A stretch of DNA of 64,000 nucleotides. It comes from Iodidimonas sp. SYSU 1G8. GTDB lineage: Bacteria; Pseudomonadota; Alphaproteobacteria; SMXS01. The notes beneath the pieces were generated by a model. That model saw only the letters and a list, made by a program, of their open reading frames with translations, had not been told where the DNA came from and did not search any database. The stretch spans positions 1,883,501-1,947,500 of the forward strand of contig NZ_JBBYXJ010000001.1 of the NCBI RefSeq assembly GCF_039655775.1. The letters are read 5' to 3'. Shown in pieces: positions 1-64,000 of the stretch (positions are counted from its first letter, which is position 1; each line of letters begins with the position of its first letter). The translations under genes and the position numbers were made by a program.

Positions 1-14
1 CAAATTACACAGCC

Positions 15-770
15 ATGCTGAACCGCCTATTCCGTCACAAAACCAAACCCGTCGCCGGCGCGCCCACAGGGGGACGCGTCTATGCCATCGGCGATGTCCA
101 TGGGCGCCTCGACCTGTTGCGGGCGCTTTACCGGCTGATCGAGCAGGATGCCGCCGGCACCGAAGCGCCGTGCCGCATCGTCCTGCTGGGCGATTACGTG
201 GATCGCGGACCGGAAAGCGCGGGCGTGATCGACTTCGTGCTGGAGGGCATCGACAGCCGCTTCGATCCGGTCTTCCTCAAGGGCAACCACGAACAGTTGA
301 TGCTGGACTTTCTGGAGGATCCGGCTGTCGGGCCCGCCTGGTTCGCCACGGGCGGCGCCGATACGGTGTTGAGCTACGGCGTGCGCGTTGGAAGCGACAG
401 GATCGATCATGCGGAAATTTCGGCGCGCCTCGCCGAGGCGCTGCCACCGGCACATCGCGCGTTCCTCGATGCGCTGGCGGTGAGCCATCGCTGGGGCAAC
501 TATGTCTTTGCCCATGCCGGCATCCGGCCCCGCATCCCGCTGGAGCGCCAGGACACTCAGGATCTGCTGTGGATCCGTCGCGAATTTCTCTCGGCCGACG
601 GCTTCGGGGGGTTGTGCGTCGTCCATGGTCATTCGCAGGTTACCGATCCTGTCGACCTGCCCCACCGGGTGGCGGTCGATACCGGCGCCTACCATTCCGG
701 ACGGCTGACCGCGGCGGTTCTGGACGCGGGCGGCCGCAGGTTTCTGTCCACCGGCGACCGCGCGGGCTGA
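15..770 (+). CDS. Calcineurin-like metallophosphatase (Ser/Thr phosphatase family)
   Basis: 251-residue cytoplasmic protein of the bacterial PPP-type phosphatase family, which hydrolyses phosphoesters with two metal ions. The three metal-binding signatures are visible in order: GDVHG at residues 26-30, GDYVDRG at 59-65 and GNHE at 90-93, followed by the later histidine motifs AHAG and VHGH. Length fits the stand-alone bacterial family (about 220-260 residues). The ATG is only 14 bases from the window edge, so its promoter is not visible. It is convergent with the glycosyltransferase that ends 3 bases downstream. Substrate is unknown; the family includes protein phosphatases and diadenosine tetraphosphatases. 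Confidence 0.9.
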   Translation: MLNRLFRHKTKPVAGAPTGGRVYAIGDVHGRLDLLRALYRLIEQDAAGTEAPCRIVLLGDYVDRGPESAGVIDFVLEGIDSRFDPVFLKGNHEQLMLDFLEDPAVGPAWFATGGADTVLSYGVRVGSDRIDHAEISARLAEALPPAHRAFLDALAVSHRWGNYVFAHAGIRPRIPLERQDTQDLLWIRREFLSADGFGGLCVVHGHSQVTDPVDLPHRVAVDTGAYHSGRLTAAVLDAGGRRFLSTGDRAG

Positions 771-773
771 CGG

Positions 774-1910
774 TCAGCGCGAGAGCGCCTCGCCGAGGAT
801 TCCTTCCCACCGCGTCACGTGCCGGTCGAAATCGAACCGCTTCGCCGCGACCTCGAACGCCCGGTCCGAGGGTTTGTCCGTCATTGCGGGATGAGCGACC
901 AGCCGGTGCAGCATGGCGATGAACTGTTCGTCCGACCGCGGCAGCCACCCGGTTTCTCCGTCATCGACGATTTCGTTGGTCGCGGTCTGGATGCCGGGCG
1001 TGCGGCTGTCCAGCGCCAGCACCGGCAGGCCATTGACCATCGCCTCCATCAGAACGAGCGCGGCATGCTCCAGCCGGGACGGGAACAGCAGCACGTCGGC
1101 GGCACGGTAGAACGGAGTCAGATCGGGCTGGGCGCCGTGGAAACGGATGGGAAGCGGCCGTCCGGCGCTCGCCGCCAGCGCCTCGAGCGCCTCCCGCTCG
1201 TCGCCGTCGCCGACGATGTCGCATTCCCAGCGGGCATCGGCGGGCAGCGCCAGAAGGGCGTGCAGCACCAGCGACACGCGCTTGCTCTCATGCAGCGCCC
1301 CGGCCACCAGGAAGCGGAGCGGCGCATCGGCCGCGCGGAAACGGCGCGATCCGGTGGCCCACGTGGCCGGCGGCATGATGGTGAAACGGGCCGGATCGGT
1401 GATGCCGGTGCGATCCATGATACCCTCGGCGCTGCTGCGGCTCAGCCGGACCGTCGTGTCCGCATGGGCAACCGCCCAGCGCTGCAATCCCAAGGCCGAC
1501 CGCACGGAAAGCCGGCGGTGCAGGCCAGGCGTGCTGAAGCGGGCGATCTCGTCCGGATAGGTGTAGGAATGTGGGAAATAGACCCAGGGCCGGCCGGGAA
1601 ACTTCCGCGCATGTCCGCGCAGAAACGTGTGCTCGCTGCCGATGGTGACATCCGGCGCCCGACAATCGAGGCGCTGGACCTGACGCGCGCCGCGCCGCAG
1701 GGAAAGAGGCAGGTTCATCCGCCACATCAATCCGTTGCCGTAATCAGCCGGCGGCAGATGATGCAGGGTGACGCCGTCCAGCGCCGCCCTCTGGCGCGCG
1801 ATCACGCTGACCTGATGGCCACGCGCCGCGAACGCCTCGATCAGGCGTTTGTTATAGGCACCGCTGCCCGACGTGCCGTCGAGCATTCCCACGAGAAAGC
1901 GAACATGCAT
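774..1910 (-). CDS. Glycosyltransferase family 4-like (GT-B fold)
   Basis: 378-residue predicted glycosyltransferase. The N-terminus (MHVRFLVGMLDG) has the glycine-rich first loop of GT-B enzymes. The C-terminal half has the nucleotide-sugar domain, with LLFPSRLEHAALVLMEAMVNG containing the E-x7-E type motif followed by a DDGETGWL segment. This type usually transfers a sugar to lipopolysaccharide or exopolysaccharide on the cytoplasmic face. The frame is open 50 codons further upstream, but the ATG at 1910 starts the canonical first beta strand, so it is preferred. Convergent with the metallophosphatase. Acceptor and donor cannot be told from sequence. Confidence 0.88.
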   Translation of the reverse strand: MHVRFLVGMLDGTSGSGAYNKRLIEAFAARGHQVSVIARQRAALDGVTLHHLPPADYGNGLMWRMNLPLSLRRGARQVQRLDCRAPDVTIGSEHTFLRGHARKFPGRPWVYFPHSYTYPDEIARFSTPGLHRRLSVRSALGLQRWAVAHADTTVRLSRSSAEGIMDRTGITDPARFTIMPPATWATGSRRFRAADAPLRFLVAGALHESKRVSLVLHALLALPADARWECDIVGDGDEREALEALAASAGRPLPIRFHGAQPDLTPFYRAADVLLFPSRLEHAALVLMEAMVNGLPVLALDSRTPGIQTATNEIVDDGETGWLPRSDEQFIAMLHRLVAHPAMTDKPSDRAFEVAAKRFDFDRHVTRWEGILGEALSR

Positions 1911-1992
1911 GGAGTATCGATATACGGCATGAACGCGGACCGCGCCAGCATGGCCGGGACAGGAGCCGCACCTGTCCCGCCCCGCCTCTGCC

Positions 1993-4365
1993 TCAGAAGT
2001 TGTAGGTAAGCTCGATGCCGTAGGTGCGCGGCGCGTTGAGCATGGCGAAATTCCACACACCCGAAATGGTCGAGGTGCGCAGGATATAGATCTCGTTGGT
2101 CAGGTTCTTGCCGAACACCGCGACCCGGTAGCGGTCATCGGCATCGTACCAGGTGATGCTGGCGTTGACGATGTTGGACGGTCCGCGCAGCGGCGAGACC
2201 ACGACGCCATTGTAGTTGGTGATGCCGTTCACCGTGCCCGTGGGGAAACCGGCCTGGGTCGTGAGCTGGCTCGATTCATAGATCCATTCGGCGTTCAGGC
2301 TGAGCGTGCCGGCGTCGCCCACCGGAAAGTCGTAGGTGCCGGCAAGCCGCGCATTCCACTTGGGCGCGCGGTTGAGCGGCAGCCCCGTGAGGTCGACGGG
2401 TTGGGTGAGGCCGACCGCGGGGCCACAGGGCAGCAACGACGGATCGTTCGGCGTCGCGCCGTTCAGATCCTCGCAATAGTCGGTGTACTTGGCGTCCAGA
2501 TATCCGACCGAACCGGACAGGGAGAAGCCCCGGAACGGCAACGCCGTCACTTCCAGTTCCAGGCCGCGCAGCCGGGCGCTCGCCGCGTTGTCGGTGATGA
2601 CGTCGACCGAGCCCGAGGGAGACTGCTTCGAGATGCTGCGCTGCAGGCCCTTCGCTTCCATCCAGAACGCCGCGCCGTTGACGCGCAGCATGTTGTCGAA
2701 GCCGTCCCACTTGAAGCCGACCTCGTAGGTATCGACCCGCTCGGGATCGTACGGACCCGCCAGCGCCGCCGACGACGCGTTGCCGTTGAAGCCGCCCGCC
2801 CGAAAGCCGCGCGCCCAGTAGCCATAGGCGAACAGCGTATCCGCGAGCTGGTAATTGAGGCCGATCCGGGGACTGACATTGGTCCAGGACTCATCCAGCG
2901 TCTCGATCCGGCCGGCGCAGTCGCCCGGCGCGGCGGCGCAGATGTCCATGCGCTTCTTGTCCGCCGAATAGCGTGCGCCGGTGACCAGCGTCAGCCGGTC
3001 GGTCAGATGCCAGTTGGCCTGGGCGAACAGGCCCCATTGTTCGTTGCGCTGGGCCGAGCCCATGTTGAACTCGATCTGGGCCGGCGGCGCGACGAAGCCG
3101 AGAAACTGGGTGCGGTCGAGATCATAGGCCTGCCGCAGGTAGAGCACGCCGGCGACAAAATCCACGAAGTCGGAGAATTCCGAGGCGAACCGGAGTTCGT
3201 GCGACGTCTGGTAATGGCTGGTGAAGTCGTTGGACGAGAAAAGGCTGCCGACGGTCCCGTCGGGATCGAGGGTCGAGTGCTCATCGGTATGACGGTAATT
3301 GCCGATATAAGTGATCGTGCCGATATCGGGCAGCGTGTAGTTCATCTCGCCGGTGATGCCCCAGACGTCGAGATCGTTGAACTCGCCCTGCGGGCGGTTC
3401 TGGTTGATGGCGTACGATTCCTTGTCGGGCTCGCGCGCGCAGCTGGCCGCGGCGACGTCACCGCCGAATTGCTGCGCCAGGATGTCCACCATGGCATCGT
3501 TGGCGCCGCCCGACGATGCCATCAGGGTCGGATCGACCCGGCAGGTGTTGTAGGCCAGCAGGGTCGAGGAATCACCGCGTACGCGCACGAACTCGCCGCG
3601 CAGCACCATATCGAAATTGTCGGTGACATATTTGAAGCTGGGCAGCAGCGTGATCCGGTCCTGACCGCCGACCTTCTCGTTGCTGAAGCGGTTTTCGTAG
3701 AAGCCGTCCGACGTGGACGACTTGACGGCCAGCCGGAACGCCGCGACACCATCTACCAGCGGCACGTTCACCATGCCCTTGGCTTCCAACCGTCCGTAGT
3801 TTCCCGCCAGCATGCCGCCCATGGCCTGGAATTCGCTGACGTCCGGCGCGGCGCGGCGTACCAGAATGGCGCCCGCCGTGGCGTTCCGGCCCTGGAGCGT
3901 CCCCTGCGGCCCGCGCAGGACCTCGACCGATTCGATATCGAGCAGGTCGGTCAGCGCGACGCTGGCCCGCGCTTCCGTCACCCCGTCGACGACCACGGCC
4001 ACGGACGGATCGCTGAACGATTCGCGCTCGTCCGTCCCCAGCCCGCGCATGAAGAAGGAGGATGCAAAGGGCGAGATGCCCTCGGGCGCCAGCTGGACAT
4101 TCGGCGTCGAGCCGCTGAAATCGGCGATGTCCTTGGCGAATTTCCGTTCCAGCTCGTCGCCGCTGAACGCCGTCATGGCGATGGGCACCGTCTGTACCGT
4201 TTCGGACCGCTTCTGCGCCTGAACGATCACGTTTTCGATCACGCGCCGCGGGCCCGGCCCATCCGCCGCCACCGCAGCGTCCTGGGCGAAAGCACCGCTG
4301 GTGCCGGGCAAAATCACACTCAATGCGGCGAGCGATGCTCGCGCCAACAATGTCTTCGTGGTCAT
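1993..4365 (-). CDS. TonB-dependent outer-membrane receptor
   Basis: 790-residue outer-membrane receptor. It begins with a signal peptide (MTTKTLLARA... ending near GAFAQ), then a TonB-box-like segment (IENVIVQAQKR), a plug domain with RGLGTDER and VEVLRGPQGTLQGRNA, and a long beta-barrel ending in an aromatic residue (NF). The second ATG at 4365 is chosen because GGGAGA precedes it at good distance; an ATG 15 bases upstream is possible. This receptor class imports siderophores, vitamin B12 or, in catabolic islands, hydrophobic carbon sources. It is divergent from a TetR gene (4570) across an AT-rich spacer, and a Rieske oxygenase follows that regulator, so uptake of a degradable substrate is the favoured inference. 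Confidence 0.93.
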   Translation of the reverse strand: MTTKTLLARASLAALSVILPGTSGAFAQDAAVAADGPGPRRVIENVIVQAQKRSETVQTVPIAMTAFSGDELERKFAKDIADFSGSTPNVQLAPEGISPFASSFFMRGLGTDERESFSDPSVAVVVDGVTEARASVALTDLLDIESVEVLRGPQGTLQGRNATAGAILVRRAAPDVSEFQAMGGMLAGNYGRLEAKGMVNVPLVDGVAAFRLAVKSSTSDGFYENRFSNEKVGGQDRITLLPSFKYVTDNFDMVLRGEFVRVRGDSSTLLAYNTCRVDPTLMASSGGANDAMVDILAQQFGGDVAAASCAREPDKESYAINQNRPQGEFNDLDVWGITGEMNYTLPDIGTITYIGNYRHTDEHSTLDPDGTVGSLFSSNDFTSHYQTSHELRFASEFSDFVDFVAGVLYLRQAYDLDRTQFLGFVAPPAQIEFNMGSAQRNEQWGLFAQANWHLTDRLTLVTGARYSADKKRMDICAAAPGDCAGRIETLDESWTNVSPRIGLNYQLADTLFAYGYWARGFRAGGFNGNASSAALAGPYDPERVDTYEVGFKWDGFDNMLRVNGAAFWMEAKGLQRSISKQSPSGSVDVITDNAASARLRGLELEVTALPFRGFSLSGSVGYLDAKYTDYCEDLNGATPNDPSLLPCGPAVGLTQPVDLTGLPLNRAPKWNARLAGTYDFPVGDAGTLSLNAEWIYESSQLTTQAGFPTGTVNGITNYNGVVVSPLRGPSNIVNASITWYDADDRYRVAVFGKNLTNEIYILRTSTISGVWNFAMLNAPRTYGIELTYNF

Positions 4366-4455
4366 GACTGTCTCCCCCATTATCCGGCGCTGACCGGTCG
4401 AGGCCCCACACCTCGCCCGCAGGCGATGCGGACGGTAACAGTCTTCCTGAACTTT

Positions 4456-4487
4456 TTAAAATAATATTCTTAGTAGTATATTTTTAA
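4456..4487. promoter_or_regulatory. AT-rich imperfect palindrome between TonB receptor and TetR gene
   Basis: A 32-bp AT-only-like element with TTAAAA and TTTTAA outer arms and partly complementary AATAT/AGTATA inner arms. It sits in the 204-bp divergent spacer between the receptor start (4365) and the TetR start (4570), in otherwise GC-rich DNA. It could be an operator for the adjacent TetR protein or an UP-like promoter element. The nonamer GTAACAGTC just beside it (4435-4443) recurs in the spacer before the second TetR paralogue (6788-6796). Confidence 0.35.
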
Positions 4488-4569
4488 TAACCCCATGCAG
4501 GCCCGGCGACATAGCGCATGTTACGGGTCTATAATCCGTCCAAGGCAGCCGGTCGGGGGACCATCCTTC

Positions 4570-5316
4570 GTGAACAGAAAGACAAGCTACGGCGCTGCGT
4601 TCGTGTCTCAGTCGGATGGCAACGCGGCCAAGGCGCGGCAGAAGCGCATGGCGGCGCTGGAAAAGGCCAAGGGCACGACCGATCCCGACAAATGGCAAAC
4701 CACCAAGAGCGGCTTCACCCGCGAGAGCATCCTGCGCGCGGTGGTCGAATGTCTGGCGGAGGATGGCTATTCGCGACTGACCATGACCCAGGTGGCCAAG
4801 AAGGCCGGCCTGACCAAAGGCGCGCTGCAGCACTATTTCGATTCCAAGTCGGCCGCCATCGAAGCGGCGCTGACCCGGATATTCGAGGACCAGCTGGCGC
4901 TTCAGCGGGAATCGGCACGGCGCCCCACGGAAGCGGCCGACGATCAGCTACACGACAGGCGCATCGAGGCGCTGTGGCACTATGTGCGCGATTCTTCTTA
5001 TGTCGCGTTCATGGAAATCGCCATGGCCGGGCGGAAGGAGCCGCATCTGCACAAGCTCGTCCAGGCGCATTATCAGGAATATTTCCGGCTCTCGCGCGAA
5101 GCCGCCGCCGAGCTGCTTCCCGAATGGCAGGCCGACGTGGAGAAGTTCAACTTCGTCGCCCACCTCGTCTCCACCGTGATCGAGGGCATGGCCGTCCGTC
5201 AGGAGTTCGGGATTTCCGATGAGCATTACGACGAGGCCGTTCGCGCCTTTCTCAAGCGCACGGTCGGCGACATCTTCACCGGCAAGCTTTCCCCCTTTGC
5301 CCCGGGCGCCGCGTAG
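4570..5316 (+). CDS. TetR/AcrR family transcriptional regulator (paralogue A)
   Basis: 248-residue one-component repressor. The TetR DNA-binding domain is clear: FTRESILRAVVECLAEDGYS then LTMTQVAKKAGLTKGALQHYF, which matches the helix-turn-helix and the following YF motif. A basic leader of about 40 residues precedes the domain. GTG at 4570 is preferred because GGGGGA lies nine bases upstream; an ATG 75 bases upstream has no good site. It is about 60 percent similar by eye to the TetR at 7015, including the shared WQTTKS segment before the helix-turn-helix, so the two are paralogues flanking a Rieske gene. It is divergent from the TonB receptor, its likely target. Ligand unknown. Confidence 0.88.
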   Translation: MNRKTSYGAAFVSQSDGNAAKARQKRMAALEKAKGTTDPDKWQTTKSGFTRESILRAVVECLAEDGYSRLTMTQVAKKAGLTKGALQHYFDSKSAAIEAALTRIFEDQLALQRESARRPTEAADDQLHDRRIEALWHYVRDSSYVAFMEIAMAGRKEPHLHKLVQAHYQEYFRLSREAAAELLPEWQADVEKFNFVAHLVSTVIEGMAVRQEFGISDEHYDEAVRAFLKRTVGDIFTGKLSPFAPGAA

Positions 5317-5324
5317 CGCGTCGA

Positions 5325-6701
5325 TCAGGCGTTCAGATAGGCGTCCAGCGTCCGGTGAATGCGGCGAATCCGCACCTCCTGATAATTGCCCAGGGTCTGC
5401 CCGGCCTTGCGGGATGCCTTGAACCCCTTTTGCTGCATGTCGAGATTCATGGTGTCCTGATCATAGACCGCGCCGAGGAGCGGGTTGAGGCCCGGCACCT
5501 CCGTGTAGGACTGTTTGATGCCGATCTTCACCGGCGCTGGCGCCTCGGGGGCGGTTTCGCCGTCGGCGAGAGGCCTGAGCAACAAGAGATCGAAAACGGC
5601 GCTGTCCACATCCATGCCGTTCGGCCGGAACCGATACAGCATGGGAAGCGACACGCCGGGGAAAAAGAACATGTTGGGAAACAGGTGGTACTCGATCGAG
5701 TCCAGCATTTCGCTGTCGCTATACCCGGACAGATCCACCTTGAACTCCTCGCTCATGGTCTCGCGCAGGAACTGGGCGGCGGTCGCCCGGGCGGTTTCGC
5801 CTTCCTTCAGGGTCACGCCCCGGGGCGCGAAGCGCATCTTCTCGATGATTTCCTGCTGGCTCTGCTCCACGGGATAGTGCGGACTCTGGATGCCGACCGT
5901 GTGCACGAATCGGGTCACCTTGTCGCTGAATGTGTCGTACTGGCAGTTGGCGTCGCTGGTGATCGCCAGGGACTGCTGGTGGGTTTCGACGACATGATAA
6001 GCCTCGAGAAACGCTTCCTGCGCCGCCTTCCAGTTGGCCGGCAGGATTTTCTGGATATGCATGGCGACGTAGCGCCGCGACAGATCCCACCGGTCCTTGA
6101 GATGGTCGGCCAGCGGCCCGAGATAGTCTTCGAGCGGCCCGGCATTCTCATCCATGTTGATGAAGATGAAGCCGCCCCAGCGCGCCACCTTCACCTGGGG
6201 CAGCCTGAATTCGTCGTCGGTGACCTTGGGGAAGTCCCAGCGGCAGGGAATCTCCTTGAGGCTGCCGTCCAGATTCCAGGTCCAGCCGTGAAAGGGGCAG
6301 CGGAACTGCATGACGTTGCCGACGCTGTCCGACGGACGCAGCTGGGTGCCGCGGTGCAGGCACGAATTCCAGTACGCCCTCACCTCGTCGGGCGCCACGC
6401 GCGCGACGAGAATTGAGTATGGCCCGACGTCATGGACATAGTGGTCACCCACTTCCGGAATGTGCTCTTCCCGGCAGGCCCACTGCCAGACCTTGTTCCA
6501 CATCCGGTCGAACTCGGCCTGAAAGAACGCCGGCGAGGTGTAGCGGTCGTACGGCATGTCCTCGTCGCCAAGAAAGGTGTAGTCCTCGGCGATCAGCGCC
6601 GCTGGCACCTCCCAGCCATCCCGCAGGATCAGGTCACGGGTGCTGGGGCCGGGGCAACGCGCCTCGCCGGGCTTCAGGGACTCTGGAGCCTGCACATTCA
6701 T
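5325..6701 (-). CDS. Rieske non-heme iron oxygenase, alpha subunit
   Basis: 458-residue aromatic-ring-hydroxylating-type oxygenase. The Rieske [2Fe-2S] ligands are C114/H116 and C135/H138. The mononuclear iron site follows in LEAYHVVETH, with E233, H236 and H241; naphthalene dioxygenase has Asp at the bridging position. A strong AAGGAGAGG precedes the ATG. The gene is convergent with TetR paralogue A (9-bp gap) and divergent from TetR paralogue B, so either may control it. It is clearly more distant from the three tandem Rieske genes at 11133-15567 than they are from each other. No beta subunit, ferredoxin or reductase gene adjoins it, so electrons must come from elsewhere. Substrate unknown. 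Confidence 0.92.
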   Translation of the reverse strand: MNVQAPESLKPGEARCPGPSTRDLILRDGWEVPAALIAEDYTFLGDEDMPYDRYTSPAFFQAEFDRMWNKVWQWACREEHIPEVGDHYVHDVGPYSILVARVAPDEVRAYWNSCLHRGTQLRPSDSVGNVMQFRCPFHGWTWNLDGSLKEIPCRWDFPKVTDDEFRLPQVKVARWGGFIFINMDENAGPLEDYLGPLADHLKDRWDLSRRYVAMHIQKILPANWKAAQEAFLEAYHVVETHQQSLAITSDANCQYDTFSDKVTRFVHTVGIQSPHYPVEQSQQEIIEKMRFAPRGVTLKEGETARATAAQFLRETMSEEFKVDLSGYSDSEMLDSIEYHLFPNMFFFPGVSLPMLYRFRPNGMDVDSAVFDLLLLRPLADGETAPEAPAPVKIGIKQSYTEVPGLNPLLGAVYDQDTMNLDMQQKGFKASRKAGQTLGNYQEVRIRRIHRTLDAYLNA

Positions 6702-7014
6702 GGGACCTCTCCTTTTCCATCATCAAGCGCCACTACCGTAACGCGCTTTCACTGACATCGATAAGTCATATCCGCATAATTTCGGATGTAACAGTCCAAG
6801 TATAATTTTTTATGATTACAAAAAGACAAATTTGATTGTTTTTTGTGTAACGCCAATTACACCTCAACCCTAGGGTTTCCAACTGATACAGGGTCGCAAG
6901 AGAGCGGCGAAAAAACGTCCGTAATAAATTTTCACCTGTCAAAATGGACATCTTTGTGGACGACGTACGCAATCGGGCATAGCATCCTTGTCAAAATCAG
7001 GGGGGATAACACCA
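6702..7014. other. Divergent regulatory spacer, no gene
   Basis: 313-bp spacer between the Rieske gene (leftward) and TetR paralogue B (rightward). It is markedly AT-rich compared with its flanks, as expected for back-to-back promoters. It contains a perfect 6-bp-arm inverted repeat (listed separately) and the nonamer GTAACAGTC at 6788-6796 that also occurs before TetR paralogue A. Short open frames here have no family features and are not called. Confidence 0.6.
6845..6862. promoter_or_regulatory. Inverted repeat GTGTAA-N6-TTACAC, candidate TetR operator
   Basis: Perfect 18-bp dyad with 6-bp arms around a 6-bp centre, in the spacer between the Rieske gene and TetR paralogue B. Size and placement fit an operator for the adjacent TetR-family protein, which would then repress both itself and the oxygenase. 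Inference from position and symmetry only. Confidence 0.5.
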
Positions 7015-7800
7015 ATGGTGTTGGGTAGTCCGGGGAACGAAATTCATACCGCCAGCAAGTTGAAACTCGCCGGGCAGTCGGACATGGACCTTGCCGCCGA
7101 TCTGAACGGCCTGGATTCGCGCCAGCGCCGGAAACTGGCGCTGCAACGGGCCAAGGAAACATCCGACCCTGAGCACTGGCAGACGACCAAGAGCGAGTTC
7201 ACGCGCGAGAGCATCCTGCGCGCCATCGTCGACTGTCTTGCCGAATACGGCTATTCCAATCTGACGCTCGGACAGGTCGCCAAAAAGGCCGGTCTGTCCA
7301 AGGGCGCCATGCAGCATCATTTCGAATCCAAGTCCGCCGCGATCGAGGCGGCGCTGCAGTTCATCTTCTCGCAGCAGCTTGCCTTGCAGAGGACCTATGC
7401 CCGCCGGCCTTCGGAACCGGCGGACCAGGAACTCCATGGCCGCCGCGTGGAGGCGCTGTGGGAATTCGTCCAGGATCCGTCCTATGTCGCCTTTGCCGAG
7501 ATCGCCATGGCATCGCGCACGGACGAGCATCTGCGCAAGCTGGTGCAGGAGCACTATGCCGAGTACCACAAGCAGGCGCGCCAGGCCGCTGCCGAACTGA
7601 TGCCCGAATGGCAGAACGATCTGGACAAGTTCCGCGTCATGTCGCGGCTGGTGCTGACTTGTCTCGAGGGCATGGCGCTGCGCCAGACCTTCGGCCTCTC
7701 CGACGACCGGGAGGACAGTGCCCTGCGCGAGTATCTCGTCACGCTGGTGGCGTCGGTATTCCGGGAGACCCAGCAGATGATGGCCAACCGCAACAGCTGA
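7015..7800 (+). CDS. TetR/AcrR family transcriptional regulator (paralogue B)
   Basis: 261-residue repressor with a TetR domain at about residues 65-120 (FTRESILRAIVDCLAEYGYS, then TLGQVAKKAGLSKGAMQHHF). It closely resembles the TetR at 4570 along most of its length, including the lead-in WQTTKS and the SKSAAIEAAL helix, so a local duplication is likely. ATG 7015 is selected because GGGGGGA lies eight bases upstream; the frame also opens nine codons earlier. Divergent from the Rieske gene at 5325. A strong bidirectional terminator follows. Ligand unknown. Confidence 0.88.
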   Translation: MVLGSPGNEIHTASKLKLAGQSDMDLAADLNGLDSRQRRKLALQRAKETSDPEHWQTTKSEFTRESILRAIVDCLAEYGYSNLTLGQVAKKAGLSKGAMQHHFESKSAAIEAALQFIFSQQLALQRTYARRPSEPADQELHGRRVEALWEFVQDPSYVAFAEIAMASRTDEHLRKLVQEHYAEYHKQARQAAAELMPEWQNDLDKFRVMSRLVLTCLEGMALRQTFGLSDDREDSALREYLVTLVASVFRETQQMMANRNS

Positions 7801-7837
7801 TCCCAGGCACGGACTCCGCCGTCACGGAGGTCACGTC

Positions 7838-7867
7838 AAAAAAAGGGCCGGCATGCCGGCCCTTTTT
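7838..7867. terminator. Bidirectional intrinsic terminator
   Basis: Perfect GC-rich palindrome of 18 bases (GGGCCGGCATGCCGGCCC) flanked by A7 on the left and T5 on the right, so it can act in both directions. It lies between the convergent TetR gene (ends 7800) and the PEP-CTERM gene (ends 7887). Confidence 0.9.
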
Positions 7868-7886
7868 GCTGCGGCGCCCCGCTGGA

Positions 7887-8588
7887 TCAGGCGGCGATGG
7901 CTGCCGCGCCCTGCGCGCGCCGGCGGATCGCGGCGAGACCGAGCATGCCCAGCCCCAGGAAACCGAATGTGACCGGTTCGGAGACCGGGGTCGCGACCCC
8001 GGCGATGGACGCCTTCATGAATTCCTGTGTGTTCTCCCACATGCCGGTCAACTGCGTCAGATCGGCCCTCAGGCCCAGCTTCACATACAGCGTGTTGGTG
8101 CTGGCGACCGTCAGCGGCACCTCGAAGGTCTGCCAGCCCTCATACGGGGCGCTGATCACCCAGGGATCGTTGACATTGTCGATCAACGCCAGGCTCGTGC
8201 CGTCCTGGGTGAATATCTGGACGCTCTCGAAGAAGTTGTTGGGATCGTTGGCGCCGACGATATCCAGATCGTTGAACGCCAGCGACAGGATGTTCGGGCC
8301 GACCGAGACACCGGTGAACTTGAGGAACATGTTCATGGAACCGGACGTCGGCGCCTGGCCGGTGGAGGCGCTCATGCCGACGCCGTTCACACCGTAGACG
8401 CCGTTGTAGCCTCCCGTAAGCGGGATATACATACCGATCTGACCAGTGGCGCTATTATAGTTGCCGACCGTGGTGGTCGCGCCGAAACCCGATACAGGGA
8501 CGCCCCAGTTGACCGGGGTCGCGACGGCGGCGTGACCGCTGAAGGCCATACTCATCAGAAGGACGAAACAGGCGAGCGCGTTTTTCAT
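7887..8588 (-). CDS. PEP-CTERM sorting domain protein
   Basis: 233-residue exported protein of unknown function. The N-terminus is a signal peptide (MKNALACFVLLMSMAFSGHA). The C-terminus has the sorting signal: SEP, then a hydrophobic FGFLGLGMLGLAAI helix, then RRR. Proteins with this tail are processed by an exosortase and linked to exopolysaccharide production. No exosortase gene is in the window, though an exopolysaccharide cluster starts at 57277. The middle resembles the beta-rich carbohydrate-binding-like domains typical of this class but no named domain is certain. ATG 8588 starts the signal peptide and has GGAAG upstream; a longer frame exists but lacks support. Confidence 0.82.
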   Translation of the reverse strand: MKNALACFVLLMSMAFSGHAAVATPVNWGVPVSGFGATTTVGNYNSATGQIGMYIPLTGGYNGVYGVNGVGMSASTGQAPTSGSMNMFLKFTGVSVGPNILSLAFNDLDIVGANDPNNFFESVQIFTQDGTSLALIDNVNDPWVISAPYEGWQTFEVPLTVASTNTLYVKLGLRADLTQLTGMWENTQEFMKASIAGVATPVSEPVTFGFLGLGMLGLAAIRRRAQGAAAIAA

Positions 8589-8709
8589 CGGATGCTTCCG
8601 GCAGCAGGGATCGGCCCCGTTCCGATCAGACTTGTCTCTTTCCCGCCATATTTGCAACAAATTTTATCTAAATTCGGACTTTGGTGCCATCAGGGTGACA
8701 TTCGGCACG

Positions 8710-8740
8710 AAAAAGGGGCGCGGTACCGGTTCCGCGCCCC
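8710..8740 (-). terminator. Intrinsic terminator of the acyl-CoA dehydrogenase gene
   Basis: Nine-bp stem GGGGCGCGG/CCGCGCCCC with an 8-base loop; on the minus strand it is followed by T5. It lies 24 bases beyond the stop codon at 8764. Confidence 0.85.
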
Positions 8741-8763
8741 TTCCCCAACGGCACAACCGGGCG

Positions 8764-9981
<1,218 letters not shown>

Positions 9982-10128
9982 TGTTGTCTCCCTTCGGATC
10001 GTGACGGCGGCCTGAGGATGGCGGCGCGCGGCATCGCGCGGCCAGACCTTGCGGGCCGTATTCATCGGCGGTTTCCGCCGGGGACACAAGGATAAGTTAC
10101 GGGTGCAGATCTCTCGCCAGCGGGCGCG

Positions 10129-10923
10129 TCACTGCACCATCGGGCCCAGAATGCCAGCCTGCGCCGCGAGCGCCGCGGCCTGGGTGCGGTTGTGCACGTT
10201 CAGCTTCTTCATGGCGTTTTCCAGATGGAAGCGCACCGTCGGCACCGACCGTTCGATGATGGTCGCGATCTCCGAATCCGTCTTGCCCAGCGCCACCCAG
10301 GACAGGCATTCCACCTCGCGCTCCGAAAGGCCGGTGTCGCCCGCGGTCATCGCCGGCGCGGGCACGTTCACCTCGGACCGCTGATCGAACACGCTCTCGA
10401 GGAACAGCAGCGCGACCAGCCGCAATTCGATGGAGTACCGCGCCAGCACCTCCTCGAATGGACGGACCTCCTCGCGCGCGACCCAGCCCATGGAACTGAC
10501 ACGCCCCAGCGGCATGTGGACCGGGATGGTGATGCCGCCGGCGATGTGACGCTCGGGCGTCAGGTGCCACTGACGCTGCTTGGCGCCGCTCGCGGCCGGC
10601 ATCATGGAGACCACGTCCTTGGAGCGCCAGATGAAGGGCTTGGTGGAGTAGCGGCACACGTTGGCGATCGGGCTGATGAGATTGAGCCGGTTGCGCTCCC
10701 AATCCTCGCGGAAGTCCACACTCCAGCCGAACAATTCGGCATAGGTCTTGCCGTCACGGGTGCGCGTCAGCAGCGGGTCGGAATAATCGGCGATACAGGA
10801 TGGATACGGCAATCCGATGATCGCCCCTACCCGTTTGGCGATATCGACCGCCTCTGCCGTGTCGCGGACATGCTCGAGCGCCTTGAGTAATGGCCCCAGA
10901 TCGCCGGACTCCCCGTCCGCCAT
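10129..10923 (-). CDS. LuxR-family regulator with degenerate autoinducer-binding domain
   Basis: 264-residue regulator. Residues about 15-170 match the acyl-homoserine-lactone binding domain; W75, P85, the PFIW tryptophan (W99) and the GGITIPVH strand align with LuxR/TraR, but positions equal to TraR Tyr61 and Asp70 appear to be Arg79 and Ser84. The C-terminus has a canonical LuxR helix-turn-helix starting LSEREVECLSWVALGKT. No luxI-type synthase is in the window, so it is a LuxR solo that probably senses something other than a typical lactone. ATG 10923 has GGGGAGA ten bases upstream; a frame 23 codons longer is possible. Lux-box-like palindromes lie before neighbouring oxygenase genes. Confidence 0.88.
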   Translation of the reverse strand: MADGESGDLGPLLKALEHVRDTAEAVDIAKRVGAIIGLPYPSCIADYSDPLLTRTRDGKTYAELFGWSVDFREDWERNRLNLISPIANVCRYSTKPFIWRSKDVVSMMPAASGAKQRQWHLTPERHIAGGITIPVHMPLGRVSSMGWVAREEVRPFEEVLARYSIELRLVALLFLESVFDQRSEVNVPAPAMTAGDTGLSEREVECLSWVALGKTDSEIATIIERSVPTVRFHLENAMKKLNVHNRTQAAALAAQAGILGPMVQ

Positions 10924-11020
10924 GCCAAAACGTCTCCCCGCGTGCCTATTGATGTACGCGGTCATGATAGCCGAGCCCATACGCCGCGTCACTTATCCTG
11001 GCATGCCTATCGTGGGCCGC

Positions 11021-11040
11021 CCCTGTCAAAACAGCCGGGG
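11021..11040. promoter_or_regulatory. Weak lux-box-like dyad upstream of Rieske gene 1
   Basis: CCCTGTCAAAACAGCCGGGG keeps the left half-site CCTGTC and pairs at five of the seven outer positions, but the right half is poor. It lies between the divergent LuxR-type gene and the first tandem Rieske gene. It is listed because three better copies of the same motif precede nearby genes; on its own it would not be called. Confidence 0.25.
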
Positions 11041-11132
11041 AAAATGAATCTGGCAAAAGAGTCAGACTCGCCGTTTTGCGTCGGAGTGTGGCATATTGGC
11101 ACGCACCTACAGGATTGAACGGGGAGATCGAG

Positions 11133-12506
11133 ATGACCGCTCACAGCGCCAGCTGGTACGCACAACCGGCCGAGAAATGGCCGGAGCCCAAACTCAAGGG
11201 CCACACCATTCCGGGCTACCGGTACCATTCGAAGGAATTTTTCCATGACGAATGGGAGAACATGTGGACGAAGGTCTGGCTGCTGCTCGGCCGCGAGGAC
11301 GAAATTCCGGAAGTCGGCGACTACCAGATGGAAGAGGTGGGTCCCGAGTCCATCCTGATGGTCCGCCAGGAGGACATGTCCATCAAGGCGTTCTACAATG
11401 TCTGCCAGCATCGCGGCGCGCGCCTGATCTTCAACGATCTGGGCACCGTCGACGCGTTCACCTGCCCCTATCATGGCTGGCGCTGGGAGATCGACGGCAG
11501 CCTGACCTTCGCGCTGGACCCCGAGGATTTCCCCGAGGGCGATCCCTGCGGCAAGCTGAAGCTGGAGCCGATCCGCTGCGAGACCTTCGCCGGCTTCATC
11601 TGGGTCAACATGGATCCCAACTGCGTGTCGCTGCAGGAATATCTCGGGCCGATCTGGGACGACTGGGCGCCCTATGAAATCCACAGCTGGAAGCGCTACC
11701 TGGCGCTGACCGCCACCATTCCCTGCAACTGGAAGGTGATCCTGGACAATTTCAACGAGTCCTATCACCTGCCCACCGTCCACCCGCAGGCCGACGCGAC
11801 GGTGGAGGAAAATTACAAGTGGACCCAGTTCGACATGGCCGAGGAAGGCCATGCGCGCATGTGGATGCAGTCGGGCATTCCGTCGCGCTCGCTGATCGAG
11901 CGTGGCGAGGAATTGCTGAAGCCGGGCCTGGCGTGGATGCTGGAGCAATGGGACCTCAACCCCGACGACTTCCGCGGCGGCCGCGAGTACGAAACCCGCG
12001 AGGCGCTGCAGAAGGCCATGCGCGAGAAGGGTCCGAAGATGGGCTACACCCACTTCGACAATCTGAAGGACCACCAGCTCACCGACACCTATCACTACTT
12101 CCTGTTCCCGAACTTCGCCGTGTCGCTGTGGGCCGACGGTTTCCACTTCCTGCGCGCCCGCCCGCATCCGACCGACCCGGGCCAGACCCTGTTCGACAAC
12201 TGGTGGTACGCGCCGGCGCCGGAAGGTCTGACCACGCCGGTGATGACCATCAACGGCCCGGTCGAGCGCGACGCCGAGGTCGAGCATGAAGTGTTCCAGT
12301 ATCTGGAGCGCAGCCTGAGCGGCCTGATCGATCAGGACATGGGCATCACCACCGGCCAGCAGCTCGGCTTCCGCAGCCGCGCCTACAAGGGCGTCTATCT
12401 GGCGAAGCAGGAGCACCGCATCCGCCGCTATCACGAGCTGATCGACGAATATATCGAGGGCATTCGCCCGGCGCCCAAGCGCAGCAGCGCCATCGCGGCG
12501 GAATAG
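11133..12506 (+). CDS. Rieske oxygenase alpha subunit, tandem copy 1
   Basis: 457-residue ring-hydroxylating-type oxygenase. Rieske ligands are C91/H93 and C111/H114 (CPYHGW). The catalytic iron motif is DNFNESYHLPTVH, with E209, H212 and H217; Glu replaces the usual bridging Asp. GGGGAGA precedes the ATG. It is the first of three tandem paralogues (also 12665 and 14197) that share nearly all motif residues, including KVWLLLGR and the C-terminal AIAAE. A hairpin terminator follows, so each copy seems separately transcribed. No electron-transfer partner is encoded nearby. It is divergent from the LuxR-type gene. Substrate unknown; different copies may hydroxylate different positions or intermediates. 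Confidence 0.93.
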   Translation: MTAHSASWYAQPAEKWPEPKLKGHTIPGYRYHSKEFFHDEWENMWTKVWLLLGREDEIPEVGDYQMEEVGPESILMVRQEDMSIKAFYNVCQHRGARLIFNDLGTVDAFTCPYHGWRWEIDGSLTFALDPEDFPEGDPCGKLKLEPIRCETFAGFIWVNMDPNCVSLQEYLGPIWDDWAPYEIHSWKRYLALTATIPCNWKVILDNFNESYHLPTVHPQADATVEENYKWTQFDMAEEGHARMWMQSGIPSRSLIERGEELLKPGLAWMLEQWDLNPDDFRGGREYETREALQKAMREKGPKMGYTHFDNLKDHQLTDTYHYFLFPNFAVSLWADGFHFLRARPHPTDPGQTLFDNWWYAPAPEGLTTPVMTINGPVERDAEVEHEVFQYLERSLSGLIDQDMGITTGQQLGFRSRAYKGVYLAKQEHRIRRYHELIDEYIEGIRPAPKRSSAIAAE

Positions 12507-12525
12507 GCCTGAACGGCAAGACCGG

Positions 12526-12549
12526 AAAGGGGCGCTTCGGCGCCCCTTT
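12526..12549 (+). terminator. Intrinsic terminator after Rieske copy 1
   Basis: Ten-bp stem AAAGGGGCGC with TTCG tetraloop and matching GCGCCCCTTT. Nearly the same hairpin follows Rieske copy 2, consistent with duplication of a whole transcription unit. Confidence 0.88.
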
Positions 12550-12586
12550 CTTCGTCTGCCGCCCCGCTCCGTTGGTTGGGTTCAGG

Positions 12587-12606
12587 GCCTATCAGAGTCA
12601 ACAGGT
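12587..12606. promoter_or_regulatory. Lux-box-like operator upstream of Rieske gene 2
   Basis: GCCTATCAGAGTCAACAGGT has the CCTrTC-N6-rAyAGG dyad of the neighbouring sites. A GATAAT hexamer starts 22 bases after its end (12628-12633), the spacing expected when a LuxR protein bound at the -35 position recruits polymerase. The Rieske ATG is 58 bases downstream. Confidence 0.6.
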
Positions 12607-12627
12607 GACGCACCCTGCCCCGTGCCG

Positions 12628-12633
12628 GATAAT
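12628..12633 (+). promoter_or_regulatory. Candidate -10 element of Rieske gene 2
   Basis: GATAAT, five of six matches to the sigma-70 consensus, with no good -35 but with a lux-box-like site in its place 21 bases upstream. This arrangement is typical of activator-dependent LuxR promoters. Confidence 0.5.
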
Positions 12634-12664
12634 GCGGCCACCTTATTCAACGGGGAGTTGACCG

Positions 12665-14050
12665 ATGACCACACCGAATCCCGCCTGGGCCAAGGAGCCC
12701 GCGCCCCGCTATCCCGAGCCCAGCTTCAAGGGCAGCAAGATCGAGGGTTTCCGCTATCACTCGAAGGAATTCTTCGAGAAGGAATGGGAATATATGTGGA
12801 CCAAGGTGTGGCTGCTGCTCGGCCGCGCCGATGAAATCCCCGAGACCGGCGACTATCAGCAGGAAGAGGTCGGCCCGGAATCCATCCTCATGGTGCGCCA
12901 GGAAGACGGCGGCATCCGTGCCTTCTACAATGTCTGCCAGCATCGCGGCGCGCGGCTGATCTTCAACGATGTCGGCACGGTCGATGCCTTCACCTGCCCC
13001 TATCATGGCTGGCGCTGGGAAATCGACGGCCAGCTCACCTTCGCGCTGGACCCCGAGGATTTCCCCGAGGGCGATCCCTGCGGCAAGCTGACGCTGAACG
13101 AGATCCGCTGCGAGGTGTTCGCCGGCTTCATCTGGGTCAACATGGACCCGGACTGCGTGACGCTGAAGGAATATCTCGGCCCGCTGTGGGACGAGTGGGC
13201 CGCCTACGAGATGGACCACTGGAAGCGCTATCTGGCGCAGACCTGCACGGCGCCGATCAACTGGAAGGTGATCCTGGACAATTTCAACGAGTCCTATCAC
13301 CTGCCGACCGTTCACCCGCAGGCCGCCGGCAAGACAGAGGAAAGCTATCTCTCGACCCAGTACGACATGGCGCCGGAAGGCCACGCCCGCATGTGGATGC
13401 AGTCGGGCAAGCCGTCCAAGCAGATGGAATGGAATGGCGGCCAGGTGAAGATCGAGCCGGTGCTCGAGCGCCAGCTGCGCCTGTGGGAGCTGGATCCGGA
13501 CGAGTTCCGCGGCGGCCGTGAATACGAAACCCGCGAGGCCATCCAGCAGGCCATGCGCAAGCTGGGCAAGTCGCGCGGCTACAACCATTTCGACAACCTC
13601 CGCGACCATCAGCTCACGGACGTCTACCACTACTTCCTGTTCCCCAATTTCGCGGTGTCGCTGTGGGCCACGGGCTTCCACTTCCTGCGCGCGCGGCCGC
13701 ATCCGACCGACCCGACCCAGAGCGTGTTCGACCACTGGTGGTATTCGCCCGTGCCGTTCGATCTGGAGACGCCGATCCACACGCCGAACGGCACCTTCAA
13801 GGCCGGCGACGAAGCCGAGCATGAAGTGTTCAACTATGGCGAACAGAGCCTGGGCCTGCTGATCGACCAGGACATGGGCGTGACCACCGGCCAGCAGCTG
13901 GGCTTCCGCAGCCGCGCCTTCAAGGGCGTGTACCTGTCGGGCCAGGAGGCACGTATCCGCCGCTATCACGAAGTCATCGACGAGTACATCGAAGGCAAGG
14001 GCAAGCGGAAGGTGGACAGCACGCCGCACACGGCCATCGCCGCCGAATAG
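12665..14050 (+). CDS. Rieske oxygenase alpha subunit, tandem copy 2
   Basis: 461-residue paralogue of the copy at 11133. Rieske ligands C91/H93 and C111/H114 and the iron motif NFNESYHLPTVH (E209, H212, H217) are at identical positions, so the fold and active site are intact. It differs mainly between residues 220 and 280, the region that lines the substrate pocket in this family, and near the C-terminus (KGKRKVDSTPH), which hints at a different substrate or regiospecificity. ACGGGGAGTTGACCG precedes the ATG. A lux-box-like site and GATAAT lie upstream; an intrinsic terminator follows. Confidence 0.93.
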   Translation: MTTPNPAWAKEPAPRYPEPSFKGSKIEGFRYHSKEFFEKEWEYMWTKVWLLLGRADEIPETGDYQQEEVGPESILMVRQEDGGIRAFYNVCQHRGARLIFNDVGTVDAFTCPYHGWRWEIDGQLTFALDPEDFPEGDPCGKLTLNEIRCEVFAGFIWVNMDPDCVTLKEYLGPLWDEWAAYEMDHWKRYLAQTCTAPINWKVILDNFNESYHLPTVHPQAAGKTEESYLSTQYDMAPEGHARMWMQSGKPSKQMEWNGGQVKIEPVLERQLRLWELDPDEFRGGREYETREAIQQAMRKLGKSRGYNHFDNLRDHQLTDVYHYFLFPNFAVSLWATGFHFLRARPHPTDPTQSVFDHWWYSPVPFDLETPIHTPNGTFKAGDEAEHEVFNYGEQSLGLLIDQDMGVTTGQQLGFRSRAFKGVYLSGQEARIRRYHEVIDEYIEGKGKRKVDSTPHTAIAAE

Positions 14051-14070
14051 AGACAGTCCTACAGACGGAC

Positions 14071-14097
14071 AAAAGGGGCGCTTCGGCGCCCCTTTTT
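14071..14097 (+). terminator. Intrinsic terminator after Rieske copy 2
   Basis: Eleven-bp stem AAAAGGGGCGC, TTCG loop, matching arm and T5. Core identical to the terminator after copy 1. Confidence 0.9.
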
Positions 14098-14106
14098 ATT
14101 GGGCAC

Positions 14107-14126
14107 GCCTGTCAGAATCGATAGGT
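14107..14126. promoter_or_regulatory. Lux-box-like operator upstream of Rieske gene 3
   Basis: GCCTGTCAGAATCGATAGGT has the dyad CCTGTC-N6-GATAGG and matches the site before Rieske gene 2 at 17 of 20 positions or close to it. A TAGTAT hexamer at 14151-14156 could be the -10 element. The Rieske ATG is 70 bases downstream. Confidence 0.6.
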
Positions 14127-14196
14127 GACAAGAGCCCCGGCCGTTCTGAATAGTATGTCCGGGAAGCGACGTCAGGCGTGAGCGGGAGATCACGCA

Positions 14197-15567
14197 ATGA
14201 CATTACATACATCGGCCTGGTACGCGACCGGCCCGGCGAAATGGCCGCAGCAGACGCTGCGCGGGCACACGATTCCAGGCTATCGCTACACGTCCAAGGC
14301 CTTCGCCGCTCAGGAATGGGAAAAGGTCTGGACCAAGGTCTGGCTGCTGCTCGGCCGCGAGGATGAAATCCCCGAAGCCGGTGACTACCAGATGGAGGAG
14401 GTCGGCCCTGAATCCTTCATCATGGTCCGCCAGCACGACGGCGCCATCAAGGCCTACTACAATGTCTGCCTGCACCGGGGCGCACGGCTGATCTTCAACG
14501 AAGTGGGCACGGCGGACGCCTTCACCTGTCCCTATCATGGCTGGCGCTGGGAAATCGACGGCAGCCTGACCCATGCCCAGGACGCCGAGGATTTCCCGGA
14601 GGGCGATCCCTGCGGCAAGCTGACGCTGACCGAAATCCGCTGCGAGACCTTCGCCGGTTTCGTGTGGGTGAACATGGACCCCGACTGCGTGTCGCTGCGC
14701 GAGTATCTCGGTCCGGTCTGGGGCGACTGGCAGCCCTACCAGATCCATACATGGAAGCGCTATCTGGCGCTGACGGCGAACGTGCCGGTGAACTGGAAGG
14801 TGATCCTGGACAATTTCAACGAGTCCTACCACCTGCCCGCCGTCCATCCCCAGGCCGACGCCACCGTCGAGGAAAACTATCGCTGGACCCAGTTCGACAT
14901 GGCCGATGAAGGCCATAACCGTATGTGGATGCAGTCCGGCTCGCCCTCGCACCGGCTGATCGGCAGCGGCCAGCCGCTGATCAAGCCGGCGCTCGAGGGC
15001 GCGCTGAGAGCATGGGAGCTCGACCCCGCCGATTTCGAGGGCCGCGAGTTCGAGACGCGCGAGGCGCTGCAGCAGGCCAAACGCAGACTGGGACCCGCGC
15101 GCGGCTATACTTATTTCAACGACCTGCGCGATCACCAGTTGACCGACACCTATCACTACTTCCTGTTCCCGAACTTCGCCGTGTCGATCTGGGCCGAAGG
15201 TTTCCACTTCCTGCGCGCCCGGCCGCACCCGACCGACCCGGAACAGTGCGTGTTCGACAACTGGTGGTACGCGCCGGCGCCGGAGGGCGTCACCACGCCG
15301 GTGATGACCGCGGCCGGCCCGGTCGAGCGCGATGCCGAGGTGGAGCACGTCGTGTTCAATTTCGGCGAGCAGTCGCTGGGCGAGCCGATCGACCAGGACA
15401 TGGCCGTCACGCCCGGCCAGCAGCTGGGCTTCCGCTCCCGCGCCTACAAGGGCGTCTACCTGGCGAAGCAGGAACACCGGATCCGGCGCTTCCACGAGGT
15501 GATCGACGACTATATCGAGGGACGTCGTCCGGCACCGAGACGCAGCGAAGCCATCGCCGCGGAATAG
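14197..15567 (+). CDS. Rieske oxygenase alpha subunit, tandem copy 3
   Basis: 456-residue paralogue of the two preceding genes, with Rieske ligands C91/H93 and C111/H114 and iron motif NFNESYHLPAVH (E209, H212, H217). It is closer to copy 1 than to copy 2 in the stretch before the C-terminus (APAPEG..TTPVMT). GCGGGAGATCACGCA precedes the ATG at 14197. It has its own upstream lux-box-like site, so all of copies 2 and 3, and perhaps 1, seem to answer to the same regulator. The gene is convergent with the VOC protein at 15618. Confidence 0.93.
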   Translation: MTLHTSAWYATGPAKWPQQTLRGHTIPGYRYTSKAFAAQEWEKVWTKVWLLLGREDEIPEAGDYQMEEVGPESFIMVRQHDGAIKAYYNVCLHRGARLIFNEVGTADAFTCPYHGWRWEIDGSLTHAQDAEDFPEGDPCGKLTLTEIRCETFAGFVWVNMDPDCVSLREYLGPVWGDWQPYQIHTWKRYLALTANVPVNWKVILDNFNESYHLPAVHPQADATVEENYRWTQFDMADEGHNRMWMQSGSPSHRLIGSGQPLIKPALEGALRAWELDPADFEGREFETREALQQAKRRLGPARGYTYFNDLRDHQLTDTYHYFLFPNFAVSIWAEGFHFLRARPHPTDPEQCVFDNWWYAPAPEGVTTPVMTAAGPVERDAEVEHVVFNFGEQSLGEPIDQDMAVTPGQQLGFRSRAYKGVYLAKQEHRIRRFHEVIDDYIEGRRPAPRRSEAIAAE

Positions 15568-15583
15568 TCCCGCCCGTTGCGGG

Positions 15584-15601
15584 GAAGGGCCACCGCCCTT
15601 C
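15584..15601. terminator. Possible terminator hairpin between convergent genes
   Basis: GAAGGGC-CACC-GCCCTTC hairpin in the 50-bp gap between Rieske copy 3 and the convergent VOC gene. No long T run on either strand, so efficiency is uncertain. Confidence 0.45.
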
Positions 15602-15617
15602 TCCGTCGAGGCTTGCG

Positions 15618-16136
15618 TCAGGGCCGGACGATGACGCTCTTCCCGTCCCAGGTCCGGGCGCGGTCCGAGACCATGCGATAGAGGTCGCGGATGCCCTTGT
15701 AGTCGGTATAGAGCTCGACCATGCCGTTGCTCATGTGGCGGGCGTCCATGTAGCAGGTGCGGGTTTCCCTGGTGCCGAAGATCATCGCGGTCGGGCAGCC
15801 CATGGCTTCGTAACGTGCCCGCTCGGCCTCGAAATCCTCGCAGAGCACGGCGACATGGTGGAAGCCTTCCTGCCCCTTCGGCCAGGTGTCGCGGTAGCAG
15901 GACGGGCCGTCATAATGCTGCTGGATCAGCTCGATCTGGATCGGCCCGGCCTGGCACAGCGCCGCCGACAGTTCCATTTCGGCCGGCTGGCCGCGGTACA
16001 GCACCTCCGGCAGCTTGATGTGCTCCAGCAGCACGAACGGGCCGATGCCGAACGTCTTGCTGAAGCGCGCGGCGGCGGCTTCGATATCGTTGACCACATA
16101 GGCCTGTTGCACGATCGCGCCGTACGGCATGTCCAT
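15618..16136 (-). CDS. VOC (glyoxalase/dioxygenase-fold) family protein
   Basis: 172-residue protein with two beta-alpha-beta-beta-beta modules of the vicinal oxygen chelate fold: the first from about residue 7 (YVVNDIEAAAARFSKTFGIGPF), the second from GFHHVAVLCEDF. H in the HHVAVL strand and E in MVELY are candidate metal ligands. Members include glyoxalases, epimerases and extradiol dioxygenases; this sequence most resembles the uncharacterised glyoxalase-like group in catabolic islands. ATG 16136 follows GGGGAGA at eight bases. It is divergent from the P450 at 16279 with a perfect lux-box-like palindrome between, so the two are probably co-regulated. Reaction unknown. Confidence 0.82.
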   Translation of the reverse strand: MDMPYGAIVQQAYVVNDIEAAAARFSKTFGIGPFVLLEHIKLPEVLYRGQPAEMELSAALCQAGPIQIELIQQHYDGPSCYRDTWPKGQEGFHHVAVLCEDFEAERARYEAMGCPTAMIFGTRETRTCYMDARHMSNGMVELYTDYKGIRDLYRMVSDRARTWDGKSVIVRP

Positions 16137-16186
16137 GCCCGTTTCTCCCCATTGTTCCCAGCCTCCTAGATAACCGCTCCCCGGCG

Positions 16187-16206
16187 ACCTGTCAGCCCTG
16201 ACAGGT
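16187..16206. promoter_or_regulatory. Lux-box-like palindrome between VOC and P450 genes
   Basis: ACCTGTCAGCCCTGACAGGT is a near-perfect 20-bp palindrome: seven outer base pairs plus two inner pairs match. It equals the classical Vibrio lux box at 14 of 20 positions, including both ACCTGT and ACAGGT ends. It lies in the 142-bp divergent spacer and could activate both genes. It is the best of four related sites in 5.2 kb. Confidence 0.68.
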
Positions 16207-16278
16207 GTGGAACACGAGCCCTTGATCCAAGCTGGAGACCGGATCACTCTCCGGCGGCAGCAAGAGGGAAGAATTGTC

Positions 16279-17529
16279 GTGACGAAACTCGACCAAATGA
16301 ACTTCTTCGACCCGCAGACCGTGGAATGCCCCTTCGGGTTTTATCAGGCGGCGCGGGCGGAAGCGCCGGTCTACAAGCTGCCCAACAGCCCGATCCCGGG
16401 CCGGGACGTCTGGCTGGTCACGCCCTACAAGCTGGTGCATGACGTGCTGCGCGACTGGCGGACCTATTCCAACCGCTTCGCCAGCCTGATGAGCGCGCGG
16501 GGCCAACGCGACCCGGACGTGGAGGCGATCATGTCCGAGGGCTTTCCGCCGGTCGAGACCATGCTGACCCAGGACCCGCCCGAGCAGAAGAACTACCGCA
16601 ACCTGGTGAACAAGGCGTTCAGCGCCGCCCGCGTGAATTCCATGGAGGCCTACATCACCCGGATCTGCGACGAGCGGATCGACGAGATGCTGAAGACCAC
16701 GGAATGCGATTTCTTCGAGAGCTTCGCCATTCCGCTGCCTGTGTTCGTCATCGCCGACCAGCTCGGCGTGCCGCGCGCCGACCTGCCCGCGTTCAAGCGC
16801 TGGTCCGACGACGTCATCGCCAGCCTGAGCCAGATGGGCGGCAAGGAACAGCAGCTGCAGGGCGCGCGCTCGGTCGTCGAGATGCACAAATACTTCGCCA
16901 GGGTCCTCGAAAACCGCCGCGCCGAGCCGCAGGACGACATCATCAGCGATCTGGCCAACGCCACGCTGGACGACGGCCGCCTGCTGAACATGTCCGAGGC
17001 GCTGTCGATCCTGCAACAGCTACTCGTCGCCGGCAACGAGACCACCACCAACGCGCTGGCCGGCGGCCTGGCCTACATTCTCGAGACGCCCGGCCTCGCC
17101 GACCGGCTGGCGGCCGATCCGTCGCTGATCCCCAACGTGGTCGAGGAAATCCTGCGCCTGGAAGCGCCGACCAAGCACATGTGGCGCATCGTCAAGCATG
17201 ACACCGAACTGGGCGGCGTCGCGCTGCCGGAGGGCGCGATCCTGCTGCTGAGCTACGATGCCGCGAACCGTGACGAGGCCAAGTTCGACGATGGCGAGGC
17301 GTTCGATCCCTGCCGCAAGAACGCCGGCGCCCACCTTTCCTTCGGCCTCGGCACCCATTTCTGCGTCGGCGCGCTGCTGGCGCGCAAGGAGATGGCCATT
17401 GCCTACGAGCGCCTGTTCACGCGTTTGACCGATCTGCGGCTGACGCCGGGCAGGAACGAGCTGCGCCACATCGTCAGTATCCTGCACCGCGGCCTGACCG
17501 GCCTGCACGTCAGCTACCGCGCGCGCTGA
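16279..17529 (+). CDS. Cytochrome P450 (1)
   Basis: 416-residue soluble bacterial P450. The heme motif is FGLGTHFCVG with the thiolate ligand at C362; the I-helix oxygen-activation motif is AGNETTTN and the K-helix ExxR is EILR. It catalyses NAD(P)H-dependent monooxygenation of an unknown hydrophobic substrate with ferredoxin and reductase partners not seen here. GTG 16279 is chosen because GAGGGAAG lies just upstream; ATG (MNFFDPQ) six codons later is an alternative. It is divergent from the VOC gene, shares a lux-box-like site with it, and is convergent with a TetR gene. Confidence 0.93.
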   Translation: MTKLDQMNFFDPQTVECPFGFYQAARAEAPVYKLPNSPIPGRDVWLVTPYKLVHDVLRDWRTYSNRFASLMSARGQRDPDVEAIMSEGFPPVETMLTQDPPEQKNYRNLVNKAFSAARVNSMEAYITRICDERIDEMLKTTECDFFESFAIPLPVFVIADQLGVPRADLPAFKRWSDDVIASLSQMGGKEQQLQGARSVVEMHKYFARVLENRRAEPQDDIISDLANATLDDGRLLNMSEALSILQQLLVAGNETTTNALAGGLAYILETPGLADRLAADPSLIPNVVEEILRLEAPTKHMWRIVKHDTELGGVALPEGAILLLSYDAANRDEAKFDDGEAFDPCRKNAGAHLSFGLGTHFCVGALLARKEMAIAYERLFTRLTDLRLTPGRNELRHIVSILHRGLTGLHVSYRAR

Positions 17530-17547
17530 ACCGACGGGGCCCGATCT

Positions 17548-18222
17548 CTAGAGAAGATTGCTCTGGCACGCCTGGAGATGCTTGCGGACCGCGTCGGCGG
17601 TCGCGCCCTGGGTGATGCTCCCCAGGGTCAGGAGCATGACGTATTTCTGCCGCTCCGCCAGCTGTTCGGACGGCAGCTGACCGACCGCCCAGTCATGCAC
17701 CACGGCATACTCATGATTGGCGAGTTCGGACGCCACGAGCTCCACATTGACCCACGGCAGCAGGTCGCCGTCCCGCTTCAGGGCATCGAGCATGCGCGCG
17801 TAGTTGGTGGACGTGATGCGGCGCAGCAGGTCGCGCACGATGTTGTCGGCGCTGCCGGAGAAATAAACCGTCACCATCGCGCGGGCATATTCCGGCATGC
17901 GCATGATCTCGTCGGCGATCCACTGGATCCGCGTGATCTCGCCCTCGAGGCCGCCGCCGCTCTGTTGCCGCCCGCGCTCGATCTGCTCCTCGAGCAATTC
18001 GGACACGGCCGAGGCGATCAGCGTCTCCTTGTTGCCGTAGATGTTGTACAGGGTCGCCGAAGCAACCTGCGAGCGTTCAGCCAGCAAGCGCATGGTGACG
18101 CCGTCATAACCGGCTTCGGCGATCAGTTTGCGGGTTTCCTCGAGCACACGGACGCGGCGGCGCGCCATGGACTCGCTCGCGTAGGAAGACCGCTTCTGCA
18201 CTGCCGCGCTCACTCGACTCAT
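17548..18222 (-). CDS. TetR/AcrR family transcriptional regulator (C)
   Basis: 224-residue repressor. The DNA-binding domain spans about residues 20-70, with ETRKLIAEAGYDGVTMRLLA followed by SQVASATLYNIYGNKETL. It is not close to the TetR paralogues at 4570 and 7015. The start at 18222 is placed after GGAACAGAAG; two upstream in-frame ATGs are possible. It sits between two P450 genes: convergent with the one at 16279 and divergent from the one at 18551, the more likely target. A 13-bp palindrome lies in the shared spacer. Confidence 0.86.
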   Translation of the reverse strand: MSRVSAAVQKRSSYASESMARRRVRVLEETRKLIAEAGYDGVTMRLLAERSQVASATLYNIYGNKETLIASAVSELLEEQIERGRQQSGGGLEGEITRIQWIADEIMRMPEYARAMVTVYFSGSADNIVRDLLRRITSTNYARMLDALKRDGDLLPWVNVELVASELANHEYAVVHDWAVGQLPSEQLAERQKYVMLLTLGSITQGATADAVRKHLQACQSNLL

Positions 18223-18302
18223 CTTCTGTTCCGCACCCATCGATTGTTGAGACCGGAAGGCTGGAGCAAATTCCAACCTTCACTGACGCTTGTATCGCCG
18301 CA

Positions 18303-18315
18303 GCCAGAATCTGGC
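18303..18315. promoter_or_regulatory. Palindrome GCCAGA-A-TCTGGC, candidate TetR operator
   Basis: Perfect 13-bp dyad about 80 bases upstream of the TetR gene start and 236 bases before the P450 at 18551. Position suits autoregulation and control of the divergent P450 operon. Inferred from symmetry alone. Confidence 0.4.
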
Positions 18316-18550
18316 AAGACCGCAGCCCCTTAGTCCTTGACCGCCGGCACCGGGATCAATAAAACTGAACCTTGTTCCATTTTATGCATCGCCCTTGTGG
18401 GCAACAGGCAGGATGGAGCTTGGGGAGGACCTTGGTGGAAAGACGCGAGCGATTCAAGATCGCTGCCGCCGCAAAAATGCGCGGCAGCTATTTCCACCGC
18501 CGCGCCTCCATGGAAAAGCGTATCATAGTACCGGATGGCGGGGAGATTTC

Positions 18551-19744
18551 ATGACGGACTTCTTCGATATCAAGGATAGGGAATTCCAGGAGAACCCTCA
18601 TCCCACCTACAAGCGACTGATCACCGAATGCCCAGTCCATCATTCGGACAAATATGGTTTCTTCAGTGTCAGCCGTTATCAGGACGTCAAGGAAATCCTG
18701 CGCAACACGGCATTGTGGTCCAGCAAGTTTGGCCCCGGTACCGCCTATGCGGATCCCAATGCGCCGAATGCCCTGGTCAACGTCGATCCGCCCGAGCACG
18801 ACTTCCAGCTGCGGCTGGTGAACAAGGCCTTCACCAAGCAGACCATCGCGGCGCTGGAGCCGGATATCGCGGGTTTCGTCACGAAGCTGGTCGACGATCT
18901 GAAGCCACGCGGACGCGGCGATCTGATGCGCGATTTCGCCATGCATATCCCGCTTTTCGTGATCGCCCGCATGCTCGGCGTGAACCCCGATGACGGGCTG
19001 ATGTTTCGCGGCTGGGTCGAAGAACTGACCCTGGGTGTGTTCGGCGATGCCGATCCCGCCGTGATCCAGCGCGTCCAGGGCGAATTCGGCGCCTACTTCA
19101 TCAACGAAGTCCAGAAGCGCCAGACGGTGCTGGATGCCGGCGGCACGCTGGAAGACGATCTGATCACCCGGCTGCTGACCGCCGAAGTGGACGGCAAGCG
19201 GCTGGAGCCGGCGCGCGTGCTCGGCTTCATCTCGTTCCTGCTGATCGCGGGCAGCGGCACGACCACCATGCTGGTGTGCAACACCATTCACCATCTGCTG
19301 GAGAATCCCGACCAGATGGCGAAGGTCCTCGCCAATCCGGACCTGATCCCGGCGGCGGCCGAGGAATCCATGCGCTTTACCGCGCCCGTCCACGGCCTGT
19401 TCCGCACGAACAACGAGGATGTGACCCTGCACGGCGTGCACATTCCCAAGGATTCCAAGGTGATGTGCATGTTCGCCGCGGCCAATCTGGACGAAAGCCA
19501 GTTCAGCGAGCCGGACCGCTTCAACGTGGAACGCGATCCGTCCGAACTTCGCAAGCAGCTAGGCTTCGGCTGGGGCACGCATATCTGCACCGGCGCGCCG
19601 CTGGCCCGCATGGAGGCGCGCATCGCCCTGCACGAGATTCTCACCCGTCTGCCCAATCTGCGCGCCGATGGACCTGCCGTGCAGACGGCGCCGTCGGTGC
19701 TGTACGGCTTCGACCATCTGCCTGTTGCCTGGGACGTGGAGTGA
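18551..19744 (+). CDS. Cytochrome P450 (2)
   Basis: 397-residue P450 with heme motif FGWGTHICTG (C346), I-helix motif AGSGTTT and K-helix EESMR. The I helix has Gly-Thr rather than the common Glu/Asp-Thr pair, as seen in some bacterial P450s. GGGGAGATTTC precedes the ATG; 52 upstream codons of the same frame are not supported. It heads a run of same-strand genes (P450, LLM oxidoreductase, OYE fusion, SnoaL-like protein, small membrane protein) with short gaps, so one transcript ending at the terminator near 23326 is likely. Divergent from TetR C. Confidence 0.92.
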   Translation: MTDFFDIKDREFQENPHPTYKRLITECPVHHSDKYGFFSVSRYQDVKEILRNTALWSSKFGPGTAYADPNAPNALVNVDPPEHDFQLRLVNKAFTKQTIAALEPDIAGFVTKLVDDLKPRGRGDLMRDFAMHIPLFVIARMLGVNPDDGLMFRGWVEELTLGVFGDADPAVIQRVQGEFGAYFINEVQKRQTVLDAGGTLEDDLITRLLTAEVDGKRLEPARVLGFISFLLIAGSGTTTMLVCNTIHHLLENPDQMAKVLANPDLIPAAAEESMRFTAPVHGLFRTNNEDVTLHGVHIPKDSKVMCMFAAANLDESQFSEPDRFNVERDPSELRKQLGFGWGTHICTGAPLARMEARIALHEILTRLPNLRADGPAVQTAPSVLYGFDHLPVAWDVE

Positions 19745-19749
19745 GATCG

Positions 19750-20637
19750 ATGGAATATTTTGCCAACTACAATACGGGCATCGATCTGGATCCGGCGGAC
19801 TGGGCGAGCGCTCGCGAAGCCGAGGGCTTCGACGGCGTCGTCGTCAGCGACCATTTCTGGGTCGGCGACAAGCCCTACCCGCATGTATGGGTCACCCTGA
19901 CCCGGATCGCCTGCGCCACCACCGGCCTGCGCTTCGGCTCGTCGTTCTGCAACAACCTGTTCCGGTCGCCGGTCGAATTCGCCCAGGCCAGCCTGACCCT
20001 GCATCAGGCCGCCAAGGGCCGCTTCGAAGCCGGGCTGGGCGCCGGATGGTCCGAGAGCGAGGTCTCGGGCGGGCTGGGCCAGTACTATCCCGGCCCCGGC
20101 GAGCGCGCGAGCCGCTATCGCGAGGCGATGACCGTTGTCCGCGAGATTTTCGACACCGGCAAATGCACCTTCCAGGGCGAGCACTATAAGATCAACGTTC
20201 CCGTCATCGGCCCCTATAACGGCACCGCGCCGCTGCTGGTCGGCTCGGCCGGCGGCCCGCGCACACGGCGCGAGATCACGCCCATCGTCGACCGCGTCGA
20301 GGTGTTCGCCGGGGACTTCATCCGGGGCGGCTCGCTCGATTTCGCCGCGCTGGCGCGCGTCACCGACGATGACGTGAAGGAAATGGTCGCCAAGGTCCGC
20401 GAGATCGACGCCGACATTCCCATCGGATACTTCACCCTGATGGCCGCGGGAGAGAGCGAGCCGGTCAAGGGTCTCGAGGCCATGCTGGGCGACGGTTTCG
20501 CCAGCGGCCTTGTCGGCCATCCCGAAAAGGTCGCCGCCAAGATCGACCAGATGGCCTCGTGGGGATTCGGCCGCGTCCAGCTCACGGAACTGGTGCCGGG
20601 CAGCTACACCAATCTGGCGCCCTACATCAGGCGCTGA
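19750..20637 (+). CDS. LLM class (luciferase-like) flavin-dependent oxidoreductase
   Basis: 295-residue TIM-barrel oxidoreductase using FMN or F420. The family pattern is visible: NTGIDLDPADWASAREAEG at the start, VVVSDHFW, GLRFGSSFCNN, FEAGLGAGW near residue 100, and VGSAGGPRTRREI. The ATG lies 5 bases after the P450 stop with GGAGTGAGA overlapping the stop, so translation is probably coupled. Such enzymes perform monooxygenation or dehydrogenation in degradation of ring compounds. Cofactor cannot be settled by eye. Confidence 0.88.
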   Translation: MEYFANYNTGIDLDPADWASAREAEGFDGVVVSDHFWVGDKPYPHVWVTLTRIACATTGLRFGSSFCNNLFRSPVEFAQASLTLHQAAKGRFEAGLGAGWSESEVSGGLGQYYPGPGERASRYREAMTVVREIFDTGKCTFQGEHYKINVPVIGPYNGTAPLLVGSAGGPRTRREITPIVDRVEVFAGDFIRGGSLDFAALARVTDDDVKEMVAKVREIDADIPIGYFTLMAAGESEPVKGLEAMLGDGFASGLVGHPEKVAAKIDQMASWGFGRVQLTELVPGSYTNLAPYIRR

Positions 20638-20674
20638 CACCGCCACATCGAACGCCTAGCTGAAGGGGAGTCAC

Positions 20675-22636
20675 ATGGCGCTCACGCACGTTCTGCAACC
20701 AATCCGCATCGCGGGGGTGACGATCAAGAACCGGGTCGTCCGCACGGCCCATGCCACCGGGATCGGCGGCGGCACCCTGTCCGACGACCTGATCGCCTAT
20801 CACGCCGCGCGGGCGGCGGGCGGTGTCGGCCTGTCGGTGCTGGAGATCCTGTCGGTCCATCCGACCAGTCCGGCGCCGCTGAACATGTTCGACCCGACGC
20901 TGGACGAGGGATACGGCAAGCTGATGGAGGCCGTGCGTCCGCATGGGATGGCCGTGTTCCAGCAGATCTGGCATGGCGGCCATAACGCCAATCCGGTCGA
21001 TGGCAGCCCGCCCTGGTCGGCGTCCGACATCCCCAATCCGCTGGGCGGCGCCGTGCCGATCCCCATGACCAAGACCATGATCGACGAGATCGTCGGCGCC
21101 TACGCGGCGACGGCGGCGCGATGCGAAAAGGCCGGAATCGACGGCGTCGAGTTGCACTGCGCCCATGGCTATCTGGTGCAGCAGTTCCTGTCGCCCAACC
21201 TCAACAAGCGCACCGACGAGTATGGCGGCCCGTTCGAGAACCGGGTCCGCTTCATGCTCGAGGTGCTGCGGGCCATGAAGGCGGCGGTGTCGCCGGGGTT
21301 CGCCGTCGGCATCCGCGTCGCGCCGGACATGGTCGCGGCGGGCGTCGGCGTCGAGATGAACCGTATGGCGGTGGAACGGGTCCAGCAGGAAAAGCTGGTG
21401 GATTTCGTCAACGTCTCCATGGGCAATTACAACAGCTTCCCCAAGATGATCGGTGGCATGCACGAGCCCATGGGCTATGAGCTGCCCACCAGCGTGCCGA
21501 TCGCCAAGGCCGCGACCGTGCCGACCATCGTCATCGGCCGCGTGCGCACGCTGGAGGAAGCGGACCAGATCATCCGCCAGGGCGAGGCCGACATGGTCGG
21601 CATGACCCGCGCCAACATCGCCGATCCGGACCTGGTGCGTAAAACCATGGAAGGCCGGGTCGAGGAAGTGCGGCCCTGCATCGCCTGCAACCAGGGCTGC
21701 GTCGGCAATTTGCTGGGGCCGGCGCATCGCATGGGCTGCGCCGTCAATCCGGGCGTGGGCTTCGAGCGCGCCATCGGCGACGACAGGATCGGCACGGCCG
21801 ACAAGCCGAAGAAGGTCCTGGTCATCGGCGGCGGGCCGTCTGGCCTGGAAGCGGCCCGCGTGGCCGCGCTGCGCGGCCACAAGGTCGTGCTGGCCGAAGC
21901 GACCGGCGAGCTGGGCGGCATGATGAACTTCGCCGCCAAGCTGCCCAAGCGCCACGGCATCGCCGACATCACCAAATGGCAGGAGGCGGAAATCTTCCGC
22001 CTGGGCGTCGCCGTTCGTCTCGGTACCTACATGGAACTGGAGGATGTGATCGCCGAGGCCCCGGACGCCGTCATCGTCGCCACCGGATCCATGCCGCGCA
22101 TGGACGGCATCCAGTCCACCAATCCGGGCGAGCCCATCGGCCATTTCGAGCGCCCCAACGTGCTGTCCAGCATCGATCTGCTGACCCACGGCCGCAACCG
22201 CATCGGCAAGAGCGCCGTGGTGATCGACGATGTCGGCCACTACGAGGCCATTGGCGTCGCGGAATACCTCATGGAACATGGCGCGTCGGTCAGCTTCGTC
22301 ACGACCCAGGCCATGTTCGGCCCCAAGGTGGAAACCGCGCTGATGACCGAGCCGGCGCTGGAACGGCTGGGCAAGGGCGACTTCCGGATCTACACACGTC
22401 ACCGCGTCACCGACGTCGGCGACGAGGAAGCAACCATCACGCCGACCTATGAAGGGGCGGCGAGCGCCATTCCCGCCGAGACCGTTGTCTTCGTCTCGGC
22501 CAACCGGCCCAACCGCGACCTTTACAACGAACTGCGCGGCAAGATCGGCGAGGTGCATGTGGTCGGCGATGCAAATTCACCGCGCTTCCTGCAAACTGCG
22601 ATCCGCGAAGGCCATCTGGCCGCCAAGGCCATTTGA
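20675..22636 (+). CDS. NADH:flavin oxidoreductase (OYE) / FAD-NAD(P) fusion, 2,4-dienoyl-CoA reductase type
   Basis: 653-residue three-part flavoprotein. Residues 1-330 are an old-yellow-enzyme TIM barrel (FMN), with NRVVRTAHATG and HCAHGYLVQQFLSP. C335, C338, C342 and C355 form the 4Fe-4S site typical of trimethylamine dehydrogenase and 2,4-dienoyl-CoA reductase. From residue 382 an FAD-binding Rossmann motif (VIGGGPSGLEAA) begins the C-terminal domains. It reduces or dehydrogenates unsaturated carbonyl or acyl-CoA compounds. AAGGGGAGTCAC precedes the ATG. It is the middle gene of the P450-LLM-OYE operon. Related bile-acid and steroid dehydroxylation enzymes share this architecture, but the substrate here is not known. 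Confidence 0.92.
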   Translation: MALTHVLQPIRIAGVTIKNRVVRTAHATGIGGGTLSDDLIAYHAARAAGGVGLSVLEILSVHPTSPAPLNMFDPTLDEGYGKLMEAVRPHGMAVFQQIWHGGHNANPVDGSPPWSASDIPNPLGGAVPIPMTKTMIDEIVGAYAATAARCEKAGIDGVELHCAHGYLVQQFLSPNLNKRTDEYGGPFENRVRFMLEVLRAMKAAVSPGFAVGIRVAPDMVAAGVGVEMNRMAVERVQQEKLVDFVNVSMGNYNSFPKMIGGMHEPMGYELPTSVPIAKAATVPTIVIGRVRTLEEADQIIRQGEADMVGMTRANIADPDLVRKTMEGRVEEVRPCIACNQGCVGNLLGPAHRMGCAVNPGVGFERAIGDDRIGTADKPKKVLVIGGGPSGLEAARVAALRGHKVVLAEATGELGGMMNFAAKLPKRHGIADITKWQEAEIFRLGVAVRLGTYMELEDVIAEAPDAVIVATGSMPRMDGIQSTNPGEPIGHFERPNVLSSIDLLTHGRNRIGKSAVVIDDVGHYEAIGVAEYLMEHGASVSFVTTQAMFGPKVETALMTEPALERLGKGDFRIYTRHRVTDVGDEEATITPTYEGAASAIPAETVVFVSANRPNRDLYNELRGKIGEVHVVGDANSPRFLQTAIREGHLAAKAI

Positions 22637-22668
22637 CACTGACGACCTGAAAACGGGGACATGCGACC

Positions 22669-23157
22669 ATGAGCGACGATCTGAAATATCTGCGCGACCG
22701 CGCCGACCTGACCGACCTGATCAACAAATACGCCACCGGCATCGATACGCGCGACTGGGCGCTCTATCGCTCGATCTTCGCCGACGAGGTCGAGATGGAT
22801 TTCTCGTCCTACAGCGGCCAGCCCGGATCACGCATGACCGGCGACGCGTGGGCGGCGGGCGTGCAGATGATGCTGCCCGGCTTCGACGCCACCCAGCATC
22901 TGTTCGCCAACATGGTGTTCGACATCAAGGGCGACGAGGCGACGGTGACGGTCTACATGCAGGCCGAACACTTCCTGCCCAACTCTCTGGGCGACGCCAG
23001 TCATACGCTGGGCGGCTACTACACCCACCGCGTCAAGCGCGGCGCGGACGGCTGGAAGATCCACGCCACGACACTCAACGTGACCTGGAGCCGCGGCAAC
23101 CGCCATGTCTACGAGCTGGCCCGGCAGCGGGTAGCCGAGCGCGCGGCGGCGAAATGA
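22669..23157 (+). CDS. SnoaL-like / NTF2-fold protein
   Basis: 162-residue cone-shaped NTF2-like domain. The start DLTDLINKYATGIDTRDWALYRSIF is the typical alpha-helical lead of SnoaL-4 proteins, followed by VEMDFSSYSG and beta strands ending in WKIHATTLNVTWSRGN. Members act as isomerases, cyclases, dehydratases or small beta subunits. Its place after the OYE fusion suggests a role on the same intermediate. A second, divergent SnoaL-like protein lies at 26170. Its stop overlaps the start of the small membrane protein at 23154. Confidence 0.85.
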   Translation: MSDDLKYLRDRADLTDLINKYATGIDTRDWALYRSIFADEVEMDFSSYSGQPGSRMTGDAWAAGVQMMLPGFDATQHLFANMVFDIKGDEATVTVYMQAEHFLPNSLGDASHTLGGYYTHRVKRGADGWKIHATTLNVTWSRGNRHVYELARQRVAERAAAK

Positions 23158-23279
23158 CACCGGACCGCCTGCGGCTCGTCCTGCTCATCGTCGCGGCCGC
23201 CGTCATCGCCTTCAACGTCTACATGTACCTGACCTGGCCGGAAGCACCCATCGAGACCGTGCCGCCCGCCGCCGGTTGA
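23154..23279 (+). CDS. Small single-span membrane protein (41 aa)
   Basis: Begins at an ATGA overlap with the SnoaL-like stop, a strong sign of coupled translation. Residues 8-27 (LVLLIVAAAVIAFNVYMYLT) are one hydrophobic helix, with basic residues before it and a proline-rich tail (PEAPIETVPPAAG) after it, so the N-terminus should face the cytoplasm. No family recognised. It is the last gene before a hairpin terminator. It might anchor or modify an operon enzyme at the inner membrane; that is a guess. Confidence 0.62.
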   Translation: MTPDRLRLVLLIVAAAVIAFNVYMYLTWPEAPIETVPPAAG

Positions 23280-23299
23280 AGCCTCGGCGATGCGTCCCG

Positions 23300-23326
23300 A
23301 ACAGCCCGTCCACGTGACGGGCTGTT
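23300..23326 (+). terminator. Intrinsic terminator of the P450-LLM-OYE operon
   Basis: Eleven-bp stem AACAGCCCGTC/GACGGGCTGTT, 5-base loop, then a T-rich TTCATTTT tail, 20 bases after the last gene of the operon. Confidence 0.85.
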
Positions 23327-23368
23327 TCATTTTGATGCTCGAGCGGATGCGCGCTACCGACAAGAAGA

Positions 23369-23412
23369 GAGGTTCGGCCGCGGTCCGGAAAACCGGACTC
23401 TGGCCGAACCTC
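23369..23412 (-). terminator. Long two-tier hairpin, probable terminator of the TonB receptor gene
   Basis: Outer 11-bp arms GAGGTTCGGCC/GGCCGAACCTC enclose an inner 6-bp stem GTCCGG-AAAA-CCGGAC. It lies 62 bases past the receptor stop. The minus-strand tail (TCTTCTTG) is only moderately T-rich. It may also act as an mRNA 3'-end stabiliser. Confidence 0.55.
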
Positions 23413-23474
23413 CTTGTTCCGGACCGGGGTCCGGCGGGGAGTCGGGCGCTGTCATGGCACAGCGCCCTCGGGGA

Positions 23475-25913
23475 TCAGTCGAAGCGATAGGTGAGCTGCA
23501 GCATCATGCTGCGGCCACGCTGGGTGGTGCCGGCCAGATCGGCCCACTTGCCATTCGGCGTTCCAGTGCCGGAACCGGTCAGGGGCGAATCCACGGCGCT
23601 GAGGATGACCGCTTCGTTGGTCAGGTTGCGACCGATGAAGGACAGGGCCCAGCGATCGTCGTCGGTGCGCAACGTCAGACCCGCGTCGACGGTGAAGTAT
23701 CCGTCCTGGAACGCGTCGGGGCGCTGCTGCGGGTAGAGGGGATAGGAGCTGGAATAGCGGCCGTCCAGATTGACGTCGAGGCCGAAGCCGTTGGACAGCG
23801 GGACGCTATAGGTGAAGCCGGCGTTGATCTCCCATTCCGGCGCCAGTTGGAGCTGCGTGCCCGACAGATCCTGGGTCTGGAAGACGCCGCCGCCATTGGG
23901 CTGCAGGTTGCAGCCTTGAGCCGGAGTCTGGCCCGCCCAGCAGCCGCCAATATAGTTGGTATACTTGGCGTCGTTGTAGGCCACGGCGCCGCGGACCATC
24001 AGGTCGTCGCTCGCCGCCCAGTTCACGTCCAGCTCGACGCCGGTGGTGCGGGCCGCCGCCGCATTCGCGACGCGGAAGGCCGCGATGGAGCTATCGAAGA
24101 TGTTGACCTGCAGATCGCTGTATTCGTAGCGGTAGAACACCAGGTTCGCGCGCAGGGTGTCCGACAGGAGCGAGGCCTTCGCCCCCAGCTCGAACCCCTT
24201 CACCTTCTCCGGACCGAACTCGAGCAGCGCGACCTGTTCGGCCAGCGGCAGCACGCTTCGGCGCGGCGCCGTGCTGTGCGAGAAGCCGCCCGACTTGAAG
24301 CCCTGCTTATAGGCGCCGTAGACCATCAGTTCGTCGGTCGCGTGCCAGCTCAGGGTGACCTGCGGCGACAGATTGTCGTTACTGATGGCGCTGTCGAACG
24401 GATCGCGCGAGAACACGCCGTTCAGCAGGGCATGGACATAGCTGTTCTGCAGGTGCGAGACCTTGCGCTCCTTGGTGTAGCGGACGCCGCTCGACAGCTC
24501 GAGCGTGTCGATGATCTCCCAGATGGCCTCGCCGACCACCGACCAGGTTCGCCCGTCCTGGGTCGATGTGCGGTCCCAGCTGAAATAGCGGCCGGTCAAG
24601 GCATCCGGCGGCAGCGCCGCGATGCGCGAGGTGTTGCGGAAGGTGAGGTCGGCATCCTGGTAGTAGGCACCGATCATGAAGTTGATCGGCATGTCGAACC
24701 GGGTCAGCGCACGGACCTCTTGGCTGAACGCCTTGAATTCCGTGTCTTCGAATGCGAACACCTGCGACGCGTTCGAGAAGTCGTAATTGTCGAACAGCTT
24801 GCTGCGCAGGGTGTGATAGCCGGTCACCGAGGTCAGGTTCACCGTGTCGAGGTCGTATTCGACCTTGAAGGACAGCGCCAGACTCTTGTAGTCGCCATAG
24901 GAGGACCCGTCTTTCAGTTCCGGGAAGTTGGCGCCCAGTTCCTCGGGTGCCATGCCGCGAGACTGGCGGAAGTCCACATTGCACTCGCCGTCCAGGTCCG
25001 GCACGCCAAAGATCGGTTGCGGCGTGTTGCCCGGACCCTGACACCCGAATTTCTGCAACGCGCCCGAATAGCCATCATGCTGCAAGGACGCTCCCTGCGC
25101 CTTCAGGGTCACGGTCAGGTCGTCATTGGGCGTCCACTTGGCGGTCACGCGGCCGAGATATTCCTCTTTGCCCGCGACACGGTAGTCATCCGCGCCCGGC
25201 AGCACGAAGCCGAGCGGATCAATGCCGGCGTGGGACTGGGCGATATTGCGCATCCAGCCGCTGGAGTCGGAGCCGCGAAACGCGAAACGCAGGCCGAACT
25301 CATCGGACACCGGCACCGAGACGGCAAACTCGGCCATCTTCTCGCGGGCTTCGATTTCATAGCCGAGGCGGGCATAGCCCTCGAACTCGTCGGTGGGATC
25401 CGCGGTCTTGATGCTGACCAGGCCGGCGGGTGTGTTCTTGCCGAAATACAGCGTCTGCGGGCCCTTCATCACCTCGACCTGCTGCATGTCCATGAAGCCC
25501 TGGGCGACCCATTGGCCACGATTGTAGAACACGTCGTCGATGACGAGGCCAACCGACTGATCGAAGCCCGCATCCACCGAGGAGGTCCCGACACCGCGAA
25601 TGTACAGGATGGCGCCGGCGCCGCTCGACGTCGGGCTGATGGTCAGATTGGGCGTGATGGTGGAGATCTGGTTCAGGTCGGCGATCGCGTACCGCTCCAG
25701 CGCCTGCTTATCGATCGCCGTGATGGCCACGGGAACGTCCTGCACGCTTTCGTCGCGCTTACGGGCCGACACGACGACCGAGTCAACGCGCCGGGGTTCG
25801 GCAGCCGGGGCCTTGGCGTTGGCGGGCGCCTCCTGCGCGACCGCCGCCGTGACCGACAGCGCCAGTAAGCCCCAGATCGATGTGGACAATCCGAGCCGAT
25901 AAACTCGTTTCAT
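23475..25913 (-). CDS. TonB-dependent outer-membrane receptor (2)
   Basis: 812-residue receptor with signal peptide (MKRVYRLGLSTS ... AAVAQ), an Ala/Pro linker, a TonB-box-like VDSVVVSARKR segment, a plug domain (ILYIRGVGTSS, MQQVEVMKGPQTLYFGKNTP) and a C-terminal barrel ending RFD. This plug motif FGKNTPAG is typical of receptors found in sphingomonad-like catabolic islands. GGGGAGG lies eight bases before ATG 25913, which decides the start over a longer frame. It is convergent with the P450-led operon and so closes the island. Ligand unknown; a hydrophobic growth substrate is the favoured inference. Confidence 0.92.
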   Translation of the reverse strand: MKRVYRLGLSTSIWGLLALSVTAAVAQEAPANAKAPAAEPRRVDSVVVSARKRDESVQDVPVAITAIDKQALERYAIADLNQISTITPNLTISPTSSGAGAILYIRGVGTSSVDAGFDQSVGLVIDDVFYNRGQWVAQGFMDMQQVEVMKGPQTLYFGKNTPAGLVSIKTADPTDEFEGYARLGYEIEAREKMAEFAVSVPVSDEFGLRFAFRGSDSSGWMRNIAQSHAGIDPLGFVLPGADDYRVAGKEEYLGRVTAKWTPNDDLTVTLKAQGASLQHDGYSGALQKFGCQGPGNTPQPIFGVPDLDGECNVDFRQSRGMAPEELGANFPELKDGSSYGDYKSLALSFKVEYDLDTVNLTSVTGYHTLRSKLFDNYDFSNASQVFAFEDTEFKAFSQEVRALTRFDMPINFMIGAYYQDADLTFRNTSRIAALPPDALTGRYFSWDRTSTQDGRTWSVVGEAIWEIIDTLELSSGVRYTKERKVSHLQNSYVHALLNGVFSRDPFDSAISNDNLSPQVTLSWHATDELMVYGAYKQGFKSGGFSHSTAPRRSVLPLAEQVALLEFGPEKVKGFELGAKASLLSDTLRANLVFYRYEYSDLQVNIFDSSIAAFRVANAAAARTTGVELDVNWAASDDLMVRGAVAYNDAKYTNYIGGCWAGQTPAQGCNLQPNGGGVFQTQDLSGTQLQLAPEWEINAGFTYSVPLSNGFGLDVNLDGRYSSSYPLYPQQRPDAFQDGYFTVDAGLTLRTDDDRWALSFIGRNLTNEAVILSAVDSPLTGSGTGTPNGKWADLAGTTQRGRSMMLQLTYRFD

Positions 25914-26121
25914 AGATAGCCTCCCCAAAAGACGCCGTTCTGGCGCTGCTTCCTTGTTTGCCGCAGGCAAAGCTTCGCCATGCGCTGCCCGACCCATTTC
26001 TGGCCCGGCAGCCTGATCGACGACGACGGATGTCTGCGCTCCCCTGCCCCAATTCTGGGACTTGTATCAAATTAGATGCACCTTATGAAAAAATGGACCG
26101 TCATTCAATATTAAACTTGTT

Positions 26122-26152
26122 AAAAAAAAGCGCCGCGGTTGACGGCGCTTTT
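26122..26152 (-). terminator. Intrinsic terminator of the SnoaL-like gene at 26170
   Basis: Stem AAAAGCGCCG/CGGCGCTTTT; on the minus strand it is followed by a run of eight T, 17 bases past the stop codon. Confidence 0.9.
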
Positions 26153-26169
26153 CCTGGAGAAGGAGGGCT

Positions 26170-26643
26170 TCAGACGAATTTGCTATCCTCGGTGGAATAG
26201 GGACCGCTTTCCTCGACCGTCACGTGCAGACCCTCGAACAGCCAGCGGCCGTCCACCCGCACATACTCTTCCTCGTAGAAGCCGATGATCCGGTGGTACT
26301 GCAGCGAACCGTCGTTGATCTTGCCGGTGAACAGCATGATGAAGCGCCATTCGCCCGTGGCCCGGTCGCCGGTGACCTGGATGATGGGGTTGGTGACCAT
26401 ATGGGCGGAATTACGCATGCGCCCGCTGGCCCGAACGCCGCCGATATAGGCTTTGATGGCGTCGTGACTCTTGGCGTACACGCCGATATTCTTGCCTTCC
26501 CACAAGCCATCGGGCACGAAACAGGCGGCCACCTTGTCGGGATTGTGATCGTCGTCGCACGCCTGGCAGTAGCGCGCCTTGAGCTGCCTGATCGCCTCGA
26601 TATCCTCGAGCCGCCGGATGCGGTCTTCCAGTGTTTCCGTCAT
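26170..26643 (-). CDS. SnoaL-like / NTF2-fold protein (2)
   Basis: 157-residue NTF2-like domain: EDIEAIRQLKARYCQACDDD helix, then VAACFVPDGLWEG and later strands GEWRFIMLFTGKIN and GRWLFEGLHVTVEE. ATG 26643 follows GGGGAGACACAGG. It resembles the protein at 22669 only at fold level. Single-gene unit with its own terminator, lying between the second TonB receptor and TetR D. Likely a small isomerase, dehydratase or ligand-binding protein of the catabolic island; reaction unknown. Confidence 0.83.
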   Translation of the reverse strand: MTETLEDRIRRLEDIEAIRQLKARYCQACDDDHNPDKVAACFVPDGLWEGKNIGVYAKSHDAIKAYIGGVRASGRMRNSAHMVTNPIIQVTGDRATGEWRFIMLFTGKINDGSLQYHRIIGFYEEEYVRVDGRWLFEGLHVTVEESGPYSTEDSKFV

Positions 26644-26719
26644 GAACCTGTGTCTCCCCTGTTGGTGGGGCACGGTAACACAATCGGACCAGGGGAAAAG
26701 CGTGGGACTGTTCGGGAGC

Positions 26720-27421
26720 CTATTCTCCCGGTACGCCGCGCTTCACGTCATGACGGGCGATCGCCTCGTCCACTTCCCGGGGCACGCCGTCACGCAGCAG
26801 CGAGCGGATGTGGACCTTCAGGTCCTCGATCAAACGGCGGCGGCGATAATCCGCGTCGGTCCACATGAAGCTGACGGCCATGCCGATCATCAGGTACTGG
26901 GCGAGATCGGCGGTCAGCGCGAAGCGATCGTCCTGATCCGATGAGGCGTGCGAGTGAGCGCGGCCGATCCGGTCCCACTCCCGCTCATACTCCTCCTGTG
27001 CCGGACGCAGGATCGCCTCCAGTTCCGGATCCGTACGGGCGGCGACGGTCAGTTCGTTATAGGCGGTGAACAGGGGATCGGAAATCTGTTGCCAGAGCGT
27101 CTCCAGCGCGTGATCGACGAAATCCTCGCGCCCCTCGATCGTCTCCAGCGTATCGCGGTAGATCGCCAAGCGCTTTTGCTGCAAATGCGAGACCGCCGCC
27201 TGTGTGACTTCGACCATGGACGGGAAATGATAGATGATCGCGCCGCGCGACAGACCCGTCCGGTCGGCGATCTGCTGGAGGGTGGTCCGGCTGTATCCGA
27301 CCTCGATATAGGAGCGAATGGTAGCATCCAGGATTTCGCTTCGGGTCTCGGCGCTTTTGCGCGCCTGCCAGGTATCCCGGCCGGGCTGTCCCCGGCTTTT
27401 CTTGCCAACCAATTGAGACAT
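26720..27421 (-). CDS. TetR/AcrR family transcriptional regulator (D)
   Basis: 233-residue repressor with DNA-binding domain at about residues 25-75: TRSEILDATIRSYIEVGYSR then TLQQIADRTGLSRGAIIYHF. The ATG at 27421 is preceded by GGAAGGTGAG, whereas the 70 further open codons upstream run through promoter-like DNA. It is divergent from the transcript that carries the small-RNA candidate. The gene downstream on the same strand is the SnoaL-like gene at 26643, 76 bases away, a plausible target. Ligand unknown. Confidence 0.87.
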   Translation of the reverse strand: MSQLVGKKSRGQPGRDTWQARKSAETRSEILDATIRSYIEVGYSRTTLQQIADRTGLSRGAIIYHFPSMVEVTQAAVSHLQQKRLAIYRDTLETIEGREDFVDHALETLWQQISDPLFTAYNELTVAARTDPELEAILRPAQEEYEREWDRIGRAHSHASSDQDDRFALTADLAQYLMIGMAVSFMWTDADYRRRRLIEDLKVHIRSLLRDGVPREVDEAIARHDVKRGVPGE

Positions 27422-27521
27422 CTCACCTTCCACTAGAATTCGATCCGTTTTTACCGCGCCCCGGAGCCCGGAGCATAGAGGATCAACCGCTTTTTGACAT
27501 AACAGTCGGATTTGATTGGTC

Positions 27522-27549
27522 TTGACGGTTCGCCTGCCTCCGGTACACT
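27522..27549 (+). promoter_or_regulatory. Sigma-70-type promoter of the small ORF / sRNA unit
   Basis: TTGACG and TACACT hexamers separated by 16 bases. Transcription would start near 27556 and end at the terminator at 27861, giving an RNA of about 300 bases. The spacing and five of six matches at -35 make this one of the clearer promoters in the window. Confidence 0.55.
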
Positions 27550-27599
27550 CCTCCCCCAGATAAACAAGGCCGCGCCAGACGGCCATGGGGAGACTTCCG

Positions 27600-27734
27600 G
27601 TGACGGCTCTGCCTGATTTGCATGGCACCACCTATACACTGAAAGCGTCACCGCCCGGTAACATATGTGACCGCGTGGCGCACGGCTATTTCGGGCCGCG
27701 ACAACGGGGAATTCCGAGCGACCCCGTCATGTGA
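27600..27734 (+). CDS. Possible small ORF (44 aa) ahead of the sRNA
   Basis: GTG start preceded six bases upstream by GGGGAGA, the ribosome-site type used throughout the window, and downstream of a clear promoter. The product would be 44 residues with no membrane helix and no known family. Third-position GC is about 64 percent, clearly lower than in nearby genes, and it uses the rare ATA codon, so coding is doubtful. An ATG 15 bases upstream is in frame too. It matters mainly because small ORFs are often cotranscribed with CUCCUCCC-type small RNAs in alphaproteobacteria. Confidence 0.28.
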   Translation: MTALPDLHGTTYTLKASPPGNICDRVAHGYFGPRQRGIPSDPVM

Positions 27735-27861
27735 GCTTCTGGATGCGGCAACCATGCCGCGTCGGAGGGGGACACGAGGCACGGCATCCGCCGAGTGTCC
27801 CTTACCCTCCTCCCTGAGGGAACTGGGCACCACTGGTCCCCACCGGTGGTGCCCATTTTTT
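27735..27861 (+). ncRNA. Structured small RNA candidate with CUCCUCCC motif
   Basis: Four hairpins in 120 bases. H1: GATGCGGCA-ACCA-TGCCGCGTC (27742-27763). H2: GGAGG...CCTCC outer and GGACAC/GTGTCC inner stems (27764-27810) around a CGGC-ATCC-GCCG tip. H3: a short TCCC/GGGA hairpin (27811-27821). H4: the terminator at 27825-27861. The sequence CCCTCCTCCC (27805-27814) contains CTCCTCCC, the anti-Shine-Dalgarno motif that marks the alphaproteobacterial cuckoo/CcsR-type sRNAs; an alternative fold (TCCC 798-801 with GGGA 818-821) would put it in a loop. Could instead be a leader of modE, which starts 57 bases on. Confidence 0.5.
27825..27861 (+). terminator. Strong intrinsic terminator of the sRNA unit
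   Basis: Thirteen-bp stem starting GGGCACCAC with a CCCC loop, ending GTGGTGCCC and then A plus six T. No recognised gene lies directly before it on this strand, which points to a noncoding or very short coding transcript. Confidence 0.9.
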
Positions 27862-27917
27862 GCATGGGCGGGCGCGATCCCCTAACCTGCCGTCACAGCA
27901 TCCGGAACGAGGACATC

Positions 27918-28277
27918 ATGAGCATGGCCGAAACGCCGCGTCTTTGGGTAAAGATCGATCTGGGCAGCGCCGGCCAGGTCGGCCCGGGCAAGATCGCGCT
28001 GCTGCGCGGGATCGCCGAGAAGCGGTCGATCGCCGCCGCGGCGCGCGACATGAAGATGTCCTATCGCCGGGCATGGCTGCTGATCGATGAACTCAACGGC
28101 ATCTTCGGACAGCCGGTGCTGGTCACCCATATCGGCGGCAAGGGTCACGGCGGCGCCGAACTCACCTCCTTCGGCCAACGCCTCATCGACGCCTTCGGCC
28201 TGATTCAGCAACGGGCCGATCACGCCGCGCGCGAGGAACTGGCCGCCCTGGCCGCCGAGATCCAGCCCCGCCCCTAA
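27918..28277 (+). CDS. ModE-like winged-helix regulator (DNA-binding domain only)
   Basis: 119-residue protein matching the N-terminal LysR-type winged helix of ModE: GPGKIALLRGIAEKRSIAAA then ARDMKMSYRRAWLLIDELN and the GGKGHGGAELTSFG wing. The C-terminal molybdate-binding TOBE pair is absent, as in many short alphaproteobacterial homologues, so metal sensing is not assured. GAGGACATC precedes ATG 27918. It is convergent with the histidine kinase (3-bp gap). The molybdate link is family knowledge; no mod transporter is in the window. Confidence 0.84.
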   Translation: MSMAETPRLWVKIDLGSAGQVGPGKIALLRGIAEKRSIAAAARDMKMSYRRAWLLIDELNGIFGQPVLVTHIGGKGHGGAELTSFGQRLIDAFGLIQQRADHAAREELAALAAEIQPRP

Positions 28278-28280
28278 CGG

Positions 28281-31200
28281 TCAGGCATCCAGCAATTCGC
28301 GCACCTTGCTGGCCAGCAGCTCGCGCGGAAACGGCTTGGACAACAGCACCACGCCTTCATCCAGCCGGCCGTGATGCATCACGGCGTCTTCCGTGTAACC
28401 GGACATGAACAAAATCCGGCACTTGGGCGCTCGCTCGGCGACGGCGATCGACACGTCGCGCCCGCTCATGCCCTTTGGCAACACCACGTCGGCCAGCAGC
28501 AGGTCAGGACGCAGCCCCTCGTCGACGAGCGCCAGCGCCGACGGCCCGTCCGCCGCGGCGATCACCGTATAGCCCAGCGATTTGAGCAGCCTCTCCACGG
28601 TCAGGCGGACATCGCCGTCATCCTCGACCAGCAGGATCGTCTCGGACCCTGGCCGGATCACCACCGGCGCCGGACGCGGCGCGGTTGCCGTCGGCGTGGC
28701 GTAGCTGCGCGGGAAGAACAGCTTCACGGTCGTGCCATGCCCCTGTTCGCTGTAGATGCGAACATGCCCGCCAGACTGCTTGGCGAAGCCGTACACCATG
28801 CTGAGCCCGAGCCCGCTGCCCTTGCCGACTTCCTTCGTGGTGAAGAACGGATCGAACGCGCGCGCCTGGACCTCGGGCGGCATGCCGATGCCGGTGTCGC
28901 TCACCGCGACCACCGCGTAGTGGCCCGGAACCATGTCCTCGAACTGGCTGGCGAGAAACCCGTCGATCTCCAGATTGGCGGTTTCAATGGTCAACCTGCC
29001 GCCATCGGGCATGGCGTCGCGCGCATTGACCACCAGATTGACCAGCGCCGCTTCCAGCTGGGCGGGATCGACCTCGACGGGGTAGACGTTGGCATCGAGC
29101 ACCGTATGCGTGTCGATCGCCTCCTCGAGCAGGCGGTGGAGCAGCCGCATCATGTTGCGCACCAGTTCGTTCACCCGGATGACCTTGGGATCAAGCGGTT
29201 GCTGCCGCGAGAAGGCCAGCAGGCGGCGGGTCAGTTCCGCGCCCCTGTCGACCGCGTTCAGCGCGACGGTGATCGACTCCGCCACGTCGGGACGGTCCGC
29301 CGCCAGCATGTTGGCCAGCTCCAGGTTGAGCTGCATGGCCATGAGCAGATTGTTGAAGTCATGGGCCACGCCGCCGACGAGCTGGCCCACCGTCTCCATC
29401 TTCTGGGCCTGATTAAGCCGTGCCTCGGCCTTCTTGCGTTCGGTCAGGTCCCGAAGACTGCCGATGAATATCTTGCGGTCCCCCATGCGCATCTCGCTGA
29501 CGGCCAGATCGACCGGAAAGACCTCGCCGTTCTTGCGCACGGCGGTCAGCTCGCGCGGCGCGGCAAGGCCGGCGCGTCCAGCGGCCTCGTCGCGCAGCCT
29601 GGCCATGAACCCATCGGAATCCTCGGCATACCCTGCCGGCATGAGCAGCGACAGATTGCGTCCGGTCGCCTCGCCGGCCAGATAACCGAACAGCCGCTCA
29701 GCCTCGGGATTGAAGGACTCGATCACGCCGTACTCGTCCGTGGTGATGATCGCCACCGAGGCTGATTCCATGATCGCGCGGTTGCGCGCCTCGCTTTCCT
29801 GCAGGCGTTCGACGACCCGCTGTTCCTCGGTGATATCGGCGATATAGCCTTCGATCGCCACGACGGCATCGTTCTGGTCACGGATCGCGCTGCCCTGCTC
29901 CAGAACCCATCTCAGGTCACCATCCTTCCGGATGATCCGATAGGACAGCTGGAAAGCCCGGCGATTGCCGACGGCATCCTGAATGCCTTGCCAGACGCGC
30001 TGCCGGTCGCGAGGGTCGATCACGTCATTGTATGAAACGACCGAATTGCCGATCAGTTCGTGCGGCTCGTATCCCATCAACCGCTGGCAGGCGTCACTGA
30101 CGAACCGCATGGTCCAGCGTTCGTCGTTGTCGCAGCGGTAGACCACGCCGGACAGGTTGCGCATCAGCGCCGACATGGCCCGTTCGGTTTCCCTGTGCGC
30201 CGCTTCCAGTTCCTTCGAGGGTGTCACGTCCTGGATCAGGCCGGTCAGCGCCGTCGCGCGACCGGAGTCATCCCGCTCGGCGGACATGATGACCCGCACA
30301 TGGGTCACCTCGCGCCCGGGGCTCAGATAGCGGTACTGCACCTCGGCCATGTCGAGCGTGCCGTCGATGAGCTGCCTGGCCACGGCCTCGACGCGGGCAA
30401 GGTCGTCGGGGTGGACCGCCCGGGTCGCATGGTCCATGCCATAGGTGGCGTAGTCGTCGGGCAGCCCGAGAACCTGCCGTGTCTCGGGCGGCGCATGATA
30501 GAGCCGGGTCGAAAGATCGAACCGCCACGGGCCGAGCCGCGCCAACTCCTGTGCCTGACGCAGCTGTCTCTCGCGCCGGGCCAGGGCCTGCATGACCTTG
30601 TTGCGGTCGGTGATGTCGGAATAGGACACGACGATCCTGTGCGGCGCGCCGTCATCGTCGCGCACCATGGCCGCGTAGACGCTCACATCCACCTCGCCAC
30701 CATCGGCGCGGCGGAACACCAGTTCACCCGTCCACCGCCCGGTCTCCATCAGCGACGCGATGGACCCGCTCACCATTCCACGATCCACGACGAAATCGAT
30801 GGCGCCGAGGCCGAGCACCTGCTCGGTGGACTCCAGGCCCAGCAATTCAACGAACGCCTGGTTCGCGTAGGTGTATTGCCCCTTAAGTGTCGCGATGGTC
30901 AGCGGACTCGCCGCCGTGTCGATGGCCCGGTCACGGAAGGCCAGCTCCCTCTGGGCAAGCTTCTGCTCGGTGACCTCCTGGATCACGCCGTGCACCATGA
31001 GCGCCCTGCCGGCCTCGCGCTGGCTGGTGCGGATGACCATGCGCACCCAGATCAACGCGCCAGCGGCGGTCAGCGCGCGGGTCTCCAGCTCCGGGTCCGG
31101 CATTTCGCCCGCCCGCACCATGTTCACCCGCCCCAGCACGAACTCCCTGTCGAGCGGGTGAACGAACGCCAGCAAATCATCCATCCTGAAGGACCGCCGC

Positions 31201-31760
31201 ACCGGGTCGAGGCCCAGCACCATGCACATCTCCGCCGAGCAGGAGATTTCGTCCGTCGCGATGTCCCAGTCCCAGCTGCCGACATGGGCAACCTGCTGGG
31301 CGATCTCCGCCTCCTTGCGCGCCTTCTCCGCCTCGATGTGCTTGGTCACGACCTCCGTGAGCATGATCATGCCTTCGATGGCCCCGCTCTCGCCGATGAC
31401 GGGCACGATTTCCCAGCGGATCCAGACGGAACGCCCGTCGTCGCGGACGAATTCGTCCTGCTCGCACACCATGTGCTCACCGGCCAGACAGCGGCGATGC
31501 TCCTCGCGCCAGCGTTCCGGAACATCGGGAAACACGTCGTAATGGGACCTGCCGAGAAGGTCAGCGTCGCCCAGCTCGTAGTCCTTGTACCAGCGGTCGC
31601 TGACCGCCAGATACCGCATGTCCCGATCGACGATGGCCATGGCGGCGGGCGCACGTTCGAAGATCAGGCGGACGAGGGAACTGGACGCGTCCTCCGAAAA
31701 GAGGCTTTTCAGAGCGGCCCGATCGAGCACTACGTGATCCGTCCGCCCCATGAACGGCAT
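28281..31760 (-). CDS. Hybrid sensor histidine kinase with six PAS domains
   Basis: 1159-residue cytoplasmic hybrid kinase with no membrane helix. Six PAS/PAC modules follow one another from about residue 20 to 770. The H-box is [10 protein letters not shown] with H800, the N-box centres on N912, and DTGIGM and [11 protein letters not shown] form the ATP site. The C-terminal receiver starts near residue 1040 with phospho-acceptor D1091 in [10 protein letters not shown]-box type and gene order suggest autonomous His-to-Asp relay within the protein. PAS modules usually sense redox state, oxygen, light or small molecules; none has an obvious cofactor Cys or His set by eye. A second start nine bases in is equally likely. 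No partner regulator gene adjoins. Confidence 0.92.
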
Positions 31761-31995
31761 GACCCTTCATATACAGGCGACCGTTGGCCCGTCGCATGCA
31801 TGCGAGCATAGCCGATCCGGGGCGAGGCGCATAACACGTCTTTCACGCATATCGCGCGGCGCGGTGACCGCCGCGCCGAGGCGCCGCCTGCTGTCGGCTC
31901 TGGACGGATAGCCATCAAAGCTTTATCTCCTGTGCCCGGCCGGCGGCCCTTGGCTCCGGCCCCTTTAGGTGTAGCCAGACGAGAATGTGACGCGC

Positions 31996-35157
<3,162 letters not shown>

Positions 35158-35220
35158 TACAAAAGCGCTGAGGTCATCGCCGTCCTCCGTTAAGGTTCAT
35201 CGAGCCTTACGGAGGAATCG

Positions 35221-35640
35221 ATGCAAACCGACCTGCTTGCTCCCATGATCACGCTGGTGCTGTGGACCTTCGTGATGTGTGCCTGGCTGTACGCCACCCG
35301 CATTCCGGCGATCCGCCGCCTGAACGTTCCGCTGGACGGCAGCCGTCCGCGCGAGGAATTCAACGCCCGATTGCCGCCGGAAGTCCGGTGGAAGGCCGAC
35401 AATTACAATCACCTGCTGGAGCAGCCGGTGTTGTTCTATGCGGTGGTGACCGCGCTTTGCCTGGTCGGCGCGTGGGGCGACCTCAACGTGATCCTCGCCT
35501 GGATCTATGTCGTGCTGCGCATCGTCCACAGCCTGGTGCAGGCGCTGGTCAACATCATCATGCTGCGGTTCGCCATCTTCATCACCGCGACGATCGTGCT
35601 GCTGATTCTGGCGATCCGGGCGGCGCTGGCGATCTTCTGA
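35221..35640 (+). CDS. MAPEG family membrane protein
   Basis: 139-residue inner-membrane protein with four hydrophobic helices (about 8-25, 68-85, 87-105, 112-137). It contains the MAPEG signature region KADNYNHLLEQPVLFYAVV. Eukaryotic members conjugate glutathione or make leukotrienes; bacterial functions are mostly unknown. GGAGGAATCG precedes the ATG. It lies between ileS and a P450 with its own spacing, so cotranscription is uncertain. Confidence 0.88.
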   Translation: MQTDLLAPMITLVLWTFVMCAWLYATRIPAIRRLNVPLDGSRPREEFNARLPPEVRWKADNYNHLLEQPVLFYAVVTALCLVGAWGDLNVILAWIYVVLRIVHSLVQALVNIIMLRFAIFITATIVLLILAIRAALAIF

Positions 35641-35666
35641 AAAATATCTCGCCCTATTAAACATGC

Positions 35667-35685
35667 ACCCGTGACTGTGACGGGT
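35667..35685. promoter_or_regulatory. Inverted repeat ACCCGT-N7-ACGGGT upstream of P450 (3)
   Basis: Perfect 6-bp arms 49 bases before the P450 start, overlapping the likely promoter. Candidate operator; the cognate regulator is not obvious in the neighbourhood. Confidence 0.4.
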
Positions 35686-35733
35686 CTCGCTGCTAGGGTC
35701 GCGCCCACTATTCAACCAGGGGAAGCAGACGAC

Positions 35734-37002
35734 ATGGGAAGCGAGAAGCCCGAGGATTTCAACCTGACGGATCCGGCGGTCCAGGAATGCCCGTATCACG
35801 CCTATAACGTGCTTCGGTCGCAGGCGCCGGTTCACAAGGACCCGCATACGGGCTTCTACGTCATCACCCGCTACGACGACCTGAAGCGGGTGCTGCGCGA
35901 CTATGAGTTCTTCTCGCGCGACCTTTCGGGCGCCTGGGACAAGACGATCGACACCGGGCGCAAGGGTTACTGGCGCAACCCGGTCGAGGTATCGAAGGTG
36001 TTCGCCGATGGCGGCTGGCTGATGGCCGATTGCCTGAGCGCCGAGCCGCCGATCCACAACATCTTCCGCAGCCTGGCCGACCCGGCCTTCACCGCCGGCA
36101 AGGTAAAAGCCGGCCAGCCCTATATCGAGGCGCTGATCCAGGAACTGGTCGATGGGTTCATCGACGACGGCAAGGTGGAATTCGTCAGCCAGTTCTGCGT
36201 GCCGCTGCCCATGCATGTCATCGCCGACCGTATGGGGCTGCCCAAGGAAGATCTGCCCCGCCTGAAGGCATGGTCGCAGGACCAGGTCGATTCCATGAGC
36301 CAGCGCCTCTCGGTGGAGGAAGAGATCGCCAACGCCAAGCGCCAGGTGGAATTCCAGCACTATCTGGTCGACTGGTTCGGCCGCAAGCGGCAGGACCCGC
36401 AGGACGACATCCTGTCGATCCTGGCCAATGCCCGCAACGAGCAGGGCGAGTACTTCAAGGACGCCGAGCTGCTGTCCATCGCCTTCGCGCTGAACATCGG
36501 CGGCAACGAGACCACCACCAATTCCATCGCCGCCGGCATGCTGCTGCTGATGGAACAACCGGAAAAGATGGCCGAGCTGCGCGGCAACCGCGCCCTGATC
36601 AAGAACTTCATCGAGGAGATCATCCGCCTCGAAACGCCGGTGCAGAGCCTGTTCCGTACCGTCCGCAAGGACGTCGAACTGGGCGGGGTCGCCATTCCCA
36701 AGGGCGCGACCATCGACATGCGCTTTGGCGCGGCGAACCGTGATCCGGCCGAGTTCCCCAACCCGGAGGAAATGGACCTGCACCGCAAGAGCCCGGGCAA
36801 GCACATGGCCTATGGCACGGCGCACCATCACTGCATCGGCGCGCCGCTGGCCCGGCAGGAAATGACGCTGGCCTTCAACATCCTGCTCGACCGGCTGGAC
36901 AACATCCGGATCGCGCCGGAGCAGACCGATTTCAGCCATCACCCGCATTTCGCGCTGCGCGGCCTGAAGGCGCTGAACCTGACCTTCGACAAGATCGCCT
37001 GA
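35734..37002 (+). CDS. Cytochrome P450 (3)
   Basis: 422-residue bacterial P450 with I-helix motif GGNETTTN, K-helix EEIIR and heme motif YGTAHHHCIG with ligand C367. In the usual FGxGxHxCxG pattern the first residue is Tyr and the second Gly is Ala here, a tolerated variant. GGGGAAGCAGACGAC precedes ATG 35734. It stands apart from the catabolic island, after the MAPEG gene; a stable 11-bp hairpin (37009-37046) follows it. Substrate unknown. Confidence 0.92.
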   Translation: MGSEKPEDFNLTDPAVQECPYHAYNVLRSQAPVHKDPHTGFYVITRYDDLKRVLRDYEFFSRDLSGAWDKTIDTGRKGYWRNPVEVSKVFADGGWLMADCLSAEPPIHNIFRSLADPAFTAGKVKAGQPYIEALIQELVDGFIDDGKVEFVSQFCVPLPMHVIADRMGLPKEDLPRLKAWSQDQVDSMSQRLSVEEEIANAKRQVEFQHYLVDWFGRKRQDPQDDILSILANARNEQGEYFKDAELLSIAFALNIGGNETTTNSIAAGMLLLMEQPEKMAELRGNRALIKNFIEEIIRLETPVQSLFRTVRKDVELGGVAIPKGATIDMRFGAANRDPAEFPNPEEMDLHRKSPGKHMAYGTAHHHCIGAPLARQEMTLAFNILLDRLDNIRIAPEQTDFSHHPHFALRGLKALNLTFDKIA

Positions 37003-37008
37003 GTTGAA

Positions 37009-37046
37009 CGGCCGGAAGGGACGAAAACGCGGCTTCCTTCCGGCCG
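37009..37046 (+). terminator. Hairpin after P450 (3), no T run
   Basis: Perfect 11-bp stem CGGCCGGAAGG/CCTTCCGGCCG around a 16-base loop, 6 bases past the stop. Lacking a T tract, it may be a weak terminator or 3'-stabilising structure. Confidence 0.5.
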
Positions 37047-37160
37047 CCCCAGCATCGGTCACATTCCCGTAACCTTCCCCGCATAGACTTGCGCGCCTCG
37101 ACGGCGGCGGGCGTGCCGTTCTTGTGTGTCGACGGCCAACCGCGTGAAGGGATTTCAATC

Positions 37161-37499
37161 GTGGACATGGATGTAAGCGATCTGGGCGGCAACATTCTGA
37201 AGGTAGCGCTTCACGGCCGGCTCGATACGGCGGGCGTCGACCAGATCGAGACCCGTTTCTCGGCCACGCTCGTACCCGGCGCTCACAATGCGGTCGTCGA
37301 TCTGTCGGACGTGTCCTTCGTCGCGTCGATGGGGGTGCGCATGTTCATCAGCGTCGCACGTGCCCTGAGCCAAAAGGGCTGCAGGATGGTGCTCCTGTCA
37401 CCGCAGGTCGGCGTCAATGACATGTTCGGCGCAGCCGCGATTCCGAAAATCATTCCCGTCGTCTTCGACGAACGGGAAGCGGTCGGTCTGATGCCCTGA
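37161..37499 (+). CDS. STAS-domain anti-sigma factor antagonist-like protein
   Basis: 112-residue STAS domain. The key segment is VVDLSDVSFVASMGVRMFIS, where the Ser-Met-Gly triplet corresponds to the phosphorylatable serine site of SpoIIAA-type antagonists. GTG 37161 is chosen because GAAGGGA lies eight bases upstream; ATG two codons later is an alternative. No RsbW-type kinase adjoins, but a PP2C phosphatase is the next, convergent gene. Role in a partner-switching cascade is inferred. Confidence 0.82.
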   Translation: MDMDVSDLGGNILKVALHGRLDTAGVDQIETRFSATLVPGAHNAVVDLSDVSFVASMGVRMFISVARALSQKGCRMVLLSPQVGVNDMFGAAAIPKIIPVVFDEREAVGLMP

Positions 37500-37520
37500 C
37501 CCGTAACCGGACGCCGGGCG

Positions 37521-38249
37521 TCAGGTGGCTTCGATGATCACGAAGGACAGATTATCCGGCGCGCCGCGGTCGAGACAGGTGACCTCGATGCGTTCGGCGG
37601 CCTCGGCCATGTTGACGATGCTCGCCATCGCCGCGATTTCCGCATCGGAACACACGCCGGTGACGCCATCCGTCGCCAGCACCAGCCGGTCACCCGGCTC
37701 CAGCGGACCGTGACAGGTATCCGGCTCCAGTTCCGCATGGGCGCCCAAGGCGCGGGTGATGACATTGCGCATGGGATGGGCGTTGGCGTCGGCCTGGCTG
37801 ATCTGCCCCGCATCCACCAGTTGCTGCACATAGGAATGGTCTCGCGTCAGGCGCGTCAGCACACCGCCGCGCAAGCGGTAGAGACGGCTGTCCCCGACCC
37901 AGACACAGGCATAGAAGTCCTGAAAGATCATCACCACCACGACCGTGCTGCCCATGGTCCGGCTTTGTGACTGTCCGGTCCCCTGCGCATACAGTTCCTG
38001 GTTCAGGCGATGGAGGTCCTGCCGGACCTCGCGCAGAAAGGTGCGGCCATCGACGGGCGGCTCGACCCGGGCGAGCGCGTCGATGATCATGGCGCTGGCG
38101 ACATCGCCGGCGCGGTGCCCGCCCATGCCGTCGGCCACGACCCACAGGCCGATATCGGTCCGCTCGAGGAACGCGTCCTCGTTGTGCGGACGCACCTTCC
38201 CCGTGTGCGTCCTTCCGATCGACCGGAAATTCAGCTTGCCTCCGTACAC
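37521..38249 (-). CDS. PP2C-type Ser/Thr protein phosphatase (PppA/Stp-like)
   Basis: 242-residue phosphatase with the full metal-site set: RPHNEDAF near residue 20, VVADGMGGHRAGDVAS near 37, LATDGVTG and GAPDNLSF at the end. GTG is the start codon, 17 bases after the TssL-like stop, so the genes are probably one operon. In type VI secretion clusters this enzyme reverses phosphorylation of the FHA protein by a PpkA kinase; an FHA gene is two genes upstream and a kinase lies at 46602. Cytoplasmic, without the extra transmembrane tail seen in Gram-positive Stp. Confidence 0.9.
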   Translation of the reverse strand: MYGGKLNFRSIGRTHTGKVRPHNEDAFLERTDIGLWVVADGMGGHRAGDVASAMIIDALARVEPPVDGRTFLREVRQDLHRLNQELYAQGTGQSQSRTMGSTVVVVMIFQDFYACVWVGDSRLYRLRGGVLTRLTRDHSYVQQLVDAGQISQADANAHPMRNVITRALGAHAELEPDTCHGPLEPGDRLVLATDGVTGVCSDAEIAAMASIVNMAEAAERIEVTCLDRGAPDNLSFVIIEAT

Positions 38250-38266
38250 GGTCCCTCTACACGCTG

Positions 38267-39595
38267 CTAATACCAGGTAGGCACGAGGTAGCCGTCATCG
38301 GCAAGGGACGGCGGTCTGACGCCCTTGCCGAGAACGACGCGAATCTCTTGCGCGGCGGCGCCCTCGTCGCCCTCCGCCGGCGCGGTCACGAAGCTGATGA
38401 TCGGCTCGCCGCGGTCCTTGACCCAGGGCGCGAGCTGACGGCCGATGGCATCGGCTCTGGCTCGGGCCAGTTCGCCAACGGCGGGATCGCGCACCGCGAC
38501 GATGTAGACCGGACCGCTGGTCAGGCCGATCGCCGCGCCGACGCGGCGCAGCACCCCATCTCCGGCCGGATCGAGCGTGGCGGTGCCGGGCTCGAAATAG
38601 GCATCGCCGGGCAGGCGGACGACAAGGGACGCGCCGGCATCCTCGATGGAGAGCATCTTTGTCGCCACATCGCCCTGCAGCACCGAGCGCACCTTGCCCG
38701 GCACCAGATCGGGAACCGGCTGCAATTCGGCCCTGAGTGCCGCGACCAGGTCTTCCTCCGGCTCCGAGGCGACCGTGCCGGGCGCGCCCTCGCCGAAGAT
38801 CAGCAGCGCGATGGCCAGTGATACCGCGATGAACAGCACGCCGCCGAGCAGCATGGTGAACGGGTTCAGATAGGCCAGCACCTTGTGGGCATTGCCTTGC
38901 AGGGCCGATCCGACCGATGCGTTCTCCCGGCCCGGTCCTTCCTTGCGGATCGCCGCGAGCAGCCGTTCCCGATACTGCACCAGCAGCAGCGGCCCGCGCG
39001 GATCCGCCCGGAGCGGCCCCTCGAAGCCCAGCGCCAGCGCCACATAGATCAGCTCGAGCAGTTCGTAGTCGCGATCGGGCGCCACGAGCACTTCATCCAG
39101 AAGATCGAATACCCGCTGTCCGTGACCGCGCGGGTCGCGGACCGGTCCGGCCAGCGGTTGCTGCCGCCATTCGGCCTTGCCCGGCCAAGGCCCATTCAGG
39201 GCGATATCGTCGACCAGGGCGCACAGAACATGATCGGCGGAATGTTCGGTCGGATCGTCCACATCACTGCGGGCGATGGCGGCCCTGAACTTCTGGATGG
39301 CACGCTGGGCGTCGCCGCGGATGTCCCGCAGCGAATGCAACTGGTCGGGCGTCTCGCGCATGCGCTGCACGAAGGCAAGGACCGGCACCGCCGCGACAAG
39401 CAGGGGATTGCCCTGCTTGAGATTGACCGCGATCCGGCCGAAGACGAGTGTCTCCAGCGCCGGTTCCTCGACCGCCGGCTCCGCCATGCCGCCGATCACG
39501 AACGGATTGGGGCCACTCGGTTCCGGACGAGCGGCACGGCGAACGCCGGGGGCGCCCTGCTCGTCGTCTTGGCCGAATGGCTCGTTGGACTTCAT
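38267..39595 (-). CDS. tssL: TssL-like protein (DotU domain plus OmpA-like tail)
   Basis: 442-residue inner-membrane protein. A disordered Pro-rich start is followed by a DotU domain: NPLLVAAVPVLAFVQRMR, HVLCALVDDIALNGPW, and LLELIYVALALGFEG. One membrane helix (LLGGVLFIAVSLAIALLIFG) comes next, then a periplasmic OmpA-like region starting YFEPGTATLDPAGDGVLRRVG. In T6SS it joins TssM and TssJ in the membrane complex and binds peptidoglycan. No tssM, tssJ, tssB/C or hcp gene is in this window. The OmpA part is divergent, so peptidoglycan binding is uncertain. Confidence 0.85.
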   Translation of the reverse strand: MKSNEPFGQDDEQGAPGVRRAARPEPSGPNPFVIGGMAEPAVEEPALETLVFGRIAVNLKQGNPLLVAAVPVLAFVQRMRETPDQLHSLRDIRGDAQRAIQKFRAAIARSDVDDPTEHSADHVLCALVDDIALNGPWPGKAEWRQQPLAGPVRDPRGHGQRVFDLLDEVLVAPDRDYELLELIYVALALGFEGPLRADPRGPLLLVQYRERLLAAIRKEGPGRENASVGSALQGNAHKVLAYLNPFTMLLGGVLFIAVSLAIALLIFGEGAPGTVASEPEEDLVAALRAELQPVPDLVPGKVRSVLQGDVATKMLSIEDAGASLVVRLPGDAYFEPGTATLDPAGDGVLRRVGAAIGLTSGPVYIVAVRDPAVGELARARADAIGRQLAPWVKDRGEPIISFVTAPAEGDEGAAAQEIRVVLGKGVRPPSLADDGYLVPTWY

Positions 39596-39668
39596 GGCCC
39601 CTCAGTATTTCGTCCGGCGACAGGTATGGCCGGAACCGATGTAAACACGCGATGCTGTTCTGCGCCGC

Positions 39669-40769
39669 TCACAAATCCGCGTTCTGAAGCTGGCGCAGAC
39701 GGTCTTCGTATCCGCGCCGGAAATCCGACATGAATGAACTCCGATCGAGATCGGCGATGTCCCGTTCGAGCTGCTCGAAATAAGCGCGGTAGGTGTCCCA
39801 GGCGGCCGCCTTCTTGCCGCCCGCCGTCACGATCGACATGGTGCTGCGTTTGCCCAGCAGTTCCTCGATCTCGTCGGGATTGAGCCGCCCCACGAGACCG
39901 GCCAGGGCGCGGTGCATTCCCGACAGCACAGCCATCTGATGCCGCTTCACGTCGCGGAAGGTCGCCTCGACAGCTTCCTCTGACGCCAGATACCCCTTCT
40001 GGTCGCTCCGGAGCAGCCGGACCGCCAGTTCGTCGGGCATCAGCGACTTGAACGGATTGTTATTGGCCGGCGTCACCATGGTCTGTTCCGCCCGAAACTG
40101 CGCCTTCACGACCGACCTGTCGCGCAGCAGATCATAGACATGGGTGATGATCTGACGGTAGAGGCGGCCGGCCCGCCGCAGGATGGCCGTCGCATCGCCT
40201 CCAGCCATGGTGGAGGGATCAAGATCGGCGCCTTCGAGGAAAGCAGCCAGCGAGCCGCCTGTGGGGATCGGCGCCGGGCGCGCCGCCGCCGCGGGGATGG
40301 GCGCCGGTTCCGGTTCGCCAAACGGGTTGCTCGCCGCGGCGGGGGGAATACTGGAATGGGTCGCCGCTGCCCGGTCAGCGGCCGGGATGCGTTCCTGACC
40401 GGGCCATGGATCCCGTGAGACAGGCGACGAAACCGGCGGCCGCGACGATGTTTCCACCAAGACTGTCAGCTCATATTCACCGATCCTGACGGAGTCCTGA
40501 TGCTCGACCTCGATCCGCGCGCCGCGTTCCAGCCGCTGGGTTTCGCCGTTGAGGAAGATGCCATTGGCGCTGAGATCGGTCACGAAGACCCGTCCGTCCG
40601 CCAGGGTGATCTGGCAGTGCTGACGTGACAACAGCCGCGCCCGGTCATCGAGCACCCAATCGCAATCCGGCGCGCGGCCCAAAATCATGGCGCCTTCTTC
40701 CAGCGTCCGTTCGGTCGCGCCGCTGATATCGTCGCCAGCCCGGACGAGACGCAATCGCACCCAAGTCAA
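39669..40769 (-). CDS. FHA-domain protein, T6SS TagH/ImpI-like
   Basis: 366-residue protein. The N-terminal FHA domain has its phosphothreonine pocket in order: GRAPDCDW, SRQHC, then DLSANGIFLNG. A Pro/Ala-rich linker follows, and the C-terminal half (AWDTYRAYFEQLERDIADLD) matches the TagH/VasC-type domain. TTG at 40769 is the start: AGGAGAAG lies seven bases before it and the FHA domain begins at once; the open frame upstream antisense-overlaps nothing useful but overlaps the TPR gene. In T6SS this protein is phosphorylated by PpkA to trigger assembly. It is operonic with tssL and the phosphatase. Confidence 0.85.
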   Translation of the reverse strand: MTWVRLRLVRAGDDISGATERTLEEGAMILGRAPDCDWVLDDRARLLSRQHCQITLADGRVFVTDLSANGIFLNGETQRLERGARIEVEHQDSVRIGEYELTVLVETSSRPPVSSPVSRDPWPGQERIPAADRAAATHSSIPPAAASNPFGEPEPAPIPAAAARPAPIPTGGSLAAFLEGADLDPSTMAGGDATAILRRAGRLYRQIITHVYDLLRDRSVVKAQFRAEQTMVTPANNNPFKSLMPDELAVRLLRSDQKGYLASEEAVEATFRDVKRHQMAVLSGMHRALAGLVGRLNPDEIEELLGKRSTMSIVTAGGKKAAAWDTYRAYFEQLERDIADLDRSSFMSDFRRGYEDRLRQLQNADL

Positions 40770-40839
40770 ACCACTTCTCCTCTCTGTTGCCGCCCCAGGC
40801 CTGTTTGGCCCGCTTGCCCGCCCGTCATCCCGAACCGCA

Positions 40840-42978
40840 TCATGACGCCCCCAGCAATCCCATCTCGCGCAACCGTATCCGCCGCCGTTCGCGGTCGGCG
40901 TCCAGATCGGCGACCAGCATCCGGTATTCGGGAAGGTCGCGCAATGACGCCAGTGCCGGATCCCATGCCACACCCGAGATGCCGGGAAAGCGCTGGGAGA
41001 CGGCCTGACGCAGCGCGGCCATCGCCTGCGCTGCGTCACCACTAAGGGCCGCGATCCGGGCATCGAGATAGATGAAATACGGGTGCTCGAATCCCATCTC
41101 GCGCTGGCGAGCCAGGTACCGCCGCGCGCCTTCGAGCAACGGGGCGGCACCGGCCTCATCGCCCACCGCACGCTTGGCGGCGGCAAGGGTCAGCGCCGGC
41201 ATGGACGCGGGCGTGCGCCCGTAAAGCGGCCCCGCTCCATCGGACGAGAGCAGTTCGTAGGGCTTGAGCACGTCGATCGCGCCGGACGGGTTGCCCACCG
41301 CCAGTTCCGCATCGGCGAGCGCGAAGGCCCGGTCCGGATTGGCCGGTTCGGCCGCGAACAGATGCCGCGCCTCGACCAGCGCGTCGGCGGCCCTGCCCTG
41401 GGCCAGACGAACGTCGCCCTTGCCCTGGTCGAACCAGCGCTCGGCTTCCGCGGTGGCGCCCAGATCCAGATAAGCCATGCCGAGCATCAGCCTGATGCGC
41501 TCGTCCGCGGGTCCGCTCTTGTTCGCCCGAAGGAGCAACTGGATCGCATCGACCGGCCGCCATTCATCCGCCAGCCGCGCGCCGCGCGCCGCGAGCAGGT
41601 TGATGTTCCCGGGGTAGAGCCGGTCGAGACGGTCGAGCAGCGTATCGGCCTCGAGCCGCCGGTCGCGCAAGGCCAGGAACCGGGACATGTTGAGGCCGAT
41701 CGCCAGATTGTCGGGTTCGAGCTCGTAGGCGCGCTGCAGCTGCGGCACTGCTTCGGCCAGCCGATTCCGCGCGGCGTAGGCCTGATAGAGCCAGAGGCGC
41801 GCCCTTGCCAGGGCCGGCTTGCGCTCGACGGCTTTCTTCAGCTTGGTGATCGCCTGATCCGCATGGCCGGAGGCGAGGTCGATGAGGCCCGAGACCGCGT
41901 GGCCTTCGGCCAGGGCCGGGTCGATCTCCAGCGCCCGCGCCGCATAGGGCCGGGCGCGGGCCAGCGCATCCTCGAGCGGAACGGTTCCGTAAGTGGACCA
42001 TCCCTTGCCTTGAAGCAGATAGGCCTCGGCCATGGCGGCATGAGCCTGGGCCAGCCTGGGGTCGCGAGCCAGCGCCTGTTCAAGCGCCGTGATCGCGGTG
42101 GCGAGGGATTCCGGCGTCCGCTGCGTCAGCTTGGCGCGCCCGGTCTCCAGCAGTTTGCGCGCGGCGGCGCCATAGGCGTTCTTGCCGGTCGCCAGATCGC
42201 CCATTCCCTCCTCCGGCGCGGGCGGCGTGATCGCCTTGCGGATGTCCTCGACAATGGCCTGCGACAGGTCGTCCTGGACGGAGAGCATGTCGCTGACATC
42301 CCGGTTGAACGTCTTCGCCCACAGCTGGACGCCGCGTTCGGTATCCACCAGCTGGGCCATGACCCGCAGCCGGTTGCCGACCCGCTGGACGCTGCCATCC
42401 AGCACCACGGGGACGCGGTATTTTTCACCAATGGCGGCCAGATCCTGATTGTCGTCCGGCTTGAGCGAGGCGGTCCCGGCCACCACCTTCAATCCGCCGA
42501 GGCGGGTCAGCCGGTTGCGTACCTCGGCCGTGAGGGCCCGCGACACGCCTTCCTGCTCGGGCTCCACAGACAGATTGGCGAAGGGCAGCACCGCCATGGC
42601 GCCAACGGTCAGCGTGCCGTCTCCCTCGTCGCCATCCCGGCTCTGGAAGTCGTAGTAGAGATAGCCGCAGATGACGAGCAGCGCGACCAGCACCAGGTAA
42701 TCGCCAACCCGGACAGGCGATGTCGCGACACTACGGTGCGGTTCGGACTCATGCGTTCGGCGCAGCCCTTCGGGCGTCATCTCGAACGCCCAGGCGACGA
42801 GCATGGTGATGGGCAGACCGATGCCCAGCATGACGAAAACGAAGGAATTCGACCAGGACGGCAAATGGAAGGCGACGACGAGCTGGTCCGCGAGCTGGAT
42901 CAGGAACCAACCGACCACAAGGTAGGCGCCGGCGACCCGGATCACGTTACGCCGCTTGAGTTCGTTGATAAACTTCAC
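40840..42978 (-). CDS. Membrane-anchored TolB-like / TPR protein
   Basis: 712-residue protein. The N-terminus (FINELKRRNVIRVAGAYLVVGW) and a second helix near 45-65 form a two-span membrane anchor common to adenylate-cyclase-linked TPR proteins; a third helix lies near 90-110. A TolB-N-like domain follows (VLPFANLSVEPEQEG, VVLDGSVQRVGNRLRVMAQL), then about ten TPR-like repeats to the C-terminus. No cyclase or kinase domain is present. It probably acts as a periplasm-facing scaffold, upstream in an operon with FHA, TssL and PP2C. Exact role unknown. Confidence 0.82.
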   Translation of the reverse strand: MKFINELKRRNVIRVAGAYLVVGWFLIQLADQLVVAFHLPSWSNSFVFVMLGIGLPITMLVAWAFEMTPEGLRRTHESEPHRSVATSPVRVGDYLVLVALLVICGYLYYDFQSRDGDEGDGTLTVGAMAVLPFANLSVEPEQEGVSRALTAEVRNRLTRLGGLKVVAGTASLKPDDNQDLAAIGEKYRVPVVLDGSVQRVGNRLRVMAQLVDTERGVQLWAKTFNRDVSDMLSVQDDLSQAIVEDIRKAITPPAPEEGMGDLATGKNAYGAAARKLLETGRAKLTQRTPESLATAITALEQALARDPRLAQAHAAMAEAYLLQGKGWSTYGTVPLEDALARARPYAARALEIDPALAEGHAVSGLIDLASGHADQAITKLKKAVERKPALARARLWLYQAYAARNRLAEAVPQLQRAYELEPDNLAIGLNMSRFLALRDRRLEADTLLDRLDRLYPGNINLLAARGARLADEWRPVDAIQLLLRANKSGPADERIRLMLGMAYLDLGATAEAERWFDQGKGDVRLAQGRAADALVEARHLFAAEPANPDRAFALADAELAVGNPSGAIDVLKPYELLSSDGAGPLYGRTPASMPALTLAAAKRAVGDEAGAAPLLEGARRYLARQREMGFEHPYFIYLDARIAALSGDAAQAMAALRQAVSQRFPGISGVAWDPALASLRDLPEYRMLVADLDADRERRRIRLREMGLLGAS

Positions 42979-43429
42979 CGCGTCAGATTCCCCCAGGGAC
43001 CGGTCAAGTACGCTCGTCCTGATAACCCCCGATACTATATGCGATAATTTTCAAGGTGGGTAGCGCTCGTCAACGGAGCGCCGCGAACCGAATCCCTTGG
43101 CCACGAGGCATTGATTCGCCCCGGTAACGATATTTGCATACAATCTGTCGACGGCCGTGATGGTTTTGGAGCGGGCGCGCCTCCTCCTCTATCCATCTGG
43201 ATACAAAGGACAAACTTGGACTTTGTTTCGCTTCGGAGGATGGCCTCACGGCTCTTCATGACAAAGACCATTTACGATCCGCACGCGATAGCCGATCATT
43301 CCCACGCTCAGTACTGACCAGAACGTTGCGAACAGCCGGATGCCTTGGCGCGGCAGCTGTTCGCGGGGTCTGTATCGGCCGGTTGGCAACCGTTGTCGCA
43401 TCCGCTCGAATCGCCTATTGGGGGTATCC
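42979..43429. other. Intergenic region, no supported gene
   Basis: 451-bp divergent spacer between the TolB-like/TPR gene and the LysM lipoprotein gene. AT content rises near 43020-43050 and 43125-43150, as expected for promoters on each side. Short open frames exist but lack ribosome sites and family features. No tRNA-like or clear hairpin structure was found. Confidence 0.5.
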
Positions 43430-44569
43430 GTGTCGTATCATTCCAGACTGCTTCTCACCGCTTCGGTCATGGCTCTGTTAACCGCCTGCGCGTCCAAGCA
43501 GGAAGCGGCTCCCCCGCCGCCGCCGCCGCCGCCGGTGGTCGAAGCCGCGCCGGTGGCCGCGGCCCCGGTCGTGCAGGCGCCGGTTTACACCGCCACCCCG
43601 GGCCTCAAGCCGCGCGAAAGGTTCCGCGAGGCGCTGAAGCAGCTCGAGACCGGACAGGAAGGCCAGGCGAAGGCGGAGTTGCACGCCTATATCGCGGAAG
43701 TGCCCGACAACAAGCGGGCCCAGGCGCTGCTGTCCCAGATCGAGATGCCCATCGACCAGTATTTCCCGCCCGAGAACTTCACCGTCACCGTCGCGACCGG
43801 CGAGACGCTGTCGACGCTGGCGCAGACCTTCCTGGGCGACGCGCTGAAATTCTACGCGCTGGCCCGCTACAACGGCATCGCCAATCCCAGCCAGGTGTCG
43901 GTCGGCCAGTCCCTGAAGATTCCGCGCACCCCCGCCTCGCTCGCCGCCAAGGATGCGCGCGAGAACGGCTTGGCCGCCCCGCCGGTCACCACCGCCGAAG
44001 CCGGCGATGCCGCGCTGCTCGAGCCCGAGCCTTCGGCACCGCAAAAATCGATGCCCACGGCCAAGGGCGCGACCAAGGGCGCCGTCGAGAAGGTGCGAGC
44101 GCTGGCCGCCGCGGGGGACAGCGAGGGAGCGATCAAGGAGATCGAGGCCCAGAAGCTGGGCAGCAGCGGCCTCAGCCCGGCCGACACCACCTTCGTCGCC
44201 GACACCTACATGGCCAGCGCCCGCGTCCTGAAGGGGTCGAACCCGGCCCTTGCCGCCAGCCGCGCCCAGAAGGCGGGCGATCTCTATCTGGCGACGGGCG
44301 ACAAACCGGACAAGGCGCTCGATGCCGCGGAACTGGCGTCGTCGCTGAACCCGGGCGGGGCACAGACCCAGAAGCTGCTGACCACCGCGAAGGCCGCCGC
44401 GGCCGACCGCTACTATCGCAACGGCCTGTCGGCCTTCCGCCGGCAGGAACTGGACAAGGCCATCCAGAACTGGGACAGGGTGCTGCAGATCGATCCGACC
44501 CACGAAAACGCGGCCTTGCAGCGCGCCCAGGCCGTGGAACTGAAGGAAAAACTCTCCAAGCTGCGGTAA
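43430..44569 (+). CDS. LysM and TPR lipoprotein
   Basis: 379-residue lipoprotein. GTG 43430 follows GGGGG and starts a signal peptide with lipobox LLTAC, so Cys would be lipidated. An Ala/Pro tract (eight prolines in a row) follows, then a TPR-like segment, a LysM domain (NFTVTVATGETLSTLAQTFL ... VGQSLKIPR) that would bind peptidoglycan, and helical repeats to the end. The frame opens 30 codons earlier without a good site. It is convergent with the TPR lipoprotein at 44631 and probably works with it at the cell wall. Confidence 0.82.
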   Translation: MSYHSRLLLTASVMALLTACASKQEAAPPPPPPPPVVEAAPVAAAPVVQAPVYTATPGLKPRERFREALKQLETGQEGQAKAELHAYIAEVPDNKRAQALLSQIEMPIDQYFPPENFTVTVATGETLSTLAQTFLGDALKFYALARYNGIANPSQVSVGQSLKIPRTPASLAAKDARENGLAAPPVTTAEAGDAALLEPEPSAPQKSMPTAKGATKGAVEKVRALAAAGDSEGAIKEIEAQKLGSSGLSPADTTFVADTYMASARVLKGSNPALAASRAQKAGDLYLATGDKPDKALDAAELASSLNPGGAQTQKLLTTAKAAAADRYYRNGLSAFRRQELDKAIQNWDRVLQIDPTHENAALQRAQAVELKEKLSKLR

Positions 44570-44630
44570 ACCCTGAGGCGAGGCGCGCGGCGCCGCGCAC
44601 GCATGCCGGACCGAGGCGCGGCCGATCGTT

Positions 44631-45575
44631 CTATCTGGCCGGAATCTTGCCCAGGGTTTCGCGCATCTTGCGTGCCTGCAGCAGGCTGCGCTTGGTCTGC
44701 AGGTGATCGGGGTTGTACTCAAGGGCGCGCGTCAGCAAGGCGATCGCCTGATCCACGTCCGAGCTCATCATGGCGAGGCCCTCGCTGTACAGCTTGAGCC
44801 CGAGTTCGCCGCGCACCGCCTGCGCCTTTTCCGCGATAGCCGGCTTTTCCGCCTCGGTCGCCATTTCGGCCGCCGTGTCCAGATAGGTCAGGGCCTCCTG
44901 ATAATTGCCGCGCCGGCGGCTTTCGCCGGCCAGTCCGAGATAGCCCTGTTTGCGGTAGTCCAGCGCGGCCTTGTGATCGGGATTGCGCTTGAGAAACTGG
45001 TCGGCCGTGTCGATGACCTTCCGGTAGTCGCCCTTCTTGAGCGACACGTTCGCCCTGGCCTCGAACTCTTCGCTGGTATCCTGCGCGCGCGCCAGCGACG
45101 CCCTGTATTCGGCCATCGCCTTGTCGTCCTTGCGGCCCTGATTGGCGAGGGCGATGATCCGGTCGATCTGGCGCAGCCGGTCGCGCGCCGCTATGTCGCC
45201 GCCATCCAGCAACAGCAATTTCAGATAGGCGGCCTGCGCCTGTTTCCACTGCTTGCGCTCAAAGGCCGCGTCGGCCTCGGCGCGCAATCCGGCGCGGCGG
45301 GCATCGAGGGCTTCGGTCAGATCGGCGATCCGCGCGCGGGCTTCCTCGTCCTGCGGCGCGGCGGCGGCGACGATGCGCCATTGCCGCAGCGCCTCGACCA
45401 TGTCGCCCGCGGCCTCGAGCTGCTTCGCGGCGTCCTTGCGCGCCCCGACGAAATCGGCCAGCGCCGCATCGGTGCGGGGCGCGACCGAAACCGGCGCCAC
45501 GTCGTTACCGCCGCATGCGGCGAGGAGCAGCATGACGGCGACCACCGGCCACAGACGGATCATCATGCCCTTCAC
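44631..45575 (-). CDS. TPR lipoprotein
   Basis: 314-residue predicted lipoprotein with lipobox LLAAC in MIRLWPVVAVMLLLAACGGN, then charged helical TPR-like repeats. The GTG at 45575 overlaps the stop of the deacetylase gene in a GTGA arrangement; ATGs at 45566 and 45563 are close alternatives with AAGGGC before them. It is the last gene of the kinase-deacetylase-lipoprotein operon and likely sits in the periplasm on the outer or inner membrane. Partner unknown. Confidence 0.8.
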   Translation of the reverse strand: MKGMMIRLWPVVAVMLLLAACGGNDVAPVSVAPRTDAALADFVGARKDAAKQLEAAGDMVEALRQWRIVAAAAPQDEEARARIADLTEALDARRAGLRAEADAAFERKQWKQAQAAYLKLLLLDGGDIAARDRLRQIDRIIALANQGRKDDKAMAEYRASLARAQDTSEEFEARANVSLKKGDYRKVIDTADQFLKRNPDHKAALDYRKQGYLGLAGESRRRGNYQEALTYLDTAAEMATEAEKPAIAEKAQAVRGELGLKLYSEGLAMMSSDVDQAIALLTRALEYNPDHLQTKRSLLQARKMRETLGKIPAR

Positions 45576-46597
45576 CGCAGATCGAGGGTGACGCGCACGG
45601 TCACGTACTTCTTGAAGTCCGCCAGCGTGTCGTCGGAATAGACCATGTCGCGCCGCAGCAGCAGCGGATCGGCGAAGGCGGGATTGGCGCCGCGCTGCAC
45701 GGTGGCCGCGGTCACGTAGCCGCGTTCGGCGAGGACGGACAGCACCGTGGGGCTGGTGTCGCCATACGGATAGGCGAAGTGCCTGACCTTCGCGCCCAGC
45801 TTGGCCTCGATGGCCGTCTCGGGCACCGATACCTCGCGCGCGACGCGCTCCTGGTAGGCCGTGCCGGCGCTCTCGTTCGGCAGCAGCGCCATGCTGGTAT
45901 GAGTCTTGGAGTGGGACTGGATGTCGATGACGCCGCTGTCGCGCATTTCCTTCATCTGGTCCCAGGTCAGCGCCATGCCCGTGCCGGTGAAATCCGAATA
46001 GACATAGATGGTGGCGGGAAAGCCGTACTTGCGCAGGATCGGATAGGCGACCTCGTAGGACGACCGGTATCCGTCATCGATGGTGATGACCACCGCCTTC
46101 GGCGGCAGCGCCTTGCGGCCATTGAGGAAATCGTCCATGTCGGCCAGCCGCACCACCTGATAGCCGTTCTCCTTCAGATAGGCCATCTGCTGCTCGAACG
46201 CGTTCTGCGAGACTTCCATCTTGTTGCGCGCGCGGCTGCCGGCGCCGAACTGGTGGTAACACAGAATCGGCACCACCTGATATCCGTCCGGGTCGATGGC
46301 CCACTGGGTACCGGCCTTGAGCGGAATGACCATGATCTGGCCCGGCGTCGGCTTTTCCACCCGACTGGCGGCGGCGACCGCCGGAGCGAGCCGCTCGTCG
46401 TTCAGATAGGTCTTGGCGAGCGACTGCACCGTATCCGTCGCGCTGGCCCGAACCAGGACGAAATCATCCGTGCGCGCGACGATCGTGTCACGCGGGCGCT
46501 CGACCTGAATCTGCTCGGTCGCGCATCCGGCCAGCGCGAGCAGGGTCGCCGCGCACACCGCCCGCCGCACGAAGCCGCCCACCGGCAACGCCGCCAT
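45572..46597 (-). CDS. LysM plus NodB polysaccharide deacetylase lipoprotein
   Basis: 341-residue lipoprotein with lipobox ALAGC. A LysM-like module (FVLVRASATDTVQSLAKTYL to GQIMVIPL) is followed by a NodB deacetylase domain: ITIDDGY gives the catalytic and metal Asp pair, SHSKTH the H-x3-H metal site, and FAYPYGD the next motif. It would remove acetyl groups from peptidoglycan or another cell-wall-bound glycan at the membrane. It starts 5 bases after the kinase stop, so the two are cotranscribed. LysM placed before NodB in one lipoprotein is less common. Confidence 0.86.
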   Translation of the reverse strand: MAALPVGGFVRRAVCAATLLALAGCATEQIQVERPRDTIVARTDDFVLVRASATDTVQSLAKTYLNDERLAPAVAAASRVEKPTPGQIMVIPLKAGTQWAIDPDGYQVVPILCYHQFGAGSRARNKMEVSQNAFEQQMAYLKENGYQVVRLADMDDFLNGRKALPPKAVVITIDDGYRSSYEVAYPILRKYGFPATIYVYSDFTGTGMALTWDQMKEMRDSGVIDIQSHSKTHTSMALLPNESAGTAYQERVAREVSVPETAIEAKLGAKVRHFAYPYGDTSPTVLSVLAERGYVTAATVQRGANPAFADPLLLRRDMVYSDDTLADFKKYVTVRVTLDLR

Positions 46598-46601
46598 GAG
46601 A

Positions 46602-48503
46602 TCAACCCTTTCGCGGAACCTTGACGTCAGGGCTGGAGTCGTCCGGCTCTTCCGCGAAGGGATCGTTTTCATGGACGGGTTCGTTCTCGTTGAAGGGATC
46701 GTTTTCCAGGAACGGGTTATTCCGGTCGATCACCGGCGCCGCGCCCGCCGGTGAAATCAGCGTCGCGTCGATATTGGGGCGGACCGCGGGTCCGTTGGAG
46801 ACCATGGTCAGGTCGCCGTCGGGCGCGGGCATGTCCTCGTCGCGCCACATGGCCGGGATCGGCCGCAGGTCGGGCCCCTTGGCCGGCGTCTCGGCGGCGA
46901 CCGCGGCCGCGACGATGTTGTGCAGCGCCTCGGACATCTTGTTGAAGGCGGCGAAGAGTTCGCCGATTTCGTCGCGCCGCGTCTCGGAGATGCGCTGGTC
47001 GAGATCGCCCGCCGCCACGGCCAGCATGCCTTGGCGAAGACGTTTCATCGGCCGCGCCAGAAGGCCGCCGAACACGTACAGCATGATCACGACGGCCAGC
47101 ACGGTCACGACGCCCAGCGCCGCCATCAGGCCCTTGGCGATGTTCATCACCTGGTCCATGCCGTCCTTGGACAGGCCCAGATAGATCCGGCCGACTTCCT
47201 TGTTCTGGAACATGATCGGCGTGTCGAAGTTGAGCACGCTCGAGCCGTCCGGCAGGTCGATCGACGATGATTCCACGTCCGGCGCCAGCTTCAACACCTC
47301 GATATTGGCCGGACGGACATAGGGCTTGCCCGCCAGCGAAGTGTCGGTCGCCGCGCGGATGGTGCCCGTGTGGTCGGCGACGATCAGGTACTTGAAGGTA
47401 TCGCGTTCGCTGGCGTCCTGAACGAAGGTCTCCAGCCGTATCCAGTCCTCGCTGAGCACCGGAATGGCCGATTCCGTGGAGATGAACTTGGCGAGGGACG
47501 AGCCGGCGTCCAGTTCCTGCGCCTGGATTGCGTCGCTGAGAAAGTGAAACACCGTGAACATCGCCGCCAGCATGACGCCGCCGATGATGGCGCCCATGCC
47601 CGCGGCCCATTTCACCTTCAGCGGGACATACTTGTTGGCCGCCGCCTCCTGTTCCTGCTCGAGCAGGACGCCGAGTTCGCGCGACAGCGCCTCGGCCAGT
47701 TCCGCGCCGGTCTGATAGCGCTTCTCGGGCTTCTTGCTCAGCAGCTTGGTCACGATGCGCTGCAGGCCGACCGGCAGATCCGGCGCCGTCTTGCGGATCG
47801 GTTCGGGATCCTGCTGGGTGATCTGAAGCAGCAGCGACGTCATCGTGCTGGCGTTGAACGCCTTCGCGCCGGTGAACAGCTCATAGAGGATGACCCCGAC
47901 CGAGAACAGATCGGAGCGGCCGTCCACATTGTCGCCCATGGCCTGCTCGGGTGACATGTAACGGGGCGTTCCCATCACCGTGCCCGCATGGGTCTTGCCC
48001 ATCTCGTCGGCGCCGTCGCGGCGCGCGATGCCGAAATCGGCCACCTTGATGGTCTCGCTGTTGCGCATGAACAGGATGTTGGCCGGCTTGATGTCCCGGT
48101 GGACGATGCCCAGGCGGTGAGCGTAATCGAGCGCCTGCGCCAGCTGGATACCGATGGACACCACACGCTTGAGCGGGATTTTCTCGTTCTTGTCGAGCAG
48201 ATCGCTCAGGGTCTGCTCTTCGAGGAACTCCATGGTGATGTACGGTTTACGCCCGGCGCGGCCGACATCGAAGATGGTGACGATATTCGGGTGGGAAATG
48301 GCACCCGCCGCCCGCGCCTCGCGCAGGAAGCGGTTCATGTAGTCTTCGTCGATGCAGAGTTCGTCCTTCAGGACCTTGATCGCGACCGTACGATCAATCT
48401 CGGGGTCATATGCCTTGTAGACATCGGCCATCGCCCCTTCACCGATGAGTCCATCGACCAGATAGCGCCCTATCGATGTGCCTTCCATACCCTTAGCGGC
48501 CAT
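46602..48503 (-). CDS. Transmembrane Ser/Thr protein kinase with periplasmic sensor and HAMP (PpkA-like)
   Basis: 633-residue eukaryote-like kinase. Glycine loop GEGAMADVY (21-29), K43, HRD with D137, DFG at 156-158 and SPE are all intact. A helix (AAGMGAIIGGVMLAAMFTVF, near 330) leads to a periplasmic sensor region of about 150 residues, a second helix (VVTVLAVVIMLYVFGGLLA), then HAMP (MKRLRQGMLAVAAGDLDQRI) and an Asp/Glu/Pro-rich tail. Having HAMP on the C-terminal side of the second helix puts it in the cytoplasm, like the kinase. ATG 48503 follows GGGAGG. It heads the operon with the deacetylase. In T6SS it would phosphorylate the FHA protein at 39669. Confidence 0.9.
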   Translation of the reverse strand: MAAKGMEGTSIGRYLVDGLIGEGAMADVYKAYDPEIDRTVAIKVLKDELCIDEDYMNRFLREARAAGAISHPNIVTIFDVGRAGRKPYITMEFLEEQTLSDLLDKNEKIPLKRVVSIGIQLAQALDYAHRLGIVHRDIKPANILFMRNSETIKVADFGIARRDGADEMGKTHAGTVMGTPRYMSPEQAMGDNVDGRSDLFSVGVILYELFTGAKAFNASTMTSLLLQITQQDPEPIRKTAPDLPVGLQRIVTKLLSKKPEKRYQTGAELAEALSRELGVLLEQEQEAAANKYVPLKVKWAAGMGAIIGGVMLAAMFTVFHFLSDAIQAQELDAGSSLAKFISTESAIPVLSEDWIRLETFVQDASERDTFKYLIVADHTGTIRAATDTSLAGKPYVRPANIEVLKLAPDVESSSIDLPDGSSVLNFDTPIMFQNKEVGRIYLGLSKDGMDQVMNIAKGLMAALGVVTVLAVVIMLYVFGGLLARPMKRLRQGMLAVAAGDLDQRISETRRDEIGELFAAFNKMSEALHNIVAAAVAAETPAKGPDLRPIPAMWRDEDMPAPDGDLTMVSNGPAVRPNIDATLISPAGAAPVIDRNNPFLENDPFNENEPVHENDPFAEEPDDSSPDVKVPRKG

Positions 48504-48656
48504 GTCAGCCTCCCGCCCCTTTCCCCGACTCGCATCCCCGCCCACGATTATCGGATCGGGCAACTCTAGTGCAGACCCATGAGATCAGCAAAGATTCTGC
48601 GTTGCAGCAAGCATTCATGCGCCGCGGTCCGCTGCTGCCCGCGGCACCGCATCCGA

Positions 48657-49157
48657 TCATTCGGCGTCCTTGGGCGGCGGCACGCTCCGGCCCGCGAAAA
48701 CGGGGGCGAGAATGCCGTGCTCGGAGCCGGGAATCACGGCCGCGCCCACCGTCCGGGCATAGAAGTCGGCGGGACCGACACCGCCGATGATGGCATAGGC
48801 ATATCCTTGGGCGCGCTGCGCATGCAGCACGGACAGCAGCAGCGCCCTGCCTATTCCACCGTCTCGCGACGAATCGCCCACGCCCATCGGCCCGAAGAAG
48901 TTGCGACAGGTGGTATCATAACACGCGAATCCCAGAACTTCCCGGTCCTTCACGGCGATATGGCACGCGACGGGAAGCCGCGAAAACGCCGCCTCGGCTT
49001 CGCCCAGCCAGCCCGGAAAAACCGCGGCCACCCAGGCCAGCACACCGGCCTTCTCGAGCGCCAGGGCCGGGCGGATGTCGATGTCACGCGCCGTCATCCC
49101 CCGGAGCACGGGCTCCAGCTCGGGCAGGTCATAGAGGCGGGCGATCATGTCGGGCAT
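48657..49157 (-). CDS. GNAT-type N-acetyltransferase
   Basis: 166-residue acetyltransferase fold. The acetyl-CoA loop is in SRDGGIGRALLLSVLHAQRA, followed by strand YAIIGGVGPADFYARTVGA, a pattern typical of GNAT enzymes that act on small molecules or antibiotics. Two ATGs (49157 and 49148) are possible. It stands alone between the kinase operon and the SDR gene. Substrate unknown. Confidence 0.82.
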   Translation of the reverse strand: MPDMIARLYDLPELEPVLRGMTARDIDIRPALALEKAGVLAWVAAVFPGWLGEAEAAFSRLPVACHIAVKDREVLGFACYDTTCRNFFGPMGVGDSSRDGGIGRALLLSVLHAQRAQGYAYAIIGGVGPADFYARTVGAAVIPGSEHGILAPVFAGRSVPPPKDAE

Positions 49158-49276
49158 GGCGGTAAGAGCCTACTCCATCATCGGCGCGCCGTACTGTCTA
49201 CAAGGGAGGCCGTCATCTTGTGTTGGAGTCGCTTCCCGGGCGCGCCATAGTGCCTCAACGTCAGGGAGGAAATTTC

Positions 49277-50062
49277 ATGGAACTGGGACTGAAAGACAAG
49301 GTGGTGTTCATCGCCGGCGCCTCGCGCGGCATCGGCAGGGCCATGGCGGAAGCCTTCGCGCGCGAGGGCGCCCGGGTCGCCATCACCGGCAGGACCGAGG
49401 ACTCGCTGGAGGAAGCGCGGGCGGCGCTCTCCGCGAACATCGGCAAGGACAGCGTGGCCGCCATCACCGGCGACATGACGCAGTCATCGGACATCGCCAG
49501 GGCGCTGGACCGCACCGAGGCCAAGCTGGGCCCCATCCACTGCGCGATCGCCAATGTGGGAATCGGCCGCGCGCCACTGGGCATCGAGGTCGGCGATGAC
49601 GACTGGAACGCCGACATCGCGCAGAATCTGACGGGCTCGATGTTTCTCGCCCGCGACGCCATCAAGCGCATGCTCAAGCGCCCCGCCGACGCGCGGGACG
49701 GGGCGAATGTCATCATGATCTCGTCCATCGCCGGCGTCGACGCCATGGGCACGGCCATCCCCTACGCGGCCACCAAGGCCGCGATCAATCACGCCGCCAC
49801 CGCCATGGCCAAACTGGTCGGCAAGGATGGCATCCGCGTCAACGCCATCGCCCCGGGCAACATCCTGTTCCCCGGCGGCAGCTGGGAGAAGATCACCGCC
49901 TCGCGTCCCGACGCGTGGCAGCGCTGGATCGACCGGGAAGTGGCCCTGAAGCGTTTCGGCAAGGTCGAGGAAATCGCCGACGCGGCCCTGTGGCTGGCAT
50001 CGGATCGCGCAAGTTTCGTCACCGGCGCCACCATCGTCGTGGATGGCGGCCAGGTACGCTGA
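49277..50062 (+). CDS. Short-chain dehydrogenase/reductase
   Basis: 261-residue NAD(P)-dependent oxidoreductase. The cofactor loop is GASRGIG (14-20), the NVG segment lies near 93-95, and the catalytic set is S149 or S150, Y163 and K167 in YAATK. The C-terminal FVTGATIVVDGGQ is typical. GGGAGGAAATTTC precedes ATG 49277. A thiolase gene follows 27 bases later, so the pair may oxidise a hydroxyacyl-CoA and cleave it, or catalyse the reverse. Confidence 0.92.
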   Translation: MELGLKDKVVFIAGASRGIGRAMAEAFAREGARVAITGRTEDSLEEARAALSANIGKDSVAAITGDMTQSSDIARALDRTEAKLGPIHCAIANVGIGRAPLGIEVGDDDWNADIAQNLTGSMFLARDAIKRMLKRPADARDGANVIMISSIAGVDAMGTAIPYAATKAAINHAATAMAKLVGKDGIRVNAIAPGNILFPGGSWEKITASRPDAWQRWIDREVALKRFGKVEEIADAALWLASDRASFVTGATIVVDGGQVR

Positions 50063-50089
50063 ACCCCACCAATCGAAGGGAGAGAACAC

Positions 50090-51259
50090 ATGGAAGCCTA
50101 TATCGTGGCAGCGGCCCGCACCGCGGGCGGACGGCGCGACGGACGGCTGCGCGGCTGGCATCCGGCGGCGCTGGCCGGCCAGGTGCTCGACGAGCTGATG
50201 GCGCGCACCGGCGCCGACCCGGCGCTGATCGACGACGTGATCATGGGCTGCGTCAGCCAGGCGGGCGAACAGAGCGTGAATGTCGCGCGCAACGCCGTGC
50301 TGTCGTCGAAACTGCCCGAGAGCGTGCCGGCGACCAGCATCGACCGGCAATGCGGTTCGTCGCAGCAGGCGCTGCACTTCGCCGCGCAGGCGGTGATGTC
50401 GGGCACCATGGACTGTGTCATCGCCAGCGGCGTCGAAAGCATGACGCGCGTGCCCATGGGCCTCGCCGCCTCGCTGGCGGCCAAGAACGGCTTCGGCTCG
50501 CCCTACAGCCCAGCCATGGCCGAACGCTATCCCAACATCCAGTTCAGTCAGTTCACCGGCGCCGAGATGATGGCCCGGAAATACGACCTGAGCCGCGAGC
50601 AGCTGGATGCCTTCGCCTATGACAGCCACCGCAAGGCCATCGCCGCCACCAAGGGCGGCCTGTTCGAGCAGGAAATCCTGCCCGTCGAGGTGGAAATGCC
50701 CGACGGGGTCAGGCAGATGCACGTCACCGACGAAGGCATCCGTTTCGAGGCGACGCTGGAGAGCATCTCGCAAGTGAAGCTGCTGGCGGAAGGCGGTCGG
50801 CTCACGGCGGCCAGCTCCAGCCAGATCTGCGACGGCGCGTCCGGCGTCATGGTGGTCAACGAACGGGGTCTCAAGGCGCTGGGCGTCGAGCCCATGGCGC
50901 GGGTCCATCATCTGACCGTCACCGGCAGCGATCCCGTGATCATGCTGGAGACGCCGATTCCGGCGACCAAGCTGGCGCTGAAGCGCGCGGGCATGTCCGT
51001 CGAGGACATCGACCTGTTCGAGGTGAACGAGGCCTTCGCCTCGGTGCCCTTGGCATGGCTCAAGGAAACCGGCGCCGATCCGGACCGGCTGAACGTCAAT
51101 GGCGGCGCCATCGCGCTCGGCCATCCGCTCGGCGCCTCGGGCACCAAGCTCATGACCACCCTGCTCTATGCGCTGAAGAACCGTGGCAAGCGCTGGGGTC
51201 TGCAGACCATGTGCGAGGGCGGCGGGCTGGCCAACGTCACGATCATCGAGCGGCTCTGA
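50090..51259 (+). CDS. Thiolase (acetyl-CoA acetyltransferase family)
   Basis: 389-residue thiolase. The nucleophile is C88 in DRQCGSSQQ; the C-terminal NGGAIALGHPLGASG and MCEGGGLAN carry the other active-site His and Cys. It can cleave 3-ketoacyl-CoA or condense two acyl-CoAs. AAGGGAGAGAACAC precedes the ATG. Second gene of the SDR-thiolase unit, closed by a hairpin terminator. Chain-length preference unknown; a final step of catabolism or a role in storage polymer synthesis is possible. Confidence 0.93.
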   Translation: MEAYIVAAARTAGGRRDGRLRGWHPAALAGQVLDELMARTGADPALIDDVIMGCVSQAGEQSVNVARNAVLSSKLPESVPATSIDRQCGSSQQALHFAAQAVMSGTMDCVIASGVESMTRVPMGLAASLAAKNGFGSPYSPAMAERYPNIQFSQFTGAEMMARKYDLSREQLDAFAYDSHRKAIAATKGGLFEQEILPVEVEMPDGVRQMHVTDEGIRFEATLESISQVKLLAEGGRLTAASSSQICDGASGVMVVNERGLKALGVEPMARVHHLTVTGSDPVIMLETPIPATKLALKRAGMSVEDIDLFEVNEAFASVPLAWLKETGADPDRLNVNGGAIALGHPLGASGTKLMTTLLYALKNRGKRWGLQTMCEGGGLANVTIIERL

Positions 51260-51274
51260 CCGGCCAGGAACGGA

Positions 51275-51302
51275 AAGGGCCGCGCCTTTTGGCGCGGCCC
51301 TT
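51275..51302. terminator. Hairpin terminator between thiolase and SapC-like genes
   Basis: Perfect 12-bp stem AAGGGCCGCGCC/GGCGCGGCCCTT with a TTTT loop between convergent genes. T tracts on both sides are short. Confidence 0.75.
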
Positions 51303-51335
51303 CTCAATTCGGCCCGTGATGCGGGCGAAAGCCGA

Positions 51336-52091
51336 TTACTTCTTGCCGGATTCGCGGCTGATCAGGTTCTGCCAGCTGTGCATCGAGATCAGGTGGCAAT
51401 AGATCACCGGCAGCGCGCCGCCCTGGCGCAGTTCGTTGAACGCCGCATCGGACAGGGCGTTGAACTTCTTCTCGTCGACCAGCTTGAAGCCGGTCAGCGA
51501 GACCTTCTCGCCGCTGTCGAGAGTGAAGGTGCCGCGATTGCTGGTGAACAGGTCATGCTTGACCAGCAGCTTGGCGATGTCGTCGGTCTTGCGGTGTTCC
51601 TGCTCGTAGGCGGTGCAGAACTTCAGCGCGTTGTTGGTGACTTCGGTGCGCTTGCCGTCATTGAAGAACGGGTTGTCGCGGTTCTCGCTGATACGGTCAG
51701 ACGTACGGTCAATGCACAGGGTCAGCGTCTTGCCATTGGCGTTCTTCATGAACACGAACGGATAGCGGCGCGCATAGGCCGGCGCGTAGACGCCCTTCGC
51801 CCAGGTGCCGTCCTTCTCGACGAACAGGTTCGAGCCCTGGCGCAGCCCCACAACCGCGACCGGGAAAGGATTCTCGGTATCCGTGAACACGATCGGGTAA
51901 TGCCGGACCGCATGCGGCATTTCCGCGGCATTGATCGGCAGGGAATTGGCCTTGCGGGCGAATTCGAACGTCGCTTCCGGACGGAGGCTGAGGTTCTTGT
52001 GCTTGTCGGCGCGAAGGACCTCGGGCTTCTTGTAGAAAAGCGGCAAGGTCGGCGTGGTCCCCTTGGTCTGCGCAGCAGTCGCGGTCGGCAT
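51336..52091 (-). CDS. SapC family protein
   Basis: 251-residue cytoplasmic-looking protein without signal peptide. It matches the SapC family by length and by LRPEATFEFARKANSLPINA, the HYPIVFT motif and the C-terminal LISMHSWQNLI. Homologues are encoded near S-layer or TonB receptor genes in alpha- and gammaproteobacteria; function is unknown. GAGAAGGCCAAT precedes the ATG. No S-layer gene is present here. Confidence 0.83.
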   Translation of the reverse strand: MPTATAAQTKGTTPTLPLFYKKPEVLRADKHKNLSLRPEATFEFARKANSLPINAAEMPHAVRHYPIVFTDTENPFPVAVVGLRQGSNLFVEKDGTWAKGVYAPAYARRYPFVFMKNANGKTLTLCIDRTSDRISENRDNPFFNDGKRTEVTNNALKFCTAYEQEHRKTDDIAKLLVKHDLFTSNRGTFTLDSGEKVSLTGFKLVDEKKFNALSDAAFNELRQGGALPVIYCHLISMHSWQNLISRESGKK

Positions 52092-52283
52092 ATTGGCCTT
52101 CTCTCATAGGTAAAGTGGCATTGACTGAGTCGGGCAGTCTATGGCTCGCGGCTGAAAAGTAAATCGGAGAATCCCCCGCGCCGCGCCCGTGATACGGGAT
52201 GAAGAGCACAAACCGCACTCTGTCGTGTCATCCCGACTGCACTATGAACTTCGAGGGACAGGTCGGCCGCTCCCCCTCGTCAT

Positions 52284-53840
52284 TCAGTCGCGCGTCATCG
52301 AGCGGGGCATGCGGACGAAGAACATCAGGACGATGGCGAGCAGCGCCGAGATCATCAGCCAGTGAAAGGCGTTCAGGAAGCTGATCATCATGGCCTGACG
52401 GGTGACTTCCGCGTTCATGAGCTGCAGGCTGGCAGGGTCGGCCAGCGAGGGCATGCCGGCGAGGCGCCAGATCTCGTGGAACGGCGACACGAACTGGGTC
52501 AGTTCGGCATGGTTGATCTGGGTGTGCTGCGCCAGCAGCGCCACGGCGATCGACAGGCCCGCCGACGTGCCCATGGCCCGCATCAGGTTGAACATGGTCG
52601 CCGCCTCCACGTGCAGGTGCCGCGGCAGGCTGGCGAAGGCAATGGTGTTGAGCTGGACGAAGACCAGGCCAAGGCCCAGCCCCTGGATGAACGCCGAGCG
52701 GACGATGTCCCATTGCGAGATGTCCGTGGACAGGCGCGACAGATCCCACAGACCGATCGCCGTGAGGCTCAGACCGGTGATCACCAGATAGCGCACGTCG
52801 ATCTTGTTCATCATCCGGGCGGAAAGCACCATGCCCAGCATGGTGCCCACCCCGCGCGGCGCCAGCAGATACCCCACCACCAGCACCGGATAGCCCATCA
52901 CGTTCTGCAGCATGGGCGGCTGCAAGGCGACCGTGATCATCATGTTGCCGCTGACCATCACGAACAGGAGCGAGCCGGTGACGAAATTGCGGTCGAGGAA
53001 CAACGCCCGGCTGACGAACGGCTTGCGGGCGGTGACCGTCTGGACGACGAACATGTAGAAAGCCAGCGCGGCAATGCCGGCATAGAGCATGATCTCGGTG
53101 GAATCGAACCAATGCTTGGTTTCCCCCCGGTCCAGCATCAGCTGGAACGCGGCGATGGCGATGATCAGCGTGGCGAAGCCGAACCGGTCGAAATAGGTAT
53201 CGCCACTGGAGCGATATTCGTCGAGGAAGGCCCAGACGCCCGCCATGGCAACGAGGCCGAGCGGCAGGTTGATGAAGAACACCCAGCGCCAGTTGGAGAT
53301 CTCGGTGATGTAGCCGCCCAGCGTGGGTCCGAGAATCGGACCGAGCATCATGCCCACACCGATGATCGCCATGGCCTTGGCGAAATATTCCCGGGGATAG
53401 AGACGCATCATCACCGCCTGCGCCAGCGGCAGCAACGCGGCGCTCGACAGCCCCTGAAAGGTGCGATAGGCGACCATCTCCTCGAGCGTGCTGGCGATGC
53501 CGCACAGCACCGAGGTGATGGTGAAGCCCAGCAGCGACAGCATCAGCACGCGTTTCTGCCCGAAACGGCTGGCCAGCCACCCCATCAAGGGGGTGCCGAC
53601 GGCCGATGCCACGATATAGCTGGTGAGCACCCAGGCGATCTGGTCGATGGTCGCCGCCAGCGAGCCCTGCATATGGGGCAGCGCCACATTGGCGATGGTC
53701 ATGTCGATGGACTGCATGGTGGCGCCCACCATGATCGCCGCCACCGCCATCTTGTCCCGCAGGCTGAGGCGAAACGGCTCTCCCGGCGCGGCCGCGGCCG
53801 CGGCCGGCGCGGCGGCCGGTGCGCCGATTGCCTCGCTCAC
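52284..53840 (-). CDS. EmrB-type MFS drug-efflux permease (DHA2)
   Basis: 518-residue inner-membrane protein with about 14 hydrophobic helices after an Ala-rich leader. Motif A is WLASRFGQKRVLM and motif C appears in MLGPILGPTLGGYI, typical of the DHA2 proton-drug antiporters. GTG overlaps the membrane-fusion gene stop as GTGA, so translation is coupled. With the HlyD-type partner and an outer-membrane TolC protein, it would pump hydrophobic compounds directly out of the cell. Substrate range unknown. Confidence 0.92.
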   Translation of the reverse strand: MSEAIGAPAAAPAAAAAAPGEPFRLSLRDKMAVAAIMVGATMQSIDMTIANVALPHMQGSLAATIDQIAWVLTSYIVASAVGTPLMGWLASRFGQKRVLMLSLLGFTITSVLCGIASTLEEMVAYRTFQGLSSAALLPLAQAVMMRLYPREYFAKAMAIIGVGMMLGPILGPTLGGYITEISNWRWVFFINLPLGLVAMAGVWAFLDEYRSSGDTYFDRFGFATLIIAIAAFQLMLDRGETKHWFDSTEIMLYAGIAALAFYMFVVQTVTARKPFVSRALFLDRNFVTGSLLFVMVSGNMMITVALQPPMLQNVMGYPVLVVGYLLAPRGVGTMLGMVLSARMMNKIDVRYLVITGLSLTAIGLWDLSRLSTDISQWDIVRSAFIQGLGLGLVFVQLNTIAFASLPRHLHVEAATMFNLMRAMGTSAGLSIAVALLAQHTQINHAELTQFVSPFHEIWRLAGMPSLADPASLQLMNAEVTRQAMMISFLNAFHWLMISALLAIVLMFFVRMPRSMTRD

Positions 53841-54880
53841 CGGTTTGCGACCGTGCTGAAGGGCAAGCCGCGCTCGCGCTCGGTATCGATGGACACGTGC
53901 ACGCTCATGCCCGCCCGCAGCGGCACCGCGCGTTCACCGTCGGCCAGTTCCAGCCTGACGGGCACACGCTGGGTGATCTTGACCCAATTGCCCGTGGCGT
54001 TCTGGGGCGGCAGGACGGAATATTCCGAGCCGGCGGCCGGCGAGATGCCGGAGACCACCGCCGCGAGTTTCACGTCGGGATAGGTATCGACAACCAGGGT
54101 CGCCTTCTGCCCGGCGCGAATCTGGGAGAGATCGGTTTCCTTGAGGTTGGCCTCGACCCAGATCGAGTCGGTCGCCATCAGCGCGAAGATCGGCTGCCCG
54201 GCCGTCACGTACTCGCCCGGCTGCAACCCGGTCTTGGCGACGATGCCGTTGACCCGGGTCCGCACGGTCGTATTGCGCAGATTGCGCCGCGCTTCCTCCA
54301 GCTTGGCGCGGGCGCGCACGACGGTCGGATGCTGCTCTGCCTCGAGCGCGCCGCCCAGTTCGGCCACCGTGGTCTCGATATCCTTGCGGGCGGTCGCGAG
54401 GCGATTGGTGGCCGCGACCATCCGGTGCTGCACTTCCTCGTATTTCGCCTTGGAGATGGTGTTGCTGCGGGACAGCCGCTCGTACCGATCGAATTCCCGG
54501 GTCTGGTATTCGAGGTCGGACGAGGCCGCCGCCAGTTCCGAGCGCTTCATCGCCAGCGTCGCCTTCTTGGACGACACGCCCAGACGCGTTTCCGCCAGTT
54601 CGGCCTCGGCCTCTGCCACGGCGATGGCGAATGGTTCGGGATCGATCTGGAACAGGACGTCGCCGGCCTTCACCGCCTGGTTCTCGCGCACCATGATGGT
54701 TGCGATCTCGCCGCTGACATTGGCCGCGACCGACACCATCCCCGCCCGCACATAGGCATTGTCCGTCGTCACGTAACGGCCTCCCGTGGCGTACATGTAC
54801 ACCGCCACGGCCAGCGCGACGACGGGCCCGGCCACCAGCAGCGCTGTCCGCACGGTACGCCGGCGCCTCTCCTGCTGCGC
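53837..54880 (-). CDS. EmrA/HlyD-type membrane fusion protein
   Basis: 347-residue periplasmic adaptor. One N-terminal helix (ALLVAGPVVALAVAVYMYAT), a lipoyl half (VRENQAVKAGDVLFQIDP), a long alpha-helical hairpin (about 80-200) and a second lipoyl part (VNGIVAKTGLQPGEYV). GTG 54880 is chosen because GGGGAG lies eight bases upstream; an ATG ten codons earlier lacks a site. Operon partner of the MFS permease that follows. Confidence 0.9.
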   Translation of the reverse strand, partial: AQQERRRRTVRTALLVAGPVVALAVAVYMYATGGRYVTTDNAYVRAGMVSVAANVSGEIATIMVRENQAVKAGDVLFQIDPEPFAIAVAEAEAELAETRLGVSSKKATLAMKRSELAAASSDLEYQTREFDRYERLSRSNTISKAKYEEVQHRMVAATNRLATARKDIETTVAELGGALEAEQHPTVVRARAKLEEARRNLRNTTVRTRVNGIVAKTGLQPGEYVTAGQPIFALMATDSIWVEANLKETDLSQIRAGQKATLVVDTYPDVKLAAVVSGISPAAGSEYSVLPPQNATGNWVKITQRVPVRLELADGERAVPLRAGMSVHVSIDTERERGLPFSTVANR

Positions 54881-55013
54881 CACTATCGTGTCTCCCCGGT
54901 TTTCCGTCATTCGTGCTTATTATTCTTCGAGGTCGTCACGTTACCGCAATTTTTCCGTCGCCAAAGCTGCTTTTTTGGTAGAGCCCCCATTTCCCGCCCG
55001 GATAGGGCAGGAC

Positions 55014-55044
55014 GCAAAAAAAGAGCGGCTCAAGCCGCCCTTTT
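55014..55044 (-). terminator. Intrinsic terminator of the superoxide dismutase gene
   Basis: GCGGCT/AGCCGC stem with flanking complementarity and, on the minus strand, a run of seven T, 21 bases past the stop. Confidence 0.8.
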
Positions 55045-55064
55045 CCCATCCACGATGGGCCTGA

Positions 55065-55673
55065 TCAGCCCTTGCGCGCTTTCGCGAGATTGGTCTCGGC
55101 GAACGACCAGTCGAGAAGCTTGTCCACGACGGTCTCCAGATAATCCGGCCGCAGGTTTTGATAGTCGAGATAATAGGCGTGCTCCCAGACATCGATGCCG
55201 AGGAGCGCGGTCTGATCTTTCTCGACCAACGGCGTTTCGGCGTTGGAGCTCGTCGTCACCTTGAGGTCGCCGCCGGCGAGAACGAGCCAGACATATCCGC
55301 TGCCGAACTGCCCCTTGCCCTTCTCGATGAAACTCTTGCGGAAGTCGCCATAGGAGCCAAAGGTGGCGCCGATCAGCCCTCCCAGTTCGCCGCCCGGTTC
55401 ACCACCGGCGCCCGGCCGCATGGAATGCCAGTAGAAGGTGTGATTCCACACCTGGGCCGACTGATTGAACAGCCCTTTCTTTTCGGCGTCGCCATGAGCT
55501 TCGCGGATGATCGTCTCGAGGTCCGCGGACTCCAGGGGAGTCCCCTTGATCAGATCATTGGTCTTCTCGACATAGGCGTTGTGGTGCTTCAGATGGTGAA
55601 TGCGCAATGTCCGCTCGGAAATGTGCGGCTCGAGGGCATCGTATCCATAGGGAAGGTCGGGCAGTTTAATCAC
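55065..55673 (-). CDS. sodB: Superoxide dismutase, Fe type
   Basis: 202-residue enzyme converting superoxide to oxygen and hydrogen peroxide. Metal ligands are H26, His in NHTFYW (about 75), and Asp and His in DVWEHAYYLDYQN. The AQVWNHTF motif, with Gln before VWNH, marks the iron form. GTG is the start with GGAGTGAACT upstream. Cytoplasmic, single-gene unit with its own terminator; P450 and oxygenase activity in the cell makes such protection useful. Confidence 0.94.
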   Translation of the reverse strand: MIKLPDLPYGYDALEPHISERTLRIHHLKHHNAYVEKTNDLIKGTPLESADLETIIREAHGDAEKKGLFNQSAQVWNHTFYWHSMRPGAGGEPGGELGGLIGATFGSYGDFRKSFIEKGKGQFGSGYVWLVLAGGDLKVTTSSNAETPLVEKDQTALLGIDVWEHAYYLDYQNLRPDYLETVVDKLLDWSFAETNLAKARKG

Positions 55674-55961
55674 AGTTCACTCCTTTGCGAGGCGCGGTGG
55701 CGCCTCTTGCATAGTCTCGCGCAATGGTGAAAATTCCTCGACAACACTAAGCCGGAAACCAACACCGGAAATTTGCGTTCGACTTACCAACGCGGAGAGA
55801 CAAACGGGGTTCCTTCTGCGCGCGGCACGGCATCGAAAGCTTTTGTTTTCGGTTCATTCCGCATTCAGCACGACAGACGCAATCTACTGCCATGGAACAC
55901 TCCGGTTGCGACCCACGTCCACCAGAATGTCCGCTAACAATCCGCATTAGGGAGTTGACCG

Positions 55962-57215
55962 ATGCGTAGGACTCTTACTGCAACCTTGAGAACCGCACTG
56001 ATCTCGAGCACGGCCTGCGCCATGCTGATCAGCGCGCCCGCCGCCTTCGCCCAGCGGGGCGGCAATGATGACGACGATCCGCGCGCCCAACGTCAGGAAC
56101 AGCGTCAGGAACGACGCCAGGAACGGCAGGAACAGCGCATGGAGCGCCGGCAGGAGCAGCAGCAGCGCGCCATGCCCCAACAGGAACGCGCCCGTCCGCA
56201 GGCCGAGGAGCGCCGGGAACGCCCGCGCCCGCAGATGGAACAGCGTGCCATGCCCCAGCGCGAGGATCCGCGCGCCGGTATCCGCGACAGGGCGGAGGCG
56301 GCCCGCGAGAGCCGCGAAGAACGGCGCGCGGAGCGCCAACGCGACAACGACCAGTCGCCGACGCGGATCAACCCCATGCAGCAGACGCCGCAGCAGCGGG
56401 ATGCCGCCCGGGAATGGCAGAACCAGCGGAACGACCGCCAGGAGAACCGCGCCAACATCCGTGAGGAACGCCGCGAGGACCGCGCCGAAAGGATTGACGA
56501 CCGGCGTGATGATCGCAACCGGGCGATCAACGAGCGCCGTGACGACCGGATCGATCGCCGTGATGACAGGCGTGACGCGCAGCAGGAACGCCGCGAGGAC
56601 CGCGCGGAACGTCGGGACGATCGGCGCGACTGGCGGGACGATCGCCGCGATGCGCGCCAGGATTGGCGGCAGGACCGCTGGCGCAACGACCGCAACGACT
56701 GGCGCCACGACCGCCGCAACTGGGAACGCCGCTGGGCCGAACGCAATCGCCGCGAACGCGGTTGGGTGTGGGACCGCGCGCCGCGCCGCAGCTATGCCTG
56801 GTATCGTCCGGGTTTCAGCATCGGCTATCTGCCGAGGGGCTACCGTTCGCTCCGCGTCGGCCCGCGTGATTACTATTACTACGAGGGCCTGTACTATTCG
56901 CGCGGCTCGAGCGGCTACGTGGTCGTGAACGCCCCGTACGGCGCCTTCGTGCCAGACCTGCCGGTCGGGTTCAGCACGCTCTATTACAGCGGCCGAGAGT
57001 ACTATTACTACTACGGCACCTACTATGTGTGGGACCCGCGTTACCGGCAGTACGTGGTCGTGGAACCGCCGATGGGCGTTGCCGTGAGCTATCTGCCCGA
57101 TGGCTATGACACGGAATATCGCGACGGCTTCATGTACTACCGCTACGGCAATACCTACTACCGGCCCGATTATCGGGACGACGGTTCGGAAGTGTTCATC
57201 AGCGTCCGCTTCTGA
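55962..57215 (+). CDS. Exported Arg/Asp/Glu-rich protein with C-terminal DUF6515-like domain
   Basis: 417-residue protein with signal peptide ending AAFA. Residues about 35-270 are an extreme low-complexity, highly charged region full of RRDDR, ERREDR and RQE repeats that would form a long charged helix or disordered polyampholyte. Residues about 290-417 are tyrosine-rich with repeated GYVVVNAP/YLPDGY-like strands, matching the DUF6515 family. RBS GGGAGTTGACCG precedes ATG. Function unknown; envelope or matrix role is plausible. The opposite strand is also open here because of the biased composition, but it is not a gene. Confidence 0.78.
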   Translation: MRRTLTATLRTALISSTACAMLISAPAAFAQRGGNDDDDPRAQRQEQRQERRQERQEQRMERRQEQQQRAMPQQERARPQAEERRERPRPQMEQRAMPQREDPRAGIRDRAEAARESREERRAERQRDNDQSPTRINPMQQTPQQRDAAREWQNQRNDRQENRANIREERREDRAERIDDRRDDRNRAINERRDDRIDRRDDRRDAQQERREDRAERRDDRRDWRDDRRDARQDWRQDRWRNDRNDWRHDRRNWERRWAERNRRERGWVWDRAPRRSYAWYRPGFSIGYLPRGYRSLRVGPRDYYYYEGLYYSRGSSGYVVVNAPYGAFVPDLPVGFSTLYYSGREYYYYYGTYYVWDPRYRQYVVVEPPMGVAVSYLPDGYDTEYRDGFMYYRYGNTYYRPDYRDDGSEVFISVRF

Positions 57216-57235
57216 TCCTGCCCCATGCGTCTGGG

Positions 57236-57270
57236 ATGGCCCGGCTGGCGACAGCCGGGCCATTTCGTTT
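57236..57270. terminator. Intrinsic terminator after the DUF6515-like gene
   Basis: Perfect 12-bp stem ATGGCCCGGCTG-GCGA-CAGCCGGGCCAT, then TTCGTTT, 20 bases past the stop and just before the convergent sugar transferase stop. Confidence 0.85.
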
Positions 57271-57276
57271 CACGGG

Positions 57277-58728
57277 TCAGTACGCATTCTTCTGAAAGAG
57301 AAACACGCCCGCGGTACGCAGGAGAATCTGCAGGTCGAGCCATAGCGACCAGTTGTCCACATAGGCCAGATCGTATCGCAGGCGCCTTTCCATATCCTGC
57401 AGCGTCCGCGTTTCGCCTCTGGCGCCATTGACCTGCGCCCAGCCGGTAATGCCCGGCTTGATGCCGTGGCGCACCAGATAGTCATCGATGCGACCGGCAT
57501 AGTCGGCGTTCATCGAAACCTCGTGCGGCCGCGGTCCGACCAGCGACATGTCGCCGCGCAGCACGTTGATCAGTTGCGGCAGCTCGTCGATGCTGGTGGC
57601 CCTGAGGATGCGCCCGATCCGGGTGACCCGGTTGTCGTCGCGTGTCGCCTGCCTGAAAGCCGCGGCCTCCTCGACCCGCATGGTCCGGAACTTGAAGATC
57701 GAAAATTCGCGCTTCTGGAATCCCGCCCGTTTCTGCAGATAGAAGACCGGGCCGGGCGAATCCAGCTTGATCAGGGCGGCGATGAGCAGGAACAGCGGCG
57801 AGACGAGCAGGAGCAGGATGCCGGCCAGGACATAGTCCTCGATCCGTTTGATGAGATGGGCCTCGCTCGACAGCGGCGCCCGCATCAGGTTCATGGCCAG
57901 CAGACCATCGAGTGTCTTGATGGGCCGGCCGACCCATGCGTTGCCCAGCCGGGGCAGCACCAGTTCCACATCGAGGGCAAGCCCCCGCAGCGCCCGGACA
58001 CAGGCGTTGATGTCCTCCTGCTCACGCCAGTTGAACAGCAGGATGACCCGATCCGGTCCCAGATCCTCGGCAAGACGCGGCAGATGATGCAGCCCTGAGT
58101 ACACGTCGCAGCCATGCGAGCGCTCAAGACTGTCGCCCTCCGTCGCGATCACGCCGAGCACGCTGATGCGCCGCTGCGACTTGCCGAACAGCCAGCCCAT
58201 GAAACTGCCGATGCGCTCGGGATCGCCGACGAGCAATACGCGGTCCCGCAGCATCCCCTTGGCCTGCGCCGCACGCACCAGCGCGGCGCGCAACAGGAAC
58301 GATAGCGCGATGCCGACGAACCCGATCAGCATCCACGACAGGAACCAGACGCGCGAGAAATCCGCCGATGTCTTCGATCCGAAACCGATCGCCAGCAATA
58401 TGGTGGCCACCATGGCCTGAGCACCGAGCAGCCGGAACAGCTGCGGTGTGCGATGGGCATAGGAGTCGATGTCGTAAAGCCGCCGCCAGCGGAAGATGTT
58501 GAGAGACAGCATGATCGCCAAGGCGACCGGAAACAGGTAGCCGGACGGCATGTCCAGATCGCCGAAGCGGATCAGGAACGCCACGAACGCCGACCCGAGC
58601 ATGATGACCGCGTCACCGATCATCGCCATGATCTCGATCGTGCGGGGCGTCCAGCGAATGACCGCCGGCTGCACCCTCTTCGACCTGGAAAGGTCGATCC
58701 CCTCTTGGCTCGCGTTAAGCACGAGCAT
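57277..58728 (-). CDS. Undecaprenyl-phosphate sugar phosphotransferase (exopolysaccharide priming)
   Basis: 483-residue polytopic enzyme (WbaP/WcaJ-like). Five N-terminal helices lie from about 30 to 200, with a CoA-binding-like domain (VLLVGDPERIGSF) after. The C-terminal bacterial sugar transferase domain has KFRTM, the RRTSIDELPQLINVL-like RATSIDELPQL and GDMSLVGPRPHE, then PGITGWAQVNG. It transfers a sugar phosphate to undecaprenyl phosphate and starts repeat-unit synthesis. Start uncertain: ATG 58728 or GTG 58722 fit, with GAGGG upstream; the frame opens 31 codons earlier. First of the polysaccharide genes. Confidence 0.9.
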   Translation of the reverse strand: MLVLNASQEGIDLSRSKRVQPAVIRWTPRTIEIMAMIGDAVIMLGSAFVAFLIRFGDLDMPSGYLFPVALAIMLSLNIFRWRRLYDIDSYAHRTPQLFRLLGAQAMVATILLAIGFGSKTSADFSRVWFLSWMLIGFVGIALSFLLRAALVRAAQAKGMLRDRVLLVGDPERIGSFMGWLFGKSQRRISVLGVIATEGDSLERSHGCDVYSGLHHLPRLAEDLGPDRVILLFNWREQEDINACVRALRGLALDVELVLPRLGNAWVGRPIKTLDGLLAMNLMRAPLSSEAHLIKRIEDYVLAGILLLLVSPLFLLIAALIKLDSPGPVFYLQKRAGFQKREFSIFKFRTMRVEEAAAFRQATRDDNRVTRIGRILRATSIDELPQLINVLRGDMSLVGPRPHEVSMNADYAGRIDDYLVRHGIKPGITGWAQVNGARGETRTLQDMERRLRYDLAYVDNWSLWLDLQILLRTAGVFLFQKNAY

Positions 58729-58926
58729 GCCCTCGATATGCGCAGGAAATGTGCGCCTGTTGCCCCACCACTCCTTGTCCTTCAATTGCGGTAGAATGCC
58801 AAGGGCAAATCCCGCGATCAACCCTCACAACCCGGTTACCGCGCGCTCGGACTCCCGTGCGATTGCACGCCGGCGGATGCGGGTGTATGCCACGAGACCA
58901 TCACTCGCGCATGGAGCGTCTTCGCC

Positions 58927-60426
58927 TTGGAGCGGCCCGAACAACCGGCGGACAGTCTGGATTTCGACGGCGATGTCGGCGCGCTCAAAAGGAAGTCGGT
59001 CCGCGGCGGCGCCGTTCTGGGCGTCCTGCAACTGTGCCAGGTCTTCCTGCAGCTGGCCTGGACGGTGGCCATGGCCAGGTTGCTGCGGCCGGAGGATTTC
59101 GGCCTGGTCGCCATGGCCGTCCCCCTCGTGTCCCTCATCGGCATCATTCGCGACATGGGACTGGCGGATGCGGTGTTGCGCCGGCCGCGGCTGACCTATG
59201 CCGAGATGTCCAATCTCTACTGGGTTTCCCTCGCGATCCACGTCGCCGCGTTCTGCCTGTTCGTCGCCGCCGCGCCGCTGGTCGGACTGTTCTATGGCGC
59301 GCCCGAGGTATCGTGGATCGTCGCCGCCTATAGCCTGTTGCTGCTGCTGAACGGTGTGGCGTCGCTGCACGTGGCGCTGCTCACCCGGCGGCTGCAATTC
59401 GCCCGGGTCGGCCTGATCAAGCTTGTCGGCTTTACCGTCGGCGCGGCGGCGGGCGTAGTGGTCGGCCTCATCTGGCACACCTACTGGGCGCTGGTCGTCA
59501 TGGGCCTGACCGTCGGCCTCACCGAGCTGTTGATGGCATGGCTGATGAGCGGGTGGGTTCCCAGCCGGCCGCATCGGGGAACCAACGTGCGCACCATGGT
59601 CGATTTTGGCGCCAATGTCGGCCTGTCGCGGCTGATGAACTATGCCTCCTCCAACGCGGATACCGTCATCGTCGGCAAGGTACTCGGCGCGGTCGCCCTC
59701 GGGTTTTACGACCGCGCCTACCGCCTGATGGTCACGCCGACCTCGCTGCTGCTGAAACCGCTGGAGTCGGTGGCGCCCTCCATTTTCAGCCGCCTTTTGG
59801 ACACGCCCGATGTCTATCGCCGCTCGGTGCTGGGCGCGATGGGCCTCGTGCTGATGGCGACCATGCCCGGCATGCTGTTCGCGGTGGTGATGGCACCACT
59901 GCTCATTCCGCTTGCCTATGGTCACGGCTGGGACCCGGTCGTGCCGATCTTCCAGGCCTTCGGCGTGGCCGCGGTCCTGCGGTTCCAGATGGTGATGCTC
60001 GACTGGCTGTTCGTGGTCGAGGGCCGGTCGAGGGCCTATCGGCATTGGGGAGTGGCGCGCGCCTCCGTGATGATCGCCGGCTTCGCCATCGGCGTGAACT
60101 GGGGCGCGCTGGGCGTCGCCGCCAGCTATGCGATCGCCATCGCCCTGCTGCTGCCGGTCCAGGCCATCTGGCTCGGCCGGACGTCGCCGGTGCGTCCCGC
60201 CGACATCGGCCGGAGCATCGTCATTCTCGTGCCGGGCGCCGGGATGGCCGTCTCGACCATGCTATGGCTGGTGCGCGCGCGGCCGCTCCCCGACTGGGCG
60301 GCGCTGATCCTGGCGCTGGCGGCATCCTATGGACTGGTCATCGCCGTGGCCGCTCTTTTCCCGTCGGGACGCGCCACCATGAAGGGCGGCATCGTCACGA
60401 TCCGCGAGGGCCTGCGGCGCTCCTGA
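58927..60426 (+). CDS. Oligosaccharide flippase (Wzx / MOP family)
   Basis: 499-residue inner-membrane protein with 12 or more hydrophobic helices. The start SVRGGAVLGVLQLCQVFLQL and LLRPEDFGLVAMAVPLVSLI is typical of Wzx-like polysaccharide exporters that move lipid-linked repeat units across the membrane. The TTG start at 58927 is used, with GGAG upstream; no better in-frame start exists and the upstream 50 codons lack one. It is divergent from the priming transferase and convergent with the polymerase. Confidence 0.87.
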   Translation: MERPEQPADSLDFDGDVGALKRKSVRGGAVLGVLQLCQVFLQLAWTVAMARLLRPEDFGLVAMAVPLVSLIGIIRDMGLADAVLRRPRLTYAEMSNLYWVSLAIHVAAFCLFVAAAPLVGLFYGAPEVSWIVAAYSLLLLLNGVASLHVALLTRRLQFARVGLIKLVGFTVGAAAGVVVGLIWHTYWALVVMGLTVGLTELLMAWLMSGWVPSRPHRGTNVRTMVDFGANVGLSRLMNYASSNADTVIVGKVLGAVALGFYDRAYRLMVTPTSLLLKPLESVAPSIFSRLLDTPDVYRRSVLGAMGLVLMATMPGMLFAVVMAPLLIPLAYGHGWDPVVPIFQAFGVAAVLRFQMVMLDWLFVVEGRSRAYRHWGVARASVMIAGFAIGVNWGALGVAASYAIAIALLLPVQAIWLGRTSPVRPADIGRSIVILVPGAGMAVSTMLWLVRARPLPDWAALILALAASYGLVIAVAALFPSGRATMKGGIVTIREGLRRS

Positions 60427-60431
60427 TCGGT

Positions 60432-61757
60432 CTATTCCCCGGGCTCCAGGGATTGCCGCAACCGCGGAGGCTGCGCCGCCGGTCCCGCTGCCGCCGCCGG
60501 TTCGGGCGCCTCGACCGGACGGCGCTGCCAGCGCATGCCGATCAGCCCCGACGTGAAGAGCATCCAGGTGATCTCGGAATGCTCGAAGATCACCTTCTCG
60601 GCGATGCTGTACACCAGGATGAAGACCATCAGCCCGCCAAAGAACGCGCCCGCGTCGTCCTTCGTCATGGCGAGGTAGCTGAGCGCCCGGTAGATCATCT
60701 GGCCGAACAGGGCCGCGACGAGCACCAGCCCGACGAGGCCGAGTTCGAGCCACACGTCGAGGAAGCCGTTATGACCGTTGCCCAGCTTGGTGTTCTCGCT
60801 GCCGAAGGTGTTGAAGAACACCTGGAAGGCATAATCCTCGATCCAGAACGAGCGGTAGCCCGCGCCCAGAATGGGGCTGTTGAAGCCATATTCGAAAGCC
60901 GCCTGCCAGATATAGACCCGGTTGGTCAGGGTCGCGTCCCGGCCCAGTAATTCGAGGACTTCGCCGGTATTGGTGAGGACGAGGGCCAGCACCGGGATCG
61001 CCGCCATGGTCGTGACCGCCAGCCGGAGATAGACCGGCATGCCGCCCCGGCGCGGCTCCCAGACGATGACGATGCTGATGAAGGCCGCCATGCACGCCAC
61101 GATCGCGGTCGCCGCGTGCGCCTTCCACAGGCACAGCAGGAAAATCCCCAGCAGGACCGCGTCATAGGCCTGGAAGCGCCATGCCGTGCGGCGCAGGACC
61201 CAGATCGCCAGCAGGCCGAGGGCCATCACGCGGCCGAACATGGTGTTGATGCCGACAATGCCGCGCCACCAGCCCGCCTTGCGGATGTCGCCGGTTTCGT
61301 AGGCCGTCATGGGCAGGGTGAAGATGCCGATGATGCTGATGATGGCGACGAGGGCGAGCGCGATGCCAGTCAGCTTCAGCAGGTCGCGCAGCGGAAATCT
61401 CAGCGCCAGGTAGAAGCAGAACACGCTCGTCATCACCAGCGCCATGCTGCGCCGGAACGCCACCATCGGCTCCACCGACCACAGGCACGACAGCACCACA
61501 TAGCCGAGCGCCACCAGCAGCAGCTTGTTCTGCGACAGAATGCCAAGCAGTTCATGGCTGTGCCGCCGGACGAGCAGGATGCCCGAAATGCTGTAGAGGG
61601 TCAGCAGGATGGCGAAGCGGAGAGGGTTGCTTTCGTCGAGTCCGTCCTGTCCCGCCGTGACCGAGGTCGCGGAGAGAACGAGCACCAGCGCATTGCACGC
61701 CGTAAACAGGGTGAAAACCACGAAGGCTTTCTCCCAGACCGGCACTTTTGCGTCCAC
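60432..61757 (-). CDS. O-antigen ligase / Wzy polymerase-like protein
   Basis: 441-residue polytopic membrane protein with about 11 hydrophobic helices. The long loop with GRDATLTNRVYIWQAAFEYG and LGNGHNGFLDVWLELGL is the conserved O-antigen polymerase/ligase region; the HNGFLD histidine is part of the signature. GTG 61757 follows AAAGGGGGCAGCA, better supported than upstream ATGs that would overlap the divergent WecG gene. It likely polymerises or ligates repeat units in the periplasm. Confidence 0.86.
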   Translation of the reverse strand: MDAKVPVWEKAFVVFTLFTACNALVLVLSATSVTAGQDGLDESNPLRFAILLTLYSISGILLVRRHSHELLGILSQNKLLLVALGYVVLSCLWSVEPMVAFRRSMALVMTSVFCFYLALRFPLRDLLKLTGIALALVAIISIIGIFTLPMTAYETGDIRKAGWWRGIVGINTMFGRVMALGLLAIWVLRRTAWRFQAYDAVLLGIFLLCLWKAHAATAIVACMAAFISIVIVWEPRRGGMPVYLRLAVTTMAAIPVLALVLTNTGEVLELLGRDATLTNRVYIWQAAFEYGFNSPILGAGYRSFWIEDYAFQVFFNTFGSENTKLGNGHNGFLDVWLELGLVGLVLVAALFGQMIYRALSYLAMTKDDAGAFFGGLMVFILVYSIAEKVIFEHSEITWMLFTSGLIGMRWQRRPVEAPEPAAAAGPAAQPPRLRQSLEPGE

Positions 61758-61830
61758 TGCTGCCCCCTTTGCCGATCCGACGCGGGCTGGCTGTATCGCC
61801 AGCTCATCGCTCCTCATCGGCCCACTACCC

Positions 61831-62724
61831 ATGGAAATGTCTTGGCACTCCACGGTATGGTGGTCAACCAGATTCACCCGCCTGAAAGTCCCTGCCTTGC
61901 AGTCCCTGACGTCCGAAAACGCACCTTCGGCACCGGCCTCCGGCAGCCGGCCCCGTTCCATCCTCCATGTGCGTGTCGGCGGCGTGCCCACGGCCTGCCT
62001 GAATCGCGAGGAGCTTGCCCTGCAGATGGTCGAGGACTGCCTGGCGGCCCGCAACGATCCGGATCTTCCGGCCAAGCTGGTCTACACCTCAAACGCGCAT
62101 GGAATCTCGCTGGCCGCTACCGACGAGAACTTCCGGCGGGCGCTGGCCGAAGCCGACCTGATCCATGCGGATGGGGGCGTGATCGTCGCCGCGTCCCGCC
62201 TGCTGACCCCGCATCGCATCCCGGAACGGTCGGCGACCACCGACTTCATCCATGACGCCGCCGCCGCCGCCGCGCGGGAAGGGCTGAGCTTCTACCTGCT
62301 GGGCGCGCCGGAGGAGATCAACGCCGCCGCGGCGCGAAAGCTGGAGGAGCTCTACCCCGGCATCAGGATCGTCGGACGGCGCCATGGCTATTTCAGCGAG
62401 GCCGACGAGGAGGCTATCTGCGCCGAGATTTCAGCCTCGGGCGCGGATGTGGTCTGGATCGGTCTCGGCAAGCCGAAGGAGCAGATTTTCTGCCTGCGCA
62501 ACCGGCACCGGATCAAGGCGGGATGGATCGCCACCAGCGGCGGCTGCTTCCATTTCCTGAGCGGTGACTACAAGCGGGCGCCGAAATGGATGTGCGACAA
62601 CGGGCTGGAATGGCTGCACCGCATGGTCACCCGGCCCCGGCAACTGGGCTGGCGCTACATGGTCACCAATCCGCACGCGCTCTACCTGCTGGCGACGCGC
62701 ACCGGCGGCACCGTCTACCTCTAG
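61831..62724 (+). CDS. WecG/TagA/CpsF family glycosyltransferase
   Basis: 297-residue GT26 enzyme. Key segments: TSNAHGISLAAT, ADLIHADGGVIVAASRLL with the catalytic-region Asp, FYLLGAPEEI, and VVWIGLGKPKEQIF. It adds ManNAcA-, ManNAc- or glucose-type sugar to an undecaprenyl-linked intermediate. The core begins near residue 50, so the true start may be a TTG at 61897; ATG 61831 is used. Divergent from the polymerase gene. Confidence 0.86.
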   Translation: MEMSWHSTVWWSTRFTRLKVPALQSLTSENAPSAPASGSRPRSILHVRVGGVPTACLNREELALQMVEDCLAARNDPDLPAKLVYTSNAHGISLAATDENFRRALAEADLIHADGGVIVAASRLLTPHRIPERSATTDFIHDAAAAAAREGLSFYLLGAPEEINAAAARKLEELYPGIRIVGRRHGYFSEADEEAICAEISASGADVVWIGLGKPKEQIFCLRNRHRIKAGWIATSGGCFHFLSGDYKRAPKWMCDNGLEWLHRMVTRPRQLGWRYMVTNPHALYLLATRTGGTVYL

Positions 62725-62734
62725 CCGCGACGAT

Positions 62735-63646
62735 CTACCAGCCGAGTCTGGTCAGGTCGCGGCCGAGAAAGTCGCTCCAGAACACGGTCTCGTCCGCCGC
62801 GATCCGTTTCAGCCGGGCGGTCAGTTCGGAAGGCGCCTTGGACGGCGCCGCCTTGATGAGATGGGGGCGCACGCGGGTGAAGTTTCCCCGCTTGATCCAG
62901 CGTGCCTGCTCGATGGCGATGCCGAGCAGACTGTCCAGATCGGGCAGCCGCGTGTCGTTGTAAAGCGGCGGCTTTTCGCCGAAGGCGTCCGGGTCCACGC
63001 CGAGGAAGTCGCCGAGCCGGGCGCGCAGCAGGTCGGGCCGCGCGAACATTTCCTCGTAGATCAGCACCATGAGCCGCTCGCGCGGAAACTCGGCCAGATA
63101 GGGCTGGATCAGGCGGGAATAGAGGCTGTTGCCCAGATAGCGATAGTTCCACAGCACGTCGTCATACTGCCGGACATAGGGACCAGCCTCGATCCGGCCG
63201 CTCGCGAGCGCCGTGTCGATGCCCTGACGCTCCGCCGCCATGGCGGCGTCGGGATCGTCCGGCAGGGACTCGAATATCTCCTGCCACGAGCGGCGTTCGT
63301 GGCCGCGTTTGACCATGTGCAGGAAACCGGAATAGGTGCGGGCCGCCGGCGCGCGCAGAATGGCGATCAGCTTGATGTCGCGGCCCAGATGGCCGGCGAT
63401 GCGGCCGGCGATGCGGGGATCGGCCAGATAGGTCGTCGTGCCGTCGATCCGCGCCGGCTCGCTGCCATTGGCCGCGCGGAAGCAGCGTTCATAGCGCTCG
63501 GGAGACGCCAGGTTGATGGCGCGGGAGTAGAAATTGGGCTCCTTGGGGTTCGATACGGCGCATTGCGGATGCTCGGACAGGAATTTGCACAGCGAGGAAG
63601 TCCCGCTCTTCTGCGCGCCGATCATGATCACATTGGCCAGCGTCAA
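62735..63646 (-). CDS. PAPS-dependent sulfotransferase
   Basis: 303-residue cytosolic sulfotransferase. The 5'-phosphosulfate loop is GAQKSGTSSL at residues 9-18; the 3'-phosphate loop lies near ILRAPAARTYSGFLHMV. It moves sulfate from PAPS to a sugar or lipid. TTG at 63646 overlaps the upstream gene stop as TTGA, with GGAGGAGC before it, so translation is coupled. In a polysaccharide cluster this suggests a sulfated exopolymer or glycolipid. Substrate unknown. Confidence 0.88.
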   Translation of the reverse strand: MTLANVIMIGAQKSGTSSLCKFLSEHPQCAVSNPKEPNFYSRAINLASPERYERCFRAANGSEPARIDGTTTYLADPRIAGRIAGHLGRDIKLIAILRAPAARTYSGFLHMVKRGHERRSWQEIFESLPDDPDAAMAAERQGIDTALASGRIEAGPYVRQYDDVLWNYRYLGNSLYSRLIQPYLAEFPRERLMVLIYEEMFARPDLLRARLGDFLGVDPDAFGEKPPLYNDTRLPDLDSLLGIAIEQARWIKRGNFTRVRPHLIKAAPSKAPSELTARLKRIAADETVFWSDFLGRDLTRLGW

Positions 63647-64000
63647 CGGCGCTCCTCCTCCGGCACCGTATCCCGGATCTGGCCGCCGCGGGCGGCCATC
63701 TCGCGCAGGATGCGCGTATCGGTCGCGTCCCGGTCCCAGGGCCTCGCGCCGACATCCGGCGCCAGCAGGGCCGGCAAGGCGGCGGCGGGAACGATCTCGA
63801 TGTCCTCGGGCCAGCCGATGGGCGGCGACGGGACGATCGGGTTGAAGGCGAGCGCGTCCAGTTCCGGCGATCGGGTCTCGAACGCCACCGTGCCTTGGGC
63901 TTCATTGCCGTGCAGGTAGATGCGCGAGCCCGTCGTCACGCCCTGCTTGCTGAAGAATTTCACCGCCGGACGGGTCGAGGGACCGGCGATCACCAGGTTG
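63643..64000 (-). CDS. 3' end of a gene, possible polysaccharide lyase-like C-terminus (partial)
   Basis: Runs off the right edge; at least 118 residues are visible. The tail has GARPWDRDATDTRILREMAARGGQIRD, a pattern often seen at the end of pectate-lyase and right-handed beta-helix proteins, and the earlier part reads NLVIAGPSTRPAVKF. Coupled to the sulfotransferase by TTGA overlap. Its family is uncertain until the rest is seen. Confidence 0.6.
   Translation of the reverse strand, partial: NLVIAGPSTRPAVKFFSKQGVTTGSRIYLHGNEAQGTVAFETRSPELDALAFNPIVPSPPIGWPEDIEIVPAAALPALLAPDVGARPWDRDATDTRILREMAARGGQIRDTVPEEERR

What the first reader, a model, noticed from the sequence alone, without database searches (positions are those of the whole stretch)
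10129..16279. Lux-box-like operators form a small regulon around a LuxR solo and oxygenase genes
Three 20-bp dyads of the form CCTrTC-N6-rAyAGG lie before Rieske copy 2 (12587-12606), Rieske copy 3 (14107-14126) and between the VOC and P450 genes (16187-16206). The last, ACCTGTCAGCCCTGACAGGT, keeps both ends of the classical lux box. A weaker one lies at 11021-11040 between the LuxR-type gene and Rieske copy 1. Before copy 2 a GATAAT -10 lies 21 bases after the site, the layout of a LuxR-activated promoter. The only LuxR-type gene is next to them. A quorum-sensing-type regulator thus seems to control catabolic oxygenases. The sites were read directly; regulator assignment is inferred.
Basis: partly seen in the sequence, partly recalled or inferred. 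Interest (0 to 1): 0.82.

Follow-up and report, generated by a model that had tools for sequence, protein, structure and literature searches.

The report
LuxR-type switch for oxygenase genes
A genus of uncultured bacteria keeps a near-identical DNA switch, of the kind normally bound by quorum-sensing proteins, in front of several oxygen-using breakdown genes, and the regulator next to it seems to have lost the parts that sense the usual quorum signal.

Summary
Three dyads at 12587, 14107 and 16187 are exact, fit the lux-box rule CT-N12-AG, and are the only perfect matches in the window (0 in 100 shuffles). In seven genomes of the genus, a pattern sharpened from the aligned sites has 14 exact matches, all 14 before orthologues of these Rieske genes; the reversed pattern has 0. 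Before Rieske 2, 16 of 18 site positions are invariant in 7 genomes, against 20 of 132 around it.

The weak site at 11021 is not conserved and breaks CT-N12-AG; I reject it. The LuxR is not the genome's only one: there are 9, plus 2 LuxI. It is a solo whose pocket reads FWSPWG, not the AHL sensors' WYDPWG; oxygenase-linked paralogues and plasmid-borne solos of cultured sphingomonads have also lost W57, Y61 and D70. A substrate-sensing LuxR solo driving oxygenase genes fits better than quorum sensing. Binding, ligand and exact regulator are unproven.

The parts
10129..10923 (-). LuxR-type solo regulator (Autoind_bind + GerE), pocket motif FWSPWG
   Evidence: Pfam; ATG start at 10923 chosen by comparison with orthologues; pocket residues
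12587..12606 (.). lux-box-type operator before Rieske copy 2 (GCCTATCAGAGTCAACAGGT)
   Evidence: present before 6 of 6 orthologues in other genomes of the genus; 16/18 columns invariant
12628..12633 (+). GATAAT -10 element of the Rieske 2 promoter, starting 31.5 nt after the dyad centre
   Evidence: identical in 6 of 7 aligned genomes, GATAGT in the seventh
14107..14126 (.). lux-box-type operator before Rieske copy 3
   Evidence: before 4 of 4 orthologues in other genomes; 15/18 columns invariant
16187..16206 (.). lux-box-type operator shared by the divergent VOC and P450 genes
   Evidence: same place in G005 and G006, before VOC alone in G003 and G004; degenerate in G002
11133..12506 (+). Rieske oxygenase alpha subunit, copy 1 (no conserved operator)
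12665..14050 (+). Rieske oxygenase alpha subunit, copy 2
14197..15567 (+). Rieske oxygenase alpha subunit, copy 3
15618..16136 (-). VOC/glyoxalase-fold protein
   Evidence: start by comparison with orthologues
16279..17529 (+). cytochrome P450, best solved relatives CYP142 (steroid C26-monooxygenase)
8764..9981 (-). acyl-CoA dehydrogenase-like gene downstream of luxR; an 89-92% identical relative lies next to it in 4 of 4 other genomes where the luxR locus was fetched
   Evidence: family named by reading, not by a family search
   Evidence: 2 mismatches; breaks CT-N12-AG; not conserved

Best explanation
The dyads at 12587, 14107 and 16187 are operators of a LuxR-family solo, most likely the product of 10129-10923. 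When it binds a small hydrophobic ligand, probably a growth substrate or early breakdown product rather than an acyl-homoserine lactone, the dimer sits on the box just upstream of -35 and recruits RNA polymerase to the Rieske 2, Rieske 3 and VOC/P450 promoters, and to a fourth Rieske paralogue on the second contig. Shown: sites, placement, conservation, domain content, loss of the AHL motif, clade membership. Inferred: that LuxR binds them, that it activates, which LuxR it is, and the ligand.
For: Sites fit CT-N12-AG. Genus search: 14 of 14 exact matches lie before Rieske 2/3/4 orthologues, control 0 (pattern made from sites already seen, so the point is that it has no other place). For the symmetric form 9 of 11 lie before VOC/P450, SDR or TonB-receptor genes. 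R2 footprint p=6e-10, with GATAAT at near-constant spacing; dyad centre 31.5 nt before the hexamer, about -43 if transcription starts 7 nt below it. Boxes lie within 1.5 kb of 3 of 9 LuxR genes and within 6 kb of 4 of 9; 0 of 20 control places do. Conserved boxes lie between divergent LuxR and P450 genes (LuxR_L038 in 7 of 7 genomes of the genus, LuxR_L039 in 2). Pocket: LasR W60, Y64, D73 positions are F, W, S; the C1 LuxI-paired LuxR of the same genome keeps WYDPWG. Relatives in cultured sphingomonads lie beside acyl-CoA dehydrogenase genes in 6 of 6 annotated regions looked at.
Against: No binding or expression data. In G004 and G006 (78% and 84% complete) the sites are present but the LuxR orthologue was not found; G004's contig ends about where it should lie. 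LuxR_L038 is in all 7 genomes and could serve the same boxes. No box before Rieske 1, between LuxR_L042 and its P450, or within 250 bp before the Rieske 1/4 relatives of sister genera G007 and G008. The 16187 box differs in one base from the LuxR_L040 box. A TetR gene (17548) also stays near the VOC gene in 4 other genomes. The, 79 pattern was made after seeing several of its sites, so those p-values are optimistic. Two footprint tests were not significant (LuxR_L038 p=0.51, Rieske 4 p=0.99).
Confidence: 0.68

Rival explanations
1. Quorum-sensing control: the LuxR, or a LuxI-paired LuxR of the same genome, binds the boxes with an endogenous AHL and turns the oxygenases on at high density.
For: The genome has two luxI genes. 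In Croceicoccus naphthovorans an AHL system controls a ring-hydroxylating dioxygenase gene with a lux box in its promoter (PMC7432010, passages).
Against: The LuxR beside the boxes lacks W57, Y61 and D70, as do its 6 aligned orthologues and near relatives, and has no adjacent LuxI. The box found between luxR and luxI of the C1 pair is of another type, CCTACGGAGTACCGTAGG. Loss of the motif does not strictly exclude AHL binding.
Confidence: 0.15
2. The boxes are served by a paralogous solo (LuxR_L038, LuxR_L042 or LuxR_L040), or by several solos with overlapping specificity; the adjacent LuxR controls something else.
For: LuxR_L038 and L042 share the RFH helix signature and the Y61W/D70S changes. 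LuxR_L038 is in all 7 genomes and its box shares AATCGAYAG with Rieske 3/4 sites. The LuxR_L040/SDR box differs from the 16187 box in one of 18 bases.
Against: LuxR_L040 orthologues are in 3 of 7 genomes only, yet G003 (100% complete) and G004 (78%) keep the VOC box without one. The window LuxR lies 1.7 to 5.3 kb from the three sites and stays beside Rieske 1/2 in G001 and G005.
Confidence: 0.25
3. A TetR-family repressor (for example 17548-18276) binds the dyads.
For: TetR17548 orthologues lie close to the VOC gene and its site in G002-G005; the variant box at C2:1515659 lies between a TetR gene and a TonB-receptor gene.
Against: At the L038 and L039 loci the box adjoins a LuxR gene, at L040 LuxR is one gene away, and no TetR17548 relative over 60 bits was found at any of the three. 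The CCTGTC..GACAGG form is the lux-box form, and the position upstream of -35 suits an activator better than a repressor.
Confidence: 0.1
4. Chance palindromes or leftover duplicated promoter DNA of the Rieske copies.
For: Raw genome counts do not exceed the control; Rieske 1-3 are tandem paralogues.
Against: Upstream DNA around the Rieske 2 box has diverged while the box has not. Boxes also precede unrelated VOC/P450, SDR and LuxR genes, and 14 of 14 genus matches are at Rieske promoters.
Confidence: 0.02

Closest known systems
AHL quorum sensing of PAH degradation in Croceicoccus naphthovorans PQ-2 (PMC7432010; passages read)
   Same: lux boxes (NNCT-N12-AGNN) before a ring-hydroxylating dioxygenase gene in a member of the Sphingomonadales
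   Different: there a LuxI/LuxR system with AHL; here a solo without the AHL pocket motif, over stand-alone Rieske copies, VOC/P450 and SDR genes
[quoted passage not shown] passages read)
   Same: solo; Y61W; non-AHL ligand assumed
   Different: W57 is F here, not M; D70 is also lost; targets are oxygenase genes
Sphingomonad LuxR homologues with Y61W and, in some, D70/W85 changes (PMC4288048; passages read)
   Same: solos with similar pocket changes
   Different: that paper says the gene neighbourhoods of its solos are not conserved and, in the passages read, gives no boxes or catabolic targets
LuxR-solo groups with W57F and D70S, including AvhR and a Roseobacter group near an acyl-CoA dehydrogenase gene (PMC4338825; passages read)
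   Same: same substitutions; one group near acyl-CoA dehydrogenase
   Different: it reports that palindromes at several alphaproteobacterial solos lacked CT-N12-AG; ours have it
TeiR/TesR of Comamonas testosteroni (PMC8700777, PMC6895838, PMC6678751; passages read)
   Same: LuxR-type protein required for steroid catabolism
   Different: TeiR is described there as a membrane protein with kinase activity; ours has the Autoind_bind domain

Membership tests
lux box | 20-bp palindrome with CT-N12-AG | tested here: met
   three sites; 11021-11040 fails
lux box | located just upstream of -35, centre near -42.5 (recalled) | tested here: inconclusive
   Rieske 2: centre 31.5 nt before the conserved GATAAT; no start site mapped; VOC, P450 and Rieske 3 less clear
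lux box | bound by a LuxR-family protein | not testable with these tools
   only adjacency and conservation
quorum-sensing LuxR (AHL receptor) | Autoind_bind plus GerE domains | tested here: met
   51.5 and 60.5 bits, above cut-offs
quorum-sensing LuxR (AHL receptor) | WYDPWG pocket motif | tested here: not met
   FWSPWG; LasR alignment, internal LuxI-paired control WYDPWG
quorum-sensing LuxR (AHL receptor) | cognate luxI next to it | tested here: not met
   luxI genes only at C1:486082 and C2:1396724
plant-associated (OryR-type) LuxR solo | W57M and Y61W | tested here: not met
   Y61W present, W57 is F
LuxR solo (general) | LuxR with both domains but no paired LuxI | tested here: met
   the stricter wording in the abstract of PMC4338825 (no cognate synthase gene in the same genome; listing) cannot be settled, since the genome has two luxI genes
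EpsA (TIGR03020) / SdiA (NF007561) | NCBIfam curated cut-off | tested here: not met
   64.3 against 170 and 54.4 against 350 bits

The most novel reading that the evidence does not exclude
A clade of LuxR solos in sphingomonads and this genus gave up AHL sensing and became one-component, substrate-sensing activators of oxidative catabolism (perhaps of steroids or terpenoids). Paralogues each sit beside their own P450, Rieske or acyl-CoA dehydrogenase genes, so that the lux box here marks a catabolic regulon and not a quorum-sensing one.
Probability: 0.42. Interest if true: 0.75.

Novelty: new variant of a known kind. Interest (0 to 1): 0.6.

Why it matters
The ligands and regulons of many LuxR solos are unknown. 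Here the operators, target genes and regulator candidates are defined by conservation across a genus, so the ligand search narrows to substrates of the neighbouring oxygenases. It would also warn against reading lux boxes before degradation genes as proof of quorum sensing, and could give new biosensor parts for hydrophobic pollutants.

Tried and rejected

Led nowhere: the AlphaFold2 model of the LuxR from 4 sequences had mean pLDDT 44.7, so no fold search was made. A literature search for LuxR solo with dioxygenase and P450 gave one paper, on an IclR repressor. In the listings seen (1 of 1; 15 of 25; 1 of 1; 12 of 12; 8 of 56; 12 of 6,871) the nearest was PMC7432010; only the open PubMed Central library was searched.

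Results against my reading, or corrections: the acyl-CoA dehydrogenase query was out of frame (its identities are void); redone. In one search the Rieske 4 test was anchored on a site peculiar to this genome (p=0.99); the conserved dyad is the neighbouring one. The LuxR_L038 test gave p=0.51 because much of the short intergenic stretch is conserved (91 of 132 outside columns). In one search two sites (L003, L039) were called coding because of over-long or spurious frames; intergenic by script 8 of 37, by my reading 10 of 37, against 2 of the 15 control places that had loci (20 control places in all). In cultured sphingomonads 1 of 7 regions scanned has a clear box (TomTYG65, dyad 8/10); the best in the other 6 has dyad 5/10 or less. 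Left out of the tree: the C2 LuxR beside luxI (its frame stops early) and the C1:1196662 LuxR. Of 15 plasmid hits listed (329 records matched) I fetched 7, all sphingomonads.
Full report
CHECK OF THE OBSERVATION. The three dyads are in the sequence exactly as described. With two mismatches the window holds 39 strand matches against 19.4 expected, so mismatched sites carry little weight. The fourth site, 11021-11040, has two mismatches, has GG where CT-N12-AG needs AG, and nothing like it is kept before orthologues of Rieske copy 1. I drop it.

WHOLE GENOME. The window lies in a 3.92 Mb genome of two contigs. This is a fair held-out test, because the pattern was fixed beforehand. The two new places lie before a fourth paralogue of the Rieske genes on the second contig (C2:874476) and before an SDR gene that is followed by another LuxR-type gene (C1:1994775); Pfam confirms both families. 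Raw number is no argument: the reversed control pattern has 4 forward places against 5, and at one mismatch 68 against 55. A palindromic version (two mismatches) has 37 places against 20 for the control. Of the 37, 8 were classed intergenic by script and 10 by my reading, against 2 of the 15 control places that had loci.

LUXR CONTEXT. The genome has nine LuxR genes with an autoinducer-binding domain and two luxI genes. Three of the nine have a box within 1.5 kb and a fourth, the window's, within 6 kb; none of the 20 control places is that close to a LuxR gene (the pattern was made with some of these sites in view). At LuxR_L038 and LuxR_L039 the box lies between the LuxR gene and a divergent P450 gene.

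FOOTPRINTS. I took the orthologous regions from six genomes of the genus and three of two sister genera. Before Rieske 2 the box is present in 6 of 6 other genomes; before Rieske 3 in 4 of 4; the VOC/P450 box in G005 and G006, before VOC alone in G003 and G004, degenerate in G002. Before Rieske 2, 16 of 18 box positions are invariant in seven genomes against 20 of 132 other positions (p=6e-10); the next conserved block holds GATAAT, whose start in the window is 31.5 nt past the dyad centre. Rieske 3 (p=1e-4, five sequences), VOC (4e-5, three), P450 (3e-5, two), SDR (8e-7, three) and the LuxR_L039 P450 (1e-5, three) agree. LuxR_L038 (p=0.51, much of the gap conserved) and Rieske 4 (p=0.99, wrong dyad anchored) do not test significant. 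A genus-wide search with CTRTCAGNNTCRAYAGK, a pattern made from the aligned sites, gives 14 exact places in seven genomes; all 14 precede Rieske 2, 3 or 4 orthologues, and the control gives 0. It misses the variant Rieske 3 sites of G001, G003 and G004. CCTGTCA-N4-TGACAGG with up to one mismatch gives 11 places: 5 VOC or VOC/P450, 2 SDR, 2 TonB receptors, 2 others; control 1. In sister genera the Rieske 1/4 relatives of G007 and G008 have no such box within 250 bp.

REGULATOR. The LuxR at 10129-10923 has Autoind_bind and GerE domains. A profile of it and eight relatives aligns with LasR over the pocket: LasR W60, Y64, D73, W88 face F, W, S, W. The C1 LuxI-linked LuxR of the same genome keeps W, Y, D, P, W, G, so the loss is unlikely to be an alignment artefact. 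PMC4414361 (passages) describes D70 of TraR as important for binding the AHL amide and WYDPWG as the motif of AHL sensors. The window LuxR, LuxR_L038 and LuxR_L042 all have W61 and S70 and an RFH helix signature; the plasmid-borne solos of Novosphingobium, Sphingobium and Croceicoccus have W61 and RFH too, with S70 in 6 of 7 and V70 in the pNL2 protein. In the tree these group together (99/98), apart from LuxR_L039, L040, another paralogue and the LuxI-linked protein (some branches are long). The plasmid solos, 31-35% identical to the window's, lie beside acyl-CoA dehydrogenase genes in 6 of 6 annotated regions (7 fetched), in some cases with Rieske, thiolase or TonB-receptor genes; close relatives of the window's own acyl-CoA dehydrogenase were not found there. 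One of them, Sphingobium sp. TomTYG65, has ACCTATCACTACTCATAGGT between the two genes; the other six regions have only weak candidates.

HOW IT LIKELY WORKS. An activator dimer on a box upstream of -35, responding to a substrate-like ligand, would switch on Rieske 2, Rieske 3, Rieske 4 and VOC/P450 together. The best solved relatives of the P450 are CYP142 steroid C26-monooxygenases and of Rieske 3 phthalate and carnitine oxygenases, so a steroid- or terpenoid-like substrate is a guess, no more. Which solo binds which box is open: LuxR_L040 orthologues are in 3 of 7 genomes, so they are unlikely to explain the VOC box in G003 and G004 (G004 is 78% complete), but LuxR_L038 occurs in all seven.

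KNOWN AND NEW. Lux boxes before a dioxygenase gene under an AHL system are known (PMC7432010, passages). Sphingomonad LuxR homologues with Y61W and D70 changes are known, without targets in the passages read (PMC4288048). LuxR-type control of steroid catabolism is known in Comamonas with a different protein type. A solo clade with conserved lux boxes over oxygenase genes did not turn up in the listings (open library only, listings partly seen). I call it a new variant of a known kind.

Noticed in passing
L037 (G000:C2:1388000-1405000), LuxR near 7886-8485, minus strand: The second LuxI-linked LuxR of the genome has an open frame of 203 aa that appears to end before a full HTH domain, so it may be degenerate.
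   Followed up: no
whole genome G000: Rieske alpha subunits seem very numerous: 49 candidates in the loose first look, of which 17 were scored and all 17 matched; 39 to 67 candidates in the six other genomes of the genus.
   Followed up: no
11133-15567: Rieske copies 1-3 carry NFNESYH where, as recalled, naphthalene dioxygenase has Asp at the bridging position; Glu there is recalled from carnitine and glycine-betaine monooxygenases.
   Followed up: no
L044 8477-8516 (G000:C2): Two dyads in tandem before Rieske 4: a genome-specific perfect one and a second one conserved in the genus.
   Followed up: partly
L164 about 2960 (G000:C2:1515659): A variant box CTTGTCAATTCTGACAGG lies between a TetR gene and a TonB-dependent receptor gene.
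   Followed up: partly
7887-8660: A frame that by its C-terminus looks like a PEP-CTERM-anchored protein lies near the LuxR; similar genes lie near the LuxR in L033 and L034 (by reading only).
   Followed up: no
L035 8954-8971 (G000:C1): A different symmetric box, CCTACGGAGTACCGTAGG, lies between the LuxR and LuxI genes of the C1 pair.
   Followed up: no
4495-7800: Two TetR-type genes that look alike (4495, 6988) flank a further Rieske-type gene (5325-6701).
   Followed up: no
L038 5224-7805 (G000:C1): The P450 divergent from LuxR_L038 is followed on the same strand by another Rieske oxygenase gene.
   Followed up: partly
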